The notes below the pieces were generated by a model. It did no database searches and was not told the origin of the DNA. It was given only the letters and a program-made list of their open reading frames with translations. Both the position numbers and the translations under genes were made by a program. A DNA stretch of 64,000 nucleotides, from positions 1-64,000 of the forward strand of contig DASRER010000002.1 of the NCBI GenBank assembly GCA_035651995.1, given 5' to 3'. The stretch is from Terriglobales bacterium. Lineage in GTDB: Bacteria > Acidobacteriota > Terriglobia > Terriglobales > Acidobacteriaceae. Shown in pieces: positions 1 through 64,000 of the stretch. How positions within the stretch are numbered: position 1 is the first letter of the stretch; every line of letters starts with the position of its first letter.

Positions 1-2
1 TT

Positions 3-56
3 CAGAAAATGTTGGAAATGCTCCTCAATCCGGATTATCTTCGCCATCGGGTGTAG
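3..56 (+). CDS. C-terminal end of an upstream gene (partial)
   Basis: The first bases read in frame 3 as QKMLEMLLNPDYLRHRV followed by TAG at 54-56. The composition is that of a real protein tail, and no start codon or Shine-Dalgarno precedes it in the window, so it is probably the end of a gene that begins outside. Too little is visible to name it. It could also be non-coding. Confidence 0.3.
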   Translation, partial: QKMLEMLLNPDYLRHRV

Positions 57-156
57 GTCTCCTTTCCAGGAACGGCTTCGCTTGCTAGGCAAAGCCAACT
101 TACACCCTCTCGCTTTTTACACAATCAACGTTACGTCACCCGGCCGGCACGCCGAT

Positions 157-186
157 TTGACAGTCCCGAGCCGCTCGCTGTACCAT
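157..186 (+). promoter_or_regulatory. Predicted sigma-70 promoter of the his operon
   Basis: A perfect -35 TTGACA (157-162) is followed after 18 nt by TACCAT (181-186), which matches TATAAT at four of six positions. Transcription would start near 193, only a few bases before the leader-peptide ATG at 197, so the leader mRNA would be nearly leaderless. The position upstream of an attenuator-like leader fits a his promoter. Nothing else recognisable lies in 57-156. Confidence 0.5.
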
Positions 187-196
187 CACTTCCCTC

Positions 197-265
197 ATGA
201 CCACGCCGACCCATCGCCACCATCATCACCACGCGGCGAGCGTGTCGGCGAAGGTCTGCGGATAG
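197..265 (+). CDS. hisL: his operon leader peptide (22 aa, His-rich)
   Basis: A 22-codon reading frame begins MTTPTHRHHHHHAASV and ends with TAG at 263-265. Codons 6 to 12 read His-Arg-His-His-His-His-His, using CAT and CAC, so six of seven are histidine. It sits between a TTGACA promoter and an intrinsic terminator directly upstream of hisI, the layout of leader peptides in enterobacterial his attenuation. No Shine-Dalgarno is visible, and with a transcription start near 193 it could be translated as a leaderless message. The role in sensing charged tRNA-His is inferred from the arrangement; the sequence itself is not similar to E. coli HisL apart from the His run. Confidence 0.75.
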   Translation: MTTPTHRHHHHHAASVSAKVCG

Positions 266-300
266 AGCCCTAAAAAGTTCATCATCCCGGCCCGCTGACG
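204..300 (+). promoter_or_regulatory. his attenuator: alternative RNA pairings (pause hairpin / antiterminator)
   Basis: CGCCGAC at 204-210 is a perfect 7-nt complement of GTCGGCG at 244-250, and the pair encloses the His codons (212-232). The 3' strand of that hairpin (241-243 plus 246-250, skipping two bases) can instead pair with CGCTGACG at 293-300, which is the 5' arm of the terminator. A ribosome stalled on the His codons would cover 204-210, free 244-250, and let the antiterminator form. The pairings are read directly from the bases; the mechanism is inferred by analogy with his, trp and leu attenuators. Confidence 0.6.
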
Positions 301-328
301 CGGCAACGTCAGCGGGCATTTTGTTTTT
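290..328 (+). terminator. Intrinsic terminator (attenuator) before hisI
   Basis: An 11-bp perfect stem (GCCCGCTGACG at 290-300 with CGTCAGCGGGC at 307-317, loop CGGCAA) is followed by ATTTTGTTTTT. This is a strong rho-independent terminator placed only 11 nt before the hisI start, which makes sense only as a conditional terminator. The hisI Shine-Dalgarno (GAGGA, 331-335) lies just past the T tract. Confidence 0.85.
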
Positions 329-339
329 GCGAGGAAGAC

Positions 340-714
340 ATGAAACCAGGTTCGCGGGAAGAGATCTCGATTGATTTCGAAAAAATGCAGGGGCTGGCGC
401 CGGCCATCGTGCAGGACGCCGCAACCGGCGAAGTGCTGATGCTCGGCTTCATGAACGCCGCTGCGTGGTTCGCCACGCTGCGCTGCGGCTTCGTCACGTT
501 CTACAGCCGAACGCGCAACAAGCTTTGGATGAAAGGCGAGACGAGCGGCAACCGGCTGGCGCTGGTCTCGGCGGCGACGGATTGCGACTCCGATTCGCTC
601 CTGCTGCGCGTGCGCGTGGAGGGCGCCGGCGTGGTGTGCCACGAAGGCACGCGCTCGTGCTTCACGCGTCCCATCGCGATTTCGGCGCCGGCGGCGCAGG
701 AGGCGGCGCAATGA
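340..714 (+). CDS. hisI: Phosphoribosyl-AMP cyclohydrolase
   Basis: This 124-aa cytosolic enzyme opens the purine ring of PR-AMP, the third step of histidine synthesis. It has the PR-AMP cyclohydrolase signature: the CDSDS metal-binding segment near residue 86 and the CHEGTRSCF motif near residue 107, whose cysteines bind zinc. It is the monofunctional form; no HisE (PR-ATP pyrophosphatase) domain is fused and no hisE lies in the window, so that step must be encoded elsewhere. The start is fixed by GAGGA five nt upstream. It is the first gene of the operon, behind the attenuator, and overlaps hisG by ATGA. Confidence 0.95.
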
Positions 715-1580
715 AGCTCCGACTCGGCATTCCCAAGGGCAGCCTGCAGGAAGCGACGCTGCAACTGTTCGCGCGCGCCGGGCTGAACGTCTACACCAGC
801 CCGCGCTCGTACTTTGCTTCGACCGATGATCCCGAGATCGAATGCATGCTGATTCGCGCGCAGGAGATGGCGCGCTACGTGGAGCACGGCGTGCTCGACG
901 CCGGACTCACCGGCCGCGATTGGGTGGTCGAGAGCGGACTCGAGGTGGTCAGCGTGGCCGACCTGATCTACGCCAAGCAGAGCCGCGGCAAGGTGCGTTG
1001 GGTACTTGCGGTGCCGGAAGATTCCAGGTTCCAGAACGCGCGCGATCTCGAGGGCTGCATCATCGCCACCGAACTGGTCAGCGTCACGCGCAACTGGTTT
1101 GCCGAGCGCGGCGTAAACGTCACCGTCGAATTTTCCTGGGGTGCGACCGAGGTCAAGCCGCCCATGCTCGCCGACGCCATTGTGGAGGTCACCGAGACCG
1201 GCAGCTCGCTGCGCGCCAACCGGCTGCGGATTCTGGAAACCGTGCTCGAGTCAAACACGCAGGTGATCGCCAATGGGAAAGCGTGGGAGGACGCCGCACG
1301 GCGCCGCAAAATCGAGAACCTGGCGCTGATGCTGTGCGGCGCCATCGCCGCGCAGGGGCGCGTGGGACTGATGCTCAACGTGGAGAAGCGCGACCTGACC
1401 AACGTGCTTGCCGTGCTGCCGGCGCTCAAGCGTCCGACGATCTCGCAACTGAGCGACGACGGCTGGGTGGCCGTGAACACGGTCATCGAAGAAACGGCCG
1501 CGCGCGAGATCATCCCGCGGCTGAAGGCAGCCAATGCGCAGGGCATCGTGGAGTACCCGCTGAACAAGGTGGTGATGTGA
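711..1580 (+). CDS. hisG: ATP phosphoribosyltransferase, long form
   Basis: HisG condenses ATP with PRPP, the first committed and feedback-inhibited step of histidine synthesis. At 289 aa it is the long form: an N-terminal catalytic domain beginning [13 protein letters not shown], the conserved [14 protein letters not shown] segment near residue 160, and a C-terminal ACT-like regulatory domain of about 75 residues ending in EYPLNKVV. Long forms carry their own histidine-sensing domain and do not need HisZ, and no hisZ is seen here. The ATG overlaps the hisI stop (ATGA), so the two are probably translationally coupled. Confidence 0.95.
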
Positions 1581-2824
1581 TGCGCATCGTGGCAGGCGGA
1601 AGGGCCGCAGCGACGGTAGCGCGGCTGGCGGACCGTGGCGCGGCAGCAACGGCGAGCGTAGAGCCGGCGGTGCGGCGGATTGTCGCCGCGGTGCGGCGCG
1701 GAGGCGATCGCGCCCTGGTTGCTTATGCGCGCAAGTTTGACGGGCTCGCGGCGAACCAGGCGCTGCGAGTGTCATCCGACGAATTGCAGGCGGCCTGGCG
1801 CGAGTGTCCTGCCGATCTGCGGGCGGCGCTTCGCGCTGCCGCGCGGAACATCCGGCGGTTCGCTCAGTGGCAGCGGCCGGCCGAATGGCGCCGGGAGATC
1901 GCGCCAGGGGTGTGCGTCGGGCAGCTCGTGCGGCCGCTCGAGTCGGTGGGCTGCTACGTTCCCGGAGGCAGGTATCCGCTGCCTTCGACGCTGCTCATGA
2001 CGGTGGTCCCGGCGCAGGTCGCGGGCGTGCGGCGGATCGCGGTGGTTTCGCCGCGACCCGCCAAGGAAACGCTTGCCGCGGCGGCGATGCTGGGTGTTAA
2101 GGAGTTTTACCGCATTGGCGGCGCACAGGCGATTGCGGCGCTCGCCTACGGAACGGAAACTGTTTCGCGCGTGGCAAAGATCGTTGGGCCGGGAAATCTT
2201 TATGTCACTGCCGCGAAGAAAATAGTGGCGTTCGATTGCGGAATTGATTTCCTCGCCGGTCCGACCGAGGCGCTGCTCGTCAGGGACGACGGCGACCTGG
2301 AATTCATCGCCGCCGACCTGGTTGCGCAAGCGGAGCACGATCCCGCGACACTGCCGGCGCTGATTACTTGCTCGCGAGCGCTTGCGCAAGACGTGGCGGC
2401 GATTGTGCGGCGCAAGTCGCGTGAGAACTCGGTTGCGCGAATGTCACTGCGCCGCAATGGCGTGATTCTGCTCGCGCGCTCGCCGGAGCAGGCGATGCAA
2501 TTTGCCAATCAGCTTGCGCCCGAGCACGTGAGCGTCAGCGCGGACGCCCTTCCTTCCGTTGAAAATGCCGGCTCGATTTTTGTGGGCGACTACTCGGCGC
2601 AGGCGTTTGGCGATTACGGCTCCGGACCGAACCATGTGCTGCCCACCGGCGGCATCGCTCGCTCGCGTGGCGGGCTGAGCGTGCTCGACTTCGTCAAGCT
2701 GATCACCGTGCAGGAGATTTCGCGCGAAGGAACGCGAAGCCTGCGGTGGGCCGGGCGACTCGGACAAGCGGAGGGACTGAGAGCTCATGCCGAATCCATC
2801 GAGGCGAGGTGCGCCCGTGCCTAA
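1580..2824 (+). CDS. hisD: Histidinol dehydrogenase
   Basis: This 414-aa zinc enzyme oxidises L-histidinol to histidine in two NAD-dependent steps, the last reactions of the pathway. Recognisable elements are the GPGNLYVTAAKK nucleotide-binding segment, the zinc-site QAEHDP motif near residue 250, and the LAPEHVSV motif with the catalytic Glu-His pair. Family length is about 430, so it is full length. Its ATG shares one base with the hisG TGA. The N-terminal ~40 residues are Ala/Arg-rich and poorly conserved, so a slightly later start is possible. Confidence 0.95.
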   Translation: MRIVAGGRAAATVARLADRGAAATASVEPAVRRIVAAVRRGGDRALVAYARKFDGLAANQALRVSSDELQAAWRECPADLRAALRAAARNIRRFAQWQRPAEWRREIAPGVCVGQLVRPLESVGCYVPGGRYPLPSTLLMTVVPAQVAGVRRIAVVSPRPAKETLAAAAMLGVKEFYRIGGAQAIAALAYGTETVSRVAKIVGPGNLYVTAAKKIVAFDCGIDFLAGPTEALLVRDDGDLEFIAADLVAQAEHDPATLPALITCSRALAQDVAAIVRRKSRENSVARMSLRRNGVILLARSPEQAMQFANQLAPEHVSVSADALPSVENAGSIFVGDYSAQAFGDYGSGPNHVLPTGGIARSRGGLSVLDFVKLITVQEISREGTRSLRWAGRLGQAEGLRAHAESIEARCARA

Positions 2825-3893
2825 GCCGCGCAAGGCCGTCGCCAGGCTGAAGGAGTACCACGCGCCCATTGCAGGCCGCACCGGCCTGCGGCTCGACTTC
2901 AACGAGAACACGCAAGGATGCTCGCCGCGCGTTCTCGAGCGCCTGCACGGGATCAGCGCAGACGACCTCGCGCGTTATCCCGAGCGCGCGCCGGTGGAGG
3001 CGCGCGTTGCGCGATTTCTTGGACTCGCGCCGGAGCAGGTGCTGCTGACCGCGGGCGTGGACGAGGCGATACACCTGGCGTGTGAGGCGTTCCTCGAGCC
3101 CGCCGACGAGGCGCTGATCGTTTCGCCGACCTTCGCGATGTACGAGATTCTTACATCGGCAACCGGCGCGACCGTTCGCGCCGTTCCTGCGGCGCCGAAC
3201 TTTCAGTTCCCGGCCGAAGCGCTGTTCGCAGCGGTCAATGGGAAAACGCGGATGATCGCCATCGCCAATCCCAACAATCCGACCGGCGCAGCGGTCGATC
3301 CGAAATTACTCACCGGCCTCGCCGAGACGGCGCGCGACATCGTCGTCTTCGTTGACGAGGCGTATTTCGAGTTCTGCGGGCAAAGCGCGCTCGAAGGCGT
3401 GCGGCGACTGCCGAATTTGCTCGTAGCGCGTACTTTTTCGAAGGCCTACGGGCTGGCGGCGCTGCGCGTTGGCGCGGTGGCCGGGAGTCAGGAGATGATC
3501 TCCGCGCTGCGGCGGCTGGCCACCCCCTACAACGTGAACGGCGTCGCGCTCGCGTGTGTTGAAGCTGCGCTCGCGGACCAGGACTACGTTCGCAATTACG
3601 TCGCGCAGGTGCGCGCCGGCCGCGAGGCGCTTCAAGCCGAGCTGCTGCGATTGAACGTCCCGTCGTGGCCGAGCGAAGCGAACTTCGTGCTCGCTGCGTT
3701 TGGCGACGCCCACGAAGAATTCGTAGAGAGGATGCGCGCCCGCGGAATCCTGGTGCGCGACCGCAGCTCCGATCCTGGCTGCGCCGGCTGCGTGCGCATC
3801 ACGATCGGCGCCGATGAGCACAACCGACAGCTCCTGGCGGCGTTGCGCGATGCGGTCGGCGAACTGCGCCAGCGGCAAGGAGCGGCGCGATGA
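2787..3893 (+). CDS. hisC: Histidinol-phosphate aminotransferase
   Basis: This 368-aa PLP enzyme of aminotransferase class I/II transfers an amino group from glutamate to imidazole-acetol phosphate. The Schiff-base lysine lies in [14 protein letters not shown], the NPNNPTGA loop is present, and the substrate-site motif LDFNENTQG is near the N-terminus. The ATG at 2787 has GGAGG 11 nt upstream and would overlap hisD by 38 nt. A GTG at 2817 has GAGG at an ideal 7-nt spacing and starts right at the hisD stop, so it is a serious alternative (358 aa). Confidence 0.93.
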
Positions 3894-4480
3894 AACGCCG
3901 CGCGCGGCTGCACCGCAAAACCAACGAAACCGACATTCGCGTCACGCTGGCGCTCGACGGCCGCGGGCGGTACCGGGTCCGGACCGGCATTCGCTTTTTC
4001 GATCACATGCTGGAGCTTTTCGCGCGGCACGGAGGATTTGACCTGGAGGTCGAGGCGCGCGGCGACCTCGACGTGGACCAGCACCACACGGTGGAAGACG
4101 TGGGCATCGCGCTGGGTGAGGCTTTCGCCGCCGCGCTTGGCGATAAGCGCGGGATCTTGCGCGCGGGCTACTACCTGATGCCGATGGACGAGACGCTCGG
4201 GCTGGCTGCGATTGACTTCGGCGGGCGGGCAGCGGCGGTGGTGGCCACCAAGGTCCGCGTAAGGCTGGTGGGCGACTTGCAGAGCGAACTGGTGCACGAC
4301 TTCTTCGAGGGCTTCGCGCGGGGCGCGCGCGTGAACCTGCACGCGCGCGTGCTTTACGGCCGCAGCAATCACCACAAGATCGAAGCGCTGTTCAAAGCGT
4401 TTGCGCGGGCGCTGCGCGTGGCGGTGGCGCGCGATTCGCGTCTTTCGCGCATGCTGCCTTCGACGAAAGGATTGCTGTGA
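3890..4480 (+). CDS. hisB: Imidazoleglycerol-phosphate dehydratase
   Basis: This 196-aa monofunctional IGPD dehydrates imidazole glycerol phosphate in a manganese-dependent reaction. The two manganese-site motifs are visible as [10 protein letters not shown] near residue 62 and [13 protein letters not shown] near residue 163, with the family motifs FFDHML and VHDFFEGFA. It lacks the histidinol-phosphatase domain found fused to HisB in enterobacteria, so a separate phosphatase must exist elsewhere. It overlaps hisC by ATGA and hisH by four bases. Confidence 0.95.
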
Positions 4481-5073
4481 TCGCGATCGTGGACTACCAG
4501 GCGGGGAATCTCGCGTCGGTAAAGAAGGCGCTCGATCACCTCGGCTTCGAGTCGGTGATCACAAACGATCGCAAGTTTGTGGGAAGCGCCGGCAAAATCA
4601 TTCTGCCGGGTGTGGGCAACTTCGCGGCGACCTCAGCTCTCCGCAGTTCAGGACTTGCGGAAACGATTCGCGAAGCGATCGCACGCGGAACCCCGTTCCT
4701 GGGCATCTGCGTGGGCATGCAATGGATGTTCGACGGCAGCGAGGAAGCGCCCGGCGTGGCGGGGCTCGGAGTGTTCCCGGGCCGATGCGGACGCTTCCCT
4801 TCCGGCGTGAAGTCCCCGCATGTGGGCTGGAACCGGCTTCAGCCGCGGCGACCGTCGCAGCTGCTCCGAGGCATCGAGCCGGGGGCCTTCGTTTACTACA
4901 CGCACTCGTATCGCGCGCCCGCCGGCGCGGGCACGGTCGCGGAAAGCAGCTATGGCGGCCAGTTTGCGGCCGTCGTGGAGCGCGGGAATGCGTTCGGCGT
5001 TCAGTTTCATCCGGAAAAGTCGGCGGAAACAGGGCTGAAGCTGCTGGCGAATTTCTGCGAGGCGGCATGCTGA
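4477..5073 (+). CDS. hisH: Imidazole glycerol phosphate synthase, glutaminase subunit
   Basis: HisH is the class I glutamine amidotransferase that feeds ammonia to HisF. The nucleophile is Cys78 in GICVGMQ, and the catalytic His178 and Glu180 lie in HPEKS; the oxyanion segment PGVGNF is present near residue 44. The length (198 aa) is typical. The start is a GTG overlapping the hisB stop, and the next gene is its partner hisF, starting 7 nt before the hisH stop, which fits co-translational assembly of the heterodimer. Confidence 0.95.
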
Positions 5074-5831
5074 CGCGCCGCATCATCGCGTGCCTCGACG
5101 TGGATGGCGGCCGCGTGGTGAAGGGCGTGAGGTTCCTGCACCTGCGCGATGCCGGCGATCCGGCGGAGCTTGCGCGGGCGCACGCCGCCGCAGGAGCGGA
5201 CGAAATCGTTCTGCTCGACATCACCGCGACGCACGAGCGGCGCGCCACCTTGCTGGACTGCGTGCGCCGAACCGCGCGTGAACTGTTCATCCCGTTCACG
5301 GTCGGAGGCGGAATCCGAACGCTCCGCGACGCGGCCGCGGTGTTCGACGCCGGCGCCGACAAGGTCGCGATCAACTCGGCCGCGGTCGAGCGCCCGGAAC
5401 TGATCGGTGAAATTGCCGAACGTTTCGGCTCGCAGGCGGTGATCGTGGCGGTGGATGCGCGCCGAGCGAACGGAAACGGCGCCGAAGTGTACGTATCCGG
5501 CGGGCGCATTCCAACCGGTCGCGATGTGATTGCGTGGGCGCGCGAAGCGGAACAGCGCGGCGCGGGAGAGATCCTGCTCACTTCCATGGACCGTGACGGC
5601 ACGCGCCGGGGCTTCGATTGCGAGCTGACGGCGAGCATTGCCGCGGCGGTGCAGATTCCCGTGATCGCCTCGGGCGGCGGGGGCAGCGTGGCGGATTTTT
5701 TCGATGTGTTCCGCGCCGGCCGCGCCGATGCCGCGCTGGCGGCGAGCATTTTTCACTTCGGCGTCCACAGCGCGGCCGAGCTGAAGCAGCGCCTTGCCGC
5801 CGCCGGCGTTCCGGTGAGGTGGCCGTGCTGA
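5067..5831 (+). CDS. hisF: Imidazole glycerol phosphate synthase, cyclase subunit
   Basis: HisF is a (beta/alpha)8 barrel that closes the imidazole ring with ammonia from HisH, giving imidazole glycerol phosphate and AICAR. The catalytic aspartates are visible in IACLDVDGG (about residue 11) and VAVDARR (about residue 130), and the phosphate-binding loops in VGGGIRT and IASGGGG. At 254 aa it is full length. It overlaps hisH by 7 nt and hisA by 7 nt. Confidence 0.95.
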
Positions 5832-6499
5832 TTCCTTCGATAGACCTGATGGGCGGCAAGATCGTGCAGCTGGTGGGCGGCGCGCGGAAGACGCTGGAGA
5901 CTGACGACTTCGACGGCTGGATGGCGCGCTTCGCCCCGTATCCGATGGTGCAGCTGATCGATCTCGACGCCGCCATGAACAAGGGCAGCAATCGCGAGCT
6001 GGTCACCAGGATCGCTTCGCGACTTCCCTGCCAGGTCGGCGGAGGCGTGCGCGACCTCGCCGCGGCCGAGGAGCTGCTGGCCGCGGGAGCGCGGCGAGTG
6101 ATCATCGGCTCATCGCTGGTGAGAAACGGGAAGCCGGATGTGGCGTTTGCGGCAGCGATTGCGGCGGCCGTTTCCTCCGAGCGGCTGGTGTTTGCGGTGG
6201 ATTCGCGCGCGGGCAAGGTTGCGGTCAGCGGCTGGAGCGAGCAGACCGCGCTCGAACCCATCGAGATGATGCGAGCGCTCGAGCCCTGGTGCGGAGCATT
6301 TCTGTATACGCACATTGACACCGAGGGACAGCTACGCGGGTTTCCGCTGGACGTTGCGGAACAACTGCGGCGAGCGACCGCACGGCAAATCGCTGTCGCA
6401 GGCGGCGTCCGGTCACACGAAGAAGTCGCGGCACTCGATGCGCTGGGCCTGGACGCGGTGGTGGGCATGGCAATCTACACCGGCGTGATGCAGGCGTAG
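5825..6499 (+). CDS. hisA: ProFAR isomerase (1-(5-phosphoribosyl)-5-[(5-phosphoribosylamino)methylideneamino]imidazole-4-carboxamide isomerase)
   Basis: HisA performs the Amadori isomerisation of ProFAR to PRFAR. The barrel aspartates are in IPSIDLMGG and [15 protein letters not shown], and the phosphate loops are VGGGVRD and AVAGGVR. The start is taken as GTG 5825 because GAGG lies five nt upstream and the protein then begins at IPSIDL as in the family; GTG 5819 is possible. At 224 aa it is somewhat short for HisA (about 240). It is the last his gene; no clear terminator follows before the convergent gene ending at 6534. Confidence 0.93.
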
Positions 6500-6533
6500 G
6501 CGGCCGCCGCGCGTGGAAACACTGCTCTGTTCG

Positions 6534-7163
6534 CTACGACGACCTCGCGGCACGGGCGAGGTCACCCGGTTCCGCGCCGGTCTTGTTGGTGCACGCTGCC
6601 ACCACGAGCACGCAGAGTGAGCTGATCAGCACCGGAAACCAGACGGCGGACACCCAAGGCTCGGGGATAAGAAAGAGCACATCGAGTTCGGTGAGCGATT
6701 GCGGCCAGCGCACAGTGACCCGGAGACCTGCGTAGTAGCAGATGTCCCACCAGGAGAAGATCCAGAGGAATGCGGCGAACCGCTCACGACGGCCGCGAGC
6801 GGCAACGGCGGCGACGGCGACCAGCATGAGGATGGTCGCCGCTTCCCGGAAGAGTTCGACCGTCATGAGGCTTGCCGGGAATTGCGCCACCGAGTCAAGG
6901 TGAACGCCAGCGCCGGTTTGCCCGGCGAGTCGCGCCACGTCGGCGAGCGTGCCGTGATAGCCCGGCAGCATGCCTGCGGCGGCGCGCAGGTAAACCACCA
7001 CGGCAGCCTCCACAAAACCGAAACCAATACCAAACAGCGCGAGGTAGAACAGGTCGGCGCGCGTGAGTTGCAGCGGCCGGCGGCGCCAGCTGAGCCATGC
7101 GGCGAGGGGAACCAGGAGAAGAAGGTTCACCCAGTACGGGTAGGCCAATCCGTAGTACGACAT
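6534..7163 (-). CDS. Multi-pass membrane protein of unknown function
   Basis: I do not recognise a family. From the ATG at 7163 the product (209 aa, beginning MSYYGLAYPYWVN) has about five hydrophobic segments, near residues 10-25, 42-62, 105-125, 130-150 and 175-195. Aromatic pairs (WWDICYY, EPWVSAVWF) lie at membrane interfaces. A longer in-frame start near 7262 would add a hydrophilic 33-aa stretch without a better ribosome site, so I prefer the shorter form. It converges on the his operon. An 8-bp inverted repeat at 6541-6563 in its last codons could form a hairpin but has no T tract. Confidence 0.6.
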   Translation of the reverse strand: MSYYGLAYPYWVNLLLLVPLAAWLSWRRRPLQLTRADLFYLALFGIGFGFVEAAVVVYLRAAAGMLPGYHGTLADVARLAGQTGAGVHLDSVAQFPASLMTVELFREAATILMLVAVAAVAARGRRERFAAFLWIFSWWDICYYAGLRVTVRWPQSLTELDVLFLIPEPWVSAVWFPVLISSLCVLVVAACTNKTGAEPGDLARAARSS

Positions 7164-7284
7164 GGCCGAATGATAGAGCCAGTCGCGACCCGGTTGCTGG
7201 CGATTCGCACCCCATTCTTTCCATGGCAACCAGCAAAGGCTCCCGCGGTCGGTGGCAACCACCGCTCATCTCACAATTCGGAAA

Positions 7285-7302
7285 CTACTACAGCGGTAGT
7301 AG
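7285..7302. repeat. Perfect 7-bp inverted repeat in the 7164-7434 gap
   Basis: CTACTAC and GTAGTAG flank a 4-nt AGCG loop. A second small hairpin, CTTCGC/GCGAAG, lies at 7347-7361. Neither is followed by a T tract. The gap holds no gene I can support; these are the only structures seen in it and their role is unknown. Confidence 0.4.
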
Positions 7303-7434
7303 CGCCACCAGCGCTGCTCATCTTCCGGTTTCCGCTGCCGGATTGTCTTCGCTTTGCGAAGCGATGCGAGTCAAAAGGTATGCGCACGGTATGTGGCGCA
7401 TTGCTCTGGGCCTGTCCGGGGCATTTTGTTAGCG

Positions 7435-8064
7435 CTATTCCGCCTCGGCGGTAACGACCTTGGCGCGGGGCGCGGCCGTTGGAATCAAGCGTTGCACCAG
7501 GCGATAGAGCAGCAGCACACCCAGGATGACGGCGTAGACGGCGGGAAGGGTGATGTCTGCCTTCACCAGCCACCAGTAGTGCACCACGCCCGCGATGGCG
7601 CTGGCGTAGATGAGGCGGTGGACCAGTTGCCAGCGCTTTTTCAGCTTGCGAATCGCCCATTGCGTGGACGTGAGAGCGAGCGGAATCATGAGCGCGAAGC
7701 CGAGAAAGCCGACGGTGATGAAGCGCCGCTTGGCGACGTCGGCAAGCATCTCGCGGATGTCGAAGAACTTGTCCAGCCAGATGTAGGTGATGAAGTGCAG
7801 CACACCGTAGAAAAACGCAAACAAGCCCAGCAGGCGGCGGAAGCGGATGAGCCACAGGCGGCCGGTGAGCTTGCGGATGGGAGTGATCGCCAGCGTGGTC
7901 AGCAGCAGGCGCATGGTCCAGTCGCCGGTGGCGTGGGTAATGACCTCGATCGGATTGGCGCCGAGGCCATCTTGCGCGAACTTCAGGCCGAGCAGCGCGA
8001 GCGGCAGCAGGCACAGCACCCACACCGCGACCTTCATCGCCACGATGGCGCGATGCGACGGCAT
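7435..8064 (-). CDS. msrQ: MsrQ, heme-binding membrane subunit of the MsrPQ methionine sulfoxide reductase
   Basis: This 209-aa protein of the ferric-reductase-like transmembrane family passes electrons from the quinone pool or flavin to periplasmic MsrP, which repairs oxidised methionine in envelope proteins. It has about six hydrophobic helices and the conserved histidines expected for heme b, in FYGVLHFITYIW, KRWQLVHRLIYA and GVVHYWW. The start codon overlaps the msrP stop (ATGA), which confirms the pairing and fixes the start. The C-terminal tail is charged and cytosolic. Confidence 0.93.
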   Translation of the reverse strand: MPSHRAIVAMKVAVWVLCLLPLALLGLKFAQDGLGANPIEVITHATGDWTMRLLLTTLAITPIRKLTGRLWLIRFRRLLGLFAFFYGVLHFITYIWLDKFFDIREMLADVAKRRFITVGFLGFALMIPLALTSTQWAIRKLKKRWQLVHRLIYASAIAGVVHYWWLVKADITLPAVYAVILGVLLLYRLVQRLIPTAAPRAKVVTAEAE

Positions 8065-9029
8065 CAGAAGTTCTTCCTCAAGTCCATGCCGGAATACAAG
8101 CTGGCCACCTGGTCGCCGTATCCGTTGAACATCAGCGTGGGACGCTTGAAGAACTCGCCGATGCGCCGCTCCTTCGCCTGGCTCCAGCGCGGATGGTCCA
8201 CGGTGGGATTCACGTTGGAATAGAACCCGTATTCGTTGGGCGCGGTGCGGTTCCAGGTGTTGATCGGTTGGCCCTCGACCAGGCGGACCTTGACGATCGC
8301 CTTGATGCTCTTGAAGCCGTACTTCCACGGCACCACGAGGCGGATGGGCGCTCCGTCCTGGTTCGGCAACACGTCGCCGTAGAGGCCGACGGCGAGGATG
8401 GCGAGCGGGTTCATGGCTTCGTCGAGGCGCAAGCCTTCGACGTAGGGCCAGTCGAGGACGCTGCCGCCCTGCCCGGGCATCTGGCTGCGGTCGAGGATGG
8501 TGGTGAACTCCACAAATCTCGCTTTGCCTAGTGGCTCGACCTGCTTGAGGAAGTTTGCCAACGGGAAACCGACCCACGGAATCACCATGGACCAGCCCTC
8601 GACGCAGCGATGCCGGTAAATGCGCTCTTCCAGCGGGTTCGATTTCAAAATGCTGTCAATGTCGAGCGTGAGCGGCTTCTTCACCAGGCCTTCCACGCGG
8701 ACCGTCCATGGACGCGTGCGGAAGTTGCGCGCCAGCCCGGCGGGCTCATACTTGTCGGTGCTGAACTCGTAGTAGTTGTTGTAATTGGTGATGTCCTTGA
8801 ACGGCGTTTGCTTCTCGCTCGTGCTGAAGGCGCTCTTACCAACCGGGCCGGGCAGTGAGCCGGCATGAGCAGTTTCCACGTCGCCGCCCATGCGCAGCAG
8901 ACCCGCACTGGCCGCCGCCACCGCTCCGGCGCCAGCAGCCGCCATCCCGATGAACTTGCGGCGGTTCAGGTAGAGCTTCTTGTCGGTGATTTCCGAGGAC
9001 TTTATGTCTGCCGGTTTACGAATGAGCAT
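8064..9029 (-). CDS. msrP: MsrP, molybdopterin-dependent periplasmic methionine sulfoxide reductase
   Basis: MsrP (321 aa) is a sulfite-oxidase-fold protein that reduces methionine sulfoxide in exported proteins. The N-terminus carries a twin-arginine type signal, [13 protein letters not shown], followed by an Ala-rich helix, so the folded molybdoprotein is probably exported by Tat. The molybdenum ligand is Cys142 in YRHRCVEGW. The later motifs [12 protein letters not shown] and FYSNVNP are typical of YedY/MsrP. It is upstream of and overlapping msrQ. The 9030-9191 gap upstream is AT-rich around 9060-9105 and probably holds the promoter, but I see no convincing pair of boxes. Confidence 0.95.
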
Positions 9030-9191
9030 ACGATTCCCGCGGCCTCACGTCTGGTCTCTTAGACATTTTAGGTACGAAAAAGTGACAAATACAGATTTTA
9101 GTTCCTCGCCCTGATTGGGGCGCATCGCAGCGTAACGCCGACGAGCACGGGGGAGTCCGCGTTCGTCAGCCTCGAGTCCCAATCATCCCGT

Positions 9192-10547
9192 TTACGGCAG
9201 GTGGTCGAAGTAGCAGGGCCTTCCGCTGGTCGGCGTGGGCGGGGTTGGCGGCGTGGCCAGCGCCGCGTTGCTGAAATCGAAGAACTCGGTCATGTCGGGC
9301 TGTGCGGCGTCGCGCGCGGTAAGGTTGGGCAGCCCAAAGCGCGTCTCGATGAATTTCAGGACCGCGGAGTAGTCCATCGGGGTGTGCGAGACGAAGTGCG
9401 GCTTCACGAAAGGCGAAATCACGATCAGTGGCACGCGAAAGCCCGTGATGGTGAAGTCGCCCTGGTGGTCGGTGGGTTTCAGGTCGAGCGGCTTGATGCC
9501 GTCGGGGCTGACCGTATCCATGGGCGGGACGTGGTCGAAGAGCCCGCCGCCTTCGTCCCAGGTGAGGATGAAGACGCTGTCCTTCCACGCCGAGCTGGTC
9601 ATGAGCGCGTTGATGATGTTGGCGGTGTGCTTCACTCCGGGTGTGATGGCGTTGCCGGGGTGCTCATCCAGGCCCGACGTCTCGCCGGTTTCGATGAGCG
9701 CCACCTGCGGCAGCGTGCCCGCGGCGAGGTCGGCGAAGTACTGCGAGAGCGGAACAATGTTCTCCTTGTGCTGGGTGGCGAACGGCTGAAAAACGTTCAG
9801 CGTGGTGATGCCCGGATCGGTCACGTACACCTTCCACGATATGTTCGCGTTCTGGAGCAGATGGAAGATGGTCTTGATGGGCAGCGTCCGCGGTGGATCG
9901 TTGGTGTACCCGGCCGACGTGGCCGCCAACGAGAAGATGCGGTTGGGCGGCGTTCGCGCGGGCAGCGGCGAGAACCAGCGGTCCGACGTCGCGAACGCGG
10001 TCGCCATGAAGTAGTAGTAATTGAGCTGGTCCGAATCGTAGTGGCCCATGGCGCGCCGGCCTTCCTGGTCGAAGAAGTTATTGTCACGCGCGTACTTGGC
10101 GGCGGTGTAGACGAAGCCGTCCATGGTGGCGGGCGCGCTGGGAGTGCCCGGATTGTTGCGGTTGCGATCGCGATGGCTCTCGTTCCATGAGGGGCTCGTG
10201 TTCTCCTGGCATTGGGTCGCCATCTTGAATGCTTTGATCGTTCCAGAGCCGTCGAACGTGGGATTCGACGCGTTCGCCGGGACCCCGTCCACATCGGGGC
10301 CCAGTCCCTGACTGATGCGGAACGCATTGAGCTGTCCGAAGTAGCTGTCGAACGAGCGGTTCTCCTGCATCATGAAAACGATGTGATTGATGTTGCTCTG
10401 GAAGCTGCCGCTGGGAGCCGGAGTGGGCGAGGGCGACGGCCCGGCTACGCTCTCGGGCGGTCCCTGTCTTACACCCTGACAGCCGGCAAGTGAGATGGCT
10501 ACAACGATGAGAGGAATGAAGACGCGCAAAGCCCTGGGGATCGGCAC
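9192..10547 (-). CDS. Secreted phosphoesterase lipoprotein (phospholipase C / acid phosphatase superfamily)
   Basis: The product (451 aa) has a lipoprotein signal ending LAGC at residues 20-23, a Pro/Ser linker, and then the opening motif of the phospholipase C-like phosphoesterase family, HIVFMMQENRSFDSYFG, which supplies metal ligands. ETGETSGLDEHPG and TWDEGGGLFDHVPP follow, again typical of the family. It is probably anchored outside the cytoplasm and cleaves phosphate esters or phospholipids; the substrate cannot be told from sequence. No Pho-box-like repeat is visible upstream, so a link to the pst regulon is not supported. Confidence 0.85.
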   Translation of the reverse strand: MPIPRALRVFIPLIVVAISLAGCQGVRQGPPESVAGPSPSPTPAPSGSFQSNINHIVFMMQENRSFDSYFGQLNAFRISQGLGPDVDGVPANASNPTFDGSGTIKAFKMATQCQENTSPSWNESHRDRNRNNPGTPSAPATMDGFVYTAAKYARDNNFFDQEGRRAMGHYDSDQLNYYYFMATAFATSDRWFSPLPARTPPNRIFSLAATSAGYTNDPPRTLPIKTIFHLLQNANISWKVYVTDPGITTLNVFQPFATQHKENIVPLSQYFADLAAGTLPQVALIETGETSGLDEHPGNAITPGVKHTANIINALMTSSAWKDSVFILTWDEGGGLFDHVPPMDTVSPDGIKPLDLKPTDHQGDFTITGFRVPLIVISPFVKPHFVSHTPMDYSAVLKFIETRFGLPNLTARDAAQPDMTEFFDFSNAALATPPTPPTPTSGRPCYFDHLP

Positions 10548-10687
10548 CGGCGGTTCTCCTGCTGCCGATTAGAGGGACTGAAATCCCGCGCGAGTTGGCT
10601 TGTTTGGAGTTCGCCGAAGATTTTGTGAGGCAACTCGGAGCAGAGTAGCCGGGCAGAGTAGTAAGGAGGTTGAGGGTCCGAAGCCGT

Positions 10688-10763
10688 GAGGTTTCGAAGG
10701 GGCGTTGTGATCGCCGGCACCGCGCGCCCCCACTCGCAACAGTCCTGGAAGCGCCGAAACCTC
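10688..10763. repeat. Inverted repeat in the 10548-10780 gap
   Basis: GAGGTTTCG at 10688-10696 is the exact reverse complement of CGAAACCTC at 10755-10763, with a 58-nt loop. The gap between the phosphoesterase and the S9 peptidase otherwise shows no gene. It could be part of the promoter region of the phosphoesterase or a decayed repeat. Confidence 0.3.
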
Positions 10764-10780
10764 GAACCTTCCAACCTGCT

Positions 10781-12919
10781 CTACTGTGCCGTCTGCATTG
10801 CTTCGCCGACCGATTCGCCGCGCTTCAGGATGCGGTCGAAGAACTCGGCGCCGGCGGCGTAGGCGCGGACCCAGTTGCGCCAAAGCAGGAAGTCGTGGAT
10901 TTCGTCGGGAAAAACGATCTGCTCAAAAGGCACGCCCCGGGCCCGCAGCCGCTGGGCCAGGTCCACCGTCTGGCTGAAGGCGACGTTGCGGTCGTCGTCG
11001 CCCTGGATGAGGAGCACGGGCGATTTCCAGGTGGCAATCGAGGCGTTCGGCGACGACTCAAAGGCCAGCTTGGCGGCGGCAAGAGCGTCGGGCGCATCGC
11101 TGGCCGGCCCGCCGATTCGGCGAAGCGTGGACCAGTCGTGAACCCCGTGAAGGTCAACACCGGCGGCAAAGATGTCGGAGTTCCGGGCCAGGCCCATCGC
11201 GGTGAGAAATCCGCCGTAGGAGCCGCCCCATAGACCAACCTTTTTCGGATCGACGATCGGCAGAGACTGCAGGTACCGCCCGGCGGCGACGATGTCTTTG
11301 TATTCGGAGGCGCCGCGCCACCCGCCATCGGGCGGTTCGCGAAAGTCGCGTCCGTACATGATGCCGGTGCGATAGTTCACCGACAGGACGACGTAACCCA
11401 GGCTGGCGAGATACTGATTCGCCTCGTACGCATTGTGGTAGTAGTAGCCGTAGTGGAAACCGAGCAGCATTTGGCGCATTGAGCCGCCGTGAATGTAGAC
11501 CAGCGCCGGGCCAGGCGCGGTGCGTCCGCGGGGAACGAAGAGCTGGCCGTGGATGCTCCAGCCGTCTTCGGCCTTGAAGATGACCTGCTTCGGTTCCACG
11601 AGCTGTGCCGAGGGGAAGTCTGCCGGCAGCGCCTCGGGCGCGATCATTTCCCTGCCCGACGACGTCAGCCGGTACGGCATGGCGGGCGAGGTCCCGCTCG
11701 AGCCGAAGCAGACGACGAACTTGCCATCACCGGTCTCCATGGGGCGCCACTCGATGGTCTGGCCGCGAGTCAGCGCCTGTGGGCGGCCGCCCGCGACGGC
11801 GACGCGCCAGAGGTGGCGGCGATCAACATCGTCCTGGTTCGACGAGTACAGCACGCTGTTGCGGTCGACGCTGAGGCTGACGTGCTCGACGTCGAAGTCG
11901 CCAGAGGTGAGCAGCGTTGCGGGGCCGCCGCTGGTCGCGACCGAATAAAGATGGTTGCGTCCGTCCTGCTCGCTGGCGAAGACGATTCGGCCGTTGGCAA
12001 ACTGGAACGACGCGTCGGCAGTGAGCCGCGGAAAGGAGCTGCGCAGGTCAGCGGCGCTGCGCCAGATCGCGCGCGCAGTGCCGGTGGAGGCGTCGGCGAT
12101 CCAGATGGACCAGGGTTGCGGCGCCACGGGGATGAGCGGCTGTCGCTGCTGGCGTCCGGGAAGGCGGATGAACGCGATCTGCCTGCCGTCAGGTGACCAG
12201 CGGGGAAAAAGATCGCGGTCCACGCTGGGTGCCAGCCAGAGAATGGTGTCGCGCTGCGCGTCGTAGACGCCGATAAAGCTGTGATCGCCGCGATCGCTGC
12301 GGAACGCCACACGTTTGCCGTCGGGCGACCACTTGGGATCGGAGTTGTCGCCGCGGACATAGGCCAGCGCCTTGGCAGGCACGCCCCCAGCGACGGGAGC
12401 GACCCACAACTGCTTGCGCGCCGCCCACAGCGCGGTCTGGCCGTCGGGCGAGATCTGAATGTCCTCGCAGCCTTCTTCGCCGCAGGCCATTTCCCCGAGC
12501 AGGCGCGGCTGCGCGGCGCCGTCAATCTCCATCGCCCAAACCTGCTGCCTGGGCTGCTCCACGCTGCTGTTGGGATTGGCCACTTCTTTGTCGTTGTTGG
12601 TTTCGCTGCCGCGAGCATAGACAATGGTCTTGCCGTCGGGCGTAAGCCGCACGCTGGAGATGGCCTGCCCGTCATCGCCGCTGTAGCGCGTGACCCGGCG
12701 GGCGCGGAAGTCGGGTGCGTCGGCGATCCACACGTTGCGCGCACCCTTGGCGGCAAAGACCCAGGCGATGCGGCCGCCCCGCGGTTGCACCGCGAGGTCG
12801 GAGGGAAACGGCGAACTCATCACTTGCTCGAGCGTGAATGAGCCCGCGGCCAATGCGACCGGGCACAGAGCGAACAGGCACACTAAAACGCGAGGAGAAA
12901 GACGAATGAGGCGGTTCAT
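10781..12919 (-). CDS. Secreted S9 family prolyl oligopeptidase-like serine peptidase
   Basis: This 712-aa protein has a signal peptide (cleavage near residue 25 after VALAAG), a beta-propeller of WD40-like repeats over about residues 40-440 (recurring SPDGK/SPDGR turns), and an alpha/beta-hydrolase domain. The catalytic triad is Ser567 in GGSYGGF, an Asp in the GDDDRN loop near 642, and His675 in DEIHDF. This is the dipeptidyl-peptidase IV/acylaminoacyl-peptidase branch of S9. It probably degrades oligopeptides in the periplasm. A second S9 enzyme lies at 45439-47415, but the two differ in propeller and in motifs. Confidence 0.9.
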   Translation of the reverse strand: MNRLIRLSPRVLVCLFALCPVALAAGSFTLEQVMSSPFPSDLAVQPRGGRIAWVFAAKGARNVWIADAPDFRARRVTRYSGDDGQAISSVRLTPDGKTIVYARGSETNNDKEVANPNSSVEQPRQQVWAMEIDGAAQPRLLGEMACGEEGCEDIQISPDGQTALWAARKQLWVAPVAGGVPAKALAYVRGDNSDPKWSPDGKRVAFRSDRGDHSFIGVYDAQRDTILWLAPSVDRDLFPRWSPDGRQIAFIRLPGRQQRQPLIPVAPQPWSIWIADASTGTARAIWRSAADLRSSFPRLTADASFQFANGRIVFASEQDGRNHLYSVATSGGPATLLTSGDFDVEHVSLSVDRNSVLYSSNQDDVDRRHLWRVAVAGGRPQALTRGQTIEWRPMETGDGKFVVCFGSSGTSPAMPYRLTSSGREMIAPEALPADFPSAQLVEPKQVIFKAEDGWSIHGQLFVPRGRTAPGPALVYIHGGSMRQMLLGFHYGYYYHNAYEANQYLASLGYVVLSVNYRTGIMYGRDFREPPDGGWRGASEYKDIVAAGRYLQSLPIVDPKKVGLWGGSYGGFLTAMGLARNSDIFAAGVDLHGVHDWSTLRRIGGPASDAPDALAAAKLAFESSPNASIATWKSPVLLIQGDDDRNVAFSQTVDLAQRLRARGVPFEQIVFPDEIHDFLLWRNWVRAYAAGAEFFDRILKRGESVGEAMQTAQ

Positions 12920-12936
12920 GGCGCCAGCAGAGTAAT

Positions 12937-13755
12937 TCAGCGCGGCGTCTTTTCCAAGCGAGCTGGACTGAAGTCGGCGGGCTTGCCACCATAGCTGACG
13001 CCGGCGCGCTTGAGCTCCTCAAGCGTTGCGCCGGCGCGAATGTAGACGTCTTCCGACTTGTCGTCCGGCTGAGCCAGCACGAGCAGGCCATCGCGCAGTT
13101 GAAAAATGCCGCTCTTGGCAGGCGCGCGCGAATCGCCCGCGGGCGCCGCCAGGGTGAACGTCTGCGCGGAGAGGTCGTAACTACCTGCCGTCGTCCGCAT
13201 GGGCACGCGGATCTTGGCGAGACCATCTCGCGTGAACTCATGGAAGGTGTTGCGCGCGATTTCTGCCAAAGCGGCGGCGTTCCTTGAGCCTGCTTCCTGG
13301 CCCGCGCCCTCGGCGCTGAGCGCAGCCTGGTTTGCTTCGGGCGCCGGCGCGTCCAGGACCCACACACCAACGATCGGCGGATCGCCGGGACGCGCAGGGG
13401 TCAGGCGCTTGAATCGCGCCTCGCGCCGCTGCGCTGAGCCGGGAGACGACTGGAACATGTAGTCGCCCTCAAAGCGGATCGCGGTGATCATTGGCTTGGC
13501 GTCAGGCCTGGTGGACCCGGAGGGGAGAATCAACTGGTGACCCTCAACTCGATACGGTTCCTCGACGATGGCGCCGACTGACATTCGCAGCGTTCCGCCC
13601 GGCATGAACTCCCAAATCGAGCCCAGCCCTCCCAGCGAGCGATGCACCGCTACCCACGTGCCGACGAGTTGCGCCTCGGTGACTGGTGGGGCGTTGGCCG
13701 GCTGCTGAGCGAGCGCGAGGGCGGTCAGCGCAAAGAGGAGGACTGCGTGCTTCAT
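12937..13755 (-). CDS. Secreted protein of unknown function (lipocalin-like N-terminal half)
   Basis: The product (272 aa from ATG 13755) begins with a signal peptide, MKHAVLLFALTALALAQQ. Residues 30-130 contain LVGTWVAVHR and alternating beta-strand patterns such as SIWEFMPGGTLRMSVG, reminiscent of lipocalin-like or META-type domains in which a short GTW-containing strand opens a barrel. The second half has another GVWVLDAP start, so the protein may consist of two related beta domains. I cannot assign a function. It is 17 nt from the S9 peptidase on the same strand and could be co-transcribed with it. Confidence 0.6.
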   Translation of the reverse strand: MKHAVLLFALTALALAQQPANAPPVTEAQLVGTWVAVHRSLGGLGSIWEFMPGGTLRMSVGAIVEEPYRVEGHQLILPSGSTRPDAKPMITAIRFEGDYMFQSSPGSAQRREARFKRLTPARPGDPPIVGVWVLDAPAPEANQAALSAEGAGQEAGSRNAAALAEIARNTFHEFTRDGLAKIRVPMRTTAGSYDLSAQTFTLAAPAGDSRAPAKSGIFQLRDGLLVLAQPDDKSEDVYIRAGATLEELKRAGVSYGGKPADFSPARLEKTPR

Positions 13756-13912
13756 CGCCGATATCTCAACACTTCCATTGACGGAGGTGCAAGCCGATGA
13801 CGCTGCTGAGGCAAACGCCGGACAGAAAAGATACGGTGCGGACTTCCGAAAGCGGCGTGCCATCGCTGTGCCGCGCTGTTCGTCCCATCTACTCTGCTTG
13901 CAGCAAGAACAT

Positions 13913-13958
13913 CCCAGAGAAAAACGATCTCTGGAAAGCCGCATCCAGAGCGGCTTTC
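13913..13958. repeat. Two tandem hairpins in the 13756-14125 gap
   Basis: CCAGAG/CTCTGG (13913-13933) and GAAAGCCGC/GCGGCTTTC (13934-13958, loop ATCCAGA) form back-to-back perfect stems. Read on the minus strand, an A/T-rich GTTTTTC stretch lies inside the second hairpin rather than after it, so this is not a standard terminator. The rest of the 370-nt gap shows only a possible relic at 13985-14089. Confidence 0.4.
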
Positions 13959-13984
13959 GACGTTCCTAAAAATAAGGGCCAAAC

Positions 13985-14089
13985 TCAATCCACACGCAAC
14001 CCGCATAACTGCTGGGCCATCTCTCCGAATAGAGTTGTTTCCTTCGCGGTAAAGCAGAAGCGCAGCGGACCAGGGCGCACGGTCCTCCC
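13985..14089 (-). pseudogene. Possible relic of a class I aminotransferase C-terminus
   Basis: The minus strand reads GRTVRPGPLRFCFTAKETT, then LFGEMAQQLCGLRVD and a stop. The LRFCF-xx-KETTL-xx-AxxL pattern resembles the very C-terminus of class I PLP aminotransferases, which commonly end VRFCFAKxxETLxxAxxRL. Nothing upstream in that frame looks like an aminotransferase, and the stretch lies against the start of the opposite-strand gene at 14126. If real it is a decayed remnant; a chance match is quite possible. Confidence 0.3.
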
Positions 14090-14125
14090 GTCCAGCGTGA
14101 AATTCGACCCTGCCAGGGTTTTAGT

Positions 14126-15571
14126 ATGTTTCGGGCCCCTCGTTTCTTCTTCCTCCTCTTGATGGCCTTGATGGCCTTCACTCTTTGCAGCCAAGCCGCG
14201 TTCAGCCAAAGCGGAGACTTCACCATCGTCCTGCTGCCCGACACACAGAATGAAGCGCAGTTCTATCCCTCCGTCTTCGCCGCCCAGACGCAGTGGATCG
14301 CCAGCAATCGCTCGGCGATGAACATCCAGGTTGTGCTCGGCCTGGGCGACATTGTGAACGACGGCGCCGACAACGCGCAGCAGCAGAACGCCGACGCCGC
14401 CATCCGCAATCTCGATAACGCCAAGGTCCCCTACCTGCTGGCCATCGGCAATCACGACTACGACCAGGCAAACACCGGGGCCGCCAGGCGAACCGACACG
14501 GGATACGAAAAGTGGTTCGGGCCGGCGCGCTACGCCGGCTACAGCTACTACAAAGGCGGGTTTCCCCCGGGGACAAACGCGAACTTCTACGGCACCTTCA
14601 ACATCAGCGGCAAAGGTTACCTGATGCTGGTGCTCGAGTATGTGCCGCGTGATTCTTCTCTGGCGTGGGCGGCACAGGTGGTGCAGGCAAATCCCGACAA
14701 GGAAGTGATTGTCGTAACCCATAGCTACATGTTTTACGACGCCACGCGCGTGGACAAATGCGACACCAACGACCTGAATCGCGATAACGACGGCGATGAA
14801 ACCTGGCAGAAGTTCGTCAGCCAGTACGCCAACATCAGCACGGTGGTGAGCGGACACATCACGTCGGTGGGCGCGTCCCGCCGCAGCGACCTGGGCGTGA
14901 ATGGCAACCTCGTGAACCAGATGTTCTCCAACTATCAAACGCTGGCGCACGGCGGCGACGGCTGGCTGCGCATCCTGACGTTCCATCCGGCGAGCGACAC
15001 GATTGACGTAAAGACGTACTCGCCCTATCTGGACGCCTTCAAGACCGACGCGAAAAACCAGTTCACGCTGCGCTGGCACACGCCCGCTCCAGGCGCCACC
15101 GGCGGCGTCACCGGCCGGGTGGATTCGGCGGACTGCACCGACCTGAGCGGCATCAAGGTCACGGCGGGCAGCGCGTTGGCCACCACCGACAGCGCGGGCC
15201 ACTACTCCATCAGCGGCCTGGCGCCCGGCAGCTATGTGGTAACCGCTTCCGGCTTGGGATGGACCACGGCATCGCACACTGTGAACGTGCGCGCGGCGTA
15301 TCCGCCAGATGTGAACTTCTACCTGACGTCCTCGGGGAGCGGCGGCGGCCCGTGCCCGCTGAACCCCGCGGATCCGTCGGTCACCATCTGCACGCCGGCG
15401 AACGGCGCGACCGTGCCTTCGCCTGTCCACATTGTGGCGGGTACGACCGACTTGAATACGGTTTCCTTGTTGCAGATCTACGTGGATGGTGTCGCCAAGT
15501 ACACGGTCAACGCCAAGTCGCTCGACACCAGCCTGGCCATGACGAATGGCGCGCATCGTGTGACGGTTTAG
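14126..15571 (+). CDS. Secreted metallophosphoesterase with carboxypeptidase-regulatory and Ig-like domains, ending at an in-frame amber codon
   Basis: The frame starts with a signal peptide (MFRAPRFFFLLLMALMAF, cleavage near AFSQ). A calcineurin-like phosphoesterase domain follows, with LLPDTQNE, GLGDIVNDG, AIGNHDY, VTHSYM and SGHI, the metal-binding motifs in canonical order. A carboxypeptidase regulatory-like domain (GVTGRVDSADC to near residue 395) and an Ig-like domain opening VTICTPANGA come next. The frame stops at TAG 15569-15571 inside that Ig-like domain. The same frame continues open to 16249, and a second copy of the domain has CAG (Gln) where this one has TAG, so a single C-to-T change split one 707-codon gene. 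The catalytic domain is complete, so the truncated protein may still work. Confidence 0.85.
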   Translation: MFRAPRFFFLLLMALMAFTLCSQAAFSQSGDFTIVLLPDTQNEAQFYPSVFAAQTQWIASNRSAMNIQVVLGLGDIVNDGADNAQQQNADAAIRNLDNAKVPYLLAIGNHDYDQANTGAARRTDTGYEKWFGPARYAGYSYYKGGFPPGTNANFYGTFNISGKGYLMLVLEYVPRDSSLAWAAQVVQANPDKEVIVVTHSYMFYDATRVDKCDTNDLNRDNDGDETWQKFVSQYANISTVVSGHITSVGASRRSDLGVNGNLVNQMFSNYQTLAHGGDGWLRILTFHPASDTIDVKTYSPYLDAFKTDAKNQFTLRWHTPAPGATGGVTGRVDSADCTDLSGIKVTAGSALATTDSAGHYSISGLAPGSYVVTASGLGWTTASHTVNVRAAYPPDVNFYLTSSGSGGGPCPLNPADPSVTICTPANGATVPSPVHIVAGTTDLNTVSLLQIYVDGVAKYTVNAKSLDTSLAMTNGAHRVTV

Positions 15572-15589
15572 GCGAAAGACAGCGCCGGA

Positions 15590-16249
15590 GTGATCTTCAA
15601 GTCCACCATCAACATCACGGTGGGCAGCACGCCCGCGCCGGGCAGCGTGAGCCTTACGCCCACCAGCCTGAATTTCGGAACGCAGAACGTGGGCGCCACC
15701 AGCACGCCGCAGAACGCGACGCTCAGCAACAGCACATCGGCTGCCGTGGCGATCAGTTCCATTACGACCACGTCTGATTACGCCCAGACGAACACCTGCG
15801 GCAGCAGTCTCGCGGCCGGTGCGAGCTGCTCGATCGCCGTGACCTATGCGCCTTCGGCCGCCGGCACCGACAACGGCTCGTTGACCGTGACGGCCGCCGA
15901 CGCCGGATCGCCGCACATTGTGTCGCTGAACGGATCGGGCGGCTCCACCTCGCCGCCTCCTCCGCCAGGACCGTGCACGATGAATCCGGACAACCAGACG
16001 GTCACAATCTGCACGCCGGCGAACGGTGCGGTCGTTGCGTCGCCGGTGCACATCGTCGCCGACACCACAGATAGCAACCCGGTGAACCTGGTCCAGATTT
16101 ACGTGGACGGCGCGGCGAGATATACGGCGTTCGCCGGCAGGCTCGATACGAGCCTCGCCATGACGCCGGGCGCCCACCGGCTGACTGTGCAGGCGCGCGA
16201 CACGACCAGGCTCTACTTCAAGAGCACGATCAACATCACCGTGCGATGA
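15590..16249 (+). pseudogene. Detached C-terminal part of the metallophosphoesterase (ASH domain + Ig-like repeat)
   Basis: This stretch is in the same frame as the preceding gene and begins with the rest of the interrupted Ig-like domain (IFKSTINITV). An ASH/choice-of-anchor-D type domain follows (SLNFGTQNVGATSTPQ to HIVSLNGSG), then a Pro-rich linker and a second full Ig-like repeat ending in the same FKSTINITV. GTG 15590 could act as a start, but there is no Shine-Dalgarno and no signal peptide, so independent function is unlikely. It is best read as the tail of a gene broken by TAG 15569, unless the amber codon is read through or is a sequencing error. Confidence 0.75.
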
Positions 16250-16261
16250 ATGATCCAGAGC

Positions 16262-16291
16262 CTGCGGTATTTCTCGAAGGAATGCCCGCAG
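16262..16291. terminator. Hairpin between convergent genes
   Basis: CTGCGG and CCGCAG bracket a further imperfect stem (GTATTTC with GGAATGCC), giving a hairpin of about 12 bp in the 48-nt gap between the converging phosphoesterase and retropepsin genes. The position suits a bidirectional terminator. No T run follows on either strand, so efficiency is uncertain. Confidence 0.45.
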
Positions 16292-16297
16292 TCTCCT

Positions 16298-17143
16298 TCA
16301 GCGCCGCATTTGTGCCGCTGATCGTTCAAAGTCGAAGGTGATGCTGGAGACGGGAATGCCGCGCGGTCCGATGACGCCGTCGAACTGTGCGTCCTCCGGC
16401 GCGCGGTCCAGGACAAGGGCGCGCGCGCCGGCCAGCCGCAGGCCGTCGATCCAAAGATCGCCAACCTCTACTTCCGTCTCAGCCGCGGGCCCGGCCATAC
16501 TGCGCATCTCGCGCGAGCGGGGGGTTTGCATTGGGCGAGGCGGCGGCAGTGTCCCGCTGGGAACGCGGTCACGATAGAGCAGAAGGCCATCGAATCCCGT
16601 GTCCACCTGGAGCCGCAAGGGCGTAGACCCAAGACGTCCCACAAGGACCAGATACGGCAGCCGCGGATCGAGCGCCACGGCATCCTCCCTGGTATGAACG
16701 CCGAAGACGATCTGCCTGCGATGGTAGTCCAGAGTGAAGCTCGCCCCGCGAAGCACGTCCATGCCCACCAGCATGTCGAGGTGGATTCCAAGGGTGCCCG
16801 ACATTTCTTCCAGATCGAGGACGAAAACAGGCAGGTTTAGCACCCGTATGGGCCCAACGCGCAGTTCCGGCAACCGGCCCACGCGCGCCGGCATGGGGCG
16901 GTTCAGGGCAATGGTTTGGCCCGGCTCGGTGCGAAGCCGCAGCCGGTCGGCGATGCGCCGGTCGAGGATGGTTCGCGTGGTTCCGGTGTCTATCAGGGCG
17001 TTGACCTTGCCCCCGCCGGGGACGTCGCAGTCGGCGATGACCAAATAGTCTCGATGCAGGCGGATGGGCAAGGTTCCCGTGGCCGTCGCGGCCTGCGCCG
17101 CGGCGACCAGGGCCAGCCACGTCAGGAAACCGCGGAGAGCCAA
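16298..17143 (-). CDS. Exported protein with two retropepsin-like aspartic protease domains
   Basis: The product (281 aa) has a signal peptide (to about AQAATA, residue 21) and two consecutive domains of the bacterial retropepsin-like fold. Domain 1 has LIDTGTTRTIL (Asp52) and closes with VGMDVLRG and FTLDYHRRQIVF. Domain 2 has QVDTGFDGLLL (Asp181) and closes with DGVIGPRGIPVSSITFDFE. Retropepsins normally need two DTG-bearing subunits, so two DTG domains in one chain could form an active site internally. Peptidase activity is inferred and some family members may only bind peptides. It is transcribed towards the phosphoesterase and away from the regulator at 17383. Confidence 0.8.
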   Translation of the reverse strand: MALRGFLTWLALVAAAQAATATGTLPIRLHRDYLVIADCDVPGGGKVNALIDTGTTRTILDRRIADRLRLRTEPGQTIALNRPMPARVGRLPELRVGPIRVLNLPVFVLDLEEMSGTLGIHLDMLVGMDVLRGASFTLDYHRRQIVFGVHTREDAVALDPRLPYLVLVGRLGSTPLRLQVDTGFDGLLLYRDRVPSGTLPPPRPMQTPRSREMRSMAGPAAETEVEVGDLWIDGLRLAGARALVLDRAPEDAQFDGVIGPRGIPVSSITFDFERSAAQMRR

Positions 17144-17294
17144 GGCCCGTATCTCCCTTGTCGCGCGCTCCCAGTGGTAGCGGCGGCGCGGTCAGGAAGT
17201 CGGGCGGAGAAGGTGAATTCGGCGTGATGTTTTCGTCCCTCGTGCGTCATAACCACAAGAGCCGCACAGGATGGCGTGCTGGGTTCGCGTTTCG

Positions 17295-17327
17295 TCCCAA
17301 GGGAATATAATTTTCAGCAACTTGGGA
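17295..17327 (+). promoter_or_regulatory. Promoter region with inverted repeat around a consensus -10
   Basis: TATAAT at 17306-17311 is a perfect -10 hexamer, although no good -35 lies 16-18 nt upstream. It is flanked by the exact inverted repeat TCCCAAG (17295-17301) and CTTGGGA (17321-17327). A protein bound to this palindrome would cover the promoter. The likely target is the regulator gene at 17383. Confidence 0.5.
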
Positions 17328-17382
17328 ACGCTCCGCCGCCTTACGGCTGAGGGCCGTTCTGCACCAGTCAAGGGGCCATTCT

Positions 17383-19374
17383 TTGGATGGCAGCTTTCAT
17401 GTCGGCAGGTGGCGCGTCGAGCCGTCGCTGAACACCATCCACGCCGGCGAAACGGTGGTGCGCCTTGAGCCCAAGGTGATGCAGGTGCTGGTGTGCCTGG
17501 CCGACAGCCCCGGGCAGGTCTTGTCGAAGGACCACCTCATCCGCCAGGTTTGGGCCGATACTTTCGTAGGCGACGAGGCCCTGAAGCGCTGCATCTCCGA
17601 ACTGCGCAAAGCCTTCGGTGACGACGCGCGCGAGCCGCGCATTATCCAGACAATCCCCAAGGGCGGCTACCGGCTGCTCGCGCCCGTGGCGGAAGCGCCC
17701 GCGGCGCCAGCCGGGGGCGATGGACGCAATGGCGGCGCCGCCGTGTCGGCGGAGACCGCGGCTCCGCCGTTTGCCAGCCTCGCTGACGCCAACAGGGCAC
17801 GGGCCACGCTGCGCATTCCGATCGGCCCGCGGACGCTGGGCCTGGTCACGGTGACAGCCGTCGCGCTGCTGGCTCTGCTCGCGTCTCGCTTTTGGGGCAA
17901 CCCGCACGCCGCACCGGCCCACACCGTCGGCACAGCGAGCACTGGCCGGGTGATGCTGGCCGTTCTCCCCTTCGAAAACCTGAGCAGCAATCAAGAGCAG
18001 GACTATTTCTGCGACGGGCTCACGGCGGAGATGATTTCCCAGCTCGGAAGCCTCTCCCCCGAACGTCTGGGCGTGATCGATTGGCTCTCCGCCAGCGATT
18101 ACAAGAACACCAAGAAGAGCGGCGACGTGATCGGCCGTGAACTTGGCGTCAGTTACCTGGTCCAGGGGACAATCCGGCGCGCCGGCGACCGCGTGCGCAT
18201 TACCGCGGAGCTGGTGAGCGCCAACAACCACAGCCACCTGTGGGGGAACAGCTACGAAGGCGACCTGCGCGACGTCTTCACGCTGCAAAGCAACGTGGCC
18301 CGCTCCATCGCCAGCGAGATCCAGGTGCGGCTCACGCCGCAGCAGGAGGCGCGGCTGTCGAGCCCGCAGCCGGTCAATCCCAAGGCGCACGATGTGCTGC
18401 TGGAGGGCATGCAGCTGGCCGAGAGGCCTTCCATGCCTGCAGTTCGTGGGAGCATTAAGAAGTTTGACGAGTCCATTCAGGCCGACCCGAACTATGCCGA
18501 GGCGCACGCGAAGAAGGCGTACTCCTATGTGGTCCTAGCTATGCACAACTCGGCGACGCCGGCGGAAGCCTACCCGCGGGCGCGGGCCGCGGCTGAGGAC
18601 GCCCTGCGTCTCGAGGCCGAAAACGCCGCCGCGCACCACGTACTGGGCTGGATCGCCTGGCGGTATGACTGGGACTACGCAGCGGCAGAGAAAGAGGTGC
18701 GGCGCGCCATTCAGAACAGTCCCAACGTCGCGCTCTATCACGAAACCTACGCGCTCTTCCTCAGGAGCATGGGCCGCTTCGACGAAGCGCTCCGCGAAGC
18801 CAAGCGCACGGTGGAATTAAGCCCGCGCTCCGAGGTGAGCCATGCCAACCTCGGTACGCTACTCTTCCTCATGCATCACTACGACGAGGGAATGGACAGC
18901 TTCCGCCGGGCGATCGAGTTGAATCCCGGCTTAGCCTACGTGCACCAGCGCATGGGAGCGGCGCTGGCCGGCGCCGGCCGCTACGAAGGGGCCCTCCAGG
19001 CGCTGCAGCGAGCCGCCGATATCGAGAAAGATGACCCCGAGATCACGGCGTGGATGGGCTTCACCTACGCACAGATGGGCAGGCGCTCCACCGCCATCCG
19101 CCTGCTGGAGGACCTGGAGAACCTGGCGACGCGGCGCCCCGTGCCGTCGCAATGGCCGGCGCTGATCAGCATCGGCCTGGTGCACGACGCACATCCCCAC
19201 CGCCGCGAAGATGCCTTCAAGTTCCTGGGCTTCGCGGTGGACGCGCACGAAAACTGGATGGTGTATCTCGACGTCGACCCGGTCTTCGCTCCCGTGCGTT
19301 CCGACCCGCGCTTCGAACAGCTTCGCCGCCGCCTGCATCTGCCTGAGCGGCCCATCTCCCAGAGACCGGCCTAG
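17383..19374 (+). CDS. Membrane-bound winged-helix regulator with TolB-like and TPR domains (CadC-like architecture)
   Basis: This 663-aa protein begins with an OmpR/CadC-type winged-helix DNA-binding domain (residues 1-100, with VVRLEPKVMQVLVCL and a closing GYRLLAPV). A Pro/Ala linker and one transmembrane helix (about 145-167) follow. Then comes a TolB-like domain (AVLPFENLSSNQEQDYFCDG to about 320) and several TPR repeats. The layout puts the DNA-binding part in the cytoplasm and the TPR part outside, as in CadC-like one-component regulators common in Acidobacteriota. The start is TTG with AGGGG seven nt upstream. Its stop TAG is shared with the stop of the opposing ctaF in a CTAG tetranucleotide. 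The signal and target genes are unknown. Confidence 0.85.
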   Translation: MDGSFHVGRWRVEPSLNTIHAGETVVRLEPKVMQVLVCLADSPGQVLSKDHLIRQVWADTFVGDEALKRCISELRKAFGDDAREPRIIQTIPKGGYRLLAPVAEAPAAPAGGDGRNGGAAVSAETAAPPFASLADANRARATLRIPIGPRTLGLVTVTAVALLALLASRFWGNPHAAPAHTVGTASTGRVMLAVLPFENLSSNQEQDYFCDGLTAEMISQLGSLSPERLGVIDWLSASDYKNTKKSGDVIGRELGVSYLVQGTIRRAGDRVRITAELVSANNHSHLWGNSYEGDLRDVFTLQSNVARSIASEIQVRLTPQQEARLSSPQPVNPKAHDVLLEGMQLAERPSMPAVRGSIKKFDESIQADPNYAEAHAKKAYSYVVLAMHNSATPAEAYPRARAAAEDALRLEAENAAAHHVLGWIAWRYDWDYAAAEKEVRRAIQNSPNVALYHETYALFLRSMGRFDEALREAKRTVELSPRSEVSHANLGTLLFLMHHYDEGMDSFRRAIELNPGLAYVHQRMGAALAGAGRYEGALQALQRAADIEKDDPEITAWMGFTYAQMGRRSTAIRLLEDLENLATRRPVPSQWPALISIGLVHDAHPHRREDAFKFLGFAVDAHENWMVYLDVDPVFAPVRSDPRFEQLRRRLHLPERPISQRPA

Positions 19375-19667
19375 GGCGCGCGGAAGAACCACATCCGCGT
19401 GAAGAAATCGGCCGAGGTGAGCGCCAGCAGGATAGCGACGAACACCACCCCGGCGATGGCCGCTACGCGGTTCACCGGATCACTGTACTTGATGTGCATG
19501 AAGTACAGGCCCACCAGGCCGGCCTTGAATCCGGCAATGAGCAGGGCGACGACGATGCTCAACCGGCCAAGATCGTAGAACGAGAGTCCGGCGGTGACGG
19601 CAGTGAACACCATGAGCACCGCCCAGATCACGTAATAGGTCCTGACGGGAACCACGTGCTCGCTCAT
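19371..19667 (-). CDS. ctaF: Cytochrome c oxidase subunit IV (prokaryotic type)
   Basis: This 98-aa protein has three predicted transmembrane helices (about 10-30, 40-60, 68-90) and the VGLYFMHIKYSDP motif typical of the small subunit IV of bacterial caa3 oxidases. It is the last gene of the respiratory operon and overlaps ctaE by ATGA. Its role is structural, in assembly or stability of the oxidase. It ends tail-to-tail with the regulator gene, both stops lying in the same CTAG. Confidence 0.9.
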   Translation of the reverse strand: MSEHVVPVRTYYVIWAVLMVFTAVTAGLSFYDLGRLSIVVALLIAGFKAGLVGLYFMHIKYSDPVNRVAAIAGVVFVAILLALTSADFFTRMWFFRAP

Positions 19668-20335
19668 CCTGCATACCCCCGGTGCGCCACCAGATACAGC
19701 AGCGGATATAAGAAGATCCAGATCACGTCGATGAAGTGCCAGTAGAGCCCGAAGTTCTCAATCGGGTTGTAGTACTCGGGCGTGTAGTGTCCCTTCCACG
19801 CGAGCCACGCCAGCACGGCTGCGATGGCCAGCCCGATGGTCAGGTGCAGCGCGTGAATGCCGGTCATTACAAAATAAAAGCCGAAAAAAATCTGGCTGTG
19901 CACCGGATCGGCGCCTTCAAAGCGGAAATCCAGCTGCGGAATGTGGTGCTCGTGGTACTCGTCGGTGTATTCCACCGCCTTGATGCCGAGAAACACCGTG
20001 CCGAGCGCGATGGTGAGCAGCAAGAAGAGCGCGATCCGCTTGTGTCTTCCCACCTGCGCCGCGTGCACGGCGAGCGCCATGGTCAGCGAACTGCAAATCA
20101 GCACGCCGGTGTTGATGGTGCCGTACTTGAACAGGAGCGCGCGGCTGGCTTCGGCCCACGCCTGCGGGTAGAGGCCGCGATACACCATGTAGCCGGCGAA
20201 GAGGCCGCCGAAGAAGAGAATTTCGGTGACCAGGAAGACCCACATTCCCAGCGTCGCGGATTGGCGCTGCTGCTCCAAATCCGCAAACTGGAACGACAAG
20301 CGCTTCGCCGGCGCGGCTGCTTGATTAACGTCCAA
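19664..20335 (-). CDS. ctaE: Cytochrome c oxidase subunit III
   Basis: Subunit III (223 aa) has about five to seven hydrophobic helices and the family motifs [27 protein letters not shown] and [20 protein letters not shown]. The glutamate in TEILFF and the histidines in the HALH/WHF segments are conserved. I place the start at TTG 20335 because GAGG sits at a good distance upstream and the protein then begins at [11 protein letters not shown]; a longer start inside ctaD would add a low-complexity stretch. It overlaps the ctaD stop by 11 nt. Confidence 0.92.
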
Positions 20336-21956
20336 CGGGCACCTCGGCGTCGATCTCGGCGTAGTTGTAGGCTTCCCGCACCACCGGCCCAGAATCCGGC
20401 TCAAAGTTGTGCGTCGGGGGCGGCGAGGGCGACTGCCACTCCAGCCCGGCGGCGCGCCACGGGTTTGCGCCCGCGGCGGGCCCGTAGCGGATGGACCAGG
20501 CCATGTAGATCAGCGGCAGCACGTAGCCCACGCCAAGAATGGAGGCGCCCGCGCTGGAGAGCACGTGCAGGATCTGGAATTCTTCAGGGTACGCCCAGTA
20601 CCGGCGCGGCATGCCCAGGTAGCCGAGGACGAACTGCGGGAAGAACGTCAGGTTGAATCCGATGAACGTAATGAGAGCGGCCAGTTTGGCCCAGCCTTCC
20701 GGATACATGCGCCCGCTGATCTTGGGCCACCAGAAGTGAATGCCCGCCATGTAACCCATCACGGCGCCGCCGACCATGATGTAGTGGAAGTGCGCGACCA
20801 CGAAGTACGTGTCGGTCACGTGTACGTCAAGACCGAGCGCCGCGAGAAACAGTCCCGTCAGCCCGCCGATGGTGAACAGGCCGATGAAGCCCAGCGCGTA
20901 CAGCATGGGCGTCTCGTACGAGACGGAACCTTTGTACAGAGTCGCCGTCCAGTTGAATACCTTGATGGCCGAGGGCACCGCCACCAGGTAGCTGAGCAGC
21001 GAAAAGACCAGCGCGGCGTAAACCGACATGCCGGCCACGAACATGTGGTGCGCCCACACCAGGAAACCGACCATGGCAATGCCGACGCTGGCCGCGGCCA
21101 CGGCCTTGTATCCGAAGACGCGCTTGCGCGCGAAGCAAGGCACCACTTCGCTGATCACGCCCATGCTGGGCAGAATCATGATGTAGACGGCGGGGTGCGA
21201 GTAAAACCAGAACAGGTGCTGGAACAGCAGCGGATCGCCGCCGTAACGCGGGTCGAAGATGCCGACCTGCCACACGCGCTCAACCGCCACCAGCAGGATC
21301 GTAATCGCCAACACCGGCGTCGCCAAAATCATGATGAGCGCGGTCGCGTAGTTCGACCAGATGAACAGCGGCAGGCGCGACCAGGTCAAGCCGGGCGCGC
21401 GCATGCGGTGCACGGTAACGATAAAGTTCAATCCGGTGAAGATCGACGAGAAACCGTTCACGAAGATCGCGAGCCCCACCAGGATGACGTTTCCACCGGT
21501 ATATCCGGTGCTGAGCGGCGTATAGAACGTCCAGCCGGTTTCCATTCCGCCGTTCAGCATGGCGTAGATCAGCATGACCCCGCTCAGCAGCCACAGGTAG
21601 AAACTGGCCAGATTGATCTTGGGGAAGGCCATGTCCTTGGCGCCGACCATCATGGGCACCAGGAAATTCCCCAGAACCCCGGGAATCGAAGGGATAAGGA
21701 ACCACCACACCATGGTGATGCCGTGCATGGTGAAGAGCTTGTTGTAGGTATCGGCGCTGACTAGGTCGCCCGGCGGCGTGAGCAGTTCGAGGCGGATCAA
21801 CAACGCGTAGAAGCCGCCGATAAAGAAAAAGAACGTAATGCCGAGCAGGTAGAGCAGGCCGATGCGCTTGTGGTCGGTCGTCAGCAGCCAGGACTTGATG
21901 CCCAACTGCTCGTTCAGGTAATGCTCGCGCGTATCAATGGACGTCTGCGTATGCAT
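20325..21956 (-). CDS. ctaD: Cytochrome c oxidase subunit I, A2 type
   Basis: Subunit I (543 aa from ATG 21956; GTG 21959 is also possible) is the heme-copper catalytic subunit with 12 or more helices. Heme and CuB ligands are visible: the His in TMHGITM (about 79), [10 protein letters not shown] (about 245), the HH pair in VWAHHMF (about 294), and VVAHFHY (about 380-382). In place of the classic HPEVY glutamate of A1 oxidases the sequence has YSHPAVY, the marker of A2-type oxidases such as Rhodothermus caa3, in which the proton path uses Tyr-Ser. It lies between ctaC and ctaE in the operon. It reduces O2 to water and pumps protons across the inner membrane. Confidence 0.95.
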
Positions 21957-21958
21957 CA

Positions 21959-22963
<1,005 letters not shown>

Positions 22964-23860
22964 TTACGCCGCCCTCCCGCGCGTCTTCGTTTGCGAATCG
23001 CGGCGCACCATCACCACGATGAACGTGCCCAGCGCCAGCAATGTGAGCACACCGCCGGCGCGGACAAGATTCATCACGACCGGCGTGTATTTTCCCGTGC
23101 CCGGATCGTAGTGGTAGCAGAACAGCAGCACCTGGTCCACCACGCTGCCGATGCGTCCCTGCGAGGCTTCCATCAGTCCCAGCTTGAGATCACGCGGCGG
23201 GTACTCGATGCCGTAGAAGTAGCGCGCCAGCCGGCCTTGCGGCGTGAGCACCATGATGCCGCTGGCGTGAGCGAACTGCCGGCTGGCCGCGTCGTACTTG
23301 TAGCGAAACCCGACAGCGTCGGCGAGAGCGCGAATGTTCGCCTCATCGCCGGTGAGGAAGTGCCAGCCGGCATCGGCGCCCGCCCGGTGATAACGGCGCA
23401 GATAGAAGTCCCTCTTCGCGGCGGCTGACTCCGTCGTGTCCTGCGGATCGATGCTCACGGTCACGATGGTGAAGTCACGCCCGGCGGTGAAGCTGACGGC
23501 GCCGAGCGCGCTGGTCATGCCCGTCATCACTTCGTTGCACAACATGGGACAGGTGAAGTAGGCCAGGTTGAGTACGACCGGCTTGTGGCCGAAGTAGTCG
23601 CCGAGCTTGACTTCGCGCCCTCCTTCATCGCGGAACACGAGATCGAGCGGGACCTGCTGGTTCAGGCGCTGATCGAGGCCAATGTCCTGGAGCATGGGCG
23701 GTTTGGGATCGTCAGGCCGGTACTGCGCGGAAGCACACGGCAAAATGACAAAGGCAAAAGTGAGAACGGCGAGAGTCACTGCCGTAACGGCGCAAACTCT
23801 TGCCTCGTGCCTTTTTCCTTTTGCCTTGGCGTGCATCCGAGTTGAGCTGAACCGGTTCAT
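22964..23860 (-). CDS. sco: SCO1/SenC-type copper chaperone for CuA assembly
   Basis: The product (298 aa) is a thioredoxin-fold SCO protein that delivers copper to the CuA site of subunit II. The copper ligands are in the CPMLC motif (near residue 104) with the partner histidine in QFAHASGIMV (near 195). It has an N-terminal hydrophobic segment (28-46) and, unusually, a C-terminal transmembrane helix (about 262-284, GVLTLLALGTFIVVMVRR), so it may be anchored at both ends. The DNA encoding residues 9-41 consists of two inverted arms of AAAGGCAAAA-like words, a repeat element inside the coding region. Confidence 0.92.
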   Translation of the reverse strand: MNRFSSTRMHAKAKGKRHEARVCAVTAVTLAVLTFAFVILPCASAQYRPDDPKPPMLQDIGLDQRLNQQVPLDLVFRDEGGREVKLGDYFGHKPVVLNLAYFTCPMLCNEVMTGMTSALGAVSFTAGRDFTIVTVSIDPQDTTESAAAKRDFYLRRYHRAGADAGWHFLTGDEANIRALADAVGFRYKYDAASRQFAHASGIMVLTPQGRLARYFYGIEYPPRDLKLGLMEASQGRIGSVVDQVLLFCYHYDPGTGKYTPVVMNLVRAGGVLTLLALGTFIVVMVRRDSQTKTRGRAA

Positions 23861-24318
23861 TGTCCCTGCTGCTGCTTCCCTTGCGTCTTCGACGGTTGCG
23901 GTCCTGCCTTCGGCAGGCCGCGCTGTGCAACGATCTTCATCGCTTCCGCCACCGGGATGCGAACAACGCCGGCATTCTTGTCAATCCAGGCGTATCCGTT
24001 GAGCACCTGGTCTTCGGCGGCGCGCAGCCGTTCGAGATCGGCGACCGGGTTCGATTGCAGGCGCGGCTCGGGCGGCACGCGGCCGGAGTTGATCTCCGAC
24101 ATAGGCCCGGGCCGGCCATCAGCACGGCGAGCATTGCCCTCCATGTAGGTCGCCAGACCGAGCACCGCCAGGTGGACGATCAGCGCGAACACCGCCAGGA
24201 GCGCGACCGCAAAGACGATCATGCGGGCGTTGAGCTGCCGCCGTTCGTAGCCAACGTGAGGAGTGCGAACGTCCTCGGGTGGAACGCTGGAAGGCGAATT
24301 GGGTTGTTCAGTGCCCAT
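23857..24318 (-). CDS. Single-span membrane protein of unknown function in the ActF-Sco interval
   Basis: From ATG 24318 the product is 153 aa: a hydrophilic N-terminus, one strong transmembrane helix (about 28-52, MIVFAVALLAVFALIVHLAVLG), and an exported tail. The tail holds LNGYAWIDKNAGVVRIPV and AMKIVAQRGLP, a compact conserved-looking block, then a Gln/Lys-rich end. It overlaps actF by 11 nt and sco by 4 nt, so it is translationally embedded between alternative complex III and the oxidase assembly factor. I do not recognise a named family. A role in assembling or bridging the two complexes is inference from position only. Confidence 0.8.
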   Translation of the reverse strand: MGTEQPNSPSSVPPEDVRTPHVGYERRQLNARMIVFAVALLAVFALIVHLAVLGLATYMEGNARRADGRPGPMSEINSGRVPPEPRLQSNPVADLERLRAAEDQVLNGYAWIDKNAGVVRIPVAEAMKIVAQRGLPKAGPQPSKTQGKQQQGQ

Positions 24319-25519
24319 CGTGCTCTTTTTCCAGTATCTGCTCCAGCATCGGGTCGTGTAATGGGACCAGGGGATGCCGTCGCAGGGTGTGAAAGAACGC
24401 CGCAAGCCACAGGCCGCCCAGGGCCGCGGCAGCGACGATGTTCATCCACGAGAACTGCATGTGGCCGCGCGTGTCGGCGAAGCTGGGCATGATCACCCAG
24501 TACAGGTCAACCCAGCGCATGACAATGATCCACAGCGCGAGCAAAGCAATCTTGTTGGCATCGCGCTTGAACTCCTGCGAGAGCAACAGGACGAATGGCA
24601 GCGCGAAGTGCGCCACGATCAGGAGCAGGCCGACGCTCTCCCATCCGCCGCGCGTCCGGTCCACGTACCAGGTGATTTCGTTCGGCAGATTGCCGGACCA
24701 GTAAATGAGTCCCTGCGAGAACGCCATGTAAGCCCACAGGATCAGGAAGGCGAACATCAGCTTGCCGAGATCGTGGACGTGCTCCTTCGAGATCAGATCG
24801 GCGAGCGGCCGATAGCGAACCAGCCAGGCCGCGATCACCAGGGCGAAAGCAAAGCCCATCAGGCCCTGCCCCGCCATGAAGTAGAAGCCGTAGATGGTGG
24901 AGTGCCAGTGCGGGTCGAGCGACATGACCCAGTCGATGGCGGCGAAGGTCATGGTGAAGCCGTAGAGCAGCAGGCCGATGCCGCCCAGGTTCTGATAGCG
25001 CTCGCGGAAGACGGCGAGTTGCGGCTCGTCCTGCTGGCGCGACCACTGCGTCAGCATCGCGGCCAGTACACACCAGACGACGAAGTAAAGGATGGCACGG
25101 CCGACGAACGCCGGCAGGTTCAGGTACTGCGCCAGGCGCTGAATGTGCTTGTCGCCTTCGACGATCTCGGGCCGCGCCCAGACAAACAGCGTGGGAAGGC
25201 CGATCAGCACCGGAATGAAGAAAAGCGCCATGAAGAACGTGTTCATGGCGCCTGCTTCGAGGATGCGGCGCACAACAAATCCCCACTGCGCGGTGACCAC
25301 GTGCTGCACCATCAGAATCGCCAGGCAGCCCAGCGTGACGCCGAGGCAGAACATGTAGGCGACCAGGTAAGAGCGCAGAAAAGCCTCGGGTGCAACGATG
25401 ACGGCGATGATTGAAGCGACCACGCCAATCACGCCGGCAACAAATGCGATACGCTCGGCGCGTTCGAGCAACTCTGGTCGCTCGAAGCGGAACTCGGCGG
25501 CGCGTGCGGACTCCCTCAT
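24308..25519 (-). CDS. actF: Alternative complex III subunit ActF (quinone-binding membrane subunit)
   Basis: ActF (403 aa) is an NrfD/PsrC-like membrane protein with about ten helices, the smaller homologue of ActC. Typical blocks are MALFFIPVLIGLPTLFVW, YGFYFMAGQGLMGFAFAL and FLILWAYMAFSQGLIYWSGN. With ActC it forms the quinol-oxidising, membrane-embedded part of the complex. The start ATG overlaps the actE stop (ATGA). Confidence 0.92.
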   Translation of the reverse strand: MRESARAAEFRFERPELLERAERIAFVAGVIGVVASIIAVIVAPEAFLRSYLVAYMFCLGVTLGCLAILMVQHVVTAQWGFVVRRILEAGAMNTFFMALFFIPVLIGLPTLFVWARPEIVEGDKHIQRLAQYLNLPAFVGRAILYFVVWCVLAAMLTQWSRQQDEPQLAVFRERYQNLGGIGLLLYGFTMTFAAIDWVMSLDPHWHSTIYGFYFMAGQGLMGFAFALVIAAWLVRYRPLADLISKEHVHDLGKLMFAFLILWAYMAFSQGLIYWSGNLPNEITWYVDRTRGGWESVGLLLIVAHFALPFVLLLSQEFKRDANKIALLALWIIVMRWVDLYWVIMPSFADTRGHMQFSWMNIVAAAALGGLWLAAFFHTLRRHPLVPLHDPMLEQILEKEHDGH

Positions 25520-26190
25520 CGGCGGCCTCCGGGCTTCTGCGCCGGCGCAGGCTGCGCGCTCTGCGTTCCAGGCTGCTCACCCGTGCTCGAGGCTGCAGGA
25601 GCCTGGGGCAGTTGTGCCGGCGTGCCGGCGATCCGGCCGCGTTCGGCCGGTGGCACGTCGGCAACCGGCGCATGCTGGCTGTACTGCAGCACGCGGATAT
25701 AAGCGGCAATCGCCCAGCGGTCCGGAGGCGCAACCTGCGCGGCGTAGTCGGGCATGGCCCCGAAGCCGTGCGTCATCACGTCGAAGAAGTGGCCCACCGG
25801 GAAGGCCCGCGCCTGTTCGGTGTGGAACGATGGCGGATGGCGATATCCGCGCTGCACGATCATGCCGTTGCCATCGCCTACGCGTGAGTGGCAAGGCGAG
25901 CAGTAGATGTTGAAGCGCTCCTGCCCGCGCTGCAGGACCGCCTCGGTGACCGGGAACGGAATGGCGTCGCCGGGCTGGTTGGGCGCAATCATGCCGCTGT
26001 AGAAGTAGGCGTCTTCCTCAAGCTGCCCGCGAGCGACGGTGCCTGCCACCGGCGTGCGCGCGGTGCGCTGGTCGGCGAAGAAGTCGCTCTGCCGCAGCGG
26101 CAGCACCTTGGGCTGGTTGTGCATGTCCTGGCGGCACCCGGCAAGAGTGAGGACGAGCAGCAACGCAGCAGTGGCGAATTGTGGCCGCAA
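25516..26190 (-). CDS. actE: Alternative complex III subunit ActE (monoheme cytochrome c lipoprotein)
   Basis: ActE (224 aa) is a lipoprotein (RPQFATAALLLVLTLAGC) carrying one heme c in CSPCH and a likely Met ligand in GAMPDYAAQV. It passes electrons out of alternative complex III. No ATG fits: TTG 26190, two nt past the actD stop, gives a proper lipoprotein signal. An upstream GAGGTG in the context CCGAGGTGCCCG is identical to the one before ctaE. The C-terminal 60 residues are a Pro/Gln/Ala-rich flexible tail. Confidence 0.9.
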   Translation of the reverse strand: MRPQFATAALLLVLTLAGCRQDMHNQPKVLPLRQSDFFADQRTARTPVAGTVARGQLEEDAYFYSGMIAPNQPGDAIPFPVTEAVLQRGQERFNIYCSPCHSRVGDGNGMIVQRGYRHPPSFHTEQARAFPVGHFFDVMTHGFGAMPDYAAQVAPPDRWAIAAYIRVLQYSQHAPVADVPPAERGRIAGTPAQLPQAPAASSTGEQPGTQSAQPAPAQKPGGRR

Positions 26191-26191
26191 G

Positions 26192-26728
26192 CTAATCGGG
26201 CACCTCGGAAATGCTTTGCGGACCCAAGGTCTGCAGGAAGCGATAGGTCTCGGAAAGCGAAAACTGCGGGTCGCGCGACTCGATGACGAGGAAAAACTTG
26301 TCTTTCGTGACGGCGGCAAAGCGCGGCACATTGAACAGCGGGTGATACGGCTGCGGCAAGCGGTTCAGCGCCAGCATTCCGAACACCGCGGCCAGCGCCG
26401 CGCCGAGAATCGTCGTTTCAAACGTGACCACGATGAAAGCGGGCCAGGAGTGGAGCGGCTTTCCGCCCACGTTCAGCGGATAGGCGTACACCGAAATCCA
26501 GTACTGCAGCAGATAGCCGCCAGCGCCGCCAAGCACTCCGCCGAGCAGCACGATCAGCGGCACACTGGTCCGGTGGAAGTCGAGTGCCTCGGCAACCTCT
26601 TCGATCCCGAACGGCGAATAGGCGTCCATGCGGCGGTAGCCGGCTCGCCGCGCCGCCCACGTGGCCTCGGCGAGCTGCGTGGGAGTGGAGAACTCGGCCA
26701 GCAATCCGTAGAGGGGATTGCGCTTCAT
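26192..26728 (-). CDS. actD: Alternative complex III subunit ActD (DUF3341)
   Basis: ActD (178 aa) is the DUF3341 membrane subunit. It opens with a soluble alpha/beta segment (YGLLAEFSTPTQLAEA, MDAYSPFGIEEVAEAL). Two transmembrane helices follow (about 58-78 and 95-118, with the WPAFIVVTFETTILGAAL block typical of the family) and then a cytoplasmic tail containing DKFFLVIES. It stabilises the membrane part of the complex. The ATG overlaps the actC stop region by four nt. Confidence 0.92.
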   Translation of the reverse strand: MKRNPLYGLLAEFSTPTQLAEATWAARRAGYRRMDAYSPFGIEEVAEALDFHRTSVPLIVLLGGVLGGAGGYLLQYWISVYAYPLNVGGKPLHSWPAFIVVTFETTILGAALAAVFGMLALNRLPQPYHPLFNVPRFAAVTKDKFFLVIESRDPQFSLSETYRFLQTLGPQSISEVPD

Positions 26729-28128
26729 TTCTTCACCTCGGCTTCCGGCAGCAGCTCGCGCATTTCAAAGATCGAGATCATGGGCAAGCCGCGGATGAAC
26801 AGCAGCATGCCGGTCGCGAACAGACCAATCGTGCCGATGTACACCGCCCAGTCCCAGCGCGTCGGGTAGTACTGGGCCCACGCCGATGGCAGATAGTCGT
26901 GCGACAGGCTTTGCACCACGATGACAAAGCGCTCCAGCCACATGCCGATGAGCACCACAACGCTCATGCCGAACAGCGCGGGCACGCTCTTGCGGAACCG
27001 CCGTATCCAGAGCACTTGCGGCACGAGCACGTTGCACAGGATGAGCGCCCAGTAGAACGGCGCGTATTTGCCGCTCATCCGGTTGGTGATCATCTGGATC
27101 TCGTACGGATCGCCGCTGTACCAAGCGATGAACGTTTCGATCATGTAGCCGTACGCCACCATCAGCCCGGTGGCCAGCATGACCTTGGCGGAGTTCTCCA
27201 GGTGATTGGCGGTGATGTAGTCCTCGAGGCCGTACACCTTGCGGATCGGGATGGCCAGCACCAGCACCATGGCGAAGCCGGAGTAGATGGCGCCGGCCAC
27301 GAAGTACGGCGGGAAGATGCTGGTGTGCCACCCCGGCTCGACCGAAATCGCGAAGTCGAAACTCACCACGGTGTGTACCGAGATCACCAGCGGCGTGGCC
27401 AGCCCGGCAAGCAGCCGGTAGGCCGAGTCGTAGCGCTTCCAGTGGCGCGCCGAGCCGCGCCAGCCCATGGCGAGCACGCCGTAGATGATCCGCGCCGGCT
27501 TGCTCACGGCACGATCACGCAGAGTGGCCAGATCGGGAATCAGTCCCTGGAACCAGAAAAGCAGCGAAACCGTGCCGTACGTCGAGACCGCGAACACGTC
27601 CCACACCAGCGCGCTCCGGAATTGCGGCCAGATGCTCATCGTGTTGGGATACGGGAACAGCCAGTACGCCAGCCAGGCGCGCCCCATGTGCAGCAGCGGG
27701 AACAGCCCGGCGCAGACCACGGCGAACAGCGTCATGGCTTCGGCGAACCGGTTAATGGAGTTGCGCCACCTCTGCTTGAGCAGCAGCAGAATTGCCGAGA
27801 TCAGCGTGCCGGCGTGGCCAATGCCGATCCACCACACGAAGTTGACGATGGCGAATCCCCAGCCGACCGGATAGTTCACGCCCCAGATGCCGACGCCGCG
27901 CAACAGCAGGTATCCGATGGCGAACGCCAGCATGGTGGTGAGGCCTGCGGCGGCAGCCACCGCAAGGAACCAGCCGACCGGCGTCCGCTTCGACAGGACG
28001 ATGGCGCTGATCTTGTCGGTGACGGTGGCGAACGTCTGCCCCGGCGCGATCACGGCGGCGCCGCCGGAGCCAAGCTCCATCTCCGGCATCAGCTCGTCTT
28101 TGTGCTCGTGGTTGCGCTCGTCGGCCAC
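26725..28128 (-). CDS. actC: Alternative complex III subunit ActC (NrfD-like quinone-binding subunit)
   Basis: ActC (467 aa from GTG 28128) is the large NrfD/PsrC-like subunit with about ten helices. Diagnostic blocks are YPVGWGFAIVNFVWWIGIGHAG, FPLLHMGRAWLAYW and AFIAWYSGDPYE. It holds the main quinol-oxidation site. The GTG shares one base with the actB TAG (CTAGTG), which fixes a coupled start; an internal ATG (MPEMELGSGG) 13 codons later is the alternative. Confidence 0.92.
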   Translation of the reverse strand: MADERNHEHKDELMPEMELGSGGAAVIAPGQTFATVTDKISAIVLSKRTPVGWFLAVAAAAGLTTMLAFAIGYLLLRGVGIWGVNYPVGWGFAIVNFVWWIGIGHAGTLISAILLLLKQRWRNSINRFAEAMTLFAVVCAGLFPLLHMGRAWLAYWLFPYPNTMSIWPQFRSALVWDVFAVSTYGTVSLLFWFQGLIPDLATLRDRAVSKPARIIYGVLAMGWRGSARHWKRYDSAYRLLAGLATPLVISVHTVVSFDFAISVEPGWHTSIFPPYFVAGAIYSGFAMVLVLAIPIRKVYGLEDYITANHLENSAKVMLATGLMVAYGYMIETFIAWYSGDPYEIQMITNRMSGKYAPFYWALILCNVLVPQVLWIRRFRKSVPALFGMSVVVLIGMWLERFVIVVQSLSHDYLPSAWAQYYPTRWDWAVYIGTIGLFATGMLLFIRGLPMISIFEMRELLPEAEVKK

Positions 28129-31100
28129 TAGCTTCGCTCGCCTTCCAGTTCGGGATTCGGATTGCGTACGCCCGCGGTGTACGTGGTGCGCGGCCGCGTG
28201 TTCAGTTCGGTCAGCAGGCCGTACTCGCGCGGACCTTGTTTGCGCTTGCCGACCCTGCTGGCTTTGTCGTTGATGTCCCCGAAAACGATCGCGTCGGCCG
28301 GACACGCCTGCGCGCAGGCGGTGGTGAAGTCACTCTCGACGATGCGGCGATCGGCTTCTTCCGCCTCGATGCGCGCGCGTGTGATGCGTTGCACGCAATA
28401 GGTGCACTTCTCCATCACGCCGCGGCTGCGCACGGTCACATCGGGATTGCGCATCATCTTGAACTGCGGCGTGGTCCAGTCCTGGTAGAGCAGGAAGTTG
28501 AAGCGGCGCACCTTGTACGGGCAGTTGTTGGCGCAGTAGCGCGTGCCGACGCAGCGGTTGTACACCATGTCGTTCAGGCCCTCGGTGCTGTGCACGGTGG
28601 CGTGCACCGGGCAAACGTACTCGCAGGGCGCGTTCTCGCACTGCATGCACGGCAGCGGCTGAAAGAAGATGCGCGGATTGTCGGCGCTGCCCTCGTAGTA
28701 GGTGTCCACGCGCAGCCAGTGCATGGGCCGGCGGAACAGGACCTGCTTCTTGCCCACGACCGGAATGTTGTTTTCCGCCTGGCAGGCCACCACACACGAG
28801 TTGCAGCCCACGCACTTGTTCAGGTCAATCGACATGCCCCACTTGTAGCCGTCGTACTTGACCTCGGGATACAGCGTGAGCCCCGGCGGCGGGCCGGGCG
28901 CTTCTTCACGGGCGAACTTCGGATTGTGATGAAACTCTTCCAGCGTGGCCACGCGGACCAGCTCTTTGTTCGCCATGAACTGGTCGGGCTGGATGGTGGC
29001 GATGGGAATCTTGGCTGCGCCGGCCACGCGCTCGATTTTGCCGGACGCGGTCCACGGCGTAGCGTTCGCGCGCAGCGGATAAACGTTCACGCCGGCCCCG
29101 TTCGCGGTGTGGCCCAGCCGCGTGTGTCCCCCGCCAAGGAAGACCGTGACCGCGCCCTCAGGCTGGCCCGGCTGCACGTAAACGGGAAGCTGCACTCTGC
29201 TGCCGCCAACCGAGATTTCGACCACGTCGCGCGTGGTGACGCCCAGCCGCTTGGCGTCGTTCGCGTTCATCCACACCGGATTGTCCCAGGTGACGCTGGA
29301 GATCGGTTTCGGCAGCTCCTGGAGCCACGCATTGTTGCCGAAGCGCCCGTCGTAGAGCGTGGGATCGGGACGGAAGACGATCTCGAATTCGCCCTGAGAT
29401 GCGGATGGAGCGCGGGCGCCCTCGCCCGCCTTCGCCTTTAGGGAAACAGTGATAGGTTTCAGCGCGGTGTCGGCCACGAAGCCGTCGTGCAGGGCGCGCC
29501 GCCAGAACTTCTCGAACGCCGGATTGCCCGCGGAAGCACCGGCCTGCGACGACGGCTTCGTGCCGCCGAACCGCTGCTCCCAGTAAGCACGGACAATCTC
29601 GTAGCTCGACTGATCAGGATTCGCCGTAAACGCAGCCAGCACCTCGTGCGCCGTTTTTCCGCCATACAAGGGCGCGATCAGCGGCTGAATAATGCTCGCA
29701 GTGCCATCATGCGCGCGCACGTCGCTCCACGACTCCAGATAGTGCGCCTGGTTGATGTGCCAATGGCAATACTCGGCCGTTTCGTTGAAGTGCGTGCCCA
29801 CGTGAATGCGCAATGGGACGCTCGATATGTTCTGCGCGAAGCCCGCATCAGCGGGTGCATCGAAGACCGGATTGCCGCCCAGGATGAGCAACACGTCCAC
29901 GCGCTTGGCGACAATGTCTTCCATCAGCGCGGCAAGCGACTGCGTGTGAATCTGCGGATCGGGCTCGATCGGCTCGGTGTAGAAGACCGTCTTGCCGACG
30001 TTGCCGAGTCTTGCGTTGAGTTCGTGAGCGAGCGCGTGGACCTCCGGCGGAGCGCAGTCGCCGGCGATAACCAGCGACGAGCCCGGATGCGCCGCCAGGT
30101 CCCGTCCCATTTGCACGCCGGTGCCGCCCATTCCGGCGCCTGAAATACCCGCTTCTCCGCCGATTCCAGCCGCCGCCAGCAAAGCGTGAGCGAATTGGAC
30201 TACCTCCGACGCGCGGCGGCGCACCACATGGTCCGCCTTCGCCCCCGTATTCGTCGGCGTGCTCTCCACCGCATAAAACCGCAGCATCGGCTTGCCGCTC
30301 TCCGGGTCGCGCCGCGAGGCAAACTGGCGCGCGTACGTCTGGAAACCGGGACACGTGCTGTTGAGAAAATCCGCGTCGAGCGAGATGACGACGTCAGCCT
30401 GGTCAATGCGGTAGTGCGTCTCGACGATGCGGCCGTAGGCCATCTGCGCGCCGAGCTTCACGTTGTCGCGGTTGACCGGCTCCCACTGGTGCCAGCGCGC
30501 CGCCGGATATGTCTTGAGCAGCCCGCGAATCTGCCACGCCAGCGTCGGCGAGGTCACCGTCTGCGTCAGAATGCGGATCCCCGCGCCCTTGAGCCCAAGC
30601 TGCGCCGTAACCGGCCCGCGCACCGCGCCAATGAAGTTGCCCCAGGTGCGCACGTCGCCCAGGTGCTGAATGGTTTGCGAGCGGTCAGGATCGTAGAGAT
30701 CGTAGAGCGAAGCCTGGGAGAACACATCGCTTCCGCCCAGGCTCGCCGGATGCTGCGGATTGCCCTCGATCTTCGTGGGCCGGCCTTCGTGGCTCTTCAC
30801 CAGCATCGGGCGGCCGATGCCGCCGAGCGGCATTGCCGTGGCGTAGAAGTTCGGCTTGCCCAGAACAATCCCTTCCGGCTGCTGCACGTAGGGGACGATC
30901 GGCTCGAGCGGCTGCTTGGTGCACGCCGTCAGCCCGGCGAGCGCGAGCGTGACGCTGGCGAGCTTGAGGAAGTCGCGGCGATTGACCGCGTCCATCAATT
31001 CAGCCTCGCCGCCGGGAAATTGCGCCTCAACCGCGCGCACGAAGTCCGGCGTCTGCGCCAGCTCTTCCAGCGTGCGCCAGTAGCGCGGGCCTTTCGCGGC

Positions 31101-31151
31101 GCGAAGCTCGGCCGCTGGCTCTCGATTCCGGTCCTGGTCACTCTCGTTCAT
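28128..31151 (-). CDS. actB: Alternative complex III subunit ActB (molybdopterin-oxidoreductase-like plus iron-sulfur domain)
   Basis: This 1007-aa subunit fuses a molybdopterin-oxidoreductase-like domain (residues about 80-720, thought not to bind molybdenum in this complex) to a C-terminal four-cluster ferredoxin domain. The cluster motifs are CVGCNSCVVAC, CMQCENAPCEYVCP, CVGTRYCANNCP and CTYCVQR with CAQACP. The N-terminus has the RYWRTLEELA block of the 'MoCo-extended' Tat family, then NRRDFLKLASVTLALAGLTAC, which is both a Tat motif and a lipobox. It lies on the periplasmic face and relays electrons to the cytochromes. Confidence 0.95.
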   Translation of the reverse strand: MNESDQDRNREPAAELRAAKGPRYWRTLEELAQTPDFVRAVEAQFPGGEAELMDAVNRRDFLKLASVTLALAGLTACTKQPLEPIVPYVQQPEGIVLGKPNFYATAMPLGGIGRPMLVKSHEGRPTKIEGNPQHPASLGGSDVFSQASLYDLYDPDRSQTIQHLGDVRTWGNFIGAVRGPVTAQLGLKGAGIRILTQTVTSPTLAWQIRGLLKTYPAARWHQWEPVNRDNVKLGAQMAYGRIVETHYRIDQADVVISLDADFLNSTCPGFQTYARQFASRRDPESGKPMLRFYAVESTPTNTGAKADHVVRRRASEVVQFAHALLAAAGIGGEAGISGAGMGGTGVQMGRDLAAHPGSSLVIAGDCAPPEVHALAHELNARLGNVGKTVFYTEPIEPDPQIHTQSLAALMEDIVAKRVDVLLILGGNPVFDAPADAGFAQNISSVPLRIHVGTHFNETAEYCHWHINQAHYLESWSDVRAHDGTASIIQPLIAPLYGGKTAHEVLAAFTANPDQSSYEIVRAYWEQRFGGTKPSSQAGASAGNPAFEKFWRRALHDGFVADTALKPITVSLKAKAGEGARAPSASQGEFEIVFRPDPTLYDGRFGNNAWLQELPKPISSVTWDNPVWMNANDAKRLGVTTRDVVEISVGGSRVQLPVYVQPGQPEGAVTVFLGGGHTRLGHTANGAGVNVYPLRANATPWTASGKIERVAGAAKIPIATIQPDQFMANKELVRVATLEEFHHNPKFAREEAPGPPPGLTLYPEVKYDGYKWGMSIDLNKCVGCNSCVVACQAENNIPVVGKKQVLFRRPMHWLRVDTYYEGSADNPRIFFQPLPCMQCENAPCEYVCPVHATVHSTEGLNDMVYNRCVGTRYCANNCPYKVRRFNFLLYQDWTTPQFKMMRNPDVTVRSRGVMEKCTYCVQRITRARIEAEEADRRIVESDFTTACAQACPADAIVFGDINDKASRVGKRKQGPREYGLLTELNTRPRTTYTAGVRNPNPELEGERS

Positions 31152-31159
31152 GCGTAAGC

Positions 31160-31240
31160 AATGCGCAATTGCAAATGCAAAATTCAGCCTCGCCGCCGCG
31201 CTTGTCTTTGATTTTCATTTTGCATTTTCACTTTGCATGC
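31160..31240. repeat. AT-rich word-repeat element between actA and actB
   Basis: The 90-nt spacer is built from two arms of related short words: GCAATTGCAAATGCAAAATT on the left and ATTTTCATTTTGCATTTTCA on the right. ATGCAAAAT (31175-31183) and ATTTTGCAT (31217-31225) are exact inverse complements. The arms are about 65-70% A+T in a GC-rich genome and could fold into a long imperfect hairpin within the act mRNA. The same design occurs near 23739-23830 and 49445-49600, with a one-armed relative near 45406. Confidence 0.55.
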
Positions 31241-31241
31241 C

Positions 31242-31901
31242 CTACCGATGGCACGTGTTGCAACTGGTGATGTCCTGCACGCTGCGCAGGTGATAGTCGT
31301 GTTTCAGTTTGTTGCCCAGCGCCATCTGGTCCTTGGGCTGCTCGTAGGCCATGTTGAACACCTCCGACCGCGGCCGCAGGTTTTTCTCCGGGCTGCGATG
31401 GCAATCGAGGCACCACTCCATCTGCAAGGAGCTGGCGGCGAACGTGAGCGGCATCTGGTCCACCCGGCCGTGGCAACTGGAGCAGCCAATGCCCTTGTCG
31501 ATGTGAATGCTGTGGTCGAAGTAAACGAAGTCCGGCAGATCGTGGACGCGTGTCCATTGCAGCGATTGCCCGGTGCGGAAGCTGTTGCGCACCGGTTCGA
31601 GGACGGGCGCGTTGGTCCAGATTTGCGAGTGGCAGTTCATGCACGTCTTGGTGGGCGGGATGCCCGCGAACCCGGAAACTTCGACCGACGTGTGACAGTA
31701 GCGGCAGTCGAGCCCAAGCCCGCCGACGTGGTGCTGGTGGCTGAACGGCACCGGCTGCGACTGCGCCACGCCCATGTAGGTAACGTAAGGCGAGCGCTGG
31801 ATCGCTTCGCCCATGTAGCCGAAGGCCAGCAGAACGAACACCGCGCCAAAAATGGTGAAGCGCGATATGGACGTCGTGCTGCGGTGGAAAATTTGCGGCA
31901 T
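31242..31901 (-). CDS. actA: Alternative complex III subunit ActA (pentaheme cytochrome c)
   Basis: ActA (219 aa) has one N-terminal transmembrane helix (about 15-33) and five CxxCH heme sites in order: CRYCH, CMNCH, CSSCH, CLDCH, CNTCH. The additional His residues (FSHQHHVGG, YFDHSIHIDKG) are the expected distal ligands. It receives electrons from ActB and hands them to ActE or directly to the oxidase. It is the first gene of the operon that runs through ctaF. Confidence 0.95.
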   Translation of the reverse strand: MPQIFHRSTTSISRFTIFGAVFVLLAFGYMGEAIQRSPYVTYMGVAQSQPVPFSHQHHVGGLGLDCRYCHTSVEVSGFAGIPPTKTCMNCHSQIWTNAPVLEPVRNSFRTGQSLQWTRVHDLPDFVYFDHSIHIDKGIGCSSCHGRVDQMPLTFAASSLQMEWCLDCHRSPEKNLRPRSEVFNMAYEQPKDQMALGNKLKHDYHLRSVQDITSCNTCHR

Positions 31902-31984
31902 CGGCCAGTGGTCCGTTCGTGCAGGAACGGCCGGCTTCGCCCCGGGGCTTCAGACATCTCCGCGACGCGCCGGAGAAACAGTGG

Positions 31985-32011
31985 ATTATAGCAGCCGGAC
32001 ACGTCGTTCAA
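31985..32011 (-). promoter_or_regulatory. Predicted promoter of the act-cta operon
   Basis: On the minus strand a perfect TATAAT (31990-31985) lies 15 nt downstream of TTGAAC (32011-32006). The start point would be near 31977, giving a leader of about 75 nt before actA. The spacing is two bases short of ideal. It is the only good -10 between actA and the divergent metallophosphoesterase. Confidence 0.45.
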
Positions 32012-32087
32012 TTTGTGTGTTCTTTTTTTGAAAACCGCGCTCGCTGGTAAGCTGCCGCTGCATCCAACTGTTCAGTTACTAATTCCT

Positions 32088-33056
32088 ATGACATCTCAGG
32101 CGAGATCGTTTGCCCTTGTAACGCTCCTCCTCGCCGCCGTTTCCGCATATGCCGGCGAGGCCGACATCGTACTGAAGCCGGCGTCCACCGCCAGGTTCGT
32201 GATTTATGGCGACATCCGCTTCACCAATCCCGAGAACACTTCCCCGAGCGACCCGCAGCGGCGCAAGATGCTGGTGAATCACATTGCCGGCGAGCGGCCC
32301 GCGTTCGTGGCCATCACCGGCGACCTGGTGCTCAACGGCTCGAGCACCGCCGACTGGAGCGTCTTCGACGCCGAAATTGCGCCGCTGAAGTCGGCGGTGC
32401 CGATTTTCCCGGTGCTCGGCAATCACGATCTGCGCGGCAATCTCCAGAGCGCCCTCAAAAATTACTTCCAGCGTTTTCCGGCTTTGCGCAATCGCCGCTG
32501 GTACAGCATGCAGTTCGGCAGTGCGTGGTTCTTCATGCTCGACAGTTCCGCCGACCAGGTCGATGGCGACGAGTGGAAATGGCTCCGGTCGAACCTGGCA
32601 AGCCTTCCGGCAGACGCGAAATACGTGTTCTTCCTGATGCACCATCCGCCGATCACCCGCTCGTCGGACCGCATGTTCGGCGGAGGGCACTCGGCGCGCC
32701 CGCAGGAACAAAAGCTGATGGACCTGATTGAAGGCGCGCAGACGAGTTCGCGCGCACACTTCCTGGTGTTTTCCGGGCACGTGCACAACTACGAGCGCTA
32801 CGAGCACGGTGGCGTGGAGTACATCGTCTCGGGCGGAGGAGGCGCCACGCCCTACATGGTGGACCGCCAGCCCGGCGATCACTACGCCGATCCCGGTCCC
32901 ACGTACCATTACTGCCGCCTCACCATCACGCCGGAAGGGCTGAAAGTGGAAATGGTGAAGATGGAGCCGCAGCGTCGCGCCGCCGGCTGGTCGGTGCGCG
33001 ACTCGTTTGAGCTGAGCGCCGGCGCGAGCACACGCGCACAGCCGGCCGGCCGATGA
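32088..33056 (+). CDS. Secreted calcineurin-like metallophosphoesterase
   Basis: From ATG 32088 the product is 322 aa with a signal peptide (cleavage near AVSAYA). The metallophosphoesterase motifs are in order: FVIYGDIRF, AITGDLVLNG, VLGNHDLRG, FLMHHPPIT and FSGHVHNYER. It is closest in style to purple-acid-phosphatase-like or 3',5'-nucleotidase enzymes that act in the periplasm; the substrate is unknown. An upstream in-frame ATG (32013) would put 25 polar residues before the signal, so it was not chosen. It is divergent from the act operon. Confidence 0.85.
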   Translation: MTSQARSFALVTLLLAAVSAYAGEADIVLKPASTARFVIYGDIRFTNPENTSPSDPQRRKMLVNHIAGERPAFVAITGDLVLNGSSTADWSVFDAEIAPLKSAVPIFPVLGNHDLRGNLQSALKNYFQRFPALRNRRWYSMQFGSAWFFMLDSSADQVDGDEWKWLRSNLASLPADAKYVFFLMHHPPITRSSDRMFGGGHSARPQEQKLMDLIEGAQTSSRAHFLVFSGHVHNYERYEHGGVEYIVSGGGGATPYMVDRQPGDHYADPGPTYHYCRLTITPEGLKVEMVKMEPQRRAAGWSVRDSFELSAGASTRAQPAGR

Positions 33057-33135
33057 CGGCCGCGTTCCGCCGCCAAGGTCTTTTCCCGCGCTGCCATCCC
33101 GCCATTCGCAGTAGAATTCCAGCATCATGTGGGGT

Positions 33136-33174
33136 GGCGCGCCGTGGCGGCGCGCCTCCGAATACGCTCGGAGG
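33136..33174 (+). promoter_or_regulatory. Overlapping hairpins that sequester the Shine-Dalgarno of the next gene
   Basis: GGCGCGCC at 33136-33143 pairs with GGCGCGCC at 33149-33156. CCTCCGA at 33155-33161 pairs with TCGGAGG at 33168-33174, which contains the GGAGG ribosome site for the 50-aa protein starting at 33179. The two stems share bases 33155-33156 and cannot both be complete. This arrangement would limit translation unless the second hairpin opens. The pairing is visible; regulation is inferred. Confidence 0.5.
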
Positions 33175-33178
33175 AATT

Positions 33179-33331
33179 ATGCGAACCAATTTGGAAATCA
33201 ATCGCCAGGCGCAAGAGGAGGCGCAGCGGGACAATCAGCGCAACGCATGGATCGTTACCGGCTACAGCATCTTCGGACTCGTCCTGCTGGTGGTGATCGC
33301 ATACACCGTCGCGCAGTACGCTGTCAGGTAA
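33179..33331 (+). CDS. Small single-span membrane protein (50 aa)
   Basis: The frame starts at ATG 33179 behind a perfect GGAGGA at 33170-33175. The product has a polar, Gln/Asn/Glu-rich N-terminus (MRTNLEINRQAQEEAQRDNQ) and one strong transmembrane helix, WIVTGYSIFGLVLLVVIAYT, ending QYAVR. This is a well-formed C-tail-like membrane anchor. No family is recognised. It stands alone between a metallophosphoesterase and convergent galT. Confidence 0.7.
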   Translation: MRTNLEINRQAQEEAQRDNQRNAWIVTGYSIFGLVLLVVIAYTVAQYAVR

Positions 33332-33414
33332 TTCAGCGCTCATTCACGGTGGCGGATCAGGACTTCAGGGCCGCGCTCATCCGCGTAAGCCCGCTGTAAG
33401 AATTCCAAGAAATT

Positions 33415-33436
33415 GGGGAGCGCTCACGCGCTCCCC
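33415..33436. terminator. Bidirectional terminator hairpin
   Basis: GGGGAGCGC (33415-33423) and GCGCTCCCC (33428-33436) form a perfect 9-bp stem with loop TCAC, between the small membrane protein and galT, which converge. On the minus strand it is followed by AATTTCTTGG, a modest T-rich tail, so it mainly suits galT termination. Confidence 0.65.
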
Positions 33437-33457
33437 GAGCTGCTCTGCTTCTGGAAA

Positions 33458-34495
33458 CTAGACTCCGACCGGCTGCGCCACCTCCACGCTGGCCTCGCGC
33501 AGGAACTTCGCGGCTTCCTCCGGCGGTGTGGGATTGATGTAGAAGCCCGTGCCCCACTCGAAACCGGCCATCTTGGTGAGCTTGGGCATGATCTCGATGT
33601 GCCAGTGATAATAGTCGTTGGTCGTCTCCCCGACCGGTGACGTGTGGATCACCAGGTTGTAGGCGGGGTTTTCCAGCACCCGATCCATCTTGGTGAGCAC
33701 GGTCTTCAATGCTTGCGCCAGGTTCTCGTAGATGTGCGACGCCGAATTTTCGAACGCCGACTCATGGCGCTTGGGCAAAATCCACGTCTCGAACGGGAAC
33801 CGGGGCGCGTAAGGCGCCAGCGTCACGAACGCCTGGTTTTCGGCGACCACGCGCACGCTGGAATCCATTTCCTGTCGAATGATGTCGCAGAAGATGCAGC
33901 GCTCTTTGTATTTGAAGTATTCCTTGGCGCCTTCCAGTTCCTCCACCACCTGCTTGGGAAGAATCGGCAGCGCAATCAGCTGGCAGTGCGAGTGTTCCAG
34001 CGACGCGCCCGCCGCTTCGCCGTGGTTCTTGAAGATCAGGATGTACTTGAAGCGCTTGTCCTGCTTCAGGTCGAGGATGCGGTCGCGGAAGGCCCAGAGC
34101 ACGTCTTCGATGCGCTTTTCCGGAAGTGAGGCAAGCGTCTCGTTGTGGTCGGGCGTCTCGATGATGACCTCGTGCGCGCCGATGCCGTTCATCCTGTCGA
34201 ACATGCCCTCGGCCTGCCGGCCCAGGTTGCCCTCGATGCCGAGCGCCGGAAACTTGTTGGGCACCACCCGCACTCGCCAGCCGGGCGTGTCGCGCTCCGG
34301 CGGCGGCCCGCCGTTGGCGACGGTGCGATACGCGAGCACCTCCGGCGGCGTCTTGCTTTCGTTGCCCGGATCGAAGGGGCAGAAGCCGCCTTTCATTTTG
34401 ACCTGATCGCGGGCGAAATCGGTGGGGCGTTTGGCGCGGTCCGTGGAAATGATCACCCAGCGGCCGACAATCGGATCCTTACGGAGTTCGGGCAA
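33458..34495 (-). CDS. galT: Galactose-1-phosphate uridylyltransferase family protein
   Basis: This 345-aa HIT-superfamily nucleotidyltransferase exchanges UMP between UDP-glucose and galactose-1-phosphate (Leloir pathway). GalT features include RWVIISTDRAKRP, CPF with a later CIFCD (zinc ligands), GAHEVIIETPDH and FKNHGEAAGASLEHSHCQLIAL. The active-site motif is HSHCQ rather than the usual HPHGQ, while the two histidines and the Gln are kept. The end has the second HIT-like block YHWHIEIMPKL. Without galK or galE nearby, another sugar-1-phosphate such as in ADP-sugar metabolism is possible. Confidence 0.85.
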   Translation of the reverse strand: MPELRKDPIVGRWVIISTDRAKRPTDFARDQVKMKGGFCPFDPGNESKTPPEVLAYRTVANGGPPPERDTPGWRVRVVPNKFPALGIEGNLGRQAEGMFDRMNGIGAHEVIIETPDHNETLASLPEKRIEDVLWAFRDRILDLKQDKRFKYILIFKNHGEAAGASLEHSHCQLIALPILPKQVVEELEGAKEYFKYKERCIFCDIIRQEMDSSVRVVAENQAFVTLAPYAPRFPFETWILPKRHESAFENSASHIYENLAQALKTVLTKMDRVLENPAYNLVIHTSPVGETTNDYYHWHIEIMPKLTKMAGFEWGTGFYINPTPPEEAAKFLREASVEVAQPVGV

Positions 34496-34530
34496 GGCTT
34501 GGTCCTTTCGCGAGAGTTCCTCGAAACATC

Positions 34531-34995
34531 TTAACCTATCCGAAAGGCGCCTTTGAATAAGGTGATTTGCGGAACTCTGGATCCGGAATCGTAGTACACG
34601 CTCACCACGTCAAAGCGATACGCCGTGCGCGGCGGCTGCCGTCGCAGAAATTCGCGCGCCATGCCGATCAGTTCCTCCTTCTTGGCGCGGTCAACGGCGG
34701 CTTCGGCCGGCTTCACGTCACGCGTGGAGCGAGTCTTCACCTCGATGAAGCAGAGCATGTCGCCGTCCCAGCCGATCAAGTCCACTTCGCCGGAGCGGCG
34801 TGGCGAGCGGTAGTTGCGGGCCACGATGACGTACCCCTGCTCGCGAAGGTAGAAGTACGTGGCCTCTTCGCCGCGGCGCCCGGTGGCAGCCTTGGCGGCC
34901 GCGGCCGGGTCCTTCGTTGCAGCTGACTGAGGGCGGCGCCAGCGCGCTAGCGTGTCGAACACGCCAATGGCAGCTCGGGTCAGGCGTCGAGGCAT
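34531..34995 (-). CDS. YraN / UPF0102 family endonuclease-like protein
   Basis: From ATG 34995 the product is 154 aa. The UPF0102 signature is clear: GRRGEEATYFYLREQGY, NYRSPRRSGEVDLIG and a catalytic-like FIEVKTRST, which together form the restriction-endonuclease-fold core (E, D, E-x-K). The function is unknown; in other bacteria these proteins are associated with Holliday-junction or DNA-processing roles. The 40 N-terminal residues are basic and variable. It may be co-transcribed with galT, 35 nt away. Confidence 0.85.
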   Translation of the reverse strand: MPRRLTRAAIGVFDTLARWRRPQSAATKDPAAAAKAATGRRGEEATYFYLREQGYVIVARNYRSPRRSGEVDLIGWDGDMLCFIEVKTRSTRDVKPAEAAVDRAKKEELIGMAREFLRRQPPRTAYRFDVVSVYYDSGSRVPQITLFKGAFRIG

Positions 34996-35211
34996 GCCGC
35001 AGATTCTACTTCGCCGGCGGCCCCGGCAGGTGTAGCCAAGCCGCACACGACATCGCCGAAGCGAATCACGCCTTCCGTCAGAATCTGCGCCCGCACGGTG
35101 GGCACAACCGGAGACAGCGGGAACGAACTTCGCCGACGCGACCTCGTTGAGCGAAATTGCCTGCGCATCAGGCGCGGGCGCGATGCAAATTGCTTCAACC
35201 CGCCCGTTCAT
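34996..35211 (-). pseudogene. Probable remnant of a MOSC-domain gene
   Basis: The minus strand begins MNGRVEAICIAPAPDAQ (ATG at 35211), as MOSC proteins often do (short GRVEAI start). Further on, in another frame, it reads VRAQILTEGVIRFGDVV, the usual MOSC ending, a 'xxLTEGxIRxGDxV' strand. The middle of the domain, including the conserved cysteine region, is missing and the two parts are out of frame. This is best explained as a gene with a large internal deletion. Resemblance is by eye only. Confidence 0.4.
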
Positions 35212-35228
35212 CTCACGCTCCCTGCGGC

Positions 35229-36602
35229 TTACCCGCCACCCCCGGCGACCTTCTCGACGATCCCGATGCACTCCTCGAGAATGTCGAGCGCGATATCGGC
35301 CTGTTCAGCCGTCACGACGAGCGGCGGCGCGATGCGGATCGTGTTTGGCCCGGCGCCGAGGAAGAGGGCGCCGCGCTCGAACGCCAGATCGACAATCTTG
35401 TCGCGCTCGTCGCCGGCGCGCGTTTTCGTCTGCTGGTCTTTGACGATCTCCACGCCGATCATCAGCCCCAGGCCGCGCACGTCGCCAACCATCGGATGCT
35501 TCGCCGGCCACTGCCGCAGGCGCCGCATGATGTGCTCGCCGACTGCACGCGCATTGTCCTTGCCTTCGCGCTCCAGCACATCGAGCGTGGCCAGCGCCGC
35601 CGCGATGCACACCGGATTGCCGCCAAAAGTGGACGCGTGCGATCCCGGCACCCAGTCCATGATGTCGGCACGTGTGAGCGTCACGCCGAGCGGCATGCCG
35701 CTGGCGATGCCCTTGGCGATGGTCACAATGTCGGGCTCCACGCCGGCGTGCTGGATGGCCCACCATTTGCCGGTGCGTCCCGCGCCGGACTGCACTTCGT
35801 CGGCGACGAGCAGAATGCCGTTCTCGGTGCAGATGCGGCGCAAGTCCCGCAGAAACTGCGGCGGCGCGGGCAGGTATCCGCCTTCGCCCTGGATGGGCTC
35901 GACGAAAATTGCGGCAACTTCCTCCGGCGGCAGCGACGTCTTGAACAGTTTCTCTTCGATGAAGCGTGCGCAATCCACCGCGTACTGCGTGGCATCGCTG
36001 CCTGCGGGCCGGCGATACACATCCGGATATGGAACGTGCGTCACGCCCGGCACCAGCGGAGCGAAGCGGCGGCGCTGCTGCGGCTTCGACGCGGTCAAAG
36101 AGAGTGAGCCCATCGTCCGTCCGTGAAACGCGCCGTAGAACGCGATCACCTGCTGGCGTTTCGTGTGATAGCGCGCCAGCTTGAACGCGGCTTCGATCGC
36201 CTCCGTGCCCGAGTTCCCGTAGTACACCTTGTGCGGTCCGGGCATGGGCGCGATCGCCGAAAGGCGCTCGGCCAGCGTGACCATGTTCTCGTAGTAGAAG
36301 TCGGTGCCCGACATGTGGATCAGTTCACCCGCCTGCTTCTGGATGGCGGCGACCACGTCAGGATGGCAATGTCCGGTCGAGACGACGGCAATGCCCGCGG
36401 AAAAATCGAGGAACTGGTTGCCGTCCACGTCTTCCACCACCACGCCGCGGCCGCGCTTCACCACCAATGGATACGAGCGCGTATATGAAGGCGAAATGTA
36501 TTTCGTGTCGCCGTCAAGAATGCGGCGGGCGTTCGGTCCGGGCAGCGGCGTGCGAATGCTGGGCGCCGTGGCCGGCGGCATGGTGTTCAGCTTGGTTGCC
36601 AT
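35229..36602 (-). CDS. Class III PLP aminotransferase (acetylornithine / 4-aminobutyrate aminotransferase type)
   Basis: This 457-aa PLP enzyme has the class III signature: YGNSGTEAIEAAFKLAR (phosphate loop), FYGAFHGRTMGSLSLT, the cofactor Asp in LLVADEVQSGAGRTGK, and the Schiff-base lysine in TIAKGIASGMPLG. The N-terminal DVDGNQFLDFSAGIAV is also typical. It is longer than ArgD (about 400) and closer to GabT or to acetylornithine aminotransferase-like enzymes that act on lysine or ornithine; the substrate is not decidable. It is upstream of the MOSC remnant and yraN on the same strand. Confidence 0.85.
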   Translation of the reverse strand: MATKLNTMPPATAPSIRTPLPGPNARRILDGDTKYISPSYTRSYPLVVKRGRGVVVEDVDGNQFLDFSAGIAVVSTGHCHPDVVAAIQKQAGELIHMSGTDFYYENMVTLAERLSAIAPMPGPHKVYYGNSGTEAIEAAFKLARYHTKRQQVIAFYGAFHGRTMGSLSLTASKPQQRRRFAPLVPGVTHVPYPDVYRRPAGSDATQYAVDCARFIEEKLFKTSLPPEEVAAIFVEPIQGEGGYLPAPPQFLRDLRRICTENGILLVADEVQSGAGRTGKWWAIQHAGVEPDIVTIAKGIASGMPLGVTLTRADIMDWVPGSHASTFGGNPVCIAAALATLDVLEREGKDNARAVGEHIMRRLRQWPAKHPMVGDVRGLGLMIGVEIVKDQQTKTRAGDERDKIVDLAFERGALFLGAGPNTIRIAPPLVVTAEQADIALDILEECIGIVEKVAGGGG

Positions 36603-36689
36603 GTTTTTTCTCCTGGGTCGGTTGTGCGCTGGGCGCGTGGAAGTCCGGCCCCGTCAGGCGGGACCGCCGATTGCGCAGGGAGAAAGGAA

Positions 36690-36830
36690 CTAGTCGCCGG
36701 CGAAGAGATTGGGACGCGAACGCGAAGGCAGCAGATGCGCCCACACACGGGGACGCGCACGCATCAGTTCGCGCAGGTTGCGGGCCTTGCGGAATGAAGA
36801 TACAGCCGACTTGGCCGAGTGAAGGTGCAT
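36690..36830 (-). CDS. Possible small protein (46 aa) upstream of the aminotransferase
   Basis: ATG 36830 opens a 46-codon frame rich in Arg, Ser and Leu (starts MHLHSAKSAVSSFRKARN, ends RPNLFAGD). It follows a perfect minus-strand TATAAT at 36879-36874, and the codons are typical of the window. There is no Shine-Dalgarno. It may be a genuine small basic protein, a leader of the aminotransferase mRNA, or a chance frame in the 36603-37037 gap. Confidence 0.3.
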   Translation of the reverse strand: MHLHSAKSAVSSFRKARNLRELMRARPRVWAHLLPSRSRPNLFAGD

Positions 36831-36873
36831 GCGCGCGCTAGGGCAGCGTTTCACTCCCGGAAATCCTGCCCTT

Positions 36874-36899
36874 ATTATAGCGCCGCTTGCCACCAGCCA
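36874..36899 (-). promoter_or_regulatory. Predicted promoter for the aminotransferase transcript
   Basis: On the minus strand TATAAT (36879-36874) matches the -10 consensus at all six positions; TTGGCT lies about 15 nt upstream as a weak -35. Transcription would begin near 36866 and run through the small frame at 36690-36830 into the aminotransferase. Confidence 0.45.
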
Positions 36900-36959
36900 A
36901 TCCCCGCCGGGAGTGACCTCCCGAGCACCTCGGTTTGATGCATCGCTGCGAATAGCGCC

Positions 36960-36984
36960 CATGCATAAACCTCATTTATGCATG
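36960..36984. promoter_or_regulatory. AT-rich perfect palindrome upstream of the EamA transporter
   Basis: CATGCATAAA and TTTATGCATG form a perfect 10-bp inverted repeat around CCTCA, 53 nt before the EamA start and divergent to the aminotransferase promoter. A second imperfect palindrome, GGGGAATTTTCC, follows at 36987-36998. The size and symmetry suit a dimeric repressor such as MarR, TetR or LysR; no such regulator is adjacent. Confidence 0.5.
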
Positions 36985-37037
36985 ATGGGGAATTTTCCAA
37001 ATCGGGTGCGGTTCAGTGGATTTTTTGAGCCGCAGCG

Positions 37038-38063
37038 ATGAGCACTGAGTCTGATATGTATTCCTTCTGGCCCATGAGCAGCGCCCGATCCAATTCGTCA
37101 GGCTCGCCGCACCCCTCGGCGACGCGCGTCTGCATCGCCTTCACGATGGTGTACGTGCTCTGGGGCTCGACGTATCTCGGGATCCGCGTTGCCGTCGAGC
37201 ACATTGCGCCGCTCATGGTCGGCGCATCGCGCTTTCTTGCTTCAGGACTGATCATGCTGGCCGCATGCGCCCTGGTGGGGCGCTCGCTGCGGATCACGCG
37301 CAACGAAGCCGTGCGGCTCGCCGTCATCGGCGTGCTGCTGCTCACCGGCGGCAACGTGATGGTCGCGTGGTCGGAGCAGTACGTTTCCAGCGGACTCACG
37401 GCACTGATCGTTGCGTCCGTGCCGCTGTGGGTGATGGTGATCAATTCAGTCATGCCAGGCGGCGACCGATTGTCGCCGAAAGGCGTCGCCGGGCTGGCGC
37501 TCGGCATCGCGGGAATGGTGGTCTTGCTGTGGCCGCGGATCACCGGCGCCGGAGGGCTCGCGCGCGGCGAGCTCGCCGGTTCCGCCGGACTTGTGTTCGC
37601 GTCGGCGAGCTGGGCGCTGGGCTCCGTCCTCTCGCGGCGCTGGCAGCTGCCCGTGCATGCTTTCGTCGCCACCGCCTGGGAAATGACCTTCGCCGGCGCC
37701 TTCAACCTGCTGCTCGCGCTGGCCTTCGGCCAGCAGCATCGCACCGAGGTGACGATGCGCGGCTCCTTGGCCATCGCCTATCTGGTCGTTTTCGGCTCGC
37801 TGCTCGGGCTCACAGCCTACGTTTGGCTGCTGGAGCACGTGCCCACGCAAAAGGTTGCCACCTACGCGTACGTCAATCCGGTCGTCGCCGTATTCCTCGG
37901 CTGGCTCGTCCTGAATGAAACGGTTGACCGTTACGTGATAGCGGGCACGATCGTGATCGTGGCGGCGGTGGCGTTGGTCACCACAGCACGCGTGAAGCCC
38001 GCGCGCGAAGCGGGACCGGCGATGGCAACCAGAGAACTGACGGCGGAAACCGGCGCGGACTAA
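37038..38063 (+). CDS. EamA/DMT-family inner-membrane transporter (YedA-like)
   Basis: This 341-aa protein has ten predicted helices in two EamA repeats (about 25-160 and 175-310). Family motifs include YVLWGSTYLGIRVAVE, ASRFLASGLIMLAA, GERLSP-like GGDRLSPKGVAGLAL, and the helix-10 block ATYAYVNPVVAVFLGWL. DMT transporters of this type export amino acids or small metabolites. ATG 37038 is used; ATG 37074 is an equally poor-SD alternative that would shorten a polar N-terminus. Confidence 0.85.
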   Translation: MSTESDMYSFWPMSSARSNSSGSPHPSATRVCIAFTMVYVLWGSTYLGIRVAVEHIAPLMVGASRFLASGLIMLAACALVGRSLRITRNEAVRLAVIGVLLLTGGNVMVAWSEQYVSSGLTALIVASVPLWVMVINSVMPGGDRLSPKGVAGLALGIAGMVVLLWPRITGAGGLARGELAGSAGLVFASASWALGSVLSRRWQLPVHAFVATAWEMTFAGAFNLLLALAFGQQHRTEVTMRGSLAIAYLVVFGSLLGLTAYVWLLEHVPTQKVATYAYVNPVVAVFLGWLVLNETVDRYVIAGTIVIVAAVALVTTARVKPAREAGPAMATRELTAETGAD

Positions 38064-38115
38064 CCACCTGCCCGGACAGCGGAACTGGGGGCGAGTTATC
38101 TCGATTTCGGAGGGG

Positions 38116-38132
38116 CGCGGCTTCCAGCCGCG
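38116..38132. repeat. GC-rich REP-like hairpin
   Basis: CGCGGCT-TCC-AGCCGCG is a perfect 7-bp stem with a 3-nt loop in the 38064-38309 gap, preceded by GGGG and followed by GCCTTTCGTCCC. A related unit (GCGCGGCTCAGTCGTGCCGCG) lies at 44188-44208. These look like members of a dispersed palindromic repeat family. No gene is visible in the gap. Confidence 0.4.
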
Positions 38133-38309
38133 GCCTTTCGTCCCACCCAACGGGAGGGCTCTAGCCCCGGAGGTATTCAGCCGCGCCGAGTACGTTTGCG
38201 GCCAGAGTCGATCGCGAATCACAAAACCGAAGGCGGCGGATGAGAGGCGCGCCTTTCCGGGAACACGTCCCGATGTCAGCGTTGATCCGCGTCCATCGGC
38301 TGCAGAAAT

Positions 38310-39797
38310 TCATTTCCTCCTCCACCGCACCCCGTCCTTCGTGTTCTCCAGCACGACTCCCGCGTCGGCGAGCTGATTGCGGAGCGCATCGCTCTGTGCG
38401 AAGTTGCGCGCCTTGCGCGCGGCGACGTGCTCGGCAACCATGCGCTCGACCTCCGCGTCGCTGATGCCGGCCGAACGCGCGACCTGCGCCGCCGCGCCGG
38501 TGATCTTGTCTTCCCTGCCCTCGGACTTGGCCCATTCCACGGCGCGGCGGACTTTTTCGGCATCGTGGTCCTGCATGACGTTAAAGATCTCGTCGAAGCG
38601 CTTCAGCACGCCGAGCAACGGCGCCACATCGTCTTTCTTCAGCTCGCCGCGATCGGCAGCGGCGTTCGCCTGGCGCACCATTTCGAAGACGGCGGCAAGG
38701 AACTGCGCCGTGTTCAGGTCGTCTTCGAGCGCCGCGCGCATCGCCAACGTCGTTGCCGCTGCAAGCTCCGCGATTTGCGGATTGCTTCCCGGAGCAAGCT
38801 GCGCCGTCTCCAGCCGCAGCTTGAAGTTGCGCAGGCGCTCTACCGACTGCGCCGCCTGCTTCAGCCCGTCGAAGGTGAAGTTGAGCTGAGTGCGGTACGG
38901 CAGCGACGCCAGCAGATAGCGGATGGACGACGGCTTGTGTCCGAGCAGCAGCAAATCGCGCAGCGTATAGAAGTTGCCGAGGCTCTTCGACATCTTCTCG
39001 CCTTCCACCAGCAAAAACCGCACGTGGAACCAGAAGCGCGCGAACGTTTTCCCGCTGAGTGACTCCGACTGCGCGATTTCGTTCTCGTGATGCGGGAAGA
39101 TAAGGTCTTCCCCGCCCGCGTGCAGGTCGAAGCTCTCGCCCAGGTACTTCATGGCCATGGTCGAGCACTCGATGTGCCAGCCCGGCCGCCCCGCCCCGAT
39201 GGGCATCTCCCAGAAGGCTTCGCCCGGCTTGGGCGATTTCCAGAGCGCGAAGTCGCGCGCGTTGTCTTTCTCGTACTCGTCCACATCAACGCGCGCGCCG
39301 TTTTCTATTCCGGAAAAATCCTTGCGGGAGAGGCGGCCATACGCTGGAAACTTCGCGATGCGGAAGTAGTACGAACCGTCGTCCGTGCGATACGCGTAGC
39401 CGCGTTTCGTCAGCGCGGCGATGAACTCACTCATCTCCGCCAGATGTTCGGTGGCGCGCACCAGCTTCTCCGGAGGCTCGATGGAGAGCGTGTCCATGTC
39501 CTCCAGGAACGCCTTCTCGTAGCGCCCGGTGTAATCGCGGATGCTTTTACCTTCGCGGGCGGCGTTTCGGATGATCTTGTCGTCCACGTCGGTAATGTTC
39601 ATCACGTGGCGCAGCTCGAAGCCCGACTGCCGCAGGCCGCGGCGCAGCACATCAATCGCAACGAACGTGCGGAAGTTCCCGATGTGGCCGTAGTCGTACA
39701 CCGTGGGCCCGCAGGCGTACATGCGGACCGTGTTGTCGGCGGCCGGCGCGAACTCTTCGACCGTGCCGCTGAGCGTGTTGTACAGGCGCAACGCCAT
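38310..39797 (-). CDS. cysS: Cysteinyl-tRNA synthetase
   Basis: This 495-aa class Ia synthetase charges tRNA-Cys. It starts LRLYNTLSGTVEEF and has the zinc-binding Cys in MYACGPTVYDYGHIGN, whose GHIGN is the HIGH motif, then ITDVDDKIIRNA. The zinc-site block GRPGWHIECSTM, the HHENEIAQSES motif and the KMSKSLGN signature near residue 270 follow. The C-terminal anticodon-binding helices include RDALRNQLADAGVVLEDT-like residues. The length matches the family. Only 64 nt separate it from pgsA on the same strand. Confidence 0.95.
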   Translation of the reverse strand: MALRLYNTLSGTVEEFAPAADNTVRMYACGPTVYDYGHIGNFRTFVAIDVLRRGLRQSGFELRHVMNITDVDDKIIRNAAREGKSIRDYTGRYEKAFLEDMDTLSIEPPEKLVRATEHLAEMSEFIAALTKRGYAYRTDDGSYYFRIAKFPAYGRLSRKDFSGIENGARVDVDEYEKDNARDFALWKSPKPGEAFWEMPIGAGRPGWHIECSTMAMKYLGESFDLHAGGEDLIFPHHENEIAQSESLSGKTFARFWFHVRFLLVEGEKMSKSLGNFYTLRDLLLLGHKPSSIRYLLASLPYRTQLNFTFDGLKQAAQSVERLRNFKLRLETAQLAPGSNPQIAELAAATTLAMRAALEDDLNTAQFLAAVFEMVRQANAAADRGELKKDDVAPLLGVLKRFDEIFNVMQDHDAEKVRRAVEWAKSEGREDKITGAAAQVARSAGISDAEVERMVAEHVAARKARNFAQSDALRNQLADAGVVLENTKDGVRWRRK

Positions 39798-39861
39798 GCT
39801 GTGAGTTGAATTTTCGATTGTAGGGGCGTGTGAAGAAGGTGGTCAATCGCCGGCCCTCCCG

Positions 39862-40446
39862 TCAATCGCCGGCCGCCGCGCTCTGCCGCTCGCGCACCCG
39901 CGTTCCGATCATCCACGCGTAATGCATTCCCGAAAGAATGGCGAGCGCGATTGTGCTCCACAGCCCGACGCGGCGCGTGTAGAAGAGCCACGGTTGCGGA
40001 TACACGTCGTAGAGCAGCACGACCAGCAGCGTGGCGATCTGCACGCCCGTGTTCACCTTCCCAAACAGGGTCGGCCGGAAGTCGCGAAAGCCTACGGTGG
40101 CGAACAGAACGCCGGCGATGATCACGATGAAAACATCGCGAGTGAACACCCACACCGTCACCCGCCAGGGAATCTTGTGAACGGCCGATAGCACGATGAA
40201 CAGCGTGGAAAGCAGCAGCTTGTCGGCAATTGGGTCCAGATACTGCCCGAGCACCGTTCGCTGGTGAAGGAGGCGCGCCAGCAGCCCGTCGAGCAGGTCG
40301 CTCAGCGCCGCCAGGATGAAGATGATGAGCGCCTTGCCGTAGTGCTGGTCCAGGATCGCTCCGGCGGCGAAGGGCACGAAGGCGAGCCGCAGCAGCGTGA
40401 ACTGGTTCGGCACGGTGAAGAACTGCCGCAGAAATTTGCGGATCAC
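39862..40446 (-). CDS. pgsA: CDP-diacylglycerol-glycerol-3-phosphate 3-phosphatidyltransferase
   Basis: This 194-aa membrane enzyme makes phosphatidylglycerol phosphate. The CDP-alcohol phosphatidyltransferase motif is complete: D50-x2-D53-G54-x2-A57-R58-x8-G67-x3-D71-x3-D75. Five or six hydrophobic helices are present, and the N-terminus PNQFTLLRLAFVP is typical of PgsA. It overlaps the upstream gene at 40443 by four nt, so the two are coupled. Confidence 0.92.
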   Translation of the reverse strand: MIRKFLRQFFTVPNQFTLLRLAFVPFAAGAILDQHYGKALIIFILAALSDLLDGLLARLLHQRTVLGQYLDPIADKLLLSTLFIVLSAVHKIPWRVTVWVFTRDVFIVIIAGVLFATVGFRDFRPTLFGKVNTGVQIATLLVVLLYDVYPQPWLFYTRRVGLWSTIALAILSGMHYAWMIGTRVRERQSAAAGD

Positions 40447-40847
40447 GCGCGCGTCCCCGCTCGGCGAGGCGCCGCGTCCGCTCCGCGGACGGAGACGCCA
40501 AACAGCGATTGCAGATCGCGCTCGGTGGCCGACTCCAGCCGCTGGCGCACGCTGGGCAGTCCGGCCGCTCCCTTGTCCAGGTCAATCCGCTCCACGCGGT
40601 GCATGGGGAAAAACACGGTTGCGGGGATAGCGGGCTCGCCTGCGCGCAGCGCGCGAACGAAATCGTCAATCGAATTCAGGTCCAGGCCAGTCACGCTCAC
40701 GCCCGCGGCAGCAACCGATCGCACCACACCGAAGAATTTCTCCCGTGGTGACGCCAGGCTCACGATCACCACCGCTCCGTTGCCGAAAACTTCGTCAGAC
40801 GGCGCCGCGGGAGTCACCCCGGGGCGCTCTTCCGCGGCTGCTCCCAT
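40443..40847 (-). CDS. Small conserved-looking protein of unknown function coupled to pgsA
   Basis: From ATG 40847 the product is 134 aa. The core reads GAVVIVSLASPREKFFGVVRS and AGVSVTGLDLNSIDDFVRAL, then FPMHRVERIDLDK. The beta-strand pattern with a small polar turn is reminiscent of Sm/LSm-like or PilZ-like small barrels, but I cannot assign a family. A Pro/Ala-rich N-terminus and an Arg-rich C-terminus flank it. It overlaps pgsA by ATGA, suggesting a shared regulation with phospholipid synthesis. Confidence 0.65.
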   Translation of the reverse strand: MGAAAEERPGVTPAAPSDEVFGNGAVVIVSLASPREKFFGVVRSVAAAGVSVTGLDLNSIDDFVRALRAGEPAIPATVFFPMHRVERIDLDKGAAGLPSVRQRLESATERDLQSLFGVSVRGADAAPRRAGTRA

Positions 40848-40989
40848 GCCGTGATTGTTACTGGCGCGCCAGCGGATTGCAAGGCTGAGGCCAGCTTGTT
40901 GAGAAGGTGTCTGCGAAACATCGCGCAGCCCCGCATCGCTGCTTGGGAGAATCCACCAACACCTGCCCTGCTTCGGGCATCGCGGCCAA

Positions 40990-41125
40990 ATTGGCACGAC
41001 TCCAACGATTCAAGGTCCCGGAAGGTATCCCCGACGACAAAGTGCTGTTCCTGTCCGACATCTTCCCCACCGGATGCTTCGCGGCTGAAAACCGCACATC
41101 ACGCCGGGCGACACGTTCGGGCGTC
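40990..41125 (+). pseudogene. Relic of a zinc-dependent alcohol/formaldehyde dehydrogenase
   Basis: The plus strand reads RFKVPEGIPDDKVLFLSD then IFPTGCFAAEN (to about 41091) and, after a one-base shift, PHITPGDTF (41092-41118). This matches the middle of class III zinc alcohol dehydrogenases, where KVPDGIxDxKVLFLSDIFPTGYxAAENCxIxPGDTV is the link between the catalytic and NAD-binding parts. Everything before and after is gone, so about 45 codons survive with a frameshift. It fills most of the recognisable content of the 40848-41208 gap. Confidence 0.6.
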
Positions 41126-41208
41126 CGATTCTTCATCGGGTTGCTTGTCAGAGCGTGAACTCATTCAAGGCGGGAAACAATGAATCAAGAATCCCTGGCT
41201 GGTGGGAA

Positions 41209-41285
41209 TGGTAGGCCCGAATGGACTCGAACCATCGACCTCTTCCGTGTCAAGGAAGCGCTCTAACCAACTGAGCTACGGGCCT
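41209..41285 (-). tRNA. tRNA-Val (GAC anticodon)
   Basis: The minus strand forms a complete cloverleaf: acceptor AGGCCCG/CGGGCCT, D-arm beginning TAGCTCAG, anticodon stem CTTCC/GGAAG around the loop TTGACAC (anticodon GAC, template bases 41249-41251), and T-arm GATGG-TTCGAGT-CCATT. The discriminator base A and CCA are encoded (41212-41209). The total is 77 nt. Confidence 0.95.
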
Positions 41286-41339
41286 ACGCGTATCGTTCGA
41301 TTTTATCGTGCAGCGCGCGAGCGCGGCAAACGGCGGCGA

Positions 41340-43643
41340 TCACGATGCGCTCGCCGCCGCTGCGGCGGCCGATGCCGCTGCCGCAACCTGCGCCGATTTC
41401 AGCCGCCGGTTGGCGTGGACGCGCTTGACGCCGAGCACGAACAGCGTGAACCCGATCAGCAGCGGGATGGCGCCGATCACCGATGCGCCAAACACATTGC
41501 CGAAGGCTTCATCGCCCGCCGCATGCCGCTGGATGAACGTGATCACAATCGCCAGCGAAACAAACGAGCCGAACAGCGCGACGGTGCCGCCGGCGAAGCT
41601 CATCGCCCATCCCAGGCCGGCGCTCGGAGGCTTGTCGGGCGCCTTCACGATGGCCACCAGGTCGGCCGCGCCGAGGGACGCGGCTGCCGCAGCGGCGGAG
41701 TCCTTGGTGATTTGCACCTGCTCGCGGCGCAGGCGGTTCACCAGCTTCACCGTCCACACCGCCTGGCCAGCCAGCACCAGCACAGGAATAAACGTCAGCG
41801 GGCCGATGCTCTTGAGCGCGGCCGCGCGCTCGGCCCCCGTCAGTTTGCCTGCCGCCATCGAGGCCAGCAGCGGCGCATCGTAGATCCAGTGCATCAGCAC
41901 GGGAATGATGTATCCCTTCCACAACAAACCAGCGCGCCGCGGGCTGGAGAAACGCCACTGTCCGACGAAGTACCCCATGATCGCGCCGTCGAACGCATGG
42001 CCCGGCACCGCGGTAACGGCGCGCCAAACGGCGTTCCAGAAGCCGCGGTCGGCAACGTAGGACAAGTTCTCGAAGGTCGCGAAACCGAGCGACGCCACCG
42101 CACCGTACACGATGCCGTCCATCGGTTCGTCGAATTCCTTGTGGCGCGAGCAATAGAACACCACCACCACGAACTTCATCAGCTCTTCCGGAATCGCCGC
42201 GTTGAACAGACCGTCCGCGAAGCCGTACCCGATCGGTGTCTTGAACAGGCGCACCAGCGGCTCCAGCATCCCGTCAATGAACAACACCGGCGGGATGATG
42301 GCGATGCCCAGCGCAAACGTGGCCCACAGCACGCGCGCCGGCTCGGGATACAGGTCGCGCGCGCGGAAATAGCCCAGCAGCAGAAACGAAGGCACCAGCG
42401 CGCAGCTCATGGTGAAGGCGACCAGCATGGGATGCGACCAGTTCCCCGGCAGCAGCCGATGCAGGTCGCGCTCGCCTTCCAGCCGGCTGTAGTGCATCTG
42501 GTAGACCGATACCTTGGGATCTGACTGCACCGCCAGCTTGTATTCCTCCAGCGCGCCGTCAAAGTCGCGCGCCCGCTCCAGCGCCTGTCCCAGGTTGTAG
42601 TGCGCCTTGGCGAGATTGGGCTTCAGTCGAATCGCCTCGCGAAATTCCGCCACGGAAGCATCCTGGTCTCCGGCGGCGCCGCGCTTCTCCAGTGCCAATC
42701 CCAGATCGAGATGGGCGTCGGGATCGCCGGGCTTGAGGCGCAGTGCTTCGCGGAACTCGCGGATGGAGCCCTCGATGTCCTTCTGCTGAAACAGAATTGA
42801 GCCGAGGTTGATGTGACTGCCGGAGTCGGAGGGATCGAGTTCGATCGCCCGCTGATACTCGCTCATCGCGACCTTGGTCTCGCCGCGCTCCCTCAGCGCG
42901 TCGGCCAGGTGCGCATGCGCTTCGCCGCTCTCCGGCTTGATGCGCACGGCTTCGCGGTACTCACGCAGGGCGGCGTCGGGCTGTCCGTTGTTGTCGAGCA
43001 GGATTGCCAGGTTGAAGCGGTTGTCGAGGTCGTCAGGCTTCAGGCGGATCGCCTCGCGATATTCGCGCTCCGAATTTGCCGTATCTCCCTTCGCGCTCAG
43101 CACCCACGCCAGCGCGCCGTGGGCGTCGGCGTCGGAGGGCTTGAGCCGAATGGCTTCTCGGCAGGAGGCGATCGCGTTGTCGAAATCCTTCTTCTCGGCG
43201 TAGGCAATGCCCAGGTTGTAGTGCGCCTTCACCATGTCGGGCTTCAGGCGAAGCGCTTCCTGGTATTCGCGAATGGCGGCGTCGTGGTCTTCCTTCTGGT
43301 TCAGGCACCAGGCCAGGCCGTAGTGGGCGTCGGCAAGGTTCGGATCCAGCCGCAGCGCCTCGCGCTCCTCGCCCATGGCGGCGTCAATGTCGCCCTTCCA
43401 GGAGAGCGCCCAGCCGAGGCCGGCGTGCGCTTCCGCCGACTCAGGCGCGAGACGCACCGCCTCCTGGTATTCGACCAGCGCCTTTTGCCACTCGATCTTC
43501 TGGCGGAACTCCCGGGCGGCGGCCAGGTGCTCTTCGGCGCTGGACTCGCCCGCTGCGGGCTGCTCCTGCGCCGGCAGTGACGCCGACAGGATGAGCAACA
43601 ACGAAATAAGGAGAAAAGGTTGGCGCCGCGGACCGCCACTCAT
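41340..43643 (-). CDS. TPR-repeat protein fused to a PrsW-type membrane protease
   Basis: The 767-aa product has a signal or first helix (FLLISLLLILSASLPAQ) and about eleven TPR repeats over residues 40-400 (unit pattern YxxALRLxPxxxxAHxxLGxAL, spacing 34). A C-terminal PrsW/RseP-regulator-type intramembrane protease domain of six to eight helices follows. PrsW motifs are visible: PEELMKFVVVV, GFATFENLSYV, AVPGHAFDGAIMGYFVG and the final HWIYDAP. PrsW proteases cut membrane anchors such as anti-sigma factors. The TPR array is probably outside the cytoplasm and may present substrate or sense a partner. The start is supported by a promoter 80 nt upstream. Confidence 0.85.
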   Translation of the reverse strand: MSGGPRRQPFLLISLLLILSASLPAQEQPAAGESSAEEHLAAAREFRQKIEWQKALVEYQEAVRLAPESAEAHAGLGWALSWKGDIDAAMGEEREALRLDPNLADAHYGLAWCLNQKEDHDAAIREYQEALRLKPDMVKAHYNLGIAYAEKKDFDNAIASCREAIRLKPSDADAHGALAWVLSAKGDTANSEREYREAIRLKPDDLDNRFNLAILLDNNGQPDAALREYREAVRIKPESGEAHAHLADALRERGETKVAMSEYQRAIELDPSDSGSHINLGSILFQQKDIEGSIREFREALRLKPGDPDAHLDLGLALEKRGAAGDQDASVAEFREAIRLKPNLAKAHYNLGQALERARDFDGALEEYKLAVQSDPKVSVYQMHYSRLEGERDLHRLLPGNWSHPMLVAFTMSCALVPSFLLLGYFRARDLYPEPARVLWATFALGIAIIPPVLFIDGMLEPLVRLFKTPIGYGFADGLFNAAIPEELMKFVVVVFYCSRHKEFDEPMDGIVYGAVASLGFATFENLSYVADRGFWNAVWRAVTAVPGHAFDGAIMGYFVGQWRFSSPRRAGLLWKGYIIPVLMHWIYDAPLLASMAAGKLTGAERAAALKSIGPLTFIPVLVLAGQAVWTVKLVNRLRREQVQITKDSAAAAAASLGAADLVAIVKAPDKPPSAGLGWAMSFAGGTVALFGSFVSLAIVITFIQRHAAGDEAFGNVFGASVIGAIPLLIGFTLFVLGVKRVHANRRLKSAQVAAAASAAAAAASAS

Positions 43644-43731
43644 AGACCCACCTCAAACAGCAATGCGAAAAAGGGCCGGAAAAGCAATCAGCGCGCGGGG
43701 AAACGCCGGTGCAGACGAGGGAGTGGCGCGG

Positions 43732-43760
43732 ATTCTATTACTCCCCGCCACCGCTGGCAA
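43732..43760 (-). promoter_or_regulatory. Predicted sigma-70 promoter for the TPR-PrsW gene
   Basis: On the minus strand TTGCCA (43760-43755) and TAGAAT (43737-43732) each match consensus at five of six positions with exactly 17 nt between them. The start would be near 43725, giving an 80-nt leader. It is the best-formed promoter in the window after the his one. Confidence 0.65.
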
Positions 43761-43860
43761 TCGGGGAATGCAATGAGACCTGCGGTACATGACGGCTTCC
43801 TGCCGAGACGCTCTCGCTCCTTTTTTTGGAAGTAAAATGGTTTGTTTCTGCGAGGCGGTC

Positions 43861-44031
43861 ATGCCTACCTATGAATATGTGTGTCTCGCCTGCCACAAGA
43901 CGTTTTCTCAGGTCCTGACCCTGGCCGAGGCCGAGAAGCGGAAGATTGTTTGCCCTGGTTGTCACAGCACCAAGGTTGAGCAGCGTCCGGCAGCTTTTTA
44001 TGCCGTCACGTCGAGAAAAAGCGCTGCCTAA
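43861..44031 (+). CDS. FmdB-family zinc ribbon protein
   Basis: This 56-aa protein begins MPTYEYVCLACHKTFSQ and contains CLAC and CPGC, the four-cysteine zinc ribbon of the FmdB/putative regulatory protein family. The function of these small proteins is unknown; roles in regulation or RNA/DNA binding have been proposed. The start is fixed by GAGG five nt upstream and a likely -10, TAAAAT, at 43833-43838. Confidence 0.85.
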   Translation: MPTYEYVCLACHKTFSQVLTLAEAEKRKIVCPGCHSTKVEQRPAAFYAVTSRKSAA

Positions 44032-44187
44032 GGCGGCAAATCTTCCGATGATGTTTTGGCTGTGCCGCGCCGGGTCCCAGGGTGGATCCGCCCCGCGTGG
44101 CCTGACTGCTACGTCCAGGTTGAGCGGCGCGCGTAACATGGGTCGATGGTTCCAGTCCGGTGGTAGGAACGTCGGCCGATTTGAAAG

Positions 44188-44208
44188 GGCGCGGCTCAGT
44201 CGTGCCGC
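44188..44208. repeat. GC-rich REP-like palindrome in the 44032-44296 gap
   Basis: GCGCGGCTCAGTCGTGCCGCG folds with GCGCGGC pairing to GCCGCG with one bulge. A further GTTCC/GGAAC hairpin lies at about 44149-44170. The core word GGGCGCGGCT recurs at 38114-38122. No gene is seen in this gap. Confidence 0.35.
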
Positions 44209-44296
44209 GGGGCCCGTTTCTTTCGCAAAGGGACCACAGCCGAGCGAGCTTCGTGACTGAGGCGCAATTCCGAATCGAATCAATATCCAGCCCGGG

Positions 44297-45013
44297 TTAG
44301 CGGCTCGACGGAGGAGACAGCGACCACAGAACAGGGAAAAAACGCCAGCGTGACGGCTCAGCCACGGCGACCACGTCGAACGCGGGTTGGGTCGCCAGGA
44401 GCAGCAAGGCGCCAGAGGCCCTGCGCAGCGAACGAATGAGCACGCGCCCGTCAGCGGCTATCGCTACCACCGTCCGTCCGACCAGCTCGCGCGCTTTAAC
44501 AGCGGTAGCGTCAACAATCGCTATCTGCCCCGAGGTCAGACTGGGCGCCATCGAGCCGTCAGGAACCGGAATGCCAAACACGCTTCCTTCATTTGGACAC
44601 ATGCTGGCGGGAACGCGCATGCGAAACGCGACATCTCGCTCGTCGATCGAACGGATTTGCGCAATCGAGACCGCCTGCCGCAAGACGGTGACAACCCGCA
44701 GCGCCTCGACGTCAGCCTCCGGATTGGCCGGCGCTACGCCCGCCCGAACACCCCCGATTGCACCTGCCGATGTCAGCGGTGCGCTGCCGGCGCGCAGATC
44801 GAAGTAATCGCGATCGCTGCCACGATCGTGCGCTAACTCCGCCAGCCGGCGCCAGTTCTCTCGCGTAGGCTCGTCCTCACCGCTCTCCCAGCGCCAGATC
44901 GTGGGGTAGGAAACGGCCATCAGGTGTGCGAATTGCGCCCGCGTAATGCCCAGCGACAGCCGCAGGTCCGCCACCCGGCGGGCCCATTCCGGACGCGCCG
45001 GGACCATTTCCAC
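44297..45013 (-). CDS. XRE-type repressor with an S24/LexA-like C-terminal domain
   Basis: The product (238 aa from GTG 45013, chosen because AGAGG lies seven nt upstream; TTG 45040 is longer) has a helix-turn-helix (residues about 10-65, ITRAQFAHLMAVSYPTIWRW). A linker and a LexA/S24-like fold follow, with FGIPVPDGSMAPSLTSGQIAIV. The conserved serine (GSM) is present, but the expected catalytic lysine is replaced: the segment reads VLIRSLRR. Self-cleavage is therefore doubtful, and it may respond to a ligand instead. It is divergent from a small gene across a repeat-rich control region. Confidence 0.75.
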   Translation of the reverse strand: MEMVPARPEWARRVADLRLSLGITRAQFAHLMAVSYPTIWRWESGEDEPTRENWRRLAELAHDRGSDRDYFDLRAGSAPLTSAGAIGGVRAGVAPANPEADVEALRVVTVLRQAVSIAQIRSIDERDVAFRMRVPASMCPNEGSVFGIPVPDGSMAPSLTSGQIAIVDATAVKARELVGRTVVAIAADGRVLIRSLRRASGALLLLATQPAFDVVAVAEPSRWRFFPVLWSLSPPSSR

Positions 45014-45033
45014 AGCCCGGCCTCTCTTTGTGG

Positions 45034-45062
45034 TTGACAAATATGACCTCGTAGCGTATTAC
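45034..45062 (+). promoter_or_regulatory. Promoter for the small gene at 45143
   Basis: A perfect -35 TTGACA (45034-45039) and TATTAC (45057-45062) are separated by 17 nt. The -35 overlaps the alternative TTG start of the S24 repressor and the -10 lies within the heptamer repeats at 45055-45075, so the repressor probably controls this promoter. Confidence 0.55.
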
Positions 45063-45078
45063 GTATTGCGTATACGAG
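45048..45078. promoter_or_regulatory. Operator-like repeat cluster between divergent genes
   Basis: Three tandem heptamers CGTATTA-CGTATTG-CGTATAC occupy 45055-45075. They are enclosed by the exact inverted repeat CTCGTA (45048-45053) and TACGAG (45073-45078). The AT-rich cluster overlaps the -10 of the rightward promoter and lies 35 nt upstream of the repressor start, a natural autoregulatory operator for the S24 protein. Binding is inferred. Confidence 0.6.
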
Positions 45079-45142
45079 CTATGCTGCTTCAGCTTATCAC
45101 GCGCAGCGGCTGGCGAAAGCGTCATACTGACTTAGCGAAATC

Positions 45143-45352
45143 GTGAACGCACGCAGGCGTAAAGAGACCGACGTGGTTTCCCCAGCGGATGCAGTTCGCC
45201 GCCGATGCACGCAGCCCTTCTCTGGCGGAGGCGTCTACACGCCTGAGCAGATGGCGCTCCAGTCCATCGCGCTGGCCATGACCGAAATGGCGGCCACACT
45301 GGCGGAGCTGCTCGAACTGCGCCGCCAGGAACAGCGCTTCGAGCCACTCTGA
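45143..45352 (+). CDS. Small protein of unknown function (69 aa), divergent from the S24 repressor
   Basis: GTG 45143 opens a 69-codon frame behind the TTGACA promoter at 45034. The N-terminus is basic (MNARRRKETD); the C-terminal 35 residues (TPEQMALQSIALAMTEMA, then ATLAELLELRRQEQR) form an amphipathic, possibly coiled-coil helix. No Shine-Dalgarno is visible. It is the likely target of the neighbouring repressor. I do not recognise a family. Confidence 0.5.
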   Translation: MNARRRKETDVVSPADAVRRRCTQPFSGGGVYTPEQMALQSIALAMTEMAATLAELLELRRQEQRFEPL

Positions 45353-45405
45353 AAACGGGTCGCGAGTTCCCCATTCTGGCACGGCCGCCGCTTGCAGGTC
45401 GCCGA

Positions 45406-45432
45406 GAACTCGAAACTTGAAACTCGAAACTG
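45406..45432. repeat. Word-repeat element AACTCGAAACT
   Basis: AACTCGAAACT occurs at 45407-45417 and again at 45421-45431, separated by TGA, immediately before the end of the S9 peptidase gene. An inverse word, CGAGTTCC, lies 40 nt upstream (45363-45370). It resembles the word-repeat elements at 31160, 23739 and 49445 in design. Confidence 0.4.
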
Positions 45433-45438
45433 CTTTTC

Positions 45439-47415
45439 TCAGTCCGCCGCCTGCTCGCCCAGCAGGAATCGCCGGACGAACATGATCGTTGCGTAGAACT
45501 GGAAGTCGCGGTTCTTCTTCTTGGCGTAGCCGTGGCCCTCGTCGTTGGCGAGCAGGAACCACACCGGCACGCCGTTGGCGCGGATCTTGTCCAGGATCTG
45601 CACGCTCTCGCTGTACGGCACGCGCGGATCGTTCTTGCCCACCACGGCGAAGAGCGGCTTCTGGATCTTCTGCGCGTTGCTCATGGGCGCAATGCGCGTC
45701 AGGTACTCGCGCATCTTCGGATCGCGCTCGTCGCCGTACTCCACTCGGCGCAGGTCGCGGCGGTAAGCCTCGGTGTGCTCCAGTAGCGTGACCAGGCTGG
45801 TGATGCCCACCACCGGCAGCGAGCAGCAGATGCGGTCGCTGTAGTAGTACGCCACGGCGTAGGTCATGTGTCCGCCGTAACTGCCGCCGGTGATCATCAC
45901 CTTGTCGGGGTCGAGCCCGGGCTGCTGCTTGATCCAGTCCAGCAGCGCGCCAATGTCCTTGTAGGTGTCTTCGCGCAGCGTGCCGTTGTCTTTCGCGAGG
46001 AACGTCTTGCCGTAGCCGGTCGAACCGCGCACGTTCGGGTACACGATGGCCACGCCCAGCTCGTTCAGGTAATAGTTGTTCAGCCCGATGAAGCTTGGCC
46101 GCGACTGCCCCTCCGGCCCTCCGTGGATGTTCACGATCACCGGGCGCTTGCCGCCGAACTTCGCCGGCGGCTTGTAGAGATAGCCCGACATCGACAGCCC
46201 GTCGAAGCTCTTCCAGGTGATCAGCTCAGGGACGGCGAAGTTCCCGGCGTTGAGCCCGCCGGTTTCGCTCTCCGTCCAGCGCGACAGGACGCCGGTCTGC
46301 ACGTCCACCGAATAGACGTCGGCCGGCGCCTGCGCCCAGCTGAGTGCGAAGCCCACGTCGCGGTTATTGGGATGCCACTTCAGCCCGCTGATCACGCCCG
46401 CCGGAAGTTTGGGCGCCGGCTTTTCCTTCCGCGTGGCGGTATCAAGAAAGTGCAGCACGCTGGTGCCGTTCTGATTGGCGGCGAAGGCGATCGTGCGCCC
46501 ATCCTCGCTCAGGTCGTATTCTTCGATGTCCCACGGAATGGACGTCGTCAGATAGGTAAGCTGTTTGCTGGCGAGATCGCAGTAGGCCAGACGGTGGAAC
46601 TCGGAATCCTTGTCGGTGGTCAGATAGATGCCCTTGGCGTCGTGGCTGAACGTGGCGGGACCGTAGAAGACTTTTTCCTTCCCCGCGCTGCCGTCGAGCA
46701 GCAGCGTCTTGGTCGCCGCCGCCACGTCCACCAGCCAGAGCTTGCTCTCGTTGGCCGAGATGAATTCGGTCAGCAGAATCTTGGTATCGTCCGGCGACCA
46801 CTTCGTCGGGCCCCATCCGCCGCCCTGCAACTGAAGCAGCATGCGGTCCGACTTGGGATCGCGCGGATCGATGACCCACAGATCGGTGTCCTGCCCGGTT
46901 CGGCGCGTTGAGGTATACGCCATCCGATCACCGGCGTGGGAGAACACCGCCGCCAGGTTGCGCGACTTGCCGTCGGTCAGCAGGGTGATGTCGCCCGAGC
47001 CGACGTCGTAGCGGTAGTACTGGAACCACTCGCCCCCGCCCACGTCTTTGTGGATCACGAAATACTTGCCGCTCCTGGGCTGGAAAGCCGCACCCGCCAC
47101 GCGGTCGGGGAAGAAGGTCATCTGCTTGCGCGCGCCGCCCGGCATCTTCACCCAGTGCACCTGCACGGTGTCGCCGAAGCGCGTGCCGATCAACATTTCG
47201 CGCTTGGTCGGCTCCCAATCGAACAGCGAAGCGCCCCGCGTCTCGGTGTAGCGGTCCGCCTGCTGCACCACCGACATCGGCACCGGCGGAATCCCCTGCG
47301 TCACCAGGTTGTCGCCCGGCTTGAAGACAGGCGCGGAAGCCGGCGGCGCGCCCTGGGCCCAAACCAGAGTTGCGAGAATGAGACTTGCACTGAAGGTTTG
47401 CGCGCGCTTGAACAT
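45439..47415 (-). CDS. Secreted S9 family prolyl oligopeptidase
   Basis: From ATG 47415 the product is 658 aa with a signal peptide (cleavage near LVWAQG), a beta-propeller (about 40-400) and an alpha/beta-hydrolase domain. The triad is Ser512 in GGSYGGHM, Asp596 in GKNDPRVP and His628 in NDEGHGY. The segment IVNIHGGPEGQSRP is typical of S9C-type peptidases. It probably cleaves peptides outside the cytoplasm and is unrelated in detail to the S9 enzyme at 10781. Confidence 0.9.
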   Translation of the reverse strand: MFKRAQTFSASLILATLVWAQGAPPASAPVFKPGDNLVTQGIPPVPMSVVQQADRYTETRGASLFDWEPTKREMLIGTRFGDTVQVHWVKMPGGARKQMTFFPDRVAGAAFQPRSGKYFVIHKDVGGGEWFQYYRYDVGSGDITLLTDGKSRNLAAVFSHAGDRMAYTSTRRTGQDTDLWVIDPRDPKSDRMLLQLQGGGWGPTKWSPDDTKILLTEFISANESKLWLVDVAAATKTLLLDGSAGKEKVFYGPATFSHDAKGIYLTTDKDSEFHRLAYCDLASKQLTYLTTSIPWDIEEYDLSEDGRTIAFAANQNGTSVLHFLDTATRKEKPAPKLPAGVISGLKWHPNNRDVGFALSWAQAPADVYSVDVQTGVLSRWTESETGGLNAGNFAVPELITWKSFDGLSMSGYLYKPPAKFGGKRPVIVNIHGGPEGQSRPSFIGLNNYYLNELGVAIVYPNVRGSTGYGKTFLAKDNGTLREDTYKDIGALLDWIKQQPGLDPDKVMITGGSYGGHMTYAVAYYYSDRICCSLPVVGITSLVTLLEHTEAYRRDLRRVEYGDERDPKMREYLTRIAPMSNAQKIQKPLFAVVGKNDPRVPYSESVQILDKIRANGVPVWFLLANDEGHGYAKKKNRDFQFYATIMFVRRFLLGEQAAD

Positions 47416-47507
47416 GTATGTCCTCACCGGATGAAAACGGGAGCAAAGCTTAGAGGCAACCGCGTGGCGAATCAAGGGAGAAGCGGCTCGGGTAGAATCG
47501 ACACTCC

Positions 47508-48494
47508 ATGTTGAAGCGATTTATCCCGCTGCTTGCGCTGGCCGTCACCGCCGCGGCCCAAACCCCCGTCTCCACCTTCTCCATCGTCGCCCGCGATCCC
47601 GCCACCGGCCAGATGGGCGTCGCCGTCGCCTCGCGCTACTTCTCGGTCGGTTCGGTCGTGCCCTGGGCCGAGGCGAACGTGGGCGCCGCCGCCACCCAGG
47701 CCAACGTCAACGTCGGCTACGGACGCCGCGCGCTCGAGTTGCTGCGGCAAGGCCTGACCGCGCAGAAAGTTGTGGAACAGCTGCTCGCCGAAGACAAGTT
47801 CGACGGCAAGGACGGCCGCCAGGTCGCCGTCGTCGACGCCAAGGGCAACATCGCCGCCTACACCGGTCCCAACGCGCCCACCTGGGCGGGCGACCGCCAG
47901 GGCAAGACATGGTCGGCGCAGGGCAACATTCTCGTCGGCCCGCAGGTGCCCGAGGCGATGGGCAAGGCCTTCGACGAGGCGCAAGGCGAATTCGCGGAAA
48001 AACTCTTCGCTGCCCTCAAAGCCGGCGACGCCGCGGGCGGCGACAAGCGCGGACGCCAATCGGCCTCGATGCTCATCGTCTGCGACAAGTGCGGCCGCAA
48101 CACCAACAACGACCGCTACCTGTACCTCAACGTTGACGACAACCCCGACCCGCTTACCGAGCTGCGTCGCCTGCTCAACGTGGCCCTGCTTTCGAATTAT
48201 CAAGACCGCTCGTTCAAGCTGCTCACCGACAAGAAATATCCGGAAGCGCGCGACGCCGCGGCCATGGCCGTGAAATACGCTCCCGAGCGCCCGGGGCCGC
48301 ACTTGAATCTGGGGCTGCTGAATTATCTGGCGGGCGACAAGGACGCCGCCCTCACCGAATTCCGCCGCGCGCGTGAACTCGATCCTGACTTCCAGAAAAA
48401 TTGGGACGCCATCGTGCAGGTGCGCCCGGCATTCAAGCCAGTCATGGACGATCAGGAATTTCTCGAGAAGCTGTTTCCACCAGCTACAAAATAA
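47508..48494 (+). CDS. DUF1028 family protein with C-terminal TPR
   Basis: The 328-aa product starts with a signal peptide (LIPLLALAV-like), then the DUF1028 domain, an Ntn-hydrolase-like fold opening STFSIVARDPATGQMGVAVAS with a conserved Asp/Arg pair, to about residue 220. A TPR-like tail (PGPHLNLGLLNYLAGDKDAA) follows. A TAGAAT -10 lies nine nt before the ATG with no Shine-Dalgarno, suggesting leaderless transcription. Function unknown; peptidase or amidase activity is plausible from the fold. Confidence 0.8.
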   Translation: MLKRFIPLLALAVTAAAQTPVSTFSIVARDPATGQMGVAVASRYFSVGSVVPWAEANVGAAATQANVNVGYGRRALELLRQGLTAQKVVEQLLAEDKFDGKDGRQVAVVDAKGNIAAYTGPNAPTWAGDRQGKTWSAQGNILVGPQVPEAMGKAFDEAQGEFAEKLFAALKAGDAAGGDKRGRQSASMLIVCDKCGRNTNNDRYLYLNVDDNPDPLTELRRLLNVALLSNYQDRSFKLLTDKKYPEARDAAAMAVKYAPERPGPHLNLGLLNYLAGDKDAALTEFRRARELDPDFQKNWDAIVQVRPAFKPVMDDQEFLEKLFPPATK

Positions 48495-48498
48495 TCTT

Positions 48499-48525
48499 CG
48501 TCATCCTGGGCGAAGTCGAAGGACC
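48499..48525. repeat. REP-like palindrome (TCCTGGGCGAAGTCGAAGGA type)
   Basis: TCATCCTGGGCGAAGTCGAA followed by GGACCCC forms an imperfect palindrome: TCCT pairs with AGGA around GCGAAG/TCGAA. Near-identical units are common between genes in many GC-rich soil bacteria. It lies in the 104-nt gap between two convergent genes and may act as a terminator-like barrier. Confidence 0.45.
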
Positions 48526-48598
48526 CCAACCCGGGCGGCAGCACCTCGCAGTCGTCAGGCTTGCCGGCCCGGGCCCGCGTTTTCGCCGCGACGGACAA

Positions 48599-48970
48599 CT
48601 ACTCCCGCGTCAGCGGGTAACCCTTCTCTCTCCAGCCACGAATCCCGCCGTCCATGGAAATCACGTTGCTGTAGCCCATCTTTTGCAGATTGTCGGCCGC
48701 CAGCGCCGAGCGAAAACCGCCGCCACAATAGAGCACGACATGGGCGCCCGTGTCGGGCACGCGCGCTTCGATGTCGCGCTCGATAACGCCCTTGCCTAAA
48801 TGGATCGCGCCGGGCAGATGGTCCTTGGCGTACTCGCTCTCCTCGCGCACGTCCACCAGAACGAATTTATCGCCGCGGTCCATGCGCGCCTTCACCTCGT
48901 CCACGTTCATCTGCCGGACGCGCTTCTTGGCATCGTTCACAATCTGTAGGAAACGCGGGGAATGCTGCAC
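48599..48970 (-). CDS. Single-domain rhodanese (sulfurtransferase)
   Basis: From GTG 48970, which has GGAGG seven nt upstream, the product is 123 aa. The rhodanese fold is clear: FVLVDVREESEYAKDHLPGA with the conserved Asp and Arg, and the active cysteine in VVLYCGGGFRS. It transfers sulfur from a persulfide to an acceptor such as cyanide or a tRNA-modifying enzyme. An upstream ATG at 49081 would overlap the divergent DoxX gene and is unlikely. Confidence 0.88.
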   Translation of the reverse strand: MQHSPRFLQIVNDAKKRVRQMNVDEVKARMDRGDKFVLVDVREESEYAKDHLPGAIHLGKGVIERDIEARVPDTGAHVVLYCGGGFRSALAADNLQKMGYSNVISMDGGIRGWREKGYPLTRE

Positions 48971-49055
48971 GATGTAACCTCCTGCGCCGCTCGGAATCTC
49001 ACCAGCGAACCTGATATTGTTGCACACCTCAAACCGGTGAATCCGGGGGTGGACC

Positions 49056-49442
49056 ATGTTCCCCGCATTGGCTCGCTTCACCGACTGCGCCCTGCTGCTG
49101 CTGCGGCTGCTGATCGCCGCAGTCTTCGTCAGCAGCGGCTACAACCACCTGAAAGATCCCGAGGCCCGCGCCAAAAGCATCGAGGCGAGCAAGGGCCTAA
49201 CCATTTTCCTCGGCGCCGCCGAACTCGCCGGCGGACTCGGCGTCGGCCTCGGAGTGCTCATCCAGCTCGCCGCCGCCGGCCTCATCCTTGTGATGCTCGG
49301 CGCCATCCAGAAGAAGATCTTTGTCTGGAAAACCGGCTTCTGGGGCAAGCAGGGACAAGGCTGGCATTACGACCTCATGTTCGTGGTGATGAACCTGGTC
49401 ATCATCGCGACCAACGGCGGCCAGTATGTACTCTGGAAGTAA
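49056..49442 (+). CDS. DoxX family membrane protein
   Basis: This 128-aa protein has four transmembrane helices (about 8-28, 48-68, 70-88, 105-123). DoxX-family motifs include LLRLLIAAVFVSSGYNHLKDP near the N-terminus and LGAAELAGGLGVGLG. DoxX homologues range from thiosulfate:quinone oxidoreductase subunits to oxidoreductase-like proteins of unknown substrate. The divergent rhodanese suggests a link to sulfur chemistry, but this is not proof. Confidence 0.8.
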   Translation: MFPALARFTDCALLLLRLLIAAVFVSSGYNHLKDPEARAKSIEASKGLTIFLGAAELAGGLGVGLGVLIQLAAAGLILVMLGAIQKKIFVWKTGFWGKQGQGWHYDLMFVVMNLVIIATNGGQYVLWK

Positions 49443-49444
49443 GA

Positions 49445-49600
49445 CATTTGTGATTTGTAATTTGTGATTTCAGGATTTGGGATTTGTGGCTGTTCCCCTA
49501 GCTCCTGGTCAGGGCGAGTCCAAATCGCAAATCACCAATGCTTTTCGGCGCACGAACCTGACTCGCAAATCACCAATCGCAAATCACAAATGCTTTTCGG
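49445..49600. repeat. AT-rich word-repeat element with inverted arms
   Basis: The left arm (49445-49488) consists of repeated ATTTGTGATTTG-like words; the right arm (49518-49600) consists of the inverse words CGCAAATCACCAAT. Within the right arm CGCAAATCACCAATGCTTTT at 49526-49545 recurs with one mismatch at 49578-49597 and continues CGG in both. The arms are far more A+T rich than the flanking genes. The element separates DoxX from TauE and could form a long hairpin. Confidence 0.6.
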
Positions 49601-49616
49601 TGATAATGCTGGGTGC

Positions 49617-50393
49617 ATGCATCCGGCGAGCGCAGCGCTCCTGTTCGCGGCGGCGGTGTTGGCGGGCGCGCTCAATTCGGTCGCCGGCGGCGGCAGCTTC
49701 ATCGCCTTCCCTGCCCTCATCTTCACCGGCATCGCCCCGGTCAGCGCGAACGCTACCAACACGGTAGCCCTCTGGCCCGGCACTCTGGCCAGCGCGCGCG
49801 CTTATCGTGAGGACTTCGGCGGCATGACGCGCGCGTTGTTCATCACCCTGATCGTGGTCGGCGTGGTGGGTGGCGTTTCCGGCGCGACCATCCTGCTGCG
49901 CACGCGTCCGCAAACGTTCGTGCGCCTCATTCCTTGGCTGCTGCTTGTGGCAACGGCCATCTTTGCGTTTGGGGGAAAGCTGGCGAACGCGCTCCGCGCC
50001 CGCAACAACGCCGCACGCCACGCTCCCGTGCTGCCCCTGCCGCTGGTCATCGTGCTGCAACTCGCGGCGGCGATTTACGGCGGTTTCTTCGGCGCCGGCA
50101 TCGGCATCCTGATGCTTGCCATTCTTTCCCTCACCGGACTGGAAAACATCCACAGCATGAACGCTTACAAGAACCTCTTGGTGGGCGCGATCAACGGCGT
50201 GGCGGTGGTCACGTTCATCACGGCGCGCATCGTGGCGTGGCCGGAGGCGGTGCTCATGGTCGCCGGCAGCATCGTGGGCGGATGGGCGGGCGCGCGCGTC
50301 GTGCGCCGCTTCGATCCGGCGAAAGTGCGCGTGCTGGTGATCGTGATCGCCTGCGCTATGACGGCGTATTTCTTCTGGAAAACAGGCGTGTAG
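49617..50393 (+). CDS. TauE/SafE family sulfite/sulfonate exporter-like protein
   Basis: The product (258 aa) has about eight transmembrane helices and the TauE/SafE motifs AGALNSVAGGGSFIAFPAL and GGFFGAGIGILMLAIL, the paired Gly-rich loops of the family. It probably exports sulfite, sulfoacetate or another small organic anion. A GATAAT -10 nine nt before the ATG and no Shine-Dalgarno suggest a leaderless mRNA. It follows DoxX after the word-repeat element. Confidence 0.85.
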   Translation: MHPASAALLFAAAVLAGALNSVAGGGSFIAFPALIFTGIAPVSANATNTVALWPGTLASARAYREDFGGMTRALFITLIVVGVVGGVSGATILLRTRPQTFVRLIPWLLLVATAIFAFGGKLANALRARNNAARHAPVLPLPLVIVLQLAAAIYGGFFGAGIGILMLAILSLTGLENIHSMNAYKNLLVGAINGVAVVTFITARIVAWPEAVLMVAGSIVGGWAGARVVRRFDPAKVRVLVIVIACAMTAYFFWKTGV

Positions 50394-50524
50394 CGACGTG
50401 GCTGGCTGCGTCTCGCGCCAGGTCATGGCTGATCGGCCGTCGGCGGCTGGCCGGCTTGCCCGCGAGCGGCTTGCGTCTTGGCACGATCGTTCAAGGGGCT
50501 GAATGCTGATGGCCGGTCGCTGGT

Positions 50525-51229
50525 TTACGTCGTTCTCGGCGGCGTTTTCTCGGCTGCCTGCTGCTGGGCGTCGCCGAAGCTATGGCGCACGTCGGCGCCG
50601 CGCACCCAGAAGATGACATCTTCTGCGATGTTTGTCGCATGGTCGGCCACCCGCTCCAGGTTGCGGGAGATGAGCAGCGTGTCGAGCGCCTGCGGAATCA
50701 CCTGCGGCGCCTGCGTCATGCGGTTTACCAGCACGACATAGGCTTCGTCGTTCATGCGGTCAACGATGTCGTCCATCTTGAGCACAGCCTCGGCCAGCTC
50801 GGCCTTGCCCTCGATGAACGATTCCAGCGCGCGCCGGACCATGCCCGCTGCGGTGGACGCGATCCGAGGAATGTCCACCGGCAGGTCCACCTGCGGCGCC
50901 TTCACCAGGTTCATCACGCGTTCGACCACGTTCACTGCCTGGTCGCCCACCCGCTCCAGGTCAGCGTTGATCTTCATCACGGCGGTGATGAAGCGCAGGT
51001 CCACGGCCATGGGCTGCTGCATCGCGAGCAGGTCGATGGCCAGTTCATCGATCTCGCGTTCGGCGGCGTTGATGGCGTGCTCGCCGGTAAGCACTGCCTT
51101 GCACGTCTTCAGGTCGCGATTGCGATAGGCCTGCGTCGCCAGCTCCACGGCCTGTTCGGCCATGCCGCCCATGGTCAGCAGCTTTTCACGCAGCTCGTCC
51201 AGGCCCTGGTGAAAGCGTGTGCGCGTCAT
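50525..51229 (-). CDS. phoU: PhoU phosphate-uptake regulator (pst operon copy)
   Basis: This 234-aa protein is an all-helical PhoU with two three-helix PhoU repeats. The repeat signatures are [20 protein letters not shown] (first metal-binding E-xxx-D) and [19 protein letters not shown] in the second repeat. PhoU links the Pst transporter to PhoR-type kinases and lowers the signal when phosphate is plentiful. It overlaps pstB by ATGA at the end of pstC-A-B-phoU. Confidence 0.95.
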
Positions 51230-51984
51230 CCAAACCTTCCGGTGATGTAATCCTCCGTCCGCTTGTCAGACGGGGTCGTAAAGATCTTTTGGGTCTTGTC
51301 AAACTCCACCAGTTTGCCCATCAGGAAGAACCCGGTGTACTCGGCCACACGCGCCGCCTGCTGCATATTGTGCGTCACGATCACGATGGTGTACTGCTCT
51401 TTCAGCTGGAAGATCAGGTCTTCGATCTTCGCCGTCGAGATGGGATCGAGCGCCGACGCGGGCTCGTCCATGAGCATGACCTCGGGTTCCACCGCCAGCG
51501 CGCGCGCAATGCACAGTCGCTGCTGCTGGCCGCCGGAGAGCGACGCGCCCGACTTCTTCTTCAGCACGTCTTTCACCTCGTCCCACAATGCCGCCAGGCG
51601 CAGGGAACGCTCCACGGTCTCGTCGAGCACGCGACGGTTGCGTATGCCGTTCAGCCTCAGGCCCGCCGCCACGTTGTCGTAAATGGACATCGTCGGAAAC
51701 GGGTTCGGCTTCTGGAACACCATCCCGAGCCGGCGCCTGACCTCCACCGCGCCCGACCCGTTGTAGACGTCGAGCGCGCCCACGCGCACGCTGCCCTGTA
51801 CCCGTGTTCCGGGAATCGTTTCGTGCATGCGGTTCAGGCAGCGCACGAACGTCGACTTGCCGCAGCCCGACGGGCCGATGATGGCGGTCGCGTGGTTCGC
51901 CGGCACCTCCATCACAATGTCGTAGAGCGCCTGCGTGGCGCCGAACCAGGCGCTCAGGTTGTCCACCTTGACGCTGACGCCCAT
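51226..51984 (-). CDS. pstB: Phosphate ABC transporter ATP-binding protein
   Basis: PstB (252 aa from ATG 51984) powers phosphate uptake. The Walker A is GPSGCGKST, the signature is [14 protein letters not shown] and the Walker B is [13 protein letters not shown]; the PstB-typical block [12 protein letters not shown] is present. The family length is about 250-260, and the shorter start is favoured over an upstream in-frame start. The start shares one base with the pstA stop. Confidence 0.96.
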
Positions 51985-52874
51985 CAGTCTCCTCCGTGGC
52001 CGAGCACGCCATGCCGCACCACCAGCCGCACCGCCGCGAACGCCACCACGATCAGCAGAATGAGCACCAGCGCGCCCGCCCACGCCTGGCGGTGCCACTC
52101 ATCGAACGGTGAGATGGCGTAAGCAAAGACCTGCAGCGACAGCGCGGCCGTGGGCTGGTTCGGCTTCAGGTTCCAGAACTGGTTGCCGAAAGCGGTGAAC
52201 AGCAGCGGCGCCGTCTCGCCGGCCACGCGCGCAAACGCCAGCATGATGCCGGTGATGATGCCGCCGGCCGCCGTCCTTAGGGTGACCGAGATCGTGGTTC
52301 GCCATTGCGGCACGCCAAGTCCCAGCGCCGCCTCGCGCACCGAGTACGGAACCATCAGCAGCATCTCTTCGGTGGCGCGCGTGACGGTCGGAATCATCAT
52401 GATGCCCAACGCCACACCTCCGGCGAAGGCCGAGAAGTGCTTCTGCGGCACCACCACCAGCGAGTACGCCACCACGCCCATCACGATCGAGGGCACGCCG
52501 TTCAGCACATCGGCAGTGAAGCGCACCGCGTTGCCCCACTTGTTCCGGCCGAACTCCGAAAGGAACACTCCGGCGCCAACCCCGAGCGGGACGCCGATGC
52601 AACTGGCGATCGCCAAAATCATCCCCGTGCCCACGATCGCATTCGCCATGCCGCCGCCCGGTTCGCCGACCGGCTTGGGAGTCTGCGTCAAAAGCGCCCA
52701 GTTCACCGAGCCGACCCCTCGATAAACCAGGTATCCGAAGATGGCAAAAAGTGGGGCCAGCACCAGCAACGCGGCCACCACCGTCAGCAGCAGAACAAGC
52801 TTATCGACGACGCTGCGGCGGATGGAAGCCAGCCGCGTTCCGCGCACAACGATGCTGGTTGCGGCGCTAGCCAT
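51984..52874 (-). CDS. pstA: Phosphate ABC transporter permease PstA
   Basis: PstA (296 aa) has six transmembrane helices and the binding-protein-dependent transport motif (EAA loop) [22 protein letters not shown] near residue 185. It pairs with PstC as the membrane channel for phosphate. The upstream stretch [23 protein letters not shown] is typical of PstA. It overlaps pstC by 8 nt. Confidence 0.95.
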
Positions 52875-53904
52875 GCGACCTCGCCGGCGCGCCGCGGGTG
52901 ATGCTCCAAACCAGCAGGCGCGCTGCCGCGTTGACGATCAACGTCACGATGAACAGGGCCAGCGCGATCTCGACCAGCGCCGAGAGGTAGATGTTTTCGG
53001 TGGCCTCGGTGAATTCGTTGGCGATCACGCTGGCCAGCGTGTAGCCGGGCGCAAACAGCGACCTGGCGATCTCCGGCCGATTGCCGATCACCATCGTGAC
53101 CGCCATCGTTTCGCCCAGCGCGCGGCCGAGTCCCAGGATCACGCCGCCGACGATTCCGATGCGGGCGTTCCGCAGCACACCCACGCGGATCATCTCCCAG
53201 CGCGTCGCCCCCAGCGCCAGCACCGCCTCTTTTTGCGCGCGCGGCACCGCCATCATCACCTCGCGCGTAATCGACGCAACGAACGGCACCACCATCACCG
53301 CCAGAATCAGCCCGGCGGCCAGCATGCCAATGCCATACATCGGGCCTTCAAACAGGCCCGTCCACTTGAAGTACTTGGCCAGCCACGGCTCCACCACCGT
53401 ACGAAGCAGCGGCGCGAGGACGAAAATGCCCCACAGCCCGTAGATCACGCTGGGTATCGCCGCCAGCAGTTCCACCAGGAAAAACAGCGGCCCGCGCAGC
53501 GGACGGGAACACATCTCGGTAGCGAAGATCGCCACCCCCACACCCAGGGGCACGGCCAGCAACAACGCGATCCCGGAGGAGACCAGCGTCCCGAAGATGA
53601 ATGGGAGCGCGCCGAAATCGCCCGCCACCGGGTCCCATGTCTGGGCGAAAAAGAACTTCCAGCCAAACTGCTTCAACGAGAGTTGCGATCCGTGAACCAG
53701 CTCCATCACGATGAGCACCACAATCGTGATCACCGAGAGGGCGCAGAGGGCGATCAGCGCCTTGAACAGCAGGTCGGGAATCCGTCCGGTGGGGCGCTCT
53801 GCCACGCGCGAGCTCGCGCTGCGCGGCGGGACCGCGACCACGGGGCGCAACTCGCGCTCGGGCGCCGGCTGGGCGGAGGGGGGTCTGAGGATGGGGGCAT
53901 CCAT
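52867..53904 (-). CDS. pstC: Phosphate ABC transporter permease PstC
   Basis: PstC (345 aa) has six core helices after a Pro/Arg-rich cytoplasmic N-terminus of about 55 residues, longer than usual. The EAA-loop motif is EAVLALGATRWEMIRVGVL and the family block IYGLWGIFVLAPLL is present. It is the first gene of the second pst transcript, behind its own Pho-box-like repeats and the terminator of the porin gene. Confidence 0.95.
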   Translation of the reverse strand: MDAPILRPPSAQPAPERELRPVVAVPPRSASSRVAERPTGRIPDLLFKALIALCALSVITIVVLIVMELVHGSQLSLKQFGWKFFFAQTWDPVAGDFGALPFIFGTLVSSGIALLLAVPLGVGVAIFATEMCSRPLRGPLFFLVELLAAIPSVIYGLWGIFVLAPLLRTVVEPWLAKYFKWTGLFEGPMYGIGMLAAGLILAVMVVPFVASITREVMMAVPRAQKEAVLALGATRWEMIRVGVLRNARIGIVGGVILGLGRALGETMAVTMVIGNRPEIARSLFAPGYTLASVIANEFTEATENIYLSALVEIALALFIVTLIVNAAARLLVWSITRGAPARSHG

Positions 53905-53923
53905 CTCTGCTCCATGCTAGCCA

Positions 53924-53956
53924 GCGATTGTTAATGTCGTGTTAAAGGCCGGTTGC
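53924..53956 (-). promoter_or_regulatory. Pho-box-like 11-nt repeats upstream of pstC
   Basis: On the minus strand TTAACACGACA (53945-53935) and TTAACAATCGC (53934-53924) are contiguous 11-nt units, with a degenerate third unit (GCAACCGGCCT, 53956-53946) upstream. The same TTnAC-every-11-nt pattern precedes pstS and phoU at 56782. Such direct repeats with one-turn spacing are how PhoB/PhoP dimers bind. Confidence 0.6.
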
Positions 53957-53960
53957 GAAG

Positions 53961-53998
53961 GGAAAAAATTGCCGGAGGCGCCGTCGCGGGCCTCCGGC
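53961..53998 (-). terminator. Rho-independent terminator after the porin gene
   Basis: On the minus strand a 9-bp perfect stem (GCCGGAGGC/GCCTCCGGC, 53998-53971) is followed by AATTTTTTCCC (53970-53960). It ends the pstS-porin transcript 20 nt past the porin stop and lies just before the pstC Pho-box, so the pst genes form two transcripts. Confidence 0.85.
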
Positions 53999-54017
53999 TT
54001 CAGTCAGGGGGAACAGC

Positions 54018-55628
54018 CTAGAAGCGGTAGATGAGGTCCAGCTGTTGCCGCTTCAGCCACGGATCGGTTCCGCCCGGCCCAATTCCCGGTGCGCGGGCGG
54101 CGTTTTGCAGGGCGGTATTCAACGTACGGCCGATCCACAGCGTGTAGCTCACCGTGGTGTTGGGGCGCAGCAGCCAGTTGAAGTACACCCGGTGTTGCAG
54201 CACATTCGTGGCCGCCCTCATATCGCTCTCGTTAAACTGCGAGATCACCGCGTCCTGCTCGATGCGCGCGAAGCTGTAACCGAACTGCAGGTCGTTACGC
54301 AGCCGCTGCTGGCCGATGGTGCCCTCGAACCAGTACGCCTTGTCCTGTTTGTCGACAGTTGCCGGGTTGAGAGGGTTCAGCTTCGCCCGCGGGTTCTGCA
54401 GGTAGTCGATCAGGATGCGGACCGGGTATCGCGACCACTTCGTCGTGATTGTGTTGTCGAGAATGACCTCGTTGTAGAGGAAGCCCGAGACAAAGCGCGT
54501 AACTGCCGCACTCCCGGTGCCGGTCACCCTGCTCGCGTTGCTGAACGTGTTCGCATTGATGATGCGAACACCGGCGCCCGAGGGGCTGGCGGCCTGCGCG
54601 ATCGCGTCGGCGTTGTTCCAGTTCAGGATGTTGTAGACCGGAATCAGCGTCCACCGCTTCCCCAGCTGCATGCGCGTCTGGAAGCTGCCGCCCACCGCAT
54701 TCGAGTCCTGCACGCCGCCGACTTCGTTGAACAACAGTTGGATGGCCTGTGCCTGGAAGTTCTTGAACACCTTATTGGAAAGCTCCAGCGAAATCTTCTC
54801 ATTGAAGCCTTCCGGATTGGTGTCGTTGTCCCACGTCATCGGCGTGCGCGTCCAGCTGTACGCCCATTTGCCGCCGGTCAGCGAAAGCCACTTGTGCGCC
54901 GCCGGGTTGTAGGTGATCCAGCCGCGATCCACGCCGATCGTCTTGCGCTCGAAAAAGCTGGTCAGGGTCTCGTTCGTGGAAACCGGGTCCTTGAAGTCAG
55001 GCGCGCCGTTCACGACCGCGCCGGTCGCCAGGTAGATGCCGCCGGTAAAATCCTCACCCAGCTTGCCGTCGATGCCCAGGCGCGCGCGGATGCGGGCGCG
55101 GAACCGGTCAACCGCATTGTCCTGCGCGAAACTCTCGCCGCGGACACGCATGTCGCCCGAGAAACGGAAGCGTCCCAGCAGACCTTCCAGCGCCCCAATG
55201 CGCTTCTGGTCTTCCTGCGTGCTCACGGCGGCGTTGGTCTGGTTGAGTTTCACGTCAGCCACGTCGGACTTGAGCTGATTCATGCCGCTGCTGGCCTCGG
55301 TGGCCGCGGTGGCAACCTCGGCCGCCTTGGTCTCAGCCTGGTTGGCGGCAGCCTGGGCCTGCTGGGCTGCTTGTTGTGCCTGCTGCCACTGCGCATCGTG
55401 CTGCCGCAGCTCCTGCTGCAACTGCAGGATCTGCTGCTGCTGTGCTGCCAGCGCCTCACGCAGCGCGCGCAGGTCCTCGGCTGTGACCGCCGGGGGCTTT
55501 GCCGCCGGGGCCTTCGCCGTGGCGGCGCCCTTGGCCGTGCTTCGCTTCTTCGTGGTGGAGCCGGACGGCTGTGACGCCGCCGGCGCGGCGCAACTCACGA
55601 TCAACAGCCACACAAGAACTTGCTTCAT
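54018..55628 (-). CDS. Putative outer-membrane porin of the pst locus
   Basis: The 536-aa product has a signal peptide, a Lys/Ala/Pro-rich segment, a coiled coil (about 55-145, QQQQILQLQQELRQ then Ala/Gln-rich heptads), and a long beta-barrel region. The barrel has alternating strand patterns (GDMRVRGESFAQ, FQTRMQLGKRWTL, YFNWLLRPNTTVSYTLWIG) and ends LDLIYRF with a C-terminal Phe, the usual BAM signal. The coiled coil plus barrel layout resembles trimeric porins. Its place between pstS and the terminator suggests a phosphate-induced porin like OprP, but no sequence match to OprP is claimed. Confidence 0.8.
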   Translation of the reverse strand: MKQVLVWLLIVSCAAPAASQPSGSTTKKRSTAKGAATAKAPAAKPPAVTAEDLRALREALAAQQQQILQLQQELRQHDAQWQQAQQAAQQAQAAANQAETKAAEVATAATEASSGMNQLKSDVADVKLNQTNAAVSTQEDQKRIGALEGLLGRFRFSGDMRVRGESFAQDNAVDRFRARIRARLGIDGKLGEDFTGGIYLATGAVVNGAPDFKDPVSTNETLTSFFERKTIGVDRGWITYNPAAHKWLSLTGGKWAYSWTRTPMTWDNDTNPEGFNEKISLELSNKVFKNFQAQAIQLLFNEVGGVQDSNAVGGSFQTRMQLGKRWTLIPVYNILNWNNADAIAQAASPSGAGVRIINANTFSNASRVTGTGSAAVTRFVSGFLYNEVILDNTITTKWSRYPVRILIDYLQNPRAKLNPLNPATVDKQDKAYWFEGTIGQQRLRNDLQFGYSFARIEQDAVISQFNESDMRAATNVLQHRVYFNWLLRPNTTVSYTLWIGRTLNTALQNAARAPGIGPGGTDPWLKRQQLDLIYRF

Positions 55629-55669
55629 GGGTCCTCTCAGGAATGAAGTCGTTCAGTCAAACGTGTGAG

Positions 55670-56677
55670 TTAACGGATCTCCTTGATGCGCGCGCGGACT
55701 TTTTCCGCCACCGCTTTCGGCAGAGGCGCGTAGTGAAGCTGCTGCGTCATTCCCTGCCCTGAATCGAGCATCCAGGTCAGGAAGTCGGTGATGACTCTTT
55801 TTTTGTTGCCGTCGCTCCACTGGGCCGGCACCAGCAGCCACGTAAAGCTGGAGATCGGGTACGCTTCCTTGCCCGGCGCGTTGGTAATTGACACGCGGAA
55901 GTCCGCCGGCATGTTGGTGACCGAAGCAGCCGCCGCGGTGGTTGACTCCAGCGACGCCTTCACGAACTGGCCCGATGCGTTCTGCACCGGCCCATAAGGA
56001 ATGTTGTTCTGCAGCGCGTAGATCAGCTCCAGGTAGCCGAGCGCGCCGTCCATCTGGCGCACCATGCCGGCCACTCCCTCGTTCCCCTTGGCGCCCAGTC
56101 CCACGGGCCACTTCACCGAAGTGCCCTTGCCCACGCTGTCGCGCCAGTCATTGGAAACTTTGGAAAGATAGTCGGTCCAGATAAAGCTCGTTCCGCTGCC
56201 GTCCGAGCGGTGCACCACCACGATCGCCTGGTTGGGCAGGTTGACGCCCGGGTTCGCCTTCGCGATGGCTGCGTCATTCCACGCCGTGATGCGGCCCAGG
56301 AAGATGCCGGCGAGAATCGCCGGCGTGAACTTCAGCTCGCCCTTGAAGCCGGGAATGTTGTATGCCGGCACCACCGCCCCGAGGACGGTGGGCAGGTGGT
56401 AAATCTTGATCTTGGCCTCGCTCAATTGCGCGTCGGTCATGGGGCCGTCGCTGGCGCCGAAGTCCACGGTCCCCGCCAGCAACTGGCGGATGCCGCCGCC
56501 CGAACCGATCGACTGGTAGTTGATCTCTACGTCCGGATGCTGATTGTGGTATTCGCTGAACCACTTTGAGTAAATCGGATAGGGAAAAGTGGCGCCGGCG
56601 CCGTTCAGATTGGTTGCCGCTGCCGCCGATAGCGCAAACATCATGGCGGCCAGGACCACCAGCAATTTCTTGATCAA
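55670..56677 (-). CDS. pstS: Phosphate-binding protein PstS
   Basis: PstS (335 aa) is the high-affinity periplasmic phosphate-binding protein. It has a signal peptide (cleavage near LSAAAA) and opens NGAGATFPYPIYSKWF, the family motif; the phosphate loops IGSGGGIRQL, FGASDGPM and HRSDGSGTSF are conserved. The start is TTG 56677 with GGAGG six nt upstream. It is first in the pstS-porin transcript, behind the three-unit Pho-box. Confidence 0.96.
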   Translation of the reverse strand: MIKKLLVVLAAMMFALSAAAATNLNGAGATFPYPIYSKWFSEYHNQHPDVEINYQSIGSGGGIRQLLAGTVDFGASDGPMTDAQLSEAKIKIYHLPTVLGAVVPAYNIPGFKGELKFTPAILAGIFLGRITAWNDAAIAKANPGVNLPNQAIVVVHRSDGSGTSFIWTDYLSKVSNDWRDSVGKGTSVKWPVGLGAKGNEGVAGMVRQMDGALGYLELIYALQNNIPYGPVQNASGQFVKASLESTTAAAASVTNMPADFRVSITNAPGKEAYPISSFTWLLVPAQWSDGNKKRVITDFLTWMLDSGQGMTQQLHYAPLPKAVAEKVRARIKEIR

Positions 56678-56729
56678 GGCATGCCTCCGAAGTGTGTTCT
56701 CCTCCTGATTAGTAGGTTCGAATCTTTAA

Positions 56730-56762
56730 AGGCTGGTTAATGTCGTTTGAAAATCTGGTGAA
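56730..56762 (-). promoter_or_regulatory. Pho-box (three contiguous 11-nt repeats) upstream of pstS
   Basis: On the minus strand TTCACCAGATT (56762-56752), TTCAAACGACA (56751-56741) and TTAACCAGCCT (56740-56730) follow one another without a gap. Each unit begins TTnA(A/C), the one-turn spacing expected for tandem PhoB-type dimers. It lies about 50-85 nt upstream of the pstS start. Confidence 0.7.
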
Positions 56763-56781
56763 TACCCGCCCGAAGGCGAGA

Positions 56782-57531
56782 TCAGGAAGGTAGGCGTCGC
56801 GGCGCCGCCGCGCCCGCGTTGCGCTCCAGCAACCATTGCAGAAACATCTGCTCGAATGGCTTGTCCTTGGCGCGCAGCAGGTGGCGCACGGTGTGGCCGC
56901 TCACCAGATGGCAGACTTCTTCGGCCACGTTCTTCACGTGATCGCCGGCGCGTTCCAGCGCCTGCGCCATGAAGAGCACGTGCAGGCTGTGCATGCCGCG
57001 CAGCGCATCGTGGCCCTCGGTATGGCGGATCACCACCAGGTTCCGCAGGCGGTCCATCTCCGAATCCATGCGCAGCACGTCGAGCGCGGCGTCAATGTCG
57101 CGCTCCTGGAAGGCGCCCCGGACGTGGGTCAGCATCGCCTCCAGCACCGACGCCATGCGGGTCAGCATTTCCAGGTCGTCCATCTCGATGCGCGAGCGCA
57201 CGATCGCCACCCGCTCGGCAAAGCTCACCACCAGGTCGCCAATGCGTTCCAGGTCCACCACCAGTTTGAGGCACGCCAGGAGCTGGCGTACTTCCCGCTC
57301 ACCCGCATGCACGACCGCCCGGGTGACGCGTTCGTCGATCTCGGCATCCAGCCGATCGAGTTGCTCCTCGCATTGATGGACGGCCACGAACGAGTATCGC
57401 GTCCCGTTCACCAGCGCGTCGGCCGCATGCGTAGCGGCGCTCCCGGCAATCCGGCAGGCCTCCAGCGTACGCTGGAGCACCTCGCTGCTGCTGTTGTTTG
57501 GGTCGGGCGCGGGCATCGCGGTGGAAGTCAC
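56782..57531 (-). CDS. phoU: Second PhoU-like protein
   Basis: This 249-aa PhoU paralogue has the two PhoU repeats, with AEIDERVTRAVVHAGEREVR and LERIGDLVVSFAERV in the first and DSEMDRLRNLVVI in the second. It is only distantly similar to the PhoU at 50525. It is encoded separately from pst, behind its own Pho-box at 57629. Two PhoUs may divide control between transporter activity and the kinase, or serve two kinases. Confidence 0.9.
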   Translation of the reverse strand: MTSTAMPAPDPNNSSSEVLQRTLEACRIAGSAATHAADALVNGTRYSFVAVHQCEEQLDRLDAEIDERVTRAVVHAGEREVRQLLACLKLVVDLERIGDLVVSFAERVAIVRSRIEMDDLEMLTRMASVLEAMLTHVRGAFQERDIDAALDVLRMDSEMDRLRNLVVIRHTEGHDALRGMHSLHVLFMAQALERAGDHVKNVAEEVCHLVSGHTVRHLLRAKDKPFEQMFLQWLLERNAGAAAPRRLPS

Positions 57532-57628
57532 AGCATCCTCCCGAATCTCCTGGTCCGGCCACCGGCCTGGCTGCGGGGGTTAGGGAGGTCCAGGCCGGCG
57601 CCGGACCTGCTTGCAGCTAGCATGCCGC

Positions 57629-57661
57629 CGCTTGGTTAAGGCTCCGTGAATGCCGCGTAAA
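57629..57661 (-). promoter_or_regulatory. Pho-box (three contiguous 11-nt repeats) upstream of the second phoU
   Basis: On the minus strand TTTACGCGGCA (57661-57651), TTCACGGAGCC (57650-57640) and TTAACCAAGCG (57639-57629) repeat every 11 nt, matching the pstS element in period and in the order of its last two units (TTCAx then TTAACC). It lies about 100-130 nt upstream of the phoU start. Confidence 0.65.
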
Positions 57662-57816
57662 ATTCCTGAAAATCGCGCTGTCGAAGACGTTCCGCCCTGG
57701 CCTCCTCCCCCACCTTCCGTTAGCTCCGAGCGGTTCCCGAAACCGCAATCTTCCCGTTTTGGCACCCGCAGGTGGGTGAGGGAGGGCGGCGCGAATTGAA
57801 CCTTTACCGCTAACCC

Positions 57817-58791
57817 GTGGAGCTCAATCACACTGATGCGAGAACACCAGGCGCTACCCAACTTGGCTTTGGACGTGCAAAGGCGCCTACGGGCCGGCCT
57901 GTGCTCGATACCCTTCACATTTCGCCAACCGCGCTGGACGAAATCCGCAACCAGTTCCTGCGCGAACTGCGGGTGAGCCTGCAACTGCCGATTCGTGTCT
58001 GGGGCATGGACGCGAACGGCAAGCCGTTCGCCGTCTCGGCCGAAACCATGGAGATCAGCGCGCTCGGCGCTCGGCTGCGTGGCGTCACCCCGGTGAAGAA
58101 CGGCGAAGTGATCGGAATTCAGTACGAGGACCAGAAGGCGCGCTTCCGCGTAGTCTGGCTGGGCGACGCCACTACACAGAGCTCCGGCGAAATCGGCGTC
58201 CGCTCGCTCGATGAGAGCAAGTGCATCTGGTCCAATGCGCTGCAATCGCCGCCTTCGGCCAAGGCGCAGGCCGCCGCCGCCGTGCCCCTGGCTGAACAGA
58301 AGTCCCTCACGCCGAACCGGCGGCGCTACGTGCGCTACCCGTGCAATGCCGAGGTCGAGCTGAGGAGCGGAACTGCCGCCATGAGCACCAGGTTCCGCCT
58401 CAGTGACATCAGCCTCGGCGGCTGCTACGTTGAAACCATGTCTCCGCTGCCGCTCGATACGCCCGTGTTCCTCACGTTGCGCACGCCGCAAGCCGTGATC
58501 GACATCCGCGGCAACGTGCGCACGTCGCACCCCTCGATGGGAATGGGCATTGGCTTCACCGACATCGCGCCGGAACAGTGGAAGCTGCTCGCCGACTACG
58601 TTGCCCAGCTCAGCGGAAAGCCGCCCGAAGCGCCGTCCGGCCCGGCCAACGGAGCCGGCGCAACACCGGCGGCGAACTCCCAGGCGAACGTGGAAGCCTT
58701 GCTGCGCCTGCTGGAAAAGAAAGGACTCTGTACTCGCGAGGAATTCCTGCGCGAGCTGGGAAACGGCTCCCGCTCAACGTCAACGACCTGA
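57817..58791 (+). CDS. Tandem PilZ protein 1 (c-di-GMP binding candidate)
   Basis: The 324-aa product has two PilZ-like domains. The N-terminal one (about 45-145) has ETMEISALGARLRG where the canonical D/NxSxxG would be and lacks a clear RxxxR. The C-terminal one (about 165-275) has RRRYVRYPC (RxxxR) and LSDISLGGCYVE (DxSxxG), the full c-di-GMP motif. A C-terminal helical tail (VEALLRLLEKKGLCTREEFL) follows. The start GTG 57817 is uncertain; GTG 57901 is an alternative. It is a close paralogue of the protein at 59099. Confidence 0.82.
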   Translation: MELNHTDARTPGATQLGFGRAKAPTGRPVLDTLHISPTALDEIRNQFLRELRVSLQLPIRVWGMDANGKPFAVSAETMEISALGARLRGVTPVKNGEVIGIQYEDQKARFRVVWLGDATTQSSGEIGVRSLDESKCIWSNALQSPPSAKAQAAAAVPLAEQKSLTPNRRRYVRYPCNAEVELRSGTAAMSTRFRLSDISLGGCYVETMSPLPLDTPVFLTLRTPQAVIDIRGNVRTSHPSMGMGIGFTDIAPEQWKLLADYVAQLSGKPPEAPSGPANGAGATPAANSQANVEALLRLLEKKGLCTREEFLRELGNGSRSTSTT

Positions 58792-59098
58792 ACGCCGCCG
58801 CAACCGAACGCTCGATTCAGGAGACGGGCAAGCATGGCCGCCGCCTGGTTGATCACTGTTTCGTTCGCGCCCTGGAATTCGCCCTGATCGTGTTGCTCTT
58901 TGCTTCTGGAAGCCTGGCTCCGGCTGCCCCGATTCCCCGCGGCGAGGCCGCGCCGGGCCCTTCGCCCCATGGACGCTAAGGAACGAGTCGCCTGAATAAG
59001 TTTGCATCCGGCGCGTGTCCGTGACCTGTGCCAAGCCGTAGAAACCAATTGAGTTTCTGGGCTTCCTAACCCGCCAAAGCGTGCTAACATCGCGCCCC
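58792..59098. other. Gap between PilZ paralogues with no supported gene
   Basis: The stretch can encode a short hydrophobic segment (FVRALEFALIVLLFASGSL) in the plus frame continuing past the PilZ gene, but without a start or ribosome site. A likely promoter lies at its end: TGCTAACAT at 59082-59090 is an extended -10 eight nt before the next gene. Confidence 0.4.
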
Positions 59099-59971
59099 GT
59101 GGGCAATCCGGCTGACATCTCCCAGGCGGCTTTCGACGAGATCCGCAACAAATACTTGCGCGAGATGCGCGTCAGCATGCAGCTGGCGGTGCGTGTCTGG
59201 GGCATGGACGTGAACAACAAGCCGTTCACCACCATGGCCGAAACCATCGAGATCAGCCCGCTGGGCGCGCGCCTGAAGGGCGTCAATCCGGTCAAGAGCG
59301 GCGAAGTGATCGGCATCCAGTACGAAGACCAGAAGGCGCGTTTTCGCGTGGTCTGGCTGGGAGACCCTGCTACCAACAGCGCCGGCGAAATCGGCGTCCA
59401 CTCGCTCGATGAGAGCAAGTGCATCTGGTCAACCGCGCTGCAGAACCAGCCTTCGATCAAGGAGCAGGCGGCGGCAGCCATGCCCGGCGCCGAGCACAAC
59501 GCGCTCACCCAGAATCGGCGCCGCTATGCGCGCTATCCCTGTTCCGCCGACCTCGAACTGCGCAGCGGCAATGCGCTGGTCACGTCGAGGCTCCGGATCA
59601 CCGACATCAGCCTGGGTGGTTGCTACGCCGAGACCCTCTCTCCCCTCCCGGTGGATACGCTGCTCACCATCACGCTGCGTTCACCGAGCGGGCCGATCCA
59701 CCTTAAAGGTGTGGTCTGCACCAGCCACCAGAGCATGGGTATGGGCATCGGCTTCACCGACGTCGACCCGGAGGAATGGAAGCTGCTGGTCAACTATGTT
59801 GCCCAGCTGAGTGGCAAGCCCCTCGACCCGCCACCTCCTCCTGATCCGATAGGCCAGCCGGCGCCCCCCGCCGTCCGCCGCGACGTCGAGGTCTTGCTGC
59901 GCCTGCTGGAGAAGAAGGGACTGCTCACCCGCGAGGAATTCCTCAACGCCCTGATCAATGGTCCTGACTAA
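59099..59971 (+). CDS. Tandem PilZ protein 2
   Basis: This paralogue (290 aa from GTG 59099; GTG 59081 adds six residues) has the same layout as the protein at 57817: a degenerate N-terminal PilZ-like domain (ETIEISPLGARLKG), an intact C-terminal PilZ with RRRYARYPC and ITDISLGGCYAE, and a helical tail (VEVLLRLLEKKGLLTREEFL). Most residues are shared, so the pair arose by duplication. An extended -10 lies just upstream and no Shine-Dalgarno is seen. It may tune a c-di-GMP response shared with its neighbour. Confidence 0.82.
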   Translation: MGNPADISQAAFDEIRNKYLREMRVSMQLAVRVWGMDVNNKPFTTMAETIEISPLGARLKGVNPVKSGEVIGIQYEDQKARFRVVWLGDPATNSAGEIGVHSLDESKCIWSTALQNQPSIKEQAAAAMPGAEHNALTQNRRRYARYPCSADLELRSGNALVTSRLRITDISLGGCYAETLSPLPVDTLLTITLRSPSGPIHLKGVVCTSHQSMGMGIGFTDVDPEEWKLLVNYVAQLSGKPLDPPPPPDPIGQPAPPAVRRDVEVLLRLLEKKGLLTREEFLNALINGPD

Positions 59972-59983
59972 TCGCGGTTGGCC

Positions 59984-61201
59984 CTATTCGAACCTGAGCG
60001 CTTCGATCGGGTCCAGTTGCGCCGCCCGACGCGCCGGGTAGTATCCGAAGAACACTCCCACGAAGACGGAAAACAGCACCGCGACCGCGATCGCGCTGGG
60101 CGGAATCATCATTGGCCAATCCAGAGCGCGGCCGATCCCCAGCGATCCAAAGAATCCCACGGCCACGCCCAGTGCCCCGCCGAACAGGCTGAGCAGCACC
60201 GCCTCGCCCAGGAATTGCGCCTGCACGTTCCACTCCGTGGCGCCGACCGCCAGGCGAATGCCGATCTCACGAGTACGCTCGGTGACTGACACCAGCATCA
60301 CATTCATGATCCCGATACCGCCCACCAGCAGCGACACCGAAGCGATCCCAACCAGCAGGAAAGTGAACGTGCGGCTGGCGTCAAGCTGCGCCTGCACAAC
60401 TTCTTCGGGCTTGCGGATGTTGAAGTCGTCGTCTTGGCCTGGCTGAATGCGGTGGCGCTCTCGCAGCAGAACCGCTAATTGTTCGGTCGCAATCGGGACC
60501 ATCTCTCGCGATACGGCCGAGCACATGATGTCGTCGAGCCAGCTGTTGCCGTTCAGCTTCTTCATCACCGTGGTGTACGGCATCAGGATGAAGTCGTCCT
60601 GGTCCTGTCCGAACGACGAATAACCCTTCGCCGCCAGCGTTCCGATGACCTGGCACGGGATCGTGCCCACCCGGAGGGTCGCGCCGATCGGATTCTGCAC
60701 GCCGAACAACTGCTGCTGGATCGTGTGCCCGATCACGCACACATTCGCCGCGCGCGTCACGTCATCGTCGGTGAAGTTAGCGCCGGATGCGATGCTCCAG
60801 CGCTTGATCTCCAGATACGCCGGGCCCTCACCGCGATACTGCGTGTTCCAGTTGTTGCCGCCAAACACCACCTGCGTGCGCCCGTCGGACTGCGGCGAGA
60901 CAGCCTTCACCAGGTTGGTCTGCCGGGCGATGGCTTCCGCGTCGCTCACCAGCAGAGTTTTGGTGCCATGCGTCCCGGTACGAACACCGTTGGGGGCGCG
61001 CCCGCCGGCTTCGATCCAGACAAGGTTGTCGCCCAGGTTCTCCAACTGGTTCTGTATCTGTGCCGAGCCGGCATTGCCGATCGCTACCACGCAGATCACC
61101 GCCGCGATGCCGATGGTGATGCCCAGCACCGTCAGCGTGCTCCGCGTCTTATTGCGCTGCAGGAAGCGGACGCCTTCGCGCAGCAGAGAGAACAGCAACA
61201 T
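59984..61201 (-). CDS. MacB-type ABC transporter permease
   Basis: This 405-aa protein has one N-terminal helix (about 20-42, STLTVLGITIGIAAVICVVAIG), a large periplasmic MacB-PCD domain (to about 270), and three C-terminal helices with the FtsX-type block GGIGIMNVMLVSVTERTREIGIR. It lacks an ATPase domain and no MacB-type ATPase is adjacent, so the partner is elsewhere. It may act in lipoprotein, peptide or toxin efflux by mechanotransmission. It converges on the PilZ genes. Confidence 0.88.
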   Translation of the reverse strand: MLLFSLLREGVRFLQRNKTRSTLTVLGITIGIAAVICVVAIGNAGSAQIQNQLENLGDNLVWIEAGGRAPNGVRTGTHGTKTLLVSDAEAIARQTNLVKAVSPQSDGRTQVVFGGNNWNTQYRGEGPAYLEIKRWSIASGANFTDDDVTRAANVCVIGHTIQQQLFGVQNPIGATLRVGTIPCQVIGTLAAKGYSSFGQDQDDFILMPYTTVMKKLNGNSWLDDIMCSAVSREMVPIATEQLAVLLRERHRIQPGQDDDFNIRKPEEVVQAQLDASRTFTFLLVGIASVSLLVGGIGIMNVMLVSVTERTREIGIRLAVGATEWNVQAQFLGEAVLLSLFGGALGVAVGFFGSLGIGRALDWPMMIPPSAIAVAVLFSVFVGVFFGYYPARRAAQLDPIEALRFE

Positions 61202-61368
61202 GACTGGCGGCCATTATCCCACGACGGACACGCCGCACTTCTTAGAACACCGCGCCCGGGGCCCTGTTGCGCACTCGGCTTCCCTGCTCGCAATTACACA
61301 AGTATTACATTCGCCTCGCTTTGTGCCTGTTAACTTCAAAGGTCGTACTGAGGACAACCAACCTGCTC

Positions 61369-62253
61369 ATGAGCTCCATGGCTGCCGCTCACCCCTGCAA
61401 CCCGAAGGTCAATTTTCTAACCACCACCATCATGGCCCTGTTTCACGGCGGCGCCGTGCTGGCGCTGTTCATGTTCAGCTGGAAGGCCCTGTTCGTCTCA
61501 GTCGCCCTGTGGTACGTCGCCGGCAGTCTCGGCATCGGCATGGGATACCACCGGCTGCTCACCCATCGCGGATATCAGACGCCGAAGTGGGTCGAATATT
61601 TCCTCACCATCTGCGCCACGCTGGCCCTCGAAGGAGGGCCCATCTTCTGGGTGGCAACGCACCGCATTCATCATCAGAATTCCGACAAGGAAGGCGATCC
61701 GCACTCGCCGCGCGACGGCGCCTGGTGGGCCCACATGGGCTGGATCCTGATGGGCGAGAGCCAGCACCACAATCGCCGCGAACTGGCCCGCTACACCCCT
61801 GACCTCGCCAAAGACAAATTTCATCTCTGGATTTCGCAATATCACTGGCTGCCGATTGCGCTGCTCGGCATCGTTCTGCTGGCGGTGGGCGGCTGGTCGT
61901 TGCTTCTGTGGGGCGTGTTCCTTCGCGTGGTGGTTGGTTTGCACTGCACCTGGCTGGTAAATTCGGCCACGCACATGTGGGGCACGCGTCGCTTCGCCAC
62001 GCGCGACGACTCCACCAACAACTTCCTGATCGCCATAATGACCTTTGGCGAAGGCTGGCATAACAACCATCACGCGCACCCCGGTTCCGCCCGCCACGGT
62101 CTGGCCTGGTGGGAGTTCGACATCAACTGGTACGGAATCCAGTTCCTGCGCCTCTTCGGCCTGGCGAAGAAGATCAAGGTCGCGCACCTTCCCGAGCGCG
62201 CCGCTGAGCAACAACCCTCTTCGACGTCCGGCCCCGAACTGATCTCCGCATGA
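61369..62253 (+). CDS. Acyl-CoA / fatty-acid desaturase (membrane di-iron)
   Basis: The product (294 aa from ATG 61369) has four transmembrane helices and the three histidine boxes of acyl-CoA desaturases: HRLLTH (near 60), HRIHHQ (near 97) and HNNHH (near 233), which bind two irons. It introduces a cis double bond in fatty acids, adjusting membrane fluidity. The block [11 protein letters not shown] is also typical. Electrons probably come from a separate ferredoxin or cytochrome. Terminated by the hairpin at 62281. Confidence 0.9.
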
Positions 62254-62280
62254 CCTTCGTCAACTGAAATAAGCATGGGG

Positions 62281-62310
62281 CCCGGCCGCCCTCGGCCGGG
62301 TCTTCGTTTT
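62281..62310 (+). terminator. Intrinsic terminator after the desaturase
   Basis: CCCGGCCG (62281-62288) and CGGCCGGG (62293-62300) form a perfect 8-bp stem with loop CCCT, followed by TCTTCGTTTT, 28 nt past the desaturase stop. It separates the desaturase from the two-component pair. Confidence 0.8.
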
Positions 62311-62361
62311 GCGAGGACGATGTAGCCGAGCGCCGAATCGCAGCGATAAAATCACTGCGGC

Positions 62362-63273
62362 ATGCGCATCTCCAGCCGCCGCGGCACGATCGTGTTCTTC
62401 ATCATTCTCGGCGCCATTCTTGTGGGCGTCGCGGTGGCGCTCAATGTCAGCTGGATCATCCGCAACCTGCATGAGATCGGCACCCTGATCCTGGGCGCGA
62501 TTTTCTTCGCCATCATCATCGCCGGCCTGATTCTCAACACCATCTTCCTGGTGCGCGAAATCCGCCGCAACGAGCAGCACGACAGCTTCATCAACGCGGT
62601 CACCCACGAACTGAAGACGCCCATCGCCTCCATCCGCCTGTACCTGGAAACTCTGGAATCGCGCTCGCTCGATGACCGGCAGCGGCGCCAGTTCTACGGC
62701 ATCATGCGCGACGACACCGACCGCCTGCTCGGCACGGTCGAACAGGTCTTGAAGGCCGGCGAGGCGGGGCAGAAGCGCGGACCATCGCATCCGGTGGAAT
62801 TGGAGTTTTCCGAGCTGGTGCAGCAGTGCCTCGACCTGGCGCGCACGCGCTACAACCTGCCTTCGGAGGCGTTGCGCTACGCCGTGGCGCCTTCCAACGG
62901 ACATCGTCCTGCCGTCCTGGGCGATCCCGACGAGCTGCGCACCGCCATCGGCAACGTACTCGACAACGCCATCAAGTACTCGGGCGGCAAGGTCAGCGTG
63001 GCCGTCGAGGTCTTCGAGCCCGATGAGAAGACAGTCGCGGTTCGCGTTACCGATCGCGGCATTGGCATCCCGCGCGGAGAGCTGCGCCGCATCTTCAAGC
63101 GCTTCTACCGCGTCCGCAATCGCGCCGTGGGAGAAGTGAAAGGCACCGGGCTCGGTTTGTTCATCGTCCGCAGCATCACGCGCCGCCATGGCGGCGACGT
63201 GCTCGCCGAAAGCGCCGGCGAAGGCCAGGGCGCGACCGTCACCATCCGCCTGCCACGGGTCCGCGCCGCATGA
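62362..63273 (+). CDS. Sensor histidine kinase (PhoR-like candidate)
   Basis: The 303-aa kinase has two transmembrane helices (about 8-30 and 40-63) with hardly any periplasmic loop, so it lacks a separate sensor domain. The HisKA H-box is FINAVTHELKTP (His82); the HATPase boxes are LDNAIKYS (N), DRGIGIP (G1), FKRFYRV (F) and GTGLGLFIV (G2). Such kinases often sense through partners, as PhoR does through Pst/PhoU. TAAAAT nine nt before the ATG and no Shine-Dalgarno suggest a leaderless start. It overlaps its regulator by ATGA. Confidence 0.9.
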   Translation: MRISSRRGTIVFFIILGAILVGVAVALNVSWIIRNLHEIGTLILGAIFFAIIIAGLILNTIFLVREIRRNEQHDSFINAVTHELKTPIASIRLYLETLESRSLDDRQRRQFYGIMRDDTDRLLGTVEQVLKAGEAGQKRGPSHPVELEFSELVQQCLDLARTRYNLPSEALRYAVAPSNGHRPAVLGDPDELRTAIGNVLDNAIKYSGGKVSVAVEVFEPDEKTVAVRVTDRGIGIPRGELRRIFKRFYRVRNRAVGEVKGTGLGLFIVRSITRRHGGDVLAESAGEGQGATVTIRLPRVRAA

Positions 63274-64000
63274 GCCGCCTGCTCATTGTGGAGGACGAGG
63301 CGCACCTCGCCGACGGCCTGCGCTTCAATCTCGAAGCCGAAGGCCACTCGGCCGAAGTAGTTTCCACCGGCGAAGCGGCGCTGGAAAAATTACTGTCGCA
63401 TGCGAACCCGTACGACGCCGTCGTCCTCGACGTGATGCTCCCCGGCATCGACGGCTTCCAGGTCGTGACCGAATTGCGACGCGCGAACCAGTATCTCCCG
63501 GTGCTGATGCTGACGGCGCGCGGCCGTCCGGAAGACGTGCTGAAGGGATTCGAGTCCGGCGCCGACGACTATCTGCCCAAGCCCTTCGAGCTCGCCATCC
63601 TGATGGCGCGCATCCACGGCCTGCTGCGCCGCAGCGATTGGACGCGCAATCACGCGCCGCGGCCGGCCGCCTCCGAGAACCGCGAAGCGGCCCCCGCCAA
63701 CGACGTAGTTTCCTTCAACGGTAAGACGGTCGATTTCCGCTCACTCGAACTTCGCGCCGCCGGGCGCACCATCCACCTCACCATGATGGAGGCTGACCTG
63801 CTCCGCCACCTGATCCGCAACAACGGCCAGGTCGTCTCCCGCCGATCTTTATTGGAGGATGTGTGGGGGCTGCGCGAAGACACCGACACCCGCGCCATCG
63901 ACAATTTCATCGTGCGCCTGCGCCGCTACATCGAGCGCGAACCCGCGCGCCCTCGGCATCTGCTCACCGTGCGCGGCGTCGGATACAAGTTCATCCTGGA
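63270..64000 (+). CDS. OmpR/PhoB-family response regulator (partial, runs off the window)
   Basis: The frame starts at ATG 63270 overlapping the kinase stop and runs to the window end (243 codons seen). The receiver has the acidic pocket LLIVEDE, phospho-acceptor Asp54 in VVLDVMLPG, the Thr in LMLTARG and Lys104 in YLPKPFE. The C-terminal winged helix (about 150-240, VVSRRSLLEDVWG, IDNFIVRLRRYIE and GVGYKFIL) is typical of OmpR/PhoB regulators. Together with three 11-nt Pho-box-like elements upstream of pst genes, it is a good candidate for the PhoB-like regulator of this cluster. Confidence 0.9.
   Translation, partial: MSRLLIVEDEAHLADGLRFNLEAEGHSAEVVSTGEAALEKLLSHANPYDAVVLDVMLPGIDGFQVVTELRRANQYLPVLMLTARGRPEDVLKGFESGADDYLPKPFELAILMARIHGLLRRSDWTRNHAPRPAASENREAAPANDVVSFNGKTVDFRSLELRAAGRTIHLTMMEADLLRHLIRNNGQVVSRRSLLEDVWGLREDTDTRAIDNFIVRLRRYIEREPARPRHLLTVRGVGYKFIL

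Follow-up and report, generated by a model that had tools for sequence, protein, structure and literature searches.

A very probable ribosome-mediated transcription attenuator upstream of the hisI-led histidine operon in Acidobacteriota

Close to one end of contig DASRER010000002.1, from the assembly GCA_035651995.1 of a Terriglobales bacterium (Acidobacteriaceae), an operon for histidine biosynthesis is preceded by a very short open reading frame rich in His codons and by a hairpin with a T tract behind it. The question that this arrangement raises is whether its parts together constitute a switch through which the supply of histidine governs transcription of the operon, and, if so, how widely such a switch is distributed. 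The original prediction, made from the letters of the DNA, held that a complete classical his attenuator is present in what appeared to be an acidobacterium. The analysis described here supports that reading, in that the hisIGDCBHFA operon is very probably controlled, through this element, by ribosome-mediated attenuation of transcription. In what follows, the window denotes the whole stretch of 64,000 nucleotides that was analysed, and all features for which window coordinates are given lie on its forward (+) strand.

The first base of the window is the end of the contig, such that 196 nt precede the leader ORF. This ORF, hisL, occupies positions 197–265 and comprises 22 codons and a stop (ATG to TAG), its product being MTTPTHRHHHHHAASVSAKVCG. 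As originally predicted, six His codons fall within a run of seven at 212–232 (CAT CGC CAC CAT CAT CAC CAC, that is H R H H H H H), and a His-rich stretch is found in all relatives that have the leader. Downstream, hisI (340–714), which encodes phosphoribosyl-AMP cyclohydrolase and is recognised by NCBIfam NF000768 at its cut-off, is the first gene of the operon that would be controlled, with hisG, hisD, hisC, hisB, hisH, hisF and hisA following at 711–6499. The gene order is intact and all eight genes are identified by NCBIfam, hisA (TIGR00007) below the curated cut-off. The combination of a His-run ORF with a terminator exceeds chance: when both strands of 40 loci of ~4–16 kb were searched for short ORFs containing at least five of one residue within eight codons together with a strong terminator, 14 cases of the His type were found as against none for N, Q, K, Y, W, F or C.

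With regard to transcription of the leader, the sole promoter match within positions 1–700 is of the sigma-70 type (TTGACA at 157–162, an 18-nt spacer and TACCAT at 181–186), as against 0.0 ± 0.2 matches in shuffled sequences. The leader ORF starts 10 nt past the −10 hexamer, and the predicted transcription start, at ~193, would leave a 5′ UTR of ~4 nt. A strong promoter of similar geometry precedes 106 of 115 leaders, and in these 106 the distance from the −10 hexamer to the start codon has a median of 9 nt and a 5–95% range of 6–12 nt, thus implying a 5′ UTR of 0–6 nt; of 14 leaders scored from ten other families of the phylum, 12 have a spacing of 9. AUG serves as the start codon for 112 of 115 leaders, as called by a finder with a slight preference for AUG. 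Shine-Dalgarno-like 4-mers, lacking in the window's leader, occur before only four of the 115 leaders (6.8% in shuffles), as against 25 of 39 hisI starts. Given a promoter that adjoins the leader start and the lack of a Shine-Dalgarno sequence, the mRNA on which the leader is translated is probably leaderless, its start being predicted here from promoter geometry. In Acidobacteria, ~13% of genes are predicted to be leaderless (PMC3160421).

Four segments make up the putative switch. Segment 1 (CGCCGAC, 204–210) and segment 2 (CGUGUCGGCGA, 241–251), a conserved RNA switch strand, both lie within the leader ORF. Segment 3 (290–302) contains both the 5′ arm of the terminator (290–300) and the partner of segment 2 (293–302), while segment 4 (307–329) contains the 3′ arm (307–317) and the U tract ATTTTGTTTTTG (318–329). 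The terminator scan of the window places an 11-bp stem with a 6-nt loop at 290–317, followed by ATTTTGTTTT, ahead of hisI at 340, and the terminator originally described is thereby confirmed. The alternative pairing that had been proposed, 241–250 with 293–300, is also present, its actual extent being 241–250 with 293–302, i.e. 10 bp when U243–G300 and G247–U296 are counted.

It could be supposed that these same parts act on translation, the leader and hairpin controlling, through reinitiation or sequestration, how accessible the hisI start is, and the end of the terminator hairpin does lie only ~40 nt (median) before that start. Such an explanation is nevertheless very unlikely, since a U tract stands behind the hairpin in nearly all relatives and the window stem at 290–317 excludes the GAGGA that precedes hisI; moreover, reinitiation accompanies a short distance between stop and start (PMC4833913), whereas 74 nt separate the leader stop from the hisI start here.

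Folding is consistent with attenuation of transcription. The RNA of positions 190–335 is more stable than its dinucleotide shuffles (z = −4.43; none of 200 shuffles equally stable), and its minimum free energy (MFE) structure joins 204–210 to 244–250. When folding of the window RNA is constrained by ribosome position, much as the original prediction had proposed, the outcome is the one foreseen: the terminator is the fold of the naked RNA and of the RNA with a ribosome at the stop codon, and with a ribosome at the first His codon the antiterminator becomes the MFE structure even at full length (−40.6 kcal/mol). For stalls at the second or last His codons the terminator remains the MFE structure of the full-length window RNA; the timing of transcription must therefore matter. 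With the 3′ arm of the terminator still to be transcribed, the stalled state forms the antiterminator in 110 of 115 leaders, and naked RNA lacking segment 4 already forms it in 72 of 115. Compared with shuffles of single sequences, the energy of the duplex between segments 2 and 3 is only moderately low (median z −2.4; −1.1 in the window) because the region is GC-rich, and for several of the families further removed the two segments are only weakly complementary. For this pairing, covariation is the stronger test.

Covariation was assessed in an alignment (A1) in which segment 2 occupies columns 75–85 and segment 3 columns 171–182. Six of the 11 antiterminator pairs show two-sided changes, and the compensatory cells number 53 for the antiterminator, as against 17.1 in shuffles and 3–24 when the pairing is slid, and 56 for the terminator, as against 29.2 in shuffles. 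Variant pairs of segments 2 and 3 include UGCCGGCGG with CCGCCGGCA, GUGUUGGCGG with CCGCUAACGC, and GUGUCAGCGG with CCGCUGACGC. Since segment 3 is common to both helices, any change in it needs to be matched on two sides, and such two-sided matching is as expected of a true switch. In five leaders (L012, L017, L028, L032 and L047) a natural frameshift places segment 2 in another reading frame with its RNA sequence retained, from which it follows that selection after the His run acts on the RNA and not on the peptide. These cases were identified by direct inspection, since a regular-expression search for the segment 2 frame had falsely matched GGCGAGCG. The conserved peptide tail VSAxxCG had been entertained as a functional motif and was dropped, given that the five frameshifts lose the peptide and keep the RNA. 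Observed directly in the present work are the parts of the switch, the conservation of those parts, covariation in each of the alternative helices and, in silico, a thermodynamic switch.

The same observations bear on a quite different explanation, in which the terminator marks the end of a transcript coming from upstream, the His-rich ORF being either incidental or the source of a functional metal-binding micropeptide. Peptides of poly-His bind metals, and any upstream gene lies outside view, only 196 nt being available before the leader. Against this, a strong promoter separates any such gene from the leader, the antiterminator covaries, the frameshifts forfeit the peptide tail while the RNA persists, and the element co-occurs with hisI, all of which render the explanation extremely improbable.

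For the attenuator, we infer where transcription starts, that the leader is translated and how the system responds to histidine, as follows. RNA polymerase would start ~4 nt before the leader AUG, and a ribosome would initiate on the nearly leaderless mRNA with no Shine-Dalgarno sequence. Under a shortage of charged His-tRNA, the ribosome would stall at the His codons (212–232) and sequester the 5′ part of the leader, leaving segment 2 (241–250) free to pair with segment 3 (293–302), i.e. with the 5′ arm of the terminator, such that transcription would read through into hisI. With ample histidine, the ribosome would reach the UAG at 263–265 and cover or clear segment 2, which is otherwise paired upstream; segment 3 would then join segment 4, and transcription would end at the U tract (318–329).

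In this regard, the hairpin between segment 1 and segment 2 (204–210/244–250), which in the original prediction would be masked by a ribosome stalled on the His codons, stands only in part. It is a good hairpin, and is the MFE pairing in the window, but it is lineage-specific: all seven of its pairs are present in 10 of 86 sequences, and covariation is absent at its columns, for which reason it was rejected as a family-wide feature. In 86 of 87 folds segment 2 nevertheless has an upstream partner, and its upstream helices exceed those of codon-order shuffles in length (5.83 vs 5.04, p = 3e-9). The protector function thus seems to be maintained by varying partners, perhaps with the aid of a ribosome at the stop codon. 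From the lack of covariation in this helix, and from the antiterminator that forms in the naked RNAs, it follows that no single helix accounts everywhere for blocking the antiterminator when histidine is plentiful; the ribosome itself may do so. As a separate observation, in the window and its relatives the His run is very often broken, at a similar position, by Arg or Gly codons (CGC, GGC, GGT). Being rich in C and G, these triplets are able to pair with segment 2, and the interruption may be explained in this way.

As to distribution, a His-run ORF lies shortly upstream of hisI in all 51 loci of a set comprising the window, 29 loci from a HisI search of relatives and 21 from an order-wide search (48 from Acidobacteriaceae and three from a sister family, f2), and 39 further Acidobacteriaceae regions likewise carry such a leader. 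In one Acidobacteriaceae genome (G188) the leader peptide is identical to that of Acidipila rosea (NZ_SMGK01000005.1). Conservation among relatives, the lack of which had originally been named as a ground for refutation, was found for the His run, the terminator and the antiterminator. When 20 regions representing other families in the order and class were scanned for ORFs, six showed no leader, one of these being a contig end; of the six genomes, at least G053 has the element beside hisI according to a covariance model. Further afield, all 17 loci from ten other families of the phylum (f23, f54, f66, f32, f52, f84, f70, f41, f91 and f37) have a His-run leader before hisI, with a terminator and U tract after it in most, the three f23 loci being unclear. 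One of these families, f66, we take to be probably Vicinamibacteria (Luteitalea-like), and some of the further families with a hisI leader probably belong to another class. No His-run leader was found in 20 regions from 17 further families, with the exception of genome G340. There (L262, contig C6, minus strand, ~3323; family f29) a separate His-rich leader, MQLSSLNIHLHHHHHVHHTRVM, and a terminator precede an apparent hisG, possibly as an independent attenuator.

The covariance model, built on 86 leaders with the antiterminator helix as its structure, finds the leader as the only convincing match in the window's own genome (E = 3.4e-22, the next best being 0.016), and across the class it matches 188 of 249 genomes. 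Within Acidobacteriaceae, 70 of 71 genomes with hisI have a match, as against one, a weak one, of six with no hisI match (Fisher p = 2e-6). The exception among the 71 (G100) has a divergent leader on the minus strand, L101, seen by the ORF scan and missed by the model. In this leader, and in L054–L061 of family f2, the His codons are few or scattered (e.g. MSRSYHHDLHHLHELHACGQP) with terminator and position kept, and we read these as diverged or degenerate attenuators. Separately, the order-wide search gave no HisI match for 30 of 200 genomes, the majority of which are nearly complete; those that were tested mostly lack the leader as well, a hint that some genera have lost hisI or histidine synthesis. 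A genome-wide scan with the consensus pattern of segments 2 and 3 returned mostly chance matches in high-GC genomes, true leaders accounting for 13 of the 80 loci fetched. Overall, from comparison of these genomes the switch would appear to be conserved across much of the acidobacterial phylum.

The relation of this element to known systems is of some importance. A His-specific T-box, or another riboswitch that binds tRNA or a ligand, merits brief consideration since T-boxes are used by the his operons of some Gram-positives (PMC9413887). A search of positions 1–3000 against Rfam (cmscan, E ≤ 10) found neither, and such a device would give no function to the conserved start codon, the open frame or the His run, so that this explanation has next to no likelihood. 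The same stretch, at the same E-value, gave no match to RF00514 (His_leader), and with the gathering score of 49 bits as cut-off none of 31 relatives lies above it, the window's leader being unmatched; one control genome lies above the cut-off, and E. coli is among those matched. The hisL of E. coli and Salmonella, to which RF00514 refers, shares with the acidobacterial leader a peptide with a His run, alternative stems and an intrinsic terminator before a complete his operon. The acidobacterial leader, however, has no sequence or covariance-model match to it, is apparently leaderless, has a His run usually split by Arg or Gly codons and contains segment 2 inside its ORF, and its operon opens with hisI rather than hisG.

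Beyond the gamma-proteobacteria, the novelty that was originally claimed for such an attenuator proves too strong. Leader-peptide attenuators for his genes have already been predicted in Firmicutes, namely in the B. cereus group, Peptostreptococcaceae and Erysipelotrichales (PMC9413887) and at hisS/hisZ of bacilli (PMC2965389). These have in common with the present element a short leader with several His codons, a terminator with an antiterminator, and hosts that are not gamma-proteobacteria, but they belong to a different phylum and to narrow groups of few species, whereas the acidobacterial attenuator spans a class and beyond and has hisI as its first gene. For the geometry, a likeness exists to the leu/trp/ilv leader peptides of Streptomyces lividans (PMC8079986), which have no 5′ UTR and several of which are followed by an intrinsic terminator; those leaders serve other amino acids, with no His attenuator in that study, and their starts were mapped by RNA-seq, whereas the acidobacterial starts are predicted. 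The element is accordingly of a functionally known kind, classical his attenuation, outside the Rfam His_leader family, and is notable for its breadth, its covariation and its leaderless geometry. No report of a his attenuator in Acidobacteriota was found in the open-access literature searched, and this may tentatively be the first.

In a genome survey, almost no attenuators of Acidobacteria had an assigned function (PMC2965389). One is now given a function, with covariation, across one class and probably a second, and the finding fits a repeated, independent origin of leader-peptide attenuation. The covariance model is usable for annotating uncultured soil bacteria, and the leader provides a leaderless test case for the coupling of transcription and translation in a phylum hardly studied in that respect. 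A further proposal, possible if on the whole doubtful, is that this lineage of attenuators is independent of the gamma-proteobacterial one, ancestral to at least two acidobacterial classes, and built on a leaderless leader peptide. Were this true, the switch would sense 70S initiation at a 5′-terminal AUG besides charged His-tRNA, and expression of the his genes would gain a second input that is absent from attenuators led by a Shine-Dalgarno sequence.
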